Below are positions 1 through 22,905 of a stretch of 22,905 nt of DNA, piece after piece. The position numbers were made by a program, and so were the translations under genes. How positions within the stretch are numbered: position 1 is the first letter of the stretch; each line of letters begins with the position of its first letter. The notes beneath the pieces were generated by a model that was not told the DNA's origin, did no database searches, and worked only from the letters and a program-made list of their open reading frames with translations. Origin of the DNA: a virus; the IMG/VR virus record IMGVR_UViG_3300025417_000093, positions 1 through 22,905 of that record; one strand, 5' to 3'.

Positions 1-73
1 CAATAGCTCATTTGGTTAGAGCACCGTCTTGATAAGGCGGGGGTGCCTAGTTCGAATCTAGGTTGAGGCACCA
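1..73 (+). tRNA. tRNA-Ile (GAU), 5' end cut by window
   Basis: Cloverleaf with anticodon loop ttgataa (GAT), T-loop ttcgaat and encoded CCA at 71-73. The 3' acceptor strand ttgaggc expects gcctcaa at the 5' end, of which only caa is inside the window, so four bases are missing upstream. Confidence 0.93.
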
Positions 74-77
74 ATAT

Positions 78-153
78 GCCGATGTAGCTCAGTTGGTAGA
101 GCACCTGTCTGAAGAACAGGGTGTCGCAAGTTCAACTCTTGCCGTCGGTACCA
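78..153 (+). tRNA. tRNA-Phe (GAA)
   Basis: Acceptor gccgatg pairs with cgtcggt (with G-U pairs). Anticodon stem cctgt/acagg has loop ctgaaga, giving GAA. T-loop ttcaact; discriminator A and encoded CCA. Four bases separate it from the preceding tRNA-Ile. Confidence 0.95.
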
Positions 154-311
154 AACAATTCTAATTGAACAAATTCATTTGCTAGTTCACTTGTTAGAAT
201 AGGATCAAGAACAAATTCTTTACTGTTTGTATAAGATGCACGTGCCTTATACTTTTCATCAGAAAAGTGTTTATACAATAACATAAATTCTGTATATTCA
301 TTAGAGTTCAT
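132..311 (-). CDS. possible small antisense ORF in a tRNA gap
   Basis: The gap between tRNA-Phe and the next tRNA carries a - strand ORF starting at ATG 311 (59 aa, MNSNEYTEFMLL...). Its composition looks protein-like: a hydrophilic, amphipathic helix-rich N-terminal part. Its last residues are read from the tRNA-Phe gene on the opposite strand, so it may be a gene whose 3' end was replaced by the tRNA. No clear Shine-Dalgarno precedes the ATG and I recognise no family. It is either a small phage gene or a remnant. Confidence 0.3.
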   Translation of the reverse strand: MNSNEYTEFMLLYKHFSDEKYKARASYTNSKEFVLDPILTSELANEFVQLELFGTDGKS

Positions 312-322
312 AATGTATTTAT

Positions 323-400
323 GCCCCCGTGGACAAATTGGCAAAGTCGTTTCTCTCAAAAGGAAAAATTTTCTCCGTTCAACTCGGAGCGGGGGTACCA
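323..400 (+). tRNA. unusual tRNA, anticodon CAA (Leu codon UUG)
   Basis: Acceptor gcccccg/cgggggt, D-stem gac/gtc, anticodon stem tttct/ggaaa with loop ctcaaaa (CAA), T-arm ctccg-ttcaact-cggag, discriminator A and encoded CCA. A CAA anticodon means leucine, but the variable region is only about six bases (aatttt), whereas bacterial tRNA-Leu normally has a long variable arm. The weak anticodon stem (one G-U, four A-U or C-G pairs) and short variable loop make it non-canonical. It could be a degenerate or specially charged tRNA. Confidence 0.7.
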
Positions 401-421
401 GTATTTCAACATCCGACCTAA

Positions 422-644
422 CGCTGGCAACAGAGGAAGTTCGGGACTTGTGGCAAGTGCGAGTGGGAGAAATTTACTTTGTTATTTGTCTGAAATTTAC
501 TTTGTTATTTCGTTAAACCACCGTGATATAACAAGCAACACAAACAGAATCAGGTAACACTTGCACTATTGGTTCGGGTTGTGGCAAAGATTAATGTTAG
601 GATAGAACAGAATCCCGGCTACGGGGTGTTGAATATTGCCAGCG
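422..644 (+). ncRNA. rnpB: compact RNase P RNA (catalytic subunit)
   Basis: The 5' strand CGCTGGCAA (422-430) is perfectly complementary to TTGCCAGCG (636-644), forming P1. CR-I is GAGGAAGTTCGGGAC (433-447). CR-V is ACAGAATCCCGGCTA (607-621). P4 forms between 438-446 and 613-620 with a single unpaired U, the universally conserved P4 bulge. CR-IV is AGATTAATG (588-596), the expected distance before CR-V. P5 can form between 447-450 and 585-589, and a 7-bp helix between 453-459 and 558-564 encloses a reduced specificity domain. At about 223 nt it is far smaller than typical bacterial RNase P RNA (350-400 nt). Only two bases lie between P1 and CR-I, so P2 and P3 are absent. It would process the tRNA array. 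Its last seven bases are also the acceptor 5' strand of the tRNA at 638. Motifs and pairings are seen; function is inferred. Confidence 0.82.
469..510 (+). repeat. 19-bp direct repeat inside the RNase P RNA
   Basis: gaaatttactttgttattt occurs at 469-487 and again at 492-510, separated by four bases (period 23). It lies in the reduced specificity-domain region of the RNase P RNA and looks like a recent tandem duplication in a tolerant loop. A second, shorter internal repeat, TTGTGGCAA, is at 448-456 and 579-587, each preceded by TTCGGG. Confidence 0.85.
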
Positions 645-729
645 AGACTTGGAAGTCAGAGAGGTCTTATAAGCCTTTTAGCGCCAGATTAGCGTTCTTG
701 AGTGGGTTCGATTCCCACCGCTGGTACCA
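638..729 (+). tRNA. type II tRNA with anticodon UAU
   Basis: Acceptor gccagcg/cgctggt, discriminator A and encoded CCA. Anticodon stem gaggt/gcctt with loop cttataa gives TAT. A long variable arm (AGCGC/GCGTT stem) and T-arm gtggg-ttcgatt-cccac follow. The body resembles tRNA-Leu; compare tRNA-Leu(UAG) at 7498, with near-identical aaggtcttagaagcctt. The anticodon, however, would read AUA (Ile). The D-arm is short and irregular. The 5' acceptor strand is shared with P1 of the RNase P RNA. Decoding identity is uncertain. Confidence 0.75.
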
Positions 730-734
730 GTTAT

Positions 735-810
735 GGTGATTGTAGCTCAATGGTAGAGTCCAGGATTGTGATTCCTGTTGTTGTGGGTTCGAATCCCATC
801 AGTCACCCCA
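735..810 (+). tRNA. tRNA-His (GUG)
   Basis: Acceptor gtgattg/cagtcac with the extra 5' G at 735 opposite discriminator C at 807, the histidine identity feature. Anticodon loop attgtga gives GTG. T-loop ttcgaat; encoded CCA at 808-810. Confidence 0.95.
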
Positions 811-874
811 AAATTACATTATAAAATAAATTATTCTATTATACATGATAAATAGTATAACAAAGGACAATAAT

Positions 875-1273
875 ATGCCAAAATACACAAAATACACCCT
901 AGTCACTTTTGCGGTTACAGATTTTGAAGAATTTAGTGATTCTATAAAATCTTTTAACAAAGATTCTTTAGTAAAATTAAAAGAACATGCAAGTTCCGGT
1001 ATAATGCACACAGCATTACATACTGGTGACAATGGCGGACTCAAAAGATATTGGATAGACCAAGCCGCGGCTGAAGCATGGAAATCATTTTTATTACAAT
1101 CAGCAGAAAAATACGGTGTTGAGATTACTAGCATTGAAATAGGTGATAATGATACTGACCCCGTTGATGAATTGCTAACCGGAACAACCCCTGATACACC
1201 AGCAACACCGGCAACATCAGATACTCCAACAACGTCGGATACACCAACAACTCCGGATACTAAAACTGTTTAA
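875..1273 (+). CDS. hypothetical protein, tandem paralogue 1, TP-rich tail
   Basis: 132 aa starting MPKYTKYTLVTF, chosen at 875 because AAAGGA lies just upstream; an in-frame ATG at 845 lacks a site. The N-terminal ~100 residues match the next gene (KYT-VTF opening, then a WIDQAAAEAW helix and EKYGVEITSIEI strand), suggesting a small alpha/beta domain, perhaps of the dimeric alpha-beta barrel (ABM-like) kind. The last ~30 residues are a degenerate Pro-Thr-Asp repeat (DTPATPATSDTPTTSDTPTT), likely a disordered linker or tail. The paralogue lacks this tail. Function unknown; no family assigned with certainty. Confidence 0.8.
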   Translation: MPKYTKYTLVTFAVTDFEEFSDSIKSFNKDSLVKLKEHASSGIMHTALHTGDNGGLKRYWIDQAAAEAWKSFLLQSAEKYGVEITSIEIGDNDTDPVDELLTGTTPDTPATPATSDTPTTSDTPTTPDTKTV

Positions 1274-1281
1274 GGACATTA

Positions 1282-1587
1282 ATGGAATATACTAAGTATA
1301 CAATCGTTACATTTACGAATCCAAAAACTCATTTCGATGATAAGTACTCTGATAATGAAGTTGAGTTTATAAATGATACTTTTGCTAAAGCTGCCTTAAT
1401 GACAAGTCAAGATAAAACCCCAGGCTACCATGAATTTGCTGGCGCTGGCTGTGTTAAGCGTATTTGGAAAGACCAAGCCGCGGCAGAAGAATGGAGAGAC
1501 TTTATATTTGCTACCGGAGAGAAGTATGGTGTTAAATTGTCTAGCGTAGAAATATTTGATGCTACCGAAGAAGACAATGATATATGA
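1282..1587 (+). CDS. hypothetical protein, tandem paralogue 2
   Basis: 101 aa, starting 8 bases after the previous stop with AAGGA at 1272-1276. It shares with its neighbour the opening EYTKYTIVTF, the DQAAAEEWRDF helix and the EKYGVKLSSVEIFD closing strand, so the two arose by tandem duplication and are probably cotranscribed. This copy lacks the Pro-Thr-rich C-terminal extension. The conserved Asp-Gln-Ala-Ala-Ala-Glu-x-Trp core may form the dimer interface of a small alpha/beta fold. No function can be assigned. Confidence 0.8.
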   Translation: MEYTKYTIVTFTNPKTHFDDKYSDNEVEFINDTFAKAALMTSQDKTPGYHEFAGAGCVKRIWKDQAAAEEWRDFIFATGEKYGVKLSSVEIFDATEEDNDI

Positions 1588-1639
1588 AATATTAGTGTCA
1601 CTATATTTGGACTAAGTATTATCATTAAGGTACCAATGT

Positions 1640-2695
1640 ATGGCAAAAGTATTGTTCATTTTAAAACGCAGAGAAGATTACCATAGCGTACTACATTCGC
1701 ATATTGGATTAAGCACTGGCTTATACAATTCAGCTAGTTTTATGAATGACATGCTAGTTGATGCTAATGTAGAATCAAATTTAGTTGTTGTGCATGATAA
1801 CAACTGCATTGACCGAGAAGTTAACAAATATAAACCAACACACGTAATTATTGAGGCACTATGGGTAGTGCCCACTAAGTTTGCTGTGCTGTGTAAACTA
1901 CACCCCAACGTTAAATGGATCATTCGCATACATAGCGAAATGCCTTTCATGGCAGGTGAGGGTATGGCAATGGATTGGATTGCCGAGTATAGTAGTTACA
2001 AAAACATTATTTTAGGTATCAACGCACCTAGAATGTTAGATGAAGTGCAAACATATTTAAAAGTCCGCAATAGTTGGACTGATAAAGAAACAAATGAACG
2101 AGTAATTTATTTACCTAACTATTATCCACAAGACTACGTATCAAAGAAATTTGATAGAAACAAAGAATATATTGACATAGGTTGTTTTGGTGCAGTAAGA
2201 CCATTAAAGAACCACATGGTTCAAGCAGTGGCCGCATTGGATTTTGCAAATCGCATTGGTAAGAAATTAAGATTTCACGTTAATGCAGGTCGTATTGAAA
2301 TGAACGGTGGACCTGTTATTAACAATCTAAAAGGATTTTTTGAACAACTAGCAGATACAGGTCATCAATTGATTAATCACCAATGGACACCTAGAGAACA
2401 ATTTCTAGAGTTGTGTGCTAGTATGGATATAGGACTACAAGTTAGTTTTAGTGAAACATTTAATATTGTTGGTGCAGACTTGATTAGTCAAGGTGTACCG
2501 TTAGTTGGTAGTAGTGAAATACCTTGGTTTGTACCAATGTTTGCCGCACATGCTACTGAAAGTAAAATGATTGCTGATAAGTTATTATCAACGTACAAAA
2601 CCCCATGGCTAAATGCCAAACTAAATCAATGGTCTTTGACTAATTACACAAATAAAACAAAAAATATTTGGGTTAAATACTTTACAGGAGAGTGA
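1640..2695 (+). CDS. GT-B type glycosyltransferase-like protein
   Basis: 351 aa. Two Rossmann-like halves are visible. The N-terminal half (about 1-160) has alternating beta and alpha elements (KVLFILKRRE, ESNLVVVH, PTHVIIEALWVV, VKWIIRIHSEMPF). The C-terminal half begins near IDIGCFGAVRPLKN (about residue 180), the typical start of a GT4 nucleotide-sugar binding domain. It ends in a donor-site region SFSETFNIVGADLISQGVPLVGS, in which the E-x7-E motif is reduced to a single Glu. Such enzymes move a sugar from a nucleotide donor to a phage or host acceptor; substrate unknown. AAGG at 1627-1630 precedes the start. The next small gene follows four bases after the stop. Confidence 0.75.
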   Translation: MAKVLFILKRREDYHSVLHSHIGLSTGLYNSASFMNDMLVDANVESNLVVVHDNNCIDREVNKYKPTHVIIEALWVVPTKFAVLCKLHPNVKWIIRIHSEMPFMAGEGMAMDWIAEYSSYKNIILGINAPRMLDEVQTYLKVRNSWTDKETNERVIYLPNYYPQDYVSKKFDRNKEYIDIGCFGAVRPLKNHMVQAVAALDFANRIGKKLRFHVNAGRIEMNGGPVINNLKGFFEQLADTGHQLINHQWTPREQFLELCASMDIGLQVSFSETFNIVGADLISQGVPLVGSSEIPWFVPMFAAHATESKMIADKLLSTYKTPWLNAKLNQWSLTNYTNKTKNIWVKYFTGE

Positions 2696-2699
2696 AACA

Positions 2700-2888
2700 A
2701 TGGCAAAACATAGGGTTAGAACGCATGACTGGGTCAATGGTATTTTAGAAACAAGAGATATCTTTTTTAATAGTTTTGTTTCAGCATTAGAATTTACGCA
2801 ACGTGTTAAATCACATCATGTAAAAATTTATAATGATGTGGGTAATTTATTGCATGATTCAGGATCAATGACAGATACTTACGCATAG
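2700..2888 (+). CDS. small hypothetical protein
   Basis: 62 aa (MAKHRVRTHDWVNGILETRD...). It starts four bases after the glycosyltransferase-like gene with GGAGAG overlapping that gene's end, so the two are translationally linked. Basic N-terminus followed by an amphipathic region with several His. No recognised domain. It ends three bases before tRNA-Arg. Confidence 0.75.
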   Translation: MAKHRVRTHDWVNGILETRDIFFNSFVSALEFTQRVKSHHVKIYNDVGNLLHDSGSMTDTYA

Positions 2889-2891
2889 ATT

Positions 2892-2966
2892 GAATTCTTA
2901 GTTCAATGGATAGAACACCATGTTCCGATCGTGGAAATGCGGGTTCGATTCCTGCAGAATTCACCA
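2892..2966 (+). tRNA. tRNA-Arg (CCG)
   Basis: Perfect acceptor gaattct/agaattc; anticodon stem ccatg/cgtgg with loop ttccgat (CCG); T-loop ttcgatt; discriminator A; encoded CCA. Reads CGG. Confidence 0.94.
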
Positions 2967-2990
2967 ACATAGTCTAAGAAAGGAATAAAC

Positions 2991-3551
2991 ATGTCTGTGT
3001 TAACTTTAGATATATCTGGTATACCAAGACAATGGATTTCAAATGATGAAGCTATTACATATCACGCAAAAAATGCGGTGGCTTGGGCACTAGGAGAAGT
3101 AATTGCAAAATATCGTGGTGGAACACAACGTGACGGTCAAACAAGTTATTTAGAAACAACAAGTATTATTGCTGTTAAAGGACACGGATTTAATCCATAC
3201 AAACATGCAAATGTTGCACTAAGTAACAAAACATTATTTGGTCGGGATAGGTACGTGTGTGCATATTGCGGGGGACACTTCCCGAATTATCATCACCTTA
3301 GCAGGGACCATATTGTCCCTAAATTTTTGGGTGGTGAAAACACATGGATGAATGTTGTTACTGCATGTAAAGAATGTAACAGCAAAAAAAGCCATAAAAC
3401 ATTGAAACAAGCACGTATGGAATTACTATATGTGCCATATGTTCCAAATCACTACGAAAACATGATTCTACAAAACCGCACAATACTTGCGGATCAAATG
3501 GAGTACCTATTAGCAGGTGTTCCAAAACACAGTAGAATTCTCCTAAATTAG
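2991..3551 (+). CDS. HNH endonuclease
   Basis: 186 aa with AGAAAGGA upstream. The C-terminal half is a classic HNH zinc-ribbon nuclease: CAYC (Cys90, Cys93), the catalytic RDHIVP segment (Asp106-His107), GGENTWMNVVTAC with Asn121, and CKECN (Cys126, Cys129, Asn130). The first ~80 residues are an uncharacterised N-terminal domain, perhaps for DNA recognition. Free-standing HNH nucleases are common among phage tRNA clusters and can act as homing enzymes; target unknown. It is followed at once by a promoter embedded in an inverted repeat. Confidence 0.92.
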   Translation: MSVLTLDISGIPRQWISNDEAITYHAKNAVAWALGEVIAKYRGGTQRDGQTSYLETTSIIAVKGHGFNPYKHANVALSNKTLFGRDRYVCAYCGGHFPNYHHLSRDHIVPKFLGGENTWMNVVTACKECNSKKSHKTLKQARMELLYVPYVPNHYENMILQNRTILADQMEYLLAGVPKHSRILLN

Positions 3552-3590
3552 CACGACACGGTTGACAAAATAATTTTGTCGTGCTATACT
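3551..3590 (+). promoter_or_regulatory. sigma70 promoter inside an inverted repeat
   Basis: TTGACA at 3562-3567 and TATACT at 3585-3590 with a 17-base spacer. GCACGAC (3551-3557) and GTCGTGC (3578-3584) are a perfect inverted repeat around the -35 box, the right arm touching the -10. It would transcribe tRNA-Thr, tRNA-Asn and the coiled-coil gene. The repeat may terminate HNH transcription or bind a regulator. Confidence 0.85.
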
Positions 3591-3607
3591 CTGTTAAATA
3601 ATAGTAT

Positions 3608-3683
3608 GCCCTTATAGCTCATTTGGTAGAGCAACTGATTTGTAATCAGTAGGTGCCGTGTTCGAATCATGGTGGGGGCACCA
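3608..3683 (+). tRNA. tRNA-Thr (UGU)
   Basis: Acceptor gccctta/tgggggc with G-U pairs; anticodon stem actga/tcagt, loop tttgtaa (TGT); T-loop ttcgaat; discriminator A; encoded CCA. Confidence 0.95.
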
Positions 3684-3688
3684 AATAT

Positions 3689-3764
3689 TGGCCTATAGCT
3701 CAGTTGGTAGAGCAACGGACTGTTAATCCGTGTGTCCCTGGTTCGAGCCCAGGTAGGCCAGCCA
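3689..3764 (+). tRNA. tRNA-Asn (GUU)
   Basis: Perfect acceptor tggccta/taggcca, anticodon stem acgga/tccgt, loop ctgttaa (GTT), T-loop ttcgagc, discriminator G, encoded CCA. Confidence 0.95.
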
Positions 3765-3785
3765 AACAACATAGAGGATATTACA

Positions 3786-4169
3786 ATGGGACTTTTTTCA
3801 AAATTCAAAAATATAGAAACTTCATTCGTTAATGAAGTTGAACACTTAGAACAGGTTATTGTGGCAGATGCAAAGGGTCTTTTTGAAAAAGCCCGCCAAG
3901 AGGCATTATCCGCTAATGATGAGGTCAACAGACTAAAAACAGAATTACAAACGGCATTAATTAAAGCACGTGATTTACACGAGGTTGCAATGAAAGCCGC
4001 TAGTGATGCTGTGCAACAAGCAGAGGCTGATGTTGTAAGATTTAAACAAGCTGTTATTGCTCATGGCAATGACCTAAAAACTCAGGCAAGTCAAATCGTC
4101 ACACCACCCGCTCCAGTCGCTACAGCCGATACAACCGACCCTATAGCAAACGCTGTACCCGGACAATAA
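3786..4169 (+). CDS. coiled-coil protein
   Basis: 127 aa; start at 3786 with AGAGGA upstream (an in-frame ATG at 3732 lies inside tRNA-Asn and is rejected). Residues about 10-100 are almost entirely alpha-helical with heptad spacing of hydrophobics and many Ala, Glu, Lys and Gln, indicating a long coiled coil. A Pro/Ala-rich low-complexity tail follows (TPPAPVATAD...). No enzyme motif. It probably has a structural or scaffolding role; unknown. Cotranscribed with two tRNAs from the 3562 promoter. Confidence 0.8.
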   Translation: MGLFSKFKNIETSFVNEVEHLEQVIVADAKGLFEKARQEALSANDEVNRLKTELQTALIKARDLHEVAMKAASDAVQQAEADVVRFKQAVIAHGNDLKTQASQIVTPPAPVATADTTDPIANAVPGQ

Positions 4170-4179
4170 AACAAAATAC

Positions 4180-4215
4180 TTGACAATAATTAAACCCTAG
4201 TATATACTAGGGTTT
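4180..4215 (+). promoter_or_regulatory. sigma70 promoter overlapping a terminator-like hairpin
   Basis: TTGACA 4180-4185, TATACT 4203-4208, spacer 17. AAACCCTAG (4192-4200) and CTAGGGTTT (4207-4215) form a perfect 9-bp inverted repeat with a TATATA loop, followed by TTGTTTT. The same bases thus encode the -10 box and an intrinsic-terminator-like stem for the upstream coiled-coil gene. It drives tRNA-Arg(UCU), which begins ten bases after the expected start site. Confidence 0.85.
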
Positions 4216-4224
4216 TGTTTTACT

Positions 4225-4301
4225 CCGGCGGTAGCTCAATTGGATAGAGCATCGGTCTTCTACACCGAGGGTTGGGGGTTCGAATCCCTCCCGCCGGGCC
4301 A
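4225..4301 (+). tRNA. tRNA-Arg (UCU)
   Basis: Acceptor ccggcgg/ccgccgg, anticodon stem tcggt/accga with loop cttctac (TCT), T-loop ttcgaat, discriminator G, encoded CCA. Reads AGA, a frequent codon in AT-rich phages. Confidence 0.94.
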
Positions 4302-4303
4302 CT

Positions 4304-4323
4304 ATGTTGTAAAAATACAACAT
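4304..4323 (+). terminator. hairpin after tRNA-Arg
   Basis: ATGTTGT-AAAAAT-ACAACAT, a perfect 7-bp stem. It has no T-run, but nearly the same 18-mer recurs at 13327-13344, also just upstream of a promoter. It may be a terminator or processing hairpin for the tRNA transcript. Confidence 0.55.
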
Positions 4324-4331
4324 CTAAGTAT

Positions 4332-4375
4332 TTGACAAATAATCAGTTTAGTTATACAATACTTACATGAGTTGA
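4332..4375 (+). promoter_or_regulatory. sigma70 promoter P1 of the large RNA operon, with 2-codon leaderless ORF
   Basis: TTGACA 4332-4337, TACAAT 4355-4360, spacer 17. The expected start (seven bases past the -10) falls on the A of ATGAGTTGA (4367-4375), a Met-Ser-stop ORF. The segment TTACATGAGTTGAGAA is repeated after the second promoter. Confidence 0.85.
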
Positions 4376-4429
4376 GAAATTGATTCAGATTAATTGGTAA
4401 AAGATTGTTGTAGAAATACAAAAAATCAT

Positions 4430-4473
4430 TTGACAATAAATCAAGGTAGTGATACAATCATTACATGAGTTGA
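4430..4473 (+). promoter_or_regulatory. sigma70 promoter P2 of the large RNA operon
   Basis: TTGACA 4430-4435, TACAAT 4453-4458, spacer 17, in the extended -35 context TTGACAATAAAT shared with other promoters here. ATGAGTTGA (4465-4473) again begins exactly seven bases past the -10. A hairpin-like TTGTTGTAGAAATACAA lies upstream. The tandem arrangement is like P1/P2 of bacterial rrn operons. Confidence 0.85.
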
Positions 4474-4495
4474 GAAGTTATCAAACTTTTTAACG

Positions 4496-4508
4496 TGTTC
4501 TTTAAAAA
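4496..4508 (+). promoter_or_regulatory. boxA-like antitermination site
   Basis: TGTTCTTTAAAAA closely resembles the rrn leader boxA (TGCTCTTTAACAA in E. coli) bound by NusB/NusE. It lies just after the tandem promoters and before a long untranslated RNA, as in rRNA operons. This suggests host Nus-factor antitermination of the structured RNA and tRNA operon. The match is seen; function is inferred. Confidence 0.65.
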
Positions 4509-4917
4509 ATTAAGTTTCATATATCATCTTGAATTCAAGGTGTTATATGTAAGTATGGTAAAGGTTACCTATACCGTTAGGGGCTTTGTGCGGGAAGATG
4601 TATCGACGGATACACCCAATAGTCAGAGTTTATGAAGCGTATGAACGATAGTTTAGGCTATGCAGTTGAACGTGACGGAAGAATATAGGCAGTAATGACC
4701 GTGCAGGCTTACGTGGAGACGTTCCCGTAAGTAGAGATAGATGCACAATGGTTCCTTTAGTTTACTTACATATAACAGTTTATGCTCAGATAGTTCCACG
4801 CAAAGTTCGCAACTTTGGTCCACGGTGAGTTCGCAACTCATGGCAGTTGGAGAGGTAAACACCCCCGCTACAGGGGGTCTCCAGTGAAAGAAGGTGCAAA
4901 TCCTTCATAGAGCGCCA
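4509..4917 (+). ncRNA. large structured RNA, 5' domain (unidentified)
   Basis: About 400 bases with no credible + strand ORF but dense pairing. A perfect 15-bp long-range helix joins 4541-4555 and 4763-4777. Local hairpins include CTTGAATTCAAG within CATATA/TATATG arms, TGTATC-GACG-GATACA, and CTTACG/CGTAAG nested in GTGCA/TGCAC. Two near-repeat units each consist of CCACG plus a hairpin with loop GTTCGCAAC (4796-4817 and 4820-4840). A compound stem TGGAGA-CCCCC-GGGGG-TCTCCA spans 4848-4883. It ends with a T-arm-like GAAGG-TGCAAAT-CCTTC and GCGCCA; the preceding 3' strand CATAGAGC can pair with GCTTTGTG at 4583-4590. Two promoters and a boxA lie upstream, and three tRNAs follow. I do not recognise the family; a GOLLD/ROOL-class ornate phage RNA is the best guess. 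Confidence 0.7.
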
Positions 4918-4968
4918 TTTAAGGCAGTTTCAGATAGTGACCTGAAATCGTAAGTCCAATCTAACAAT

Positions 4969-5044
4969 GCTCGGTTCGTCTAGAGGCCTAGGACAACGCC
5001 CTTTCACGGCGTGAACAGGGATTCGAATTCCCTACCGAGTACCA
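4969..5044 (+). tRNA. tRNA-Glu (UUC)
   Basis: Acceptor gctcggt/accgagt, anticodon stem acgcc/ggcgt with loop ctttcac (TTC), T-loop ttcgaat, discriminator A, encoded CCA. Embedded in the large structured RNA operon. The 51 bases before it hold a small hairpin (TTTCA/TGAAA). Confidence 0.95.
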
Positions 5045-5054
5045 ATCATTGATT

Positions 5055-5140
5055 GGATAGTGAGTAGCATTGGCGACTACAGTGGACTGTAAATCCACCA
5101 CCTTACGGTATACGGGGTTCGAATCCCTGACTATCCACCA
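5055..5140 (+). tRNA. tRNA-Tyr (GUA)
   Basis: Acceptor ggatagt/actatcc, anticodon stem gtgga/tccac with loop ctgtaaa (GTA), long variable arm typical of bacterial tRNA-Tyr, T-loop ttcgaat, encoded CCA. Confidence 0.95.
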
Positions 5141-5147
5141 AGAACAT

Positions 5148-5224
5148 GCACCGTTAGCGCAGTTGGTTAGCGCACCGCCCTGTCACGGCGGGGGTCAGGG
5201 GTTCGAGTCCCCTACGGTGCGCCA
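5148..5224 (+). tRNA. tRNA-Asp (GUC)
   Basis: Acceptor gcaccgt/acggtgc, anticodon stem ccgcc/ggcgg with loop ctgtcac (GTC), T-loop ttcgagt, discriminator G, encoded CCA. Confidence 0.95.
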
Positions 5225-5435
5225 GAATTTTGCGAGTGTCAGCAAGAGAAAGTCACGTTACCAAGGCTAGTTAGAACAGCCTAGTAGTGTAAAGCAACGG
5301 GGGGCGCAAAACCCTAGCAAAAATATAGACACGTTGGACCGGTATCCCAAGTGACAGACTGCCCCCGTCCGGACTAGTTAATTCGGGTGAAGCGTTGAGA
5401 TAACAGCGGCTCAACTACTTACAAATTCATTATTA
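5225..5435 (+). ncRNA. structured RNA, 3' domain (unidentified)
   Basis: About 210 bases without a + strand ORF that begins and ends in it, GC-richer than neighbouring coding DNA. ACGGGGG(G)C near 5300 can pair with GCCCCCGT near 5360-5370. GTGTC near 5236 pairs with GACAC near 5330, and GTCAC with GTGAC. Hairpins AGGCT/AGCCT, CCGGA/TTCGG and GTTGAG/CTCAAC follow in order. It directly abuts tRNA-Asp and is closed by the long hairpin at 5439. It is probably the 3' half of the RNA that begins at about 4509, or a second RNA. It does not match RNase P, tmRNA, SRP or 5S motifs that I know. Confidence 0.55.
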
Positions 5436-5438
5436 GGT

Positions 5439-5469
5439 AAACACAATAAAGTATCATTTATTTGTGTTT
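5439..5469 (+). terminator. long hairpin ending the structured-RNA operon
   Basis: AAACACAATAAA (5439-5450) pairs with TTTATTTGTGTTT (5457-5469), a 12-bp stem with one bulge and a six-base loop. It lacks a strong T-run outside the stem, but the 3' arm is T-rich. It could terminate the RNA or be a processing stem, and it separates the RNA from the HNH gene. Confidence 0.55.
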
Positions 5470-5496
5470 AGCATAAATAATCATATAGGAGATTAT

Positions 5497-5928
5497 ATGA
5501 TTGATATTACTGAATTTATAAATAGACCTCGTGACGAAAGAAGGTCCCATCTAAATTTAGATGAACCCTGTTGTGAACGCGGTGGTAATTCCACCAATCA
5601 CAAAGGTGTTTTAGCACAGTTTTTAGACTCAACTATTCCGTCAGGAAGAATTCTGTTATGTCACGCATGTAATAATAATAAATGTTCTAACCCAAAACAC
5701 TTGTATTGGGGAACAGACTATGATAATATTATCATTGATGGCTCAGAGTTCGGAACACATAAAAATCCTTTTGAACGCCGTGTTGAAAAATATGGTTTAG
5801 AAAAGGCTAGTGCAATGAATAGCAGAGTAGGCAATAATAATGGTTCTGGTAATAAGGGTAAACCTAAATCAGAAGAACACAAGAAAAATATTGCGGAAGC
5901 AATTAAAAGAAAGTATAATAAACAATAG
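5497..5928 (+). CDS. HNH homing-type endonuclease
   Basis: 143 aa; start at 5497 with AGGAG at 5488-5491 (the in-frame ATG at 5464 lacks a site). Residues about 25-80 show the HNH_3 pattern, including CHACNNNKCSNPKHLYWGT (Cys55, Cys58, Cys63, His68). The C-terminal segment NKGKPKSEEHKKNIAEAIKRK is a NUMOD3-like DNA-binding motif found in homing endonucleases. It lies between the structured RNA and tRNA-Leu, a typical site for a mobile nuclease gene. No intron is evident. Confidence 0.85.
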   Translation: MIDITEFINRPRDERRSHLNLDEPCCERGGNSTNHKGVLAQFLDSTIPSGRILLCHACNNNKCSNPKHLYWGTDYDNIIIDGSEFGTHKNPFERRVEKYGLEKASAMNSRVGNNNGSGNKGKPKSEEHKKNIAEAIKRKYNKQ

Positions 5929-5935
5929 ATTAATT

Positions 5936-6020
5936 GCCCGGGTGGAGAAATGGTATACTCAGAAGACTTAAAATCTTCCGCTGTAATGGCATGCCGGTTC
6001 GAGTCCGGCCCCGGGCACCA
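5936..6020 (+). tRNA. tRNA-Leu (UAA)
   Basis: Acceptor gcccggg/cccgggc, anticodon stem gaaga/tcttc with loop cttaaaa (TAA), long variable arm, T-loop ttcgagt, discriminator A, encoded CCA. Confidence 0.95.
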
Positions 6021-6026
6021 AGTTAT

Positions 6027-6103
6027 GGGCCCTTAGCTCATTCGGTTAGAGCAGTGGACTCATAATCCATTGGTGGTGTGTTCGAATCACACAGGGCCCA
6101 CCA
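6027..6103 (+). tRNA. tRNA-Met (CAU), elongator, or Ile2
   Basis: Acceptor gggccct/agggccc is fully paired, so it is not an initiator. Anticodon stem gtgga/tccat, loop ctcataa (CAT), T-loop ttcgaat, encoded CCA. Whether C34 is modified to lysidine (reading AUA) cannot be told from sequence. Confidence 0.93.
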
Positions 6104-6122
6104 AATTGATAGTATGATTATT

Positions 6123-6217
6123 GGAGACGTGGGTGAGCCGGTTTAAACCACCTTCCTGCTAAGAAGACGTATGAGCAAAAACTTGTACCGAGAGTTCGAA
6201 TCTCTCCGTCTCCGCCA
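6123..6217 (+). tRNA. tRNA-Ser (GCU)
   Basis: Acceptor ggagacg/cgtctcc, loop ctgctaa (GCT), long variable arm, T-arm gagag-ttcgaat-ctctc, discriminator G, encoded CCA. The anticodon stem has one mismatch at its base. Confidence 0.92.
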
Positions 6218-6230
6218 ACAATATTTTTTC

Positions 6231-6308
6231 GGTGAGGTGGCAGAGCGGCCCAATGCAAGGGATTGCAAATCCCTAAAACCGTGAGTTCAAATCTCACCCT
6301 CACCTCCA
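6231..6308 (+). tRNA. tRNA-Cys (GCA)
   Basis: Acceptor ggtgagg/cctcacc, anticodon stem aggga/tccct with loop ttgcaaa (GCA), T-arm gtgag-ttcaaat-ctcac, discriminator U, encoded CCA. Confidence 0.94.
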
Positions 6309-6327
6309 ACAACTTTAGGAGAATTGA

Positions 6328-6462
6328 ATGGCTAATGTAAAGCAAGGCAATTTAACAAAGAGTCCTCAATGGTGGAAACATCTTAAGGATTGGAAGCGTG
6401 TGTTCTGGAAATCAGAACGACAAGCACAAAAGAGAGAAATCAAGGTTGACAACAATACCTAA
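6328..6462 (+). CDS. small basic Trp-rich protein
   Basis: 44 aa (MANVKQGNLTKSPQWWKHLK...) with TAGGAG at 6317-6322, six bases before the ATG. Rich in Lys, Arg and Trp with a WWKHLKDWKRVFWKSERQ segment, so it may bind nucleic acid or membrane. The -35 box and half the spacer of the next promoter lie within its last codons. No family recognised. Confidence 0.7.
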   Translation: MANVKQGNLTKSPQWWKHLKDWKRVFWKSERQAQKREIKVDNNT

Positions 6463-6474
6463 TTGTTGTATAAT
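6446..6474 (+). promoter_or_regulatory. perfect consensus sigma70 promoter with palindromic spacer
   Basis: TTGACA 6446-6451 and TATAAT 6469-6474 with 17 bases between, both full consensus. ACAACAAT (6449-6456) and ATTGTTGT (6462-6469) are a perfect 8-bp inverted repeat spanning the spacer, followed by a T-rich run, so it may also terminate the small gene. It leads into the mini-ORFs and two tRNA-Lys genes. Confidence 0.9.
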
Positions 6475-6501
6475 AATTTTTTAAACGAAAGAGGTAATGA
6501 C

Positions 6502-6522
6502 ATGAAACGAAGTAAACGATAG
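6502..6522 (+). other. possible 6-codon ORF MKRSKR inside a hairpin
   Basis: ATG at 6502 is preceded by a good ribosome site (AAAGAGG) and encodes only MKRSKR. AATGACA (6496-6502) and TGTCATT (6523-6529) are perfectly complementary and enclose the ORF, with the ATG at the foot of the stem. A second mini-ORF, MARKRKI, is at 6556-6579. They could be leader peptides or chance. Confidence 0.25.
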
Positions 6523-6588
6523 TGTCATTCTTAGACTTCCAAGTATGGTCTAGGGATGGCACGTAAAAGAAAAATCTAATACTGCTAT

Positions 6589-6663
6589 CCCTTCGAGATG
6601 TTACGGTAGCATACCGGACTCTTAATCCGAGAAGACTGAGTTCAATTCTCAGCGGAGGGACCA
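6589..6663 (+). tRNA. tRNA-Lys (CUU)
   Basis: Acceptor cccttcg/cggaggg, anticodon stem cgga/tccg with loop ctcttaa (CTT), T-arm ctgag-ttcaatt-ctcag, discriminator A, encoded CCA. Confidence 0.92.
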
Positions 6664-6669
6664 TATTAT

Positions 6670-6745
6670 GGAAGCATAACTCAATGGCTAGAGTATCCGG
6701 CTTTTAACCGGAATGTTGTGGGTTCGAGTCCCACTGCTTCTACCA
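6670..6745 (+). tRNA. tRNA-Lys (UUU)
   Basis: Acceptor ggaagca/tgcttct, anticodon stem tccgg/ccgga with loop cttttaa (TTT), T-loop ttcgagt, discriminator A, encoded CCA. The terminal TACCA is also the foot of the hairpin that follows. Confidence 0.94.
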
Positions 6746-6811
6746 TATAAAAACACATTCGCAACCAAATGGGAGTGAAATATCCGCGGGGAGTGTGTTT
6801 CTATATGGTAT
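6741..6811 (+). other. long hairpin starting in the tRNA-Lys 3' end
   Basis: TACCATATA (6741-6749) pairs with TATATGGTA (6803-6811), and just inside AAACACATTC pairs with GAGTGTGTTT, giving an almost continuous stem of about 19 bp. It contains the CCA of tRNA-Lys, so folding competes with tRNA 3' maturation. It could be a terminator or a processing signal. Confidence 0.7.
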
Positions 6812-6868
6812 TATTGGAAATGTGGCAGAGTCCGGTTTATTGCTTTTGAGTTGATTGTGTATAAATAA

Positions 6869-6961
6869 AGTTATGAATACTTATATGAAAAAGATTTAAA
6901 ACCTGTACTTGAATATGTTAAAAACAAATATGGGAAAGACTTTATAAGTCTTTATGAATAA
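6869..6961 (+). pseudogene. 3' fragment of a coding sequence
   Basis: An open frame without a start codon reads ...YLYEKDLKPVLEYVKNKY... to a TAA at 6959-6961. The residues look like a genuine amphipathic helical protein end. The upstream edge meets a stop and the broken tRNA, so this is likely a remnant brought in with the insertion. Confidence 0.4.
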
Positions 6962-6962
6962 T

Positions 6963-7053
6963 GGAGGGCCAAACCGACTGGTGACGGTAACGGTCTTGAA
7001 AACCGCCGAGTGTTAATAGCGCCTTTAGAGTTCGACTCTCTAGCCCTCCGCCA
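6963..7053 (+). tRNA. tRNA-Ser (UGA)
   Basis: Acceptor ggagggc/gccctcc, anticodon stem cggt/accg with loop cttgaaa (TGA), long variable arm, T-arm tagag-ttcgact-ctcta, discriminator G, encoded CCA. It lies inside the split tRNA at 6816-7089. Confidence 0.94.
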
Positions 7054-7094
7054 AAGTAGGAAAAAGGTAAATCTCACCGTTTCCGCCAAGATAA

Positions 7095-7169
7095 TGTCTC
7101 TCTGATGTAATGGCAGCATAGCGGTCTCCAAAACCGTTCGTTGGGGTTCGAGTCCCTAGGGGGACGCCA
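7095..7169 (+). tRNA. tRNA-Trp (CCA)
   Basis: Acceptor gtctctc/gggggac with G-U pairs, anticodon stem cggt/accg with loop ctccaaa (CCA), T-loop ttcgagt, discriminator G, encoded CCA. Confidence 0.94.
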
Positions 7170-7173
7170 AATT

Positions 7174-7247
7174 GCGGGGTTCGTATAGTGGTAATACCTT
7201 AGCCTTCCAAGCTAATGCTGAGAGTTCGATTCTCTTACCCCGCTCCA
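7174..7247 (+). tRNA. tRNA-Gly (UCC)
   Basis: Acceptor gcggggt/accccgc, anticodon stem ttagc/gctaa with loop cttccaa (TCC), T-arm gagag-ttcgatt-ctctt, discriminator U, encoded CCA. Confidence 0.94.
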
Positions 7248-7276
7248 AACACTAAATAGTTAACAGGAGATTAACT

Positions 7277-7453
7277 ATGGATGATACGTTAAAACAAGAA
7301 ATTAAACAATACTTAAAAGAAAATTTAAGTTTAGAAATATCACAAATCGCTGATATATATGAAATCAACCCAGATGAAGTAAAAATCAATATTTTACTTG
7401 AGGGCGAAGTGATAGCAAGTGGGAAAATTAACCCAACATACGATTGGAGTTAA
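7277..7453 (+). CDS. small acidic hypothetical protein
   Basis: 58 aa (MDDTLKQEIKQYLKENLS...) with ACAGGAGA upstream at 7263-7270. An N-terminal helix is followed by a segment IADIYEINPDEVKINILLEGEVIASGKI that suggests a helix then two beta strands. No known family. A promoter begins two bases after its stop. Confidence 0.75.
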   Translation: MDDTLKQEIKQYLKENLSLEISQIADIYEINPDEVKINILLEGEVIASGKINPTYDWS

Positions 7454-7454
7454 G

Positions 7455-7489
7455 TTGACAAATTGATATTGACATGATACAATTCATGT
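7455..7489 (+). promoter_or_regulatory. sigma70 promoter with dyad centred on the -10 box
   Basis: TTGACA 7455-7460, TACAAT 7478-7483, spacer 17. ACATGA (7472-7477) and TCATGT (7484-7489) exactly flank the -10 hexamer as a perfect inverted repeat. It drives tRNA-Leu(UAG), Ala, fMet, Pro and probably the parvulin gene. Confidence 0.87.
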
Positions 7490-7497
7490 TAGTTAAT

Positions 7498-7580
7498 GCC
7501 CCGATGGTGGAACTGGTAGACACGAAGGTCTTAGAAGCCTTTTCTTCGGAGTGCGAGTTCGAGTCTCGCTTGGGGCACCA
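7498..7580 (+). tRNA. tRNA-Leu (UAG)
   Basis: Acceptor gccccga/ttggggc, anticodon stem aaggt/gcctt with loop cttagaa (TAG), long variable arm, T-arm gcgag-ttcgagt-ctcgc, discriminator A, encoded CCA. It is the model against which the odd UAU tRNA at 638 can be compared. Confidence 0.95.
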
Positions 7581-7589
7581 AAAAGTTTT

Positions 7590-7665
7590 GGGGGTGTAGC
7601 TCACCTGGGAGAGCGACTGGTTTGCAACCAGTAGGTAGCGGGTTCGAGTCCTGTCACCTCCACCA
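7590..7665 (+). tRNA. tRNA-Ala (UGC)
   Basis: Acceptor gggggtg/cacctcc with G3-U70, the alanine identity pair. Anticodon stem actgg/ccagt, loop tttgcaa (TGC), T-loop ttcgagt, encoded CCA. Confidence 0.95.
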
Positions 7666-7671
7666 AGATAT

Positions 7672-7746
7672 CGTGGGGTGGAGAAGTAGTATCTCATCAG
7701 TCTCATAAGCTGAAGAACGGCGGTGCGATTCCGTCCCCCGCAACCA
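7672..7746 (+). tRNA. initiator tRNA-fMet (CAU)
   Basis: Acceptor cgtgggg opposite ccccgca leaves a C1-A72 mismatch, the bacterial initiator mark. Anticodon stem tcagt/gctga with loop ctcataa (CAT), T-loop tgcgatt, discriminator A, encoded CCA. It lacks the usual three G-C pairs in the anticodon stem. A phage-borne initiator may suit the leaderless genes proposed below. Confidence 0.85.
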
Positions 7747-7750
7747 GTTT

Positions 7751-7827
7751 CGGAGTGTGGCGCAGTCTGGTAGCGCACCTGGTTTGGGACCAGGGGGTCC
7801 AAGGTTCGAATCCTTGTACTCCGACCA
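7751..7827 (+). tRNA. tRNA-Pro (UGG)
   Basis: Acceptor cggagtg/tactccg, anticodon stem cctgg/ccagg with loop tttggga (TGG), T-arm caagg-ttcgaat-ccttg, discriminator A, encoded CCA. Confidence 0.95.
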
Positions 7828-7848
7828 AGTTTTTTATAAGGAAAATAA

Positions 7849-8118
7849 ATGCAAGTAAGAGCAAGTCATATTTTAGTGCCAACCCTGGCAGAGGCAGTAA
7901 ACTTAAAAGAACAAGTCAGTAAAGGTGCAGATTTTGCACAATTGGCAAAACAACACAGCAAGTGCCCTAGCGGCCAAAATGGTGGAGATTTAGGACCTTT
8001 TGGTCGTGGCATGATGGTTAAGCCATTTGAAGATGTAGCATTTGGTAGTGATGTGGGTGTAACCAGTGGTCCAGTGCAGACACAATTTGGTTATCATTTA
8101 ATTAAAAGAACAGCGTAA
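7849..8118 (+). CDS. parvulin-type peptidyl-prolyl isomerase
   Basis: 89 aa, a single rotamase (PpiC/PpiC_2) domain with no signal peptide, so cytoplasmic. Family landmarks are seen in order: ASHILVPTLAEA (His7), SKGADFAQLAKQHSKCPSG, NGGDLGPFGRGMMVKPFEDVAF, then a FGYHLIKR close. Length equals that of E. coli PpiC. It catalyses cis-trans isomerisation of peptidyl-proline bonds and could assist folding of phage or host proteins. It follows tRNA-Pro with AAGGAAAA upstream and is followed by two tightly packed small genes. Identification by motif is strong; its phage role is unknown. Confidence 0.93.
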   Translation: MQVRASHILVPTLAEAVNLKEQVSKGADFAQLAKQHSKCPSGQNGGDLGPFGRGMMVKPFEDVAFGSDVGVTSGPVQTQFGYHLIKRTA

Positions 8119-8127
8119 GGAAATAGT

Positions 8128-8295
8128 ATGACATGTAGAGGCTATGATGCTAAGGCAGTAAAAATTTCAAAACAAGTTAAGCGTACCGCGGCACAATATC
8201 TTGACCCACATTTGCGTGGAGCAATTATTCGTAGTTTTGTTGAAATTGAAAAATCAGGACTACGTTCAGTACGTAAAGATAAGGATAGCAAGTAA
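8128..8295 (+). CDS. small basic hypothetical protein
   Basis: 55 aa (MTCRGYDAKAVKISKQVKRT...) with TAAGGAAA upstream. Lys/Arg-rich and mostly helical; the repeated basic ends suggest nucleic-acid contact. Its stop overlaps the next ATG (TAATG), so the two are translationally coupled. No family recognised. Confidence 0.75.
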   Translation: MTCRGYDAKAVKISKQVKRTAAQYLDPHLRGAIIRSFVEIEKSGLRSVRKDKDSK

Positions 8296-8474
8296 TGAGT
8301 AAAGGTAGCAGACCACGTCCATATAGTGTTGATTTAAAAACATTTGACAATAACTGGGATATGATTTTCCGCAAGCCTGATCCAAGAGTAATTGAAGATG
8401 CTAAATTGGAAGATGAGGCATTTCAAGAAATTACTAAACAAACAGAAGTTAAAGATAGCCAGCAAGGGGGCTAA
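8295..8474 (+). CDS. small hypothetical protein, GSRPRP type
   Basis: 59 aa opening MSKGSRPRPYSVDLKTFDNNWDMIF, a pattern I associate with short conserved proteins of T4-like and other large phages. The remainder is acidic and helical. Coupled to the preceding gene through a TAATG overlap. Function unknown. Confidence 0.75.
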   Translation: MSKGSRPRPYSVDLKTFDNNWDMIFRKPDPRVIEDAKLEDEAFQEITKQTEVKDSQQGG

Positions 8475-8484
8475 ATAGATTTAT

Positions 8485-8560
8485 ACCTGGTTAACTCAGT
8501 TGGTAGAGTGTCTGCCTTACACGCAGAATGTCGGCGGTTCGAACCCGTCACCAGGTACCA
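8485..8560 (+). tRNA. tRNA-Val (UAC)
   Basis: Acceptor acctggt/accaggt, anticodon stem tctgc/gcaga with loop cttacac (TAC), T-loop ttcgaac, discriminator A, encoded CCA. Confidence 0.95.
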
Positions 8561-8567
8561 AGTATTT

Positions 8568-8643
8568 GCGGGATTAGCTCAGTTGGTAGAGCGAGTGCTT
8601 GCCAAGCACTAGGTCGTCAGTTCGAACCTGATATCCCGCTCCA
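8568..8643 (+). tRNA. tRNA-Gly (GCC)
   Basis: Acceptor gcgggat/atcccgc, anticodon stem agtgc/gcact with loop ttgccaa (GCC), T-loop ttcgaac, discriminator U, encoded CCA. The last tRNA in the window. Confidence 0.95.
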
Positions 8644-8660
8644 AATAATTAAAGGAAAAT

Positions 8661-8942
8661 ATGTCATCAATATCATCTAGATATACGAGCGAAAAGGCAG
8701 TAGACAAAGTAGGTAATAGATTTGATTTAGTTCTTATTGCATCGTTAAGGGCAAGAGAATTAACAATGGGTCATCCAACTAAATTAACTGATCCTGGATT
8801 TAATCCTAATGAAATGCCTAAACCAATGACAATTGCAATACGAGAAATTGAAGAAGGTTTAGTAGGTAGAGAATACTTAGATGTTTATAAAGACAGCGAA
8901 AGTCAACGTAAGAAAAATAATATACGTTATACTGAAATATAA
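8661..8942 (+). CDS. rpoZ: RNA polymerase omega subunit homologue
   Basis: 93 aa with AAAGGAAA upstream. It matches bacterial omega in order: a KAVDKVGNRFDLVLIASLRAREL helix (omega: VEKIGNRFDLVLVAARRAR), then KPMTIAIREIEEGLVGREYL (omega: TVIALREIEEGLI). Length is close to host omega (about 90 aa). Omega wraps the beta-prime C-terminus and helps assemble polymerase and, in many bacteria, ppGpp response. A phage copy could replace host omega in RNAP to alter promoter choice or stringent control. The family match is strong by motif; the phage role is inference. Confidence 0.9.
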   Translation: MSSISSRYTSEKAVDKVGNRFDLVLIASLRARELTMGHPTKLTDPGFNPNEMPKPMTIAIREIEEGLVGREYLDVYKDSESQRKKNNIRYTEI

Positions 8943-9024
8943 ATAGAACCTATGTAGGACAACACCTTAAGCTCATGCCGTGGTTTGGTAATGTGAGTAG
9001 CCGACATTATGGAATAAATACAAA

Positions 9025-9570
9025 ATGTTTGTTATTGTATATACCCCGGGGTACTGCGGTAATATTGTAGCCGCTACCATTGATTCAACGGATTATAAAT
9101 TTATAAATATATCTAAACCTAAAGATTCAAGTAATATCATTGGATGTCACTTGAAAAATTCCAATCCCTCATTACGAAATTTAACTTTACCAGTAGTTAC
9201 TATAGAAGATGTAAATCATTATTATCAATATTTAGATGATTGTAAAAATTTATCTAAAGCCGTACCTTCTCATAGATTATGGATATTTAATTATTGGAAA
9301 ATTGATTTTGGTAAATACCCACATATTTATATAACCACTAATGATAGTAATTTGCATAAATGGGTAGATGATAGAATTGATTTAATGACCACTTCAATAA
9401 AATATGAACATGTTAATTACTCTAAATACTTTGACAAAATAATTGACCTTAAAGATATTATTAACGGAAATTTAATTAATGTACTTAGTCAATGGATAAA
9501 TGTCGATGAGTTGGATAAAAATATATACAAACAGTGGTTAGAAAAAAACAAAAAACAATTCTACTTTTAA
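9025..9570 (+). CDS. hypothetical protein, paralogue of the 10783 gene
   Basis: 181 aa. It opens MFVIVYTPGYCGNIVAATID, a short beta strand followed by a Gly-x-x-Gly-Asn loop, and ends in DIINGNLINVLSQWINVDELDKNIYKQWLEKNKKQF. The gene at 10783 has the same opening (MYVILYNPGSGGNLVASVID) and the same close, with a divergent middle. The N-terminal loop is reminiscent of phosphate-binding loops of sulfotransferase-like P-loop proteins, but the pattern is too weak to assign. The 82 bases upstream contain no tRNA or clear promoter. Confidence 0.75.
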   Translation: MFVIVYTPGYCGNIVAATIDSTDYKFINISKPKDSSNIIGCHLKNSNPSLRNLTLPVVTIEDVNHYYQYLDDCKNLSKAVPSHRLWIFNYWKIDFGKYPHIYITTNDSNLHKWVDDRIDLMTTSIKYEHVNYSKYFDKIIDLKDIINGNLINVLSQWINVDELDKNIYKQWLEKNKKQFYF

Positions 9571-9575
9571 TCCTG

Positions 9576-10247
9576 TTATCTTTCACCTGGCTTTAAATAG
9601 TCTTCACCTCTAAGCAAATCCCAAGGTCTAGATTTTTCTACAACAGGACCTGTATAGGTTTTCCAAGAACGACCTATCAAACATGATCTGATGCCGCTTT
9701 CTAATCTAGTAACTCTATGCATATAGTTTGATGGAAAGAACACTCCTGTACCAAATGTTCTACTAACATGATGGTCTTCAACATACAAGTCACCGCCTAC
9801 ATAGTCATCACTATCTGCTAACTGAATAATTAAATTCATTTTTCTTTCTTCAGTTTCTTCAAAGTTTAAACAACCGTCGTGATGCACATCAAAACAATCC
9901 CCTTCTTTATACATTTTTATTTCATAAGGCTCTAGGTACAATATTTCGTAATTATTTTGTTGTGCGTTTAGTGTCCAAGCATCTTGCAATAATTCATAAA
10001 TACCATTATCGTAACCGTGTACGTTCATAGTTTCATGTACATGGCATGTGTAAAATCCCGAAACTCCGTCTTTGGTATTAGGGGTTCGTCTATGTAATCC
10101 TGATGCTATTTCGTCAACTGCATATTTTTTTAAATTTTCTCCCATCTCCCTACTAATCATATTAGGTATTTCAATGATAGTGTTATAATCAATGTGTTCT
10201 GGTGTTGGTGATAAAATAGCTTTAGGTTTTCGTTTTATTGGGTACAT
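9576..10247 (-). CDS. 2-oxoglutarate/Fe(II) oxygenase, prolyl 4-hydroxylase type
   Basis: 223 aa from ATG 10247 (an in-frame TTG at 10271 would add eight residues). The P4Hc double-stranded beta-helix is clear: VHHDG with His122 and Asp124 as the HxD iron pair, a MNLIIQLAD strand, GGDLYVED, the distal His177 in NYMHRVTRLESGIR, and Arg187 for 2-oxoglutarate. Such enzymes hydroxylate protein side chains (Pro, Lys or Asp) or other substrates, using O2 and 2-oxoglutarate; they are frequent in large phages. Substrate unknown. It is the only - strand gene in the first 19 kb and converges on the 9025 gene, five bases apart. Confidence 0.9.
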   Translation of the reverse strand: MYPIKRKPKAILSPTPEHIDYNTIIEIPNMISREMGENLKKYAVDEIASGLHRRTPNTKDGVSGFYTCHVHETMNVHGYDNGIYELLQDAWTLNAQQNNYEILYLEPYEIKMYKEGDCFDVHHDGCLNFEETEERKMNLIIQLADSDDYVGGDLYVEDHHVSRTFGTGVFFPSNYMHRVTRLESGIRSCLIGRSWKTYTGPVVEKSRPWDLLRGEDYLKPGER

Positions 10248-10264
10248 GCATATATTTAGTAAAC

Positions 10265-10293
10265 TTGACAAAATATTCTTAAATTGTTATAAT
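10265..10293 (+). promoter_or_regulatory. perfect consensus sigma70 promoter
   Basis: TTGACA 10265-10270, TATAAT 10288-10293, spacer 17. The leader is only about eleven bases and includes AAAGGA before the kinase ATG. Partial dyad CTTAA/TTAAG around the -10. Confidence 0.9.
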
Positions 10294-10310
10294 TAAGTAA
10301 AGGAAAAATT

Positions 10311-10781
10311 ATGCCAAAATGTTATCAACTTATCGGAGTGCCAGGTAGTGGTAAAACAACCTGGGTGAGCAAAAATCAAGACTTGTTGTCAAAATGCGTG
10401 TATATATCTACGGATAAATTTGTAGAAGCCTACGCACATGAAGTTGGTAAAACTTACATAGAAGTATTTGATGAGATTATGCTCAAGGCTATTGACATGA
10501 TGACTAACGAAGTAATACAAGCACGTACTGAAGGTTTTGATATTGTGTGGGATCAAACTAGCACTACAGTTGCAAGTAGGTTAAAAAAATTTCGTATGCT
10601 TCCTAATTATGAACACATAGCAGTTGTGTTTAAAACTCCGGAAGAATTAGAATTAACACGCAGGCTTAAAAGCAGACCTGGTAAAGTAATTCCGCCACGT
10701 GTTATTACGCAAATGATAGCGCATTGGGAAAATCCTACGGTAGAAGAAGGTTTTAAGGATATTTGGCTCATAAATAATTAA
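10311..10781 (+). CDS. P-loop kinase, polynucleotide-kinase-like (AAA_33)
   Basis: 156 aa. Walker A is GVPGSGKTT (Gly9, Lys15, Thr16). A YISTDKF strand end supplies an Asp typical of this group, IVWDQT gives the Walker B-like strand, and RRLKSRPGKVIPP is a lid-like basic segment. Architecture and length match the kinase domain of T4 polynucleotide kinase (PseT) and small AAA_33 kinases, without a phosphatase domain. It may phosphorylate nucleic-acid 5' ends, perhaps in tRNA repair given the tRNA load, but small-molecule kinases share this fold. The next gene starts two bases after its stop. Confidence 0.83.
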   Translation: MPKCYQLIGVPGSGKTTWVSKNQDLLSKCVYISTDKFVEAYAHEVGKTYIEVFDEIMLKAIDMMTNEVIQARTEGFDIVWDQTSTTVASRLKKFRMLPNYEHIAVVFKTPEELELTRRLKSRPGKVIPPRVITQMIAHWENPTVEEGFKDIWLINN

Positions 10782-10782
10782 T

Positions 10783-11373
10783 ATGTATGTAATATTATAT
10801 AATCCAGGCTCGGGTGGCAATTTAGTTGCATCTGTCATTGATCCTAAAAATTATTTTTTCGCCGCTACCCCAAATAATCAGAATTTATTACATATGGGGA
10901 TAGATAAAAATTCATTAAGATACGAGTATAGTGTTGTAGGATTTGATCCTAAATATAAAAATGTCACGGAGCGTAGGCAAGAAAAATTAAATTTATTGAC
11001 TAAAATCAAAAATGAATATACCGCCATATCGGATCACGATGTTCCTATGTTTGTTGATTTTGTTAATTTTCAATTACGATACAAAGAATTTGATTATATT
11101 ATTATTGATGATACGTCTTCAATTGAATCAACTACTAAAAGAAATTTAGAAGTTCAACTCTTAGAAACCTCTGGGGTAGTAGTTGATCCTAATAATAAAA
11201 AATGGATTTCACAGCTTAAACATTTTAATGTATGTGATAAATTTATAGGTTTTGATGACATCATCAATGGTAATTTGATAAAAATTTTGAAACAGTGGGT
11301 AAACACCCCGTTAAATGAAAATATTTATGAAATTTGGTTAGAAAAAAATCGAAAGTATTTTTTTGATACATAA
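10783..11373 (+). CDS. hypothetical protein, paralogue of the 9025 gene
   Basis: 196 aa. It shares its N-terminal strand-loop (YVILYNPGSGGNLVASVID) and C-terminal block (DDIINGNLIKILKQWVNTPLNENIYEIWLEKNRKYF) with the protein at 9025, while the middle differs. The GSGGN loop could bind a phosphate or nucleotide, as in sulfotransferase-like folds; this is a guess. Cotranscribed with the kinase from the 10265 promoter. Confidence 0.75.
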   Translation: MYVILYNPGSGGNLVASVIDPKNYFFAATPNNQNLLHMGIDKNSLRYEYSVVGFDPKYKNVTERRQEKLNLLTKIKNEYTAISDHDVPMFVDFVNFQLRYKEFDYIIIDDTSSIESTTKRNLEVQLLETSGVVVDPNNKKWISQLKHFNVCDKFIGFDDIINGNLIKILKQWVNTPLNENIYEIWLEKNRKYFFDT

Positions 11374-11412
11374 CCTATATAATTCTGACTTCAAGCAAAT
11401 AAAACCAAATAC

Positions 11413-11441
11413 TTTACAATATAACCAAACTGTGTTATAAT
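11413..11441 (+). promoter_or_regulatory. sigma70 promoter
   Basis: TTTACA 11413-11418 and TATAAT 11436-11441, spacer 17. AACT/AGTT form a short dyad around the -10. The leader carries the strong site AAAGGAGGGC before the metallophosphoesterase. Confidence 0.85.
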
Positions 11442-11466
11442 AGTTAATTAACGAAAGGAGGGCAAG

Positions 11467-12060
11467 ATGCCTAGTGTATTTTTAGTCAGCGACACGCACT
11501 TTGGTCACGCAGGTGTTTGCCGCTTTACAAGAAATGATGGTGTAACAAAGTTACGCCCATGGACTGATCCAGATGAAATGGATGAAGCCATGGTGGAACG
11601 TTGGAATGCAAAAGTAAAGCCAACGGACAAAGTCTATCACTTAGGTGACGTTGTTATCAACAGGAAAGCATTAAAGATAATGCACCGATTAAACGGTGAC
11701 AAGGTCTTAATCCGTGGTAACCACGACATTTTTCGTGATGATGACTATCGTTTACACTTTCGTGAATTACGTGCGTACCACGTTATGAACGGAATGATAT
11801 TAAGTCACATACCTATACATGAAGAAAGTTTAGGTAGATTTGGTGTCAACATTCATGGTCACTTACATGCAAACCGTGTGATGAAAAAAGTTCATTGGGG
11901 TAATACCAAGAACTTTGATGAAGTGATAGACACTCGATACCATTGCGTTTGCGTGGAACACACCGACTACGCACCTATCTTATTTGAAGAAGTCATAGAC
12001 CGAATCAAAGCAGAAGGCGGTGAAGTTGGTTTCAAAAACGGCAACGGCCCTACAATGTAA
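11467..12060 (+). CDS. calcineurin-like metallophosphoesterase
   Basis: 197 aa. All five metal-binding motifs are present: DTHFGH (Asp9, His11), GDVV (Asp61), GNHD (Asn85, His86), SHIP (His114) and GHLH (His132, His134). Such small single-domain enzymes hydrolyse phosphodiesters or phosphomonoesters, often of nucleic acids or nucleotides; this form is common in phages. It has a strong ribosome site and its stop overlaps the start of the next gene (TAATG). Confidence 0.94.
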   Translation: MPSVFLVSDTHFGHAGVCRFTRNDGVTKLRPWTDPDEMDEAMVERWNAKVKPTDKVYHLGDVVINRKALKIMHRLNGDKVLIRGNHDIFRDDDYRLHFRELRAYHVMNGMILSHIPIHEESLGRFGVNIHGHLHANRVMKKVHWGNTKNFDEVIDTRYHCVCVEHTDYAPILFEEVIDRIKAEGGEVGFKNGNGPTM

Positions 12061-12806
12061 TGCGTAAACTGTTTATATTGTTATTGTTACCGTTTAATGC
12101 ATTGGCTACTAATCTAGCAGTACTTAACTCCAGTACCAATACATTGATAGAAGGTCAATTGTGTTGCGAAAAAGTTAGTATTGCTAGTATTAGTAAACTA
12201 ATGACAATTTACACCGTGTTATCTGCAAATCAAGATTTAGACGAAAAACTAATCGTACCTGAAACCAAAATACATGGTAGACTATCTAAAGGTATGGAAG
12301 TATCTAGGTTAGACTTAATTAAACTAGCCCTTGTAAGTAGCGATAATGTTGCCGCCACTACCCTAGCAGAAAACTATATAGGTGGTGAACATGGCTTTGT
12401 AGAATCTATGAATAGCAATGCAAAAAAATTAAACATGAATAATACAGGATTTGTGGAACCCACTGGTCTTAGTGTTATGAATTATAGCACTACGGGTGAT
12501 GTAATCACTTTGACGAATGCATTGGTACAATACAAGATTTTCAAAGATGCGGGACAAACAAAAGAATTGTCAATACTTGTACGCAAAAATAAAAAGATGA
12601 TGATATTACATTCTCATCCTACTAGTACTTATTTCGGTGATGAAAAAGTTATAGCACTTAAAACAGGATTTACTAATGCCGCGGGTTTTTGTATAACTAT
12701 GTTAGTTAATATTAATAATCAATATTATAATATTGTTGTTTTAGGAGCTAGAACTCCTAATGAAAGAACTAAACTTATAAAGCAAACACTAGCGAGATTA
12801 CAATGA
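12060..12806 (+). CDS. secreted S11 D-Ala-D-Ala peptidase (PBP7-like)
   Basis: 248 aa. Residues 1-16 (RKLFILLLLPFNALA) form a signal peptide, so the enzyme acts in the periplasm. The penicillin-binding motifs are complete: SISK (nucleophile Ser43, Lys46), SDN (Ser94, Asn96) and KTG (Lys201-Gly203). It lacks the C-terminal domain of PBP5-type enzymes, so it most resembles PBP7/PbpG endopeptidases. It would cut peptidoglycan peptides, useful for envelope remodelling, lysis or superinfection control. Coupled by a TAATG overlap to the phosphoesterase gene. Confidence 0.92.
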   Translation: MRKLFILLLLPFNALATNLAVLNSSTNTLIEGQLCCEKVSIASISKLMTIYTVLSANQDLDEKLIVPETKIHGRLSKGMEVSRLDLIKLALVSSDNVAATTLAENYIGGEHGFVESMNSNAKKLNMNNTGFVEPTGLSVMNYSTTGDVITLTNALVQYKIFKDAGQTKELSILVRKNKKMMILHSHPTSTYFGDEKVIALKTGFTNAAGFCITMLVNINNQYYNIVVLGARTPNERTKLIKQTLARLQ

Positions 12807-12843
12807 AATATTTGATTTTGTAATATAAAATATAAATAAGGGT

Positions 12844-13302
12844 ATGCTAGAATTTATTAAAGATATTTCCCACGCACTATTAAGTTTCATTAAGGATGAT
12901 CCTGTGAGACCTGAAATACCAACAGACTTTAGAGTTAGCGATGGCCGTATGGTTGCGGCATTAACTGATGAAGAAAAAAATCCTGAAGCCATGGTATGTG
13001 TTAGCTTTCATGATTTTGTTCCTGAATCGGTTGATGGATTAAAACAAACTAGCAAGGTTCCTACTACCGCTATATTCTATACAATATGGAGTTATAAGAG
13101 TGGTAAAGGTCAGGAACTATTATTTAGGGCTGTTAAAGGGATACAAGAACAATACCCAAGTGTAACTAGGTTTGTGACATTAAGTCCTAAGACAAACACA
13201 GCAAGACGTTTTCACTTAAAAAACGGTGCAATTATCCTACGTGAAAATGTAGACACTACAAATTACGAATATATTACAAAAAACGACAAAAATCCATCAT
13301 AA
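12844..13302 (+). CDS. GNAT-like acetyltransferase
   Basis: 152 aa. The C-terminal half carries GNAT features: strand TTAIFYTIWSYKS followed by GKGQELLFRAVKGIQEQYP (the acetyl-CoA pyrophosphate loop is reduced to GKG), strand VTRFVTLSP, and TNTARRFHLKNGAI, the typical late helix. Similar proteins occur in many T4-like and marine phages. Acceptor unknown. The site before the ATG (AAGGG) is unusually close, so an internal start is conceivable. A stem-loop and promoter follow. Confidence 0.78.
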   Translation: MLEFIKDISHALLSFIKDDPVRPEIPTDFRVSDGRMVAALTDEEKNPEAMVCVSFHDFVPESVDGLKQTSKVPTTAIFYTIWSYKSGKGQELLFRAVKGIQEQYPSVTRFVTLSPKTNTARRFHLKNGAIILRENVDTTNYEYITKNDKNPS

Positions 13303-13306
13303 AATA

Positions 13307-13344
13307 TGACAATTTTGTGACAATTTTGTTGTAAAAATACAACA
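13307..13344 (+). repeat. 11-bp tandem repeat and recurring hairpin
   Basis: TGACAATTTTG occurs twice head to tail (13307-13317, 13318-13328). It runs into TGTTGTAAAAATACAACA (13327-13344), an inverted repeat almost identical to the one at 4304-4323. Both copies stand about 10 bases upstream of a TTGACA box. Confidence 0.8.
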
Positions 13345-13353
13345 TTTGGTAAT

Positions 13354-13382
13354 TTGACAATAAATGGGTTCGGGTATATAAT
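13354..13382 (+). promoter_or_regulatory. consensus sigma70 promoter, leaderless output
   Basis: TTGACA 13354-13359, TATAAT 13377-13382, spacer 17. The GIY-YIG gene's ATG begins at 13389, seven bases past the -10, so transcription should start at the start codon. The core TTGACAATAAATGGGTT is shared with the promoter at 17638. TTCGGGT/ACTCGAA form an imperfect dyad around the -10. Confidence 0.9.
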
Positions 13383-13388
13383 ACTCTT

Positions 13389-13727
13389 ATGAACTCGAAA
13401 ATCACACGTAAACGCAGAACCGATAGAAATCAGGTGATTTACTTTATCCAAGATACAGTAACACTTGAGTATTACATTGGTTTAACTGCTATTTGCTACA
13501 AAGGAAATGTTCGCAAAACACTTACCCGTCGTATGCAAAAGCACATGCAACGTGCCTTGACTGAAAACAAAAACTGGGGCCTGTCACGTGCATTACGTGA
13601 ACGTGGTGCCGAGCGTTTTGTATTCGGGGTCATTGAAGTTGTTCGTGGTAAGCGTCCTGCTCATCAACGTGAAACAGAATTAATTAACAGTTTGCAACCT
13701 TCTCTTAACACATTTGGAGTAAAATAA
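13389..13727 (+). CDS. GIY-YIG family nuclease
   Basis: 112 aa. The two signature strands are VIYFIQDTVTLEYYIGLTA (the GIY part is degenerate, IYF; YIG intact at 29-31). They are followed by RRMQKHMQRA, where the conserved Arg is expected, and RETELINSLQPSLNT with the catalytic Glu and terminal Asn. It is a single small catalytic domain, as in free-standing phage homing or repair nucleases. No ribosome site precedes it; the mRNA is predicted to be leaderless. Confidence 0.85.
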   Translation: MNSKITRKRRTDRNQVIYFIQDTVTLEYYIGLTAICYKGNVRKTLTRRMQKHMQRALTENKNWGLSRALRERGAERFVFGVIEVVRGKRPAHQRETELINSLQPSLNTFGVK

Positions 13728-13813
13728 TGTCACAAGCACTTATCAATTTTGCAATTATGTTGTCTCCTATTTTCTTGATGTTGTTAGCAATCATCATTAA
13801 AGAAGGTTTTTAA
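13727..13813 (+). CDS. 28-aa single-span membrane peptide
   Basis: MSQALINFAIMLSPIFLMLLAIIIKEGF; ATG overlaps the previous stop (TAATG), and GGAG at 13715 is suitably placed. One hydrophobic segment spans nearly the whole peptide. The next gene begins one base after its stop. It may modulate the host membrane; no family known. Confidence 0.65.
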   Translation: MSQALINFAIMLSPIFLMLLAIIIKEGF

Positions 13814-13814
13814 T

Positions 13815-14177
13815 ATGAAAAGTTTAATAGATTTTGACGACATGCCACTGGGTTACATGGGTATGGAAATCCCACAACATACTAAAGAAACTTTGCACAA
13901 TTACCTAATCAGAGGTTGGGCCCCCGGTGGTTTTGTTGAAAGTATGTTGGCATGTAATTATGAACGTGCCTTATATACGGCTGATACCGCTAATCGCCGA
14001 TATTTTTGGGCCATAGCAATGTGGATTCGAGACAATGCCCCGAAGCATTCTTGGGGTAGTTATGAGACTATTGAAAAATGGCGTGATGATTTTATGAATC
14101 ATCGCACCAATTATGTTACTGAAGTAGAAAAGAAATATATTTGGGCAAAATTAAAAGAGGATCATGTCAACGAATAA
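13815..14177 (+). CDS. conserved phage-type hypothetical protein
   Basis: 120 aa beginning MKSLIDFDDMPLGYMGMEIPQHTKETLHNYL. The pattern with PGGFVESMLACNYERAL and ADTANRRYFWAIAMWI is of a kind I associate with small proteins in many phages that have no assigned function. It is globular, with many aromatic residues and mostly helical. Part of a tight four-gene run (13389-14359). Confidence 0.8.
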   Translation: MKSLIDFDDMPLGYMGMEIPQHTKETLHNYLIRGWAPGGFVESMLACNYERALYTADTANRRYFWAIAMWIRDNAPKHSWGSYETIEKWRDDFMNHRTNYVTEVEKKYIWAKLKEDHVNE

Positions 14178-14218
14178 CCCTCATGAGGCGTTGTATATAT
14201 AACACCTCAGGAGTTATT

Positions 14219-14359
14219 ATGTCACAACAAGATTTGATTTTAGAAGTTAGGGAAGTGATTCAACGTTATCATGGTGCTAGTGCCAATCAAATTGCAAAAA
14301 AACTGCATTTGGATATAGCTACAGTTGAACGTGTACTTAAACTAATTAAATCACATTAA
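14219..14359 (+). CDS. small winged/HTH DNA-binding protein
   Basis: 46 aa; ATG 14219 with CAGGAG upstream (an upstream in-frame ATG at 14141 is inside the previous gene). GASANQIAKKLHLDIATVERVLKLIK is a clear helix-turn-helix of the winged type. A stem GAGGCGTT/AACACCTC (14184-14209) precedes the ribosome site and could control its expression. It could bind one of the palindromic promoters nearby. Confidence 0.75.
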   Translation: MSQQDLILEVREVIQRYHGASANQIAKKLHLDIATVERVLKLIKSH

Positions 14360-14363
14360 CCAA

Positions 14364-14397
14364 AACACTTTACCCAAATGGGGTAGGGTGTTACATT
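14364..14397 (+). promoter_or_regulatory. weak promoter fused with a 12-bp hairpin
   Basis: AACACTTTACCC (14364-14375) pairs over 12 positions (two G-U) with GGGTAGGGTGTT (14381-14392). Inside it are TTTACC (14369-14374) and TACATT (14392-14397), 17 bases apart, a weak sigma70 pair. It may serve as terminator of the HTH gene and promoter or operator of the next. Confidence 0.6.
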
Positions 14398-14424
14398 AAC
14401 ACATACTAACCCAAGGAGTTTGAA

Positions 14425-14937
14425 ATGTTTCTAAAAGATGTCAATGAAGTATTGAACCACAAGATTGTAGGTGGTAGTGAATATTATTGGAACTGCTATC
14501 CCAAATCTAGGTTTATGGATTATGAAAGTGAATATGCACACGTAAGTGTGTTATTCAGTACTGAAACACAGGTAATCTATTGTGCTGAAATCAACGACAA
14601 GGAAAATAAATACAAACCCTATCGTTGGTTAAACCCTGAATATAAAGATGCTTACGTAGCTGAGGCAAAAGAGCGTGGTATTGATCCTAATAATGCATGG
14701 GACAACACAGATTGGCTTGATTTAGAATTATCAGTTGATTGGTTAGAAAAAGCAAAAGCAATTTTTAACGGTTTAAATTTTGATGAACGTATTCAAGTTC
14801 CAGTAAATATCGATAATGATGTAATATTAGAACTGGCCCTACAAGCACATAAACGTGATATTACACTAAATAAGATGATAGATATTGTTTTACAAACGGC
14901 AATTGACCAACATCGTGTCAACGGAACAATAAGCTGA
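14425..14937 (+). CDS. conserved phage protein with RHH-like C-terminus
   Basis: 170 aa with AAGGAG upstream. Residues 1-120 form an aromatic- and acidic-rich domain (MFLKDVNEVLNHKIVGGSEY...). The last 45 residues, VNIDNDVILELALQAHKRDITLNKMIDIVLQTAI, have the strand-helix-helix pattern of ribbon-helix-helix proteins. Similar proteins occur in numerous T4-like phages without known function. A dyad CGTGTCA/TGACACG (14914-14920, 14935-14941) overlaps its stop. Confidence 0.8.
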   Translation: MFLKDVNEVLNHKIVGGSEYYWNCYPKSRFMDYESEYAHVSVLFSTETQVIYCAEINDKENKYKPYRWLNPEYKDAYVAEAKERGIDPNNAWDNTDWLDLELSVDWLEKAKAIFNGLNFDERIQVPVNIDNDVILELALQAHKRDITLNKMIDIVLQTAIDQHRVNGTIS

Positions 14938-14972
14938 CACGTTATATATATATCATAACAAAGGAAATTATT

Positions 14973-15296
14973 ATGAAAAAACTTCTTTTAACTATTGGTT
15001 TGAGTTTAGGTTTAGTTGTAACAGCAAGTGCCCAAGCACATGAATGGCACGGTGGATATCATGGTTACTATCACGGTGGCTGTTATGGTTGTGGTAATTG
15101 GGTAGCTCCTGCAATTATCGGTGGTGTAATTGGCTACGAACTTAGCCGACCAAATACTGTAGTTGTTGAACAACCAAGTGTTGTATATACACAACCACAA
15201 GTAGTTGTCCAACCACCCCCAGCTGGCTATCATTGGCAAGAAATGATTGACCCACAAACAAACACAAAGAAAATTGTTTTAGTTCCCAATCAATAA
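14973..15296 (+). CDS. secreted His/Gly/Tyr-rich protein
   Basis: 107 aa. A signal peptide covers MKKLLLTIGLSLGLVVTASAQA, with a likely cut after ASA or AQA. The mature start HEWHGGYHGYYHGGCYGCG is rich in His, Gly and Cys, suggesting metal binding. A glycine-zipper-like hydrophobic stretch (APAIIGGVIGYEL) and a Val/Gln/Pro-rich region follow. Resembles small periplasmic proteins of proteobacteria, so possible host origin. AAAGGAAA precedes the start. Confidence 0.8.
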   Translation: MKKLLLTIGLSLGLVVTASAQAHEWHGGYHGYYHGGCYGCGNWVAPAIIGGVIGYELSRPNTVVVEQPSVVYTQPQVVVQPPPAGYHWQEMIDPQTNTKKIVLVPNQ

Positions 15297-15306
15297 CCAA
15301 AAACTC

Positions 15307-15362
15307 TTGAAACTTAAACGTGCCTGTTATATAATATCACTATGAATGATATTTTAACAGGC
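15307..15362 (+). promoter_or_regulatory. sigma70 promoter with 41-bp dyad over -10 and start codon
   Basis: TTGAAA 15307-15312, TATAAT 15330-15335, spacer 17. GCCTGTTA (15322-15329) matches TAACAGGC (15355-15362), and inside them AATATCA (15333-15339) matches TGATATT (15347-15353). The dyad centre is the ATG at 15342, which is also the predicted transcription start, so this is an operator-like DNA site rather than an RNA hairpin. Confidence 0.8.
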
Positions 15363-15632
15363 ATTTTTATTTGGATCAAAGATGATTACAAGACGCACCC
15401 ATTTAGGTTTTTCATTGAAGTCCTTGCATGGGCAATTAGTGTTGGCTGTAGTTTCACTATGGCAGTTACGGTACCCAATCCTCCGCTTTTTGTTTTATAC
15501 CCTGTGTGGATCACTGGTTGCGCTATGTACGCTTGGTCTGCTTTTACTAGGAAATCATTTGGCATGCTGGCTAACTACTTATTGTTAGTCACTATTGATA
15601 GTGTAGGTTTAATTAGGATGATAATATCATGA
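15342..15632 (+). CDS. inner-membrane protein
   Basis: 96 aa with an amphipathic N-terminus (WIKDDYKTHPFRFF) and about three hydrophobic spans (FIEVLAWAISVGCSFTMAV, PLFVLYPVWITGCAMYAWSAF, GMLANYLLLVTIDSVGLIRM). Of a type often seen in large phages, function unknown. The mRNA is predicted leaderless: the ATG sits seven bases after the -10. Its stop overlaps the next ATG (ATGA). Confidence 0.8.
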   Translation: MNDILTGIFIWIKDDYKTHPFRFFIEVLAWAISVGCSFTMAVTVPNPPLFVLYPVWITGCAMYAWSAFTRKSFGMLANYLLLVTIDSVGLIRMIIS

Positions 15633-16117
15633 GACTAGAATTAGACGAATTATTGTGCAAGAAGTATCCAAAGATGATGGTTAATCGTAATAAGGATATG
15701 AAGGAAACTTGCATGTGTTGGGGTTTTGAATGCGGTGATGGTTGGTTTACCCTGCTGGATCACTTAATGGGTAATATTCAAAATCATATTGATTGGACAA
15801 ATAGAAATAGTGAAGTTGTACAACAAGTAACGTTGGATCAAGTTAAAGAAAAGTTTGGTACACTACGTTTCTACTATACCGGTGGTGATGATTATATTAG
15901 AGGTATGGTAACAATGGCAGAAAGCATGAGTGGTGTTATATGTGAAGAATGTGGTGCCCAGGCTAAGACAAACTGGCCTAAAACTGAGAATGATGTTATT
16001 GGTGGTTGGGTACGTACAATATGTGAACCATGTGAGGAAGCACGTGAAAAAGCATATGCGCTACGCATGGCTGAATATAATTTATCAAAACCAACCGTAA
16101 AGGTAACAGACGTATGA
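15629..16117 (+). CDS. conserved phage protein with zinc-binding pair
   Basis: 162 aa. CEECGAQAKTNWPK and, 30 residues later, TICEPCEEAREKA supply two CxxC pairs that likely hold a zinc ion. The upstream part has VKEKFGTLRFYYTGGDDYIRGMVTMAESMS, a motif I associate with uncharacterised phage and prophage proteins. Coupled to both neighbours by ATGA overlaps, so it is part of a membrane-protein, zinc-protein and AbrB-like operon. Confidence 0.8.
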   Translation: MRLELDELLCKKYPKMMVNRNKDMKETCMCWGFECGDGWFTLLDHLMGNIQNHIDWTNRNSEVVQQVTLDQVKEKFGTLRFYYTGGDDYIRGMVTMAESMSGVICEECGAQAKTNWPKTENDVIGGWVRTICEPCEEAREKAYALRMAEYNLSKPTVKVTDV

Positions 16118-16557
16118 AATATACTATAGAATTAGAAGAAGATCCAAACACAGGAGATATGATTATGCCTTTTCCCGAAGGTATGTTAGAAAAATTAGAT
16201 TGGAAAGAGGGCGACACATTAGATTGGAAAGATAACGGTGATGGTACCTTTACATTATCCAAAATTGAAACTGAGTGGGTATTGGTAGAAGCCCTAAGCC
16301 AATTCAAAGTAAGTTACATGGTTGAAGTGCCCAAAGGTAAGGCTGAATATGCATTGGATACTGTAACTATGGAACAAGCAAAAGAATTTAGCCAAGAACA
16401 TTTACGTCCAACTGACATTATTCTTGGCCATCGTGTTGTCACTCAAGAGGAAGCACTAGCGTTATGTGACACACTCAATGAGTATGGTGCTACTTGGGAC
16501 AAAGAAACAAAAATCAAAAACTTTTTTACAACAACGGAAGATCAAAATGCTAGATAA
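16114..16557 (+). CDS. AbrB-like N-terminal domain protein
   Basis: 147 aa. The first ~50 residues (MKYTIELEEDPNTGDMIMPFPEGMLEKLDWKEGDTLDWKD) have the swapped-hairpin pattern of AbrB/SpoVT transcription factors, with a duplicated LDWK-GDTLDWKDN motif. The rest (VLVEALSQFKVSYMVEVPKGKAEYALDTV...) looks like a strand-rich second domain present in phage proteins of unknown role. Overlaps the previous gene by ATGA and the next by 11 bases. Confidence 0.75.
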   Translation: MKYTIELEEDPNTGDMIMPFPEGMLEKLDWKEGDTLDWKDNGDGTFTLSKIETEWVLVEALSQFKVSYMVEVPKGKAEYALDTVTMEQAKEFSQEHLRPTDIILGHRVVTQEEALALCDTLNEYGATWDKETKIKNFFTTTEDQNAR

Positions 16558-16864
16558 CACAAAATCCTCAGAATGGACCGAACAAGAATGGAACCAATTT
16601 TCTGATTGGTTAAAAGGAATGTTGCAGGCAGATAAAGTAGAAGTTACTTTTACAAAAGCGGATGGTACTGAACGTGTAATGAATTGCACATTACATCCTG
16701 ACTTGCTACCAAAGGTAGAAATAAAAGAAGATGCTAAACCTCGAAAAGAAAGTACAACTGCTATGCGTGTCTATGATTTGGACAAAAAAGAATGGCGTAG
16801 TTTTACTATCAAAAAGGTTAATAAAATTCAAATCGCTTTAACTGCCCCGCAAGCCGAAGGTTGA
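16547..16864 (+). CDS. phage protein with DUF2693-like beta domain
   Basis: 105 aa; ATG 16547 with CGGAAG just before, inside the end of the previous gene. WLKGMLQADKVEVTFTKADGTERVMNCTL and TAMRVYDLDKKEWRSFTIKKV match the pattern of short phage proteins (DUF2693, WYL-like small barrel) that often accompany replication genes. A -35 box overlaps its stop codon. Confidence 0.75.
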   Translation: MLDNTKSSEWTEQEWNQFSDWLKGMLQADKVEVTFTKADGTERVMNCTLHPDLLPKVEIKEDAKPRKESTTAMRVYDLDKKEWRSFTIKKVNKIQIALTAPQAEG

Positions 16865-16889
16865 CGATAAATACGGGTCATGCTATAAT
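16861..16889 (+). promoter_or_regulatory. sigma70 promoter, leaderless output
   Basis: TTGACG 16861-16866, TATAAT 16884-16889, spacer 17, in the extended form TTGACGATAAAT. TCATG (16878-16882) and CATGA (16895-16899) flank the -10. The ATG at 16896 is seven bases beyond the -10. Confidence 0.88.
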
Positions 16890-16895
16890 ACTCAC

Positions 16896-17051
16896 ATGAA
16901 GAAAGAAATCTTATCCTTTACTATTAAAGCTCCAAAAACTAGGGCTCACTATGTGTTGTTTTCACACAACACCCCTTTCACACCTAAGGTCGTGAAGGAT
17001 AAGACTCTTTATAAACGTAACCCAAAACATCGTAACAAAGTCGAGGAGTAA
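16896..17051 (+). CDS. small basic protein, leaderless
   Basis: 51 aa (MKKEILSFTIKAPKTRAHYV...KHRNKVEE). Very basic (Lys, Arg and His rich) with one beta-prone stretch. No ribosome site; the ATG lies at the predicted transcription start. GAGGAG in its last codons serves the next gene. Unknown function, probably nucleic-acid binding. Confidence 0.7.
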   Translation: MKKEILSFTIKAPKTRAHYVLFSHNTPFTPKVVKDKTLYKRNPKHRNKVEE

Positions 17052-17053
17052 TT

Positions 17054-17344
17054 ATGGAACAAGGACGTGGTACTTGCCCAGTTTGTAACGGGACACATAG
17101 AGTACCTGCAGGTAACGACAAATACAAAACTGTTACCTCTGGATACGACAAGGAAACAGACACTTTTGAATGCAAAAATTGCGGTGGCCAATACATGTTT
17201 GGCAAACCACGTGGTGATGTAAAACTTAGACCTGATGGTACACCCTGTACTCACAGTTATTCAAGCAAAAATGTAGGTCGTTGTTTAACACAATATACCT
17301 GCATACATTGTAGCGAAAGCTACCAAATCGATTCTGGTGGTTAA
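17054..17344 (+). CDS. zinc-ribbon protein
   Basis: 96 aa. CPVCNGTHRVP, FECKNCGGQY and, near the end, YTCIHCSESYQ give three CxxC pairs, with a further Cys-Thr-His (CTHSY) between. This pattern suggests two zinc ribbons of rubredoxin or DnaJ type. Could bind nucleic acid or protein. Starts two bases after the previous stop. Confidence 0.8.
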   Translation: MEQGRGTCPVCNGTHRVPAGNDKYKTVTSGYDKETDTFECKNCGGQYMFGKPRGDVKLRPDGTPCTHSYSSKNVGRCLTQYTCIHCSESYQIDSGG

Positions 17345-17362
17345 TTAACAAAAGGAAATATT

Positions 17363-17587
17363 ATGACACTTAAACAAAAAGCACTTTTACAAACAGTTGG
17401 CATTATTCTAACAATATTATTTGGATCAATCGCGGTTCAAATTCTATTGGCTACAATATCCGCAGAGGTATTGACGTATGCATTTGCAACATTATTGGGT
17501 CTTTTGGGGTTCAAATTAATCTATGATTTGGTCCTTTCTAGACTAGAATCCGAAGAAATCTTTAAAAATATGTCCGAAAAACAGTAA
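17363..17587 (+). CDS. two-span membrane protein
   Basis: 74 aa with AAAGGAAA upstream. Two hydrophobic helices (LLQTVGIILTILFGSIAVQI and VLTYAFATLLGLLGFKLIYD) form a hairpin, followed by a charged tail. No family recognised. It could be holin-like, though the gene context is early rather than lytic. Confidence 0.75.
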   Translation: MTLKQKALLQTVGIILTILFGSIAVQILLATISAEVLTYAFATLLGLLGFKLIYDLVLSRLESEEIFKNMSEKQ

Positions 17588-17588
17588 G

Positions 17589-17666
17589 TTGTTGTTTTTA
17601 CACAACAAAAAAAGATTGATTTTTTTGGATAAAAAGGTTGACAATAAATGGGTTTGGGCATATAAT
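17589..17666 (+). promoter_or_regulatory. hairpin followed by consensus sigma70 promoter
   Basis: TTGTTGT (17589-17595) and ACAACAA (17602-17608) form a hairpin related to those at 4304 and 13327. TTGACA 17638-17643 and TATAAT 17661-17666 follow, spacer 17, with core TTGACAATAAATGGGTT as at 13354. ATATAA/TTATAT is a short dyad on the -10. Here the gene has a normal leader with GGAGAG. Confidence 0.88.
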
Positions 17667-17698
17667 ACTTATATTGAATCAACAAACGGAGAGAGTAA

Positions 17699-18097
17699 AT
17701 GGCTTACATGAATCAAGAGCGCAAAGCAAAAATCGCAACTATTCTTAACCCAATCCTTAAGAAATATGGTGTTAAAGGTAGCTTGTCTGTTCGCAACCAC
17801 ATGACTATTTGCTTGACCGTAAAGTCAGGTAAAATTGACTTCATTGGTAACTACAATGAAACAGTTAATACTGTTAGGGGCGACCGTATGGCAGTAGGTT
17901 CCATTGACGTTAATCCCTACTGGTTTCAGGATCACTTTTCAGGTGTTTCCAAACAATTCTTAACAGAGGCTTTTAAGGCTCTTAAGGGTGCTGATTGGTA
18001 TGACCGTAGTGATGCAATGACCGATTATTTTGATACCGCTTACTACGTTGATCTTAACATTGGTAAATGGAATAAACCTTACGTATTAGAGGCTTAA
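17699..18097 (+). CDS. conserved phage/plasmid hypothetical protein
   Basis: 132 aa starting MAYMNQERKAKIATILNPILKKYGVKGSLSV. The pattern KYGVKGSLSVRNHMTICLTVKSGKIDF recalls proteins of phages and plasmids with no known function. It appears to be an alpha/beta fold with an aromatic-rich second half (DWYDRSDAMTDYFDTAYYVDLNIG). GGAGAG lies upstream. First gene of a three-gene unit. Confidence 0.8.
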   Translation: MAYMNQERKAKIATILNPILKKYGVKGSLSVRNHMTICLTVKSGKIDFIGNYNETVNTVRGDRMAVGSIDVNPYWFQDHFSGVSKQFLTEAFKALKGADWYDRSDAMTDYFDTAYYVDLNIGKWNKPYVLEA

Positions 18098-18098
18098 T

Positions 18099-18338
18099 AT
18101 GAATATTGCTGAAACAAAATATTTTCAGCGTATTAGTCAAATGGATCAGGACCAATTTCAAAATTGGTTTCTGACTCTAAATGACGAAGAGGCTGCTTAT
18201 GCACTCAACCTTATGGAAAGGGCACGTGCTGAAATTCAGGAAAAAATTGTGCAAATTTTTGAGGAACCAGAGGCTACTGAAACTTTAGATGTAGCAAAAT
18301 CAGTTCTAGGTAAATATACATTAAAGGGTTCACTATGA
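18099..18338 (+). CDS. small helical hypothetical protein
   Basis: 79 aa, acidic and mainly helical (QMDQDQFQNWFLTLNDEEAAYALNLMERA). It starts one base after the preceding stop, and its own stop overlaps the next ATG (ATGA). No family recognised. Confidence 0.78.
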   Translation: MNIAETKYFQRISQMDQDQFQNWFLTLNDEEAAYALNLMERARAEIQEKIVQIFEEPEATETLDVAKSVLGKYTLKGSL

Positions 18339-18490
18339 AAACTTTTTGGGCACTTGTCAAAACATCTACTCAACCCGGTGCAGGATTTAACAGGGTTACA
18401 ATTCAAGCTGACAACACATATATGGCTACCCAGCTATTAAAAGGAATGTATGGTCCTTTGTTGTTGTCTGAATCGGCTAACCCAATTTGA
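18335..18490 (+). CDS. 51-aa conserved small protein
   Basis: MKTFWALVKTSTQPGAGFNR... A first strand (FWALVKT), a second (RVTIQADN), then a helix (TYMATQLLKGMYG) and LLLSESANPI suggest a tiny alpha/beta domain that I recall from several phages with no known role. Coupled by ATGA overlap to the 18099 gene. Confidence 0.75.
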   Translation: MKTFWALVKTSTQPGAGFNRVTIQADNTYMATQLLKGMYGPLLLSESANPI

Positions 18491-18500
18491 AAGATTTTGG

Positions 18501-18541
18501 TAACATAAATGGTTGACAATAAAAGCCCTTTATGTTATCAT
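18501..18541 (+). promoter_or_regulatory. sigma70 promoter enclosed by a 9-bp inverted repeat
   Basis: TTGACA 18513-18518 and TATCAT 18536-18541, spacer 17, extended form TTGACAATAAA. TAACATAAA (18501-18509) is the exact reverse complement of TTTATGTTA (18529-18537), placing the -35 box in the loop and the -10 at the right arm. Confidence 0.85.
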
Positions 18542-18547
18542 TATACT

Positions 18548-18604
18548 GTGCAATACGTAATTGCATTTTTTATCAACTTAGCTTATCTTATAGAGGAAAC
18601 TTAA
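18548..18604 (+). CDS. possible leaderless 18-aa leader peptide
   Basis: A GTG at 18548, seven bases after the -10, opens a frame encoding (M)QYVIAFFINLAYLIEET. It ends at a TAA one base before the next ATG, and the last codons are the ribosome site GAGGAA. Such an ORF could couple translation to the gene at 18606. The start codon and its use are inference. Confidence 0.35.
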   Translation: MQYVIAFFINLAYLIEET

Positions 18605-18605
18605 A

Positions 18606-18983
18606 ATGGCTAATCAATTGTTCAAAGTCGCAGGTCTTACTACTCACAATGGTAACACTAAGGTTCGTTTTACTGATGATATGGTTCGCCGTATCAAGCA
18701 ATTCACTAAAGGTGGTGCAAGTCGCATTGACTTGGTAGAGTTGCCCAGTGAGATGACAAAAATCGAGGCACTTAAGTATTTGGCATCACATGCTGATTTT
18801 CAATCTGCCGGAGACCAAGCAACTATCGCTGACTGTCTTGCTGACAAATTGAAGGAAGCAAACAAGGGTGAAGTTAAAGTTAAGGCTGTTGCTAAGCCTT
18901 CACTTGATAGCATTAAATCACGTGCTAAAAAAGTAACTAAAGAAGTTACCCCTGAAGAAATTCTTTCTGTAGTACAAGAGTAA
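18606..18983 (+). CDS. conserved phage hypothetical protein
   Basis: 125 aa with GAGGAA at 18592-18597. N-terminal region NQLFKVAGLTTHNGNTKVRFTDDMVRRIKQFTKGG is strand-then-helix; the C-terminal third (KVKAVAKPSLDSIKSRAKKVTKEVT) is basic and likely extended or helical. Unknown function. It has its own promoter, and an efficient terminator follows directly. Confidence 0.8.
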   Translation: MANQLFKVAGLTTHNGNTKVRFTDDMVRRIKQFTKGGASRIDLVELPSEMTKIEALKYLASHADFQSAGDQATIADCLADKLKEANKGEVKVKAVAKPSLDSIKSRAKKVTKEVTPEEILSVVQE

Positions 18984-18985
18984 TC

Positions 18986-19010
18986 AAACAGGGCAACGCC
19001 CTGTTTCTCT
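18986..19010 (+). terminator. intrinsic terminator
   Basis: AAACAGGGC-AAC-GCCCTGTTT, a perfect 9-bp stem with a short loop, then CTCT. Three bases after the stop of the 18606 gene. Confidence 0.82.
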
Positions 19011-19024
19011 AATTTGAGGAAGAT

Positions 19025-19261
19025 ATGTATTATACCAATCTAAACATAGCGGCAAGACATCGCAGAATTTTTGATCCTTCAAAGGTTGAAGACTTATTGG
19101 AGCTCAAACATTTTGTTGAAAACAATCGATGGATTGATAATTGTCCTTTTTATCTTGAGGAATATTGGGATAATATACCATCAATGTGCTTACACAAATA
19201 TGCTGTACACATGTTAGGCTCTATCAAAAAGCCTATTAGGAAATCAACAAAAGTGTCCTAA
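19025..19261 (+). CDS. small hypothetical protein
   Basis: 78 aa (MYYTNLNIAARHRRIFDPSK...) with TGAGGAAG upstream. Helical with several aromatic and basic residues. Last gene of the + strand run, closed by the terminator at 19267. No family recognised. Confidence 0.78.
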   Translation: MYYTNLNIAARHRRIFDPSKVEDLLELKHFVENNRWIDNCPFYLEEYWDNIPSMCLHKYAVHMLGSIKKPIRKSTKVS

Positions 19262-19266
19262 TCTAT

Positions 19267-19291
19267 AGCCCCTTAACTGGGGCTTTTTTTT
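19267..19291 (+). terminator. strong intrinsic terminator between convergent blocks
   Basis: AGCCCC-TTAACT-GGGGCT followed by seven T. It ends the + strand early-type block five bases before the last codon of the opposing protease gene. Confidence 0.93.
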
Positions 19292-19296
19292 GGCTA

Positions 19297-20166
19297 TTAA
19301 TTAGTAGGATCACTTACTGCCATGATAGCCCAGAAATCGCTACTCATAGATGTATTTTGAATAACTTGGTATGGCATATAGAAGTAACCGTTGTTTCCCC
19401 AACTAGTGCCCCAACTATTACGACAAATAAAACGTCCACCACCTAGTGTGTCATTGTATCCAACAACACAAACTGCATGACCACCTAATACTTGTTCTGT
19501 TCTTGTATTAGGATATGGCATCATACCAGTATTATTGTTTACAGAACCTTCAAAACTACTGTAAACAGTAAATCCAATGATAACAGGATAGCCACTAGCA
19601 AGTGCATTTTTCATTGCAGTAAAATTTGCTACTGATTGATATTGTGTAACTTTACGTCTTGCCGCATCATTGATAGCCGCGGTAGAAGGTTTTACTCTAT
19701 ACGCTGATATATTATATGGCCATAATGTTTCTTGTGGAGCACCATATATGCGACCTACTGTGATACCATCGTGTATGTACGCACCGGCATCATAATTCAC
19801 ATCATTCTCGATTAGTCTTTCATAATAATAAATGAATAGTCTACTTACTCTTGTTTGTAAGTTATGAGTTTTTCTATCAAGTAAATCAATCGCACCTGCA
19901 ATCGCATTACCTGTACAGCTACCCAAATTACCTTGGTCATCGATTGGACTACAATATGGTCTTAAATCAACTGTACCTGGTAATGATGCTTGTACCGATT
20001 CGTTTAATTGATAAGGTACTGCTGAAGGATTACCTTTGCCCGGTTTCCATTGATACTTACCTAAACTTTCAAAAGATGCTTTTTTAGTTTTTACTTGCGG
20101 AGGAGAAATTTTACTTAGTCCTGGATCTTGATTTATATCGATTATTGTTTTTGGATTTATTTTCAT
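19297..20166 (-). CDS. papain-like (C1A) cysteine protease
   Basis: 289 aa. The catalytic set is intact: Gln78 (oxyanion), Cys84 in DDQGNLGSCTGNAIAGA, His230 in GGHAVCVVGYN, and Asn250 in RNSWGTSWGNNGYF, the textbook papain Asn-Ser-Trp-Gly motif. Residues 1-65 may be a propeptide. No signal peptide. In phages such proteases could trim structural proteins or degrade host surface protein. Start is supported by AGAGG upstream on the - strand. It is the last gene of the tail-type operon. Confidence 0.95.
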   Translation of the reverse strand: MKINPKTIIDINQDPGLSKISPPQVKTKKASFESLGKYQWKPGKGNPSAVPYQLNESVQASLPGTVDLRPYCSPIDDQGNLGSCTGNAIAGAIDLLDRKTHNLQTRVSRLFIYYYERLIENDVNYDAGAYIHDGITVGRIYGAPQETLWPYNISAYRVKPSTAAINDAARRKVTQYQSVANFTAMKNALASGYPVIIGFTVYSSFEGSVNNNTGMMPYPNTRTEQVLGGHAVCVVGYNDTLGGGRFICRNSWGTSWGNNGYFYMPYQVIQNTSMSSDFWAIMAVSDPTN

Positions 20167-20191
20167 ACGACCTCTACTGTAGATAGAGTAT

Positions 20192-20863
20192 TTATCGCAA
20201 ATCGAACAAAATTATCTCTGATTCGTTTGTATTACTTATTGTGATATCGGATTCGTTAATAAAACTTAACCCGTCACCTTCAATCAAATCTATGCCATTA
20301 ATAGTTAAAGAGCCGGTAACAACATACAGGTAGTATTTTCGCAAAGTGTCCAGGTTGTATATATAATTACTTGTAAATATACCTGCAAGTAATCTAGCAT
20401 CTTGTTTGATTGGTAGCTTTTCTGTGATGTTGCAAAACCTATTTAGTTTGTCTTCACGTGTAAATTGATGCCAATCATGTCTAGGTTCAGTATCAAATTC
20501 ATTAGGACGAATCCATAACTGTAGATAACGATTAGGTGTGTTTGCAGTATTTCCTTCAGTATGACTTATGCCACGACCACTGCTCATACGCTGAACTGCA
20601 CCTGCAGGTACTTCAACATCATTGCCTAAACTGTCTACATGATGGCTACTACCTCTAATTACATAGCCAAAGATTTCCATGTTCTTGTGTTCATGCCAAG
20701 GTACTTGCCAAGCATACTGCACACGGTCATCATTAATTGTTTGAAGGTCGCTGAAATTCATATAGCGACTATCATAGTAACTAGGAAAACTAAAAGTGCG
20801 ATAACTGTTTATGAAATCTGCTCTGGGATTGCCCCTAGTGTTAGCCGGCCGATGCACAATCAT
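20192..20863 (-). CDS. pirin-family cupin protein
   Basis: 223 aa from ATG 20863, four bases after the stop of the Gly-rich gene; a longer frame exists but pirins begin like MIVHRPANTRG. All four iron ligands of pirin are kept (His57, His59 in WHEHKNMEIFGYV; His101, Glu103 in GISHTEGN), in the spacing of human pirin. Pirins act as quercetin-dioxygenase-like or redox-sensing proteins in bacteria. Presence inside a virion-type operon is unusual; it may be a moron gene from a bacterial host. Confidence 0.93.
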   Translation of the reverse strand: MIVHRPANTRGNPRADFINSYRTFSFPSYYDSRYMNFSDLQTINDDRVQYAWQVPWHEHKNMEIFGYVIRGSSHHVDSLGNDVEVPAGAVQRMSSGRGISHTEGNTANTPNRYLQLWIRPNEFDTEPRHDWHQFTREDKLNRFCNITEKLPIKQDARLLAGIFTSNYIYNLDTLRKYYLYVVTGSLTINGIDLIEGDGLSFINESDITISNTNESEIILFDLR

Positions 20864-20867
20864 TTTG

Positions 20868-21752
20868 TTATGCTGTGTAACTGCCTGTGCTACCGGCACC
20901 AGAGAATACCAATACGGTGTTTCCTGCTCCGTCGGTTGCTATAGTGGGTGTTCCTGTGTAAATTCCGGTATAGCTACTAGTTGGAATAGATAAAATAACT
21001 ACACCAGAGCCACCGTTACCACCTGTGTTATTGACCCAATCTCCACCGCCGCCGCCGCCTAAACCGTCTGTACCGTTGGTAGCACCACCGCCACTGTTGC
21101 CGCCTTGACCACCTCCACCTTGACCGCCTGTGTTAAACCCAGTGCCGGAACTAGTTGACCCGCCTCCACCGCCACCGAAGTAGACGTTAGTACCTATAAT
21201 TCCAAACTCTCCGCCATCACCACCAGGAGCAGTAGCTCCACCGCCGTAACTGCCTCCACCGCCGCCACCGGCTTCAAAAGCAATAGCAAAGCCTGGACTA
21301 TTTTGTTGGCCACCGTTGGCACCTTGACCTGAAGTTCCTAATCCGCCTACGTTGCCACCAGCAGAACCGCCACCTGCGCCACCATTGCTGCCATTACCAC
21401 TACCACCGGATCCACCGCCACCGCCACCTATAGCAGTAAGATTTAATGTGCCACCAATTAAAGTTGAATCTTGGCCATTGGCACCATTGACACTAGAATT
21501 ATTACTGCCAAGTCCACCGGCACCTACTGTAATGTTATAAGTTACGCCTGATTGCCAAGAGAACAATTCACCTAAAATACCGCCACCACCGCCACCACCA
21601 CCAACATAGGTTCCACCACCACCGCCACCAGCTACTACTAAATAGTTGACCGGTTTAGTTGAAGGAGGGGGAGGAGGACTACCTCCGGCACCTAATGTTG
21701 CACCGCCGTCTATTGTAATTCCGCCTTGTATTTGTATTCCTGATAATGACAT
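20868..21752 (-). CDS. Gly-rich tail or receptor-binding-type protein
   Basis: 294 aa. After an N-terminal module (MSLSGIQIQGGITIDGG) and a Pro run comes VNYLVVAGGGGGG and a long Gly-rich body of many GGGGG clusters, reminiscent of polyglycine-II sandwich tips of phage adhesins. The C-terminus (VVILSIPTSSYTG...) is a beta-rich segment. Such proteins commonly bind the host surface. CAGGAAAAT precedes the start. Lower-complexity DNA here gives shadow frames on the + strand. Confidence 0.82.
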   Translation of the reverse strand: MSLSGIQIQGGITIDGGATLGAGGSPPPPPSTKPVNYLVVAGGGGGGTYVGGGGGGGGILGELFSWQSGVTYNITVGAGGLGSNNSSVNGANGQDSTLIGGTLNLTAIGGGGGGSGGSGNGSNGGAGGGSAGGNVGGLGTSGQGANGGQQNSPGFAIAFEAGGGGGGSYGGGATAPGGDGGEFGIIGTNVYFGGGGGGSTSSGTGFNTGGQGGGGQGGNSGGGATNGTDGLGGGGGGDWVNNTGGNGGSGVVILSIPTSSYTGIYTGTPTIATDGAGNTVLVFSGAGSTGSYTA

Positions 21753-21754
21753 AA

Positions 21755-21844
21755 TTATTTTCCTGGTGTTGGTTGAGTGTTTCTATTTTTTAGATTCTTA
21801 AAAAAATCTTTATCGCCTATTGGTTGTGGTGTTTGTTGTGACAT
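21755..21844 (-). CDS. 29-aa peptide between tail-type genes
   Basis: MSQQTPQPIGDKDFFKNLKN... with AAGGAAAT upstream; its last codons contain the ribosome site of the Gly-rich gene and its stop is two bases from that ATG. Hydrophilic, with an FFKNLKNR stretch. Tight coupling implies it is real, possibly a small chaperone or assembly peptide. Confidence 0.65.
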   Translation of the reverse strand: MSQQTPQPIGDKDFFKNLKNRNTQPTPGK

Positions 21845-21854
21845 GTTTATTTCC

Positions 21855-22376
21855 TTAGAATAGAGTGATTGGTGTATTAGGTGTTGCTGTAAAAGTAACC
21901 GGGAAGTTAAATGTTCCGGCTTGTCCTGCAGTAGCACTAGGATTTAAAACATAAATTACCCAAGCATCAGGTTGACCTGCAAAAGTTGGATAGTATTGTA
22001 CTTCTACCGGCGTTGTTGTGTACGTACTACCTGCACTCCATGTTGCGGTATATTGTAATGGAGTACCATTATAAGTTCCAAAACCAGTACTATATCCTGG
22101 AATAGGGCTTAATCCTGCTATATAAGTTTCTTGACTTGACGTAGTTGAAAGTGCAATACCTGGACCAGTTGCGTAAGGCGGACCTCCACCGAATATCGGA
22201 TTGACAATCACAACCCCTGTCCCAGTACCACCTGCTCCCGGGGATTGGTCTTGAGTTGCAAAAATTTGACCATATGTAAATGTTAACGGACCACTTGGTC
22301 CACCACTACCTGAACCAATGTTAATGCCACCACCTACATTGATTCCACCTTCTACTATTATTCCTGATATACTCAT
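21855..22376 (-). CDS. tail-type structural protein
   Basis: 173 aa. It opens MSISGIIVEGGINVGGGINIG, the same module as the Gly-rich protein. The beta-rich remainder has Gly, Thr, Ser and Pro composition typical of tail fibre or baseplate proteins. The C-terminus GTFNFPVTFTATP is close to that of the gene at 22602. GCAGGAAAG lies upstream within the end of the preceding gene. Confidence 0.75.
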   Translation of the reverse strand: MSISGIIVEGGINVGGGINIGSGSGGPSGPLTFTYGQIFATQDQSPGAGGTGTGVVIVNPIFGGGPPYATGPGIALSTTSSQETYIAGLSPIPGYSTGFGTYNGTPLQYTATWSAGSTYTTTPVEVQYYPTFAGQPDAWVIYVLNPSATAGQAGTFNFPVTFTATPNTPITLF

Positions 22377-22377
22377 G

Positions 22378-22587
22378 TTATTTCTTTCCTGCGCCCTTAA
22401 ATGGCGTACGTATTGTTGGTGTTTCTGTACTTACCGGATTGTTTGGTCTTGCTATTTTAGGAGCATTCCTCTGTGCTAGTCTTTTTGCCTGTGCATTTTG
22501 TTTGAATGCTTGTCTAACAGCCTGTGCTTCCGGTGTATTAAATATTTGATTGTAGTATGTATTTAATTGTTGTTTATTGAGTGTCAT
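22378..22587 (-). CDS. small helical, basic protein
   Basis: 69 aa from ATG 22587 with AAAGGATAA upstream (an earlier in-frame ATG lacks a site). An N-terminal helix (LNKQQLNTYYNQIFNTPEAQAVRQAF) leads into an Ala, Gln, Arg and Lys-rich segment and a Pro/Thr-rich tail. Resembles small virion-associated linkers; no family known. Its stop is one base from the next ATG. Confidence 0.72.
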   Translation of the reverse strand: MTLNKQQLNTYYNQIFNTPEAQAVRQAFKQNAQAKRLAQRNAPKIARPNNPVSTETPTIRTPFKGAGKK

Positions 22588-22601
22588 AATATTATCCTTT
22601 A

Positions 22602-22905
22602 TTAGCACCAGTATAATCCGCCTGATTGAATTGCAGGTGTCAGTAATGTAAATGTTGCAGAGAAATTGAATGTTCCTGGTATTGTTGCGCCACCTGGATC
22701 ATCATTAGCAGGATTTGCAGTCTCATATGCTGTATTAGTTGGATCTACTGTAGTGATATTTAGTTGACCAGTGGTACCGTTATAACCCATTCTTACTAAG
22801 CCATTTGGTACAGTACTACCTGCGCCCCATGTTACTTCAAAGATGTATGCATTGAAATTATTTGGATCATATGAATCATTGCTGTTCAGTGAATTCTGAG
22901 TATAA
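22602..22905 (-). CDS. tail-type structural protein, 5' end outside window
   Basis: The frame is open to the window edge, so the start lies beyond 22905. The ~100 residues visible are beta-rich (IFEVTWGAGSTVPNGLVRMGYNG) and share the block GTFNFSATFTLLTP with the gene at 21855, so the two are related. It ends GGLYWC. It is the upstream-most member of the - strand operon in view. Confidence 0.72.
   Translation of the reverse strand, partial: YTQNSLNSNDSYDPNNFNAYIFEVTWGAGSTVPNGLVRMGYNGTTGQLNITTVDPTNTAYETANPANDDPGGATIPGTFNFSATFTLLTPAIQSGGLYWC

Follow-up and report, generated by a model that had tools for sequence, protein, structure and literature searches.

Promoters and start codons of the window

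The stretch of DNA analysed here, referred to as the window, is an IMG/VR virus record of 22,905 nt with 38% GC, in which ARAGORN identified 26 tRNAs and whose + strand carries many consensus sigma70 promoters. Promoters were classed as strong if they had at least 11 of the 12 consensus bases and a 17-nt spacer. The offset is the number of bases between the end of the -10 box and the ATG, so that an ATG at offset 6 starts from the seventh base. Thirteen strong promoters were found in the window, five of them with an ATG at offset 6. The features discussed below are the following:

4332-4360, + strand: first tandem promoter in the tRNA array, predicted transcript start AUGAGUUGAGAA
4430-4458, + strand: second tandem promoter in the tRNA array, transcript start AUGAGUUGAGAA, then a boxA-like UGUUCUUUAAAAA
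7672-7746, + strand: tRNA-Met(CAU), C1xA72 mismatch as in initiator tRNAs
13354-13382, + strand: promoter TTGACA-N17-TATAAT, its -35 box being the left edge of a putative mobile unit
13389-13727, + strand: predicted leaderless ORF, 112 aa, GIY-YIG nuclease domain, ATG at the predicted +1, no Shine-Dalgarno (SD) site
13727-13813, + strand: 28-aa hydrophobic ORF, its ATG overlapping the TAA of the GIY-YIG ORF (TAATG)
15307-15335, + strand: promoter TTGAAA-N17-TATAAT
15342-15632, + strand: predicted leaderless ORF, 96 aa, hydrophobic protein, ATG at the predicted +1
16861-16889, + strand: promoter TTGACG-N17-TATAAT
16896-17051, + strand: predicted leaderless ORF, 51 aa, DUF7230-like (PF23876, 24 bits, below the cut-off)
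17638-17666, + strand: promoter of the same family, but followed by an SD leader of 26 nt and the gene at 17699 (contrast case)
18513-18541, + strand: promoter TTGACA-N17-TATCAT
18548-18566, + strand: 5'-terminal hairpin GUGCAAU-ACGUA-AUUGCAU (-5.4 kcal/mol), then a U-run; includes the supposed GTG start
18606-18983, + strand: gene served by the 18513 promoter, SD GAGGAAA, aligned with its relatives (80 fetched)

Three of the promoters with an ATG at offset 6 (13354, 15307 and 16861) head ORFs of 112, 96 and 51 codons. Sigma70 transcripts usually begin approximately 7 nt past the -10 box, and the ATG is therefore the predicted +1 at these promoters. An SD site is absent at all three ATGs (13389, 15342 and 16896) and the -10 box starts 12 nt 5' of each, which is the arrangement of TA-led leaderless genes (Zheng 2011). 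The preliminary description had placed a start codon at the seventh base after the -10 box not only here but also at 4332, 4430 and 18513, where we likewise found an ATG, an ATG and a GTG at offset 6, and the 17-nt spacer that it gave was confirmed for all six promoters. That most of them share TTGACAATAAAT was overstated, as the sequence is exact at 4430 and 13354, deviates slightly at 16861, 18513 and 4332, and is absent from 15307; it is also exact at 17638, a promoter that is not leaderless. SD leaders follow three other strong promoters of the window (6446, 10265 and 11413), and the promoters at 3562, 4180 and 7455 serve tRNAs.

The remaining three sites are not coding starts. At 4367 and 4465, the supposed mini-ORFs ATG-AGT-TGA belong to a conserved leader RNA, whose 5' end they form, since ten distinct copies begin with ATGAGTTGAGA (nine with ATGAGTTGAGAA), all of them in tRNA arrays and most with a boxA-like sequence downstream, and three of the ten have their ATG at offset 7. 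The ten distinct copies of the conserved transcript start AUGAGUUGAGA(A) are spread over seven phage records, always in or beside tRNA arrays and usually with a boxA-like GUUCUUUA downstream. The tandem-promoter block at 4367-4510 recurs beside tRNA arrays in six related phages and, judging from the resemblance, is possibly a phage-borne copy of an antitermination leader of the rRNA type. Elsewhere among the tRNAs, the non-coding stretches between tRNAs at 4500-4960 and 5225-5430 have no Rfam match, GOLLD RNA lies in the tRNA array of the related phage L164 (11568-12033), and between tRNA-Leu and tRNA-Ile, at 405-633, the whole-window scan matched archaeal RNase P RNA over its full length but below the threshold (35.4 bits, cut-off 84), a match that was lost when the stretch was scanned alone.

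The GTG at 18548, which had been taken for a leaderless start, is the foot of a hairpin ahead of an SD gene. It was rejected as a start because the relatives replace the GTG and keep the hairpin and the U-run before the SD gene; their pairing is kept while the hairpin sequence is changed (GTGCTGA/TCAGTAC, GTGTC-GCAA-GACAT), followed by U-runs and then the SD gene. Lying between promoter and SD gene, the hairpin and U-run at 18548-18570 might act as an attenuator or stabilise the mRNA.

Frequency of the spacing in related and unrelated phages

As the preliminary description had expected, the spacing is more common than in shuffled sequence. In the window, 5 cases were seen as opposed to a mean of 0.05 and a maximum of 1 in 100 dinucleotide shuffles. 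The comparison was extended to eight records by adding seven related contigs to the window, two of which are 349 and 367 kb long, giving 1.33 Mb of related phage contigs with 244 strong promoters; an ATG at offset 6 follows 38 of the 244, compared with 0.4 in the shuffles. At offset 7 there are 10 ATGs, and the mean of the other offsets from 3 to 20 is 2.5. Restricted to ATGs that open an ORF of 35 aa or more, the count was 23 at offset 6, 4 at offset 7 and approximately 0.9 elsewhere. The 23 ORFs belong to 12 protein families and none has an upstream SD (0/23); the same holds for offsets 6-7 together (0/74), again as in TA-led genes. A second ATG mode, mostly SD-led, lies at offsets 29-34. 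Leader length is therefore bimodal, with either 0-1 nt or 23-28 nt including an SD site, and within the one promoter family the 23-28-nt SD leaders are more common than leaderless starts. At offsets 29-34 in L099-L167, near-identical SD leaders (ACTTGTATTGATTGATTAAAGGAG, for example) recur ahead of unrelated genes, which suggests shuffled promoter-plus-leader cassettes.

An ATG at +1 might also be a by-product of the preference of RNA polymerase for A combined with promoter duplication, with translation starting elsewhere. The promoters are visibly related, the conserved AUGAGUUGAGAA leaders have a gene-free ATG at +1, and a few genes possess an internal SD start. However, ATGs at offset 6 open ORFs far more often than those at offsets 0-5, with 13/13 against 2/15 among TTGACAATAAAT promoters sampled from IMG/VR and 16/18 against 13/33, and the layout is common to unrelated promoters and unrelated proteins. 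Together with the GIY-YIG gene described below, which has no alternative start and whose conservation begins at residue 2, these counts make this explanation very unlikely.

A wider sample was drawn from all IMG/VR contigs in which an ATG follows a perfect promoter by no more than 25 nt. In it, the offsets at which an ORF is opened peak at 6 (16 cases) and 7 (11 cases), with 0-4 cases at every other offset between 0 and 12. Across the data, offset 6 or 7 was seen in 33 families, a count to be read as an upper bound because of internal SD starts and because weak singletons may be due to chance. An SD together with another start, a few codons into the ORF (ATGAAGGAGAANNNATG, for example), was found in 4 of the 33 families and in one member of a fifth, which are to be discounted; of the families seen at least twice, 14 have one or more members without an internal SD start. 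The products, identified by their N-terminal sequence, include a FEN/RNase H-like nuclease and a J-domain protein, as well as single cases of thymidylate synthase and a TilS-like protein. For FEN/RNase H, J-domain and ThyA, the N-terminus fits the usual start of the protein and the genes begin at the predicted +1 or +2.

No ORF at offset 6 was found among 56 promoters of T4 early regions or among 16 promoters of the left part of T5, and the isolate Melnitz has a weak peak at offset 7 only. In Melnitz (host Methylophilales H5P1), a -10-like box ends 7 nt before the annotated starts at 7167, 24762 and 37295. With the excess at offsets 6 and 7 in the IMG/VR sample and none at offset 6 in T4 and T5, the layout thus extends beyond this clade and is not general to phages. 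A search for the promoter pattern in bacterial genomes gave 15 scattered matches, mostly in Clostridia, and no host.

Homologues of 15342 that have a promoter keep offset 6 whether the -10 box is TATAAT, TACAAT, TATCAT or TAGAAT; many other homologues sit inside operons without a promoter, which counts against a leaderless reading. Relatives of 16896 have their ATG at offset 6, 7 or 9, corresponding to predicted leaders of 0-3 nt, all without SD.

The GIY-YIG gene as a putative promoter-plus-ORF unit

The 13389 protein was assigned to the GIY-YIG nucleases by PF01541 with 24.2 bits, above the curated cut-off of 22.6, and also matches phrog_5123 (E 3e-6). It has 339 relatives in IMG/VR, 80 of which were retrieved, and in 80/80 the -35 box, the -10 box and the ATG have the same ungapped spacing. 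Mean entropy is 1.67 bits just 5' of the -35 box and 0.54 bits at -35 to -1, and in codons 2-20 it amounts to 0.10, 0.17 and 0.89 bits at codon positions 1, 2 and 3, respectively. As this codon-type variation is present from codon 2, the gene is coding from its first codons.

These alignments also bear on a start site farther upstream, which would give short, unstructured leaders without SD that are read by standby binding or 70S scanning. The start sites here are predicted, relatives of 16896 tolerate 0-3 nt, and phage proteins could shift transcription start sites, a point against the leaderless reading in general. However, nothing is conserved 5' of the -35 box, the consensus -35 and -10 boxes, 17 nt apart, pin the start to about offset 6-7, and the offset histogram is as narrow as expected of a start-site distribution, so that we give an upstream start hardly any credence and retain initiation at the 5'-terminal AUG as the preferred reading.

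In the 80 relatives, conservation sets in abruptly at the -35 box and stops abruptly at the stop codon, the sequences 5' and 3' of these edges being unrelated. Upstream sequences fell into 14 clusters and downstream genes into 16, which occur in 26 combinations at 70 loci. From the abrupt edges and the varying neighbours it follows that promoter and leaderless ORF behave as a mobile unit, whose mobility is our reading of these comparisons; homologous recombination between repeated promoter sequences, without homing, could give the same pattern. While the neighbours differ, no single homing target was seen, and tblastn gave no match in GenBank phages. The Seg proteins of T4, free-standing GIY-YIG homing endonucleases, share the domain and the different neighbours in different phages; unlike them, the 13389 product has 112 aa and no added DNA-binding domain was seen. 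The mobile regulatory cassettes of T4-type phages, reportedly described by Arbiol in 2010 as a promoter plus stem-loop between genes, are likewise promoter-bearing units shuffled between phages, whereas the unit found here consists of promoter and ORF, the leader being absent.

At the 3' end, the stop codon overlaps the next start (TAATG or ATGA) in 67 of the 72 relatives in which a following gene was detected. In the window, the 28-aa ORF at 13727 is probably read by such stop-start coupling.

Probable initiation at the 5'-terminal AUG

We consider it highly probable that one mechanism accounts for these patterns. Host RNA polymerase with sigma70 would begin transcription at the A of the ATG, yielding an mRNA that begins with 5'-AUG and has no leader, and a ribosome, probably an intact 70S particle with fMet-tRNA, would start on the 5'-terminal AUG; 70S particles are known to bind such AUGs (PMC9031893). 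A single promoter family would thereby serve two fixed leader architectures, one of 0-1 nt (leaderless) and one of 23-28 nt with SD. The GIY-YIG gene would be a self-contained leaderless module, bounded by the -35 box and the stop codon, which needs no local ribosome site, has different neighbours in each phage and hands ribosomes on to the next gene via the overlapping TAATG or ATGA. On sequence grounds, the case for leaderless mRNAs is good at three of the six sites named by the preliminary description and at many genes of related phages. As the layout is kept across these phages, they seem to use leaderless translation regularly, as a second start mode beside the ordinary one.

The preliminary description went further and, with reference to the fMet tRNA, proposed a deliberate leaderless programme, which, as a single programme, does not agree with the finding that the same promoter family is more often SD-led and that half of the six sites do not start a coding sequence. 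A dedicated programme could act through a phage fMet tRNA and a phage bS21 that bias the host ribosomes. An initiator-like tRNA is present at 7672 and in relatives; its anticodon stem (TCAGT/GCTGA) lacks the three G-C pairs (GGG/CCC) of initiator tRNA, as does the tRNA-fMet of T5. Genes for bS21 occur in 5 of the 8 records. Since extra fMet-tRNA favours leaderless mRNAs in vitro (PMC9031893), a link with this tRNA is possible but unspecific; phiYS40, moreover, shifts IF2/IF3 (PMC3594737). Against such a programme, the same genomes hold more SD-led than leaderless genes, no IF3 gene was found in the records and no bS21 in the 23-kb window, and T5 has an fMet tRNA yet lacks the layout at the 16 promoters examined. 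We therefore regard it as unlikely, although bS21 and the initiator-like tRNA could favour the leaderless mode in these phages, whose promoter-proximal genes mostly use SD.

Several known systems share features with the predicted arrangement. The cI mRNA of phage lambda, transcribed from PRM, is a phage mRNA with its AUG at +1. It serves as a model leaderless mRNA (PMC9031893), but concerns a single regulated gene with a weak promoter. In phiYS40, also a large phage with many leaderless mRNAs (those described here being predicted), they make up most middle and late mRNAs (PMC3594737) and the Thermus host is already rich in them, whereas here they belong to a minority of consensus sigma70 promoters beside SD-led ones. 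In Deinococcus-Thermus, cellular genes commonly have a -10 box adjoining the ORF (PMC12340547), and there it likewise lies 6-7 bp before an ATG without SD, with a short or absent leader; unlike the phage promoters with their full consensus -35 and -10 boxes, these cellular genes often need no -35 box. Leaderless genes are widespread in bacteria at low frequency, including some beta- and gammaproteobacteria (PMC3160421). For T4-like or jumbo phages of SD-using hosts, no publication on this layout was found in a search that left most subscription journals outside.

There is about an even chance that consensus-sigma70 leaderless starts are a standard second initiation mode in many uncultured aquatic phages, replication genes included, and that units of a promoter and a leaderless ORF spread as plug-in operon heads, from which ribosomes pass to whichever gene follows. 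If so, many phages whose hosts use SD sites would possess a built-in complement of mRNAs initiated by 70S ribosomes, and these could stay translated when SD initiation is limiting; a strong promoter with a leaderless ORF would be a portable expression unit. Gene callers lean partly on SD sites and may misplace leaderless starts, for which the fixed distance from the -10 box to the ATG offers a simple correction rule.

Apart from these genes, a 152-aa ORF at 12844-13299 matches the C-terminal domain of malonyl-CoA decarboxylase (PF05292, 31.7 bits, above the cut-off), and its product perhaps has an acetyltransferase-like fold.
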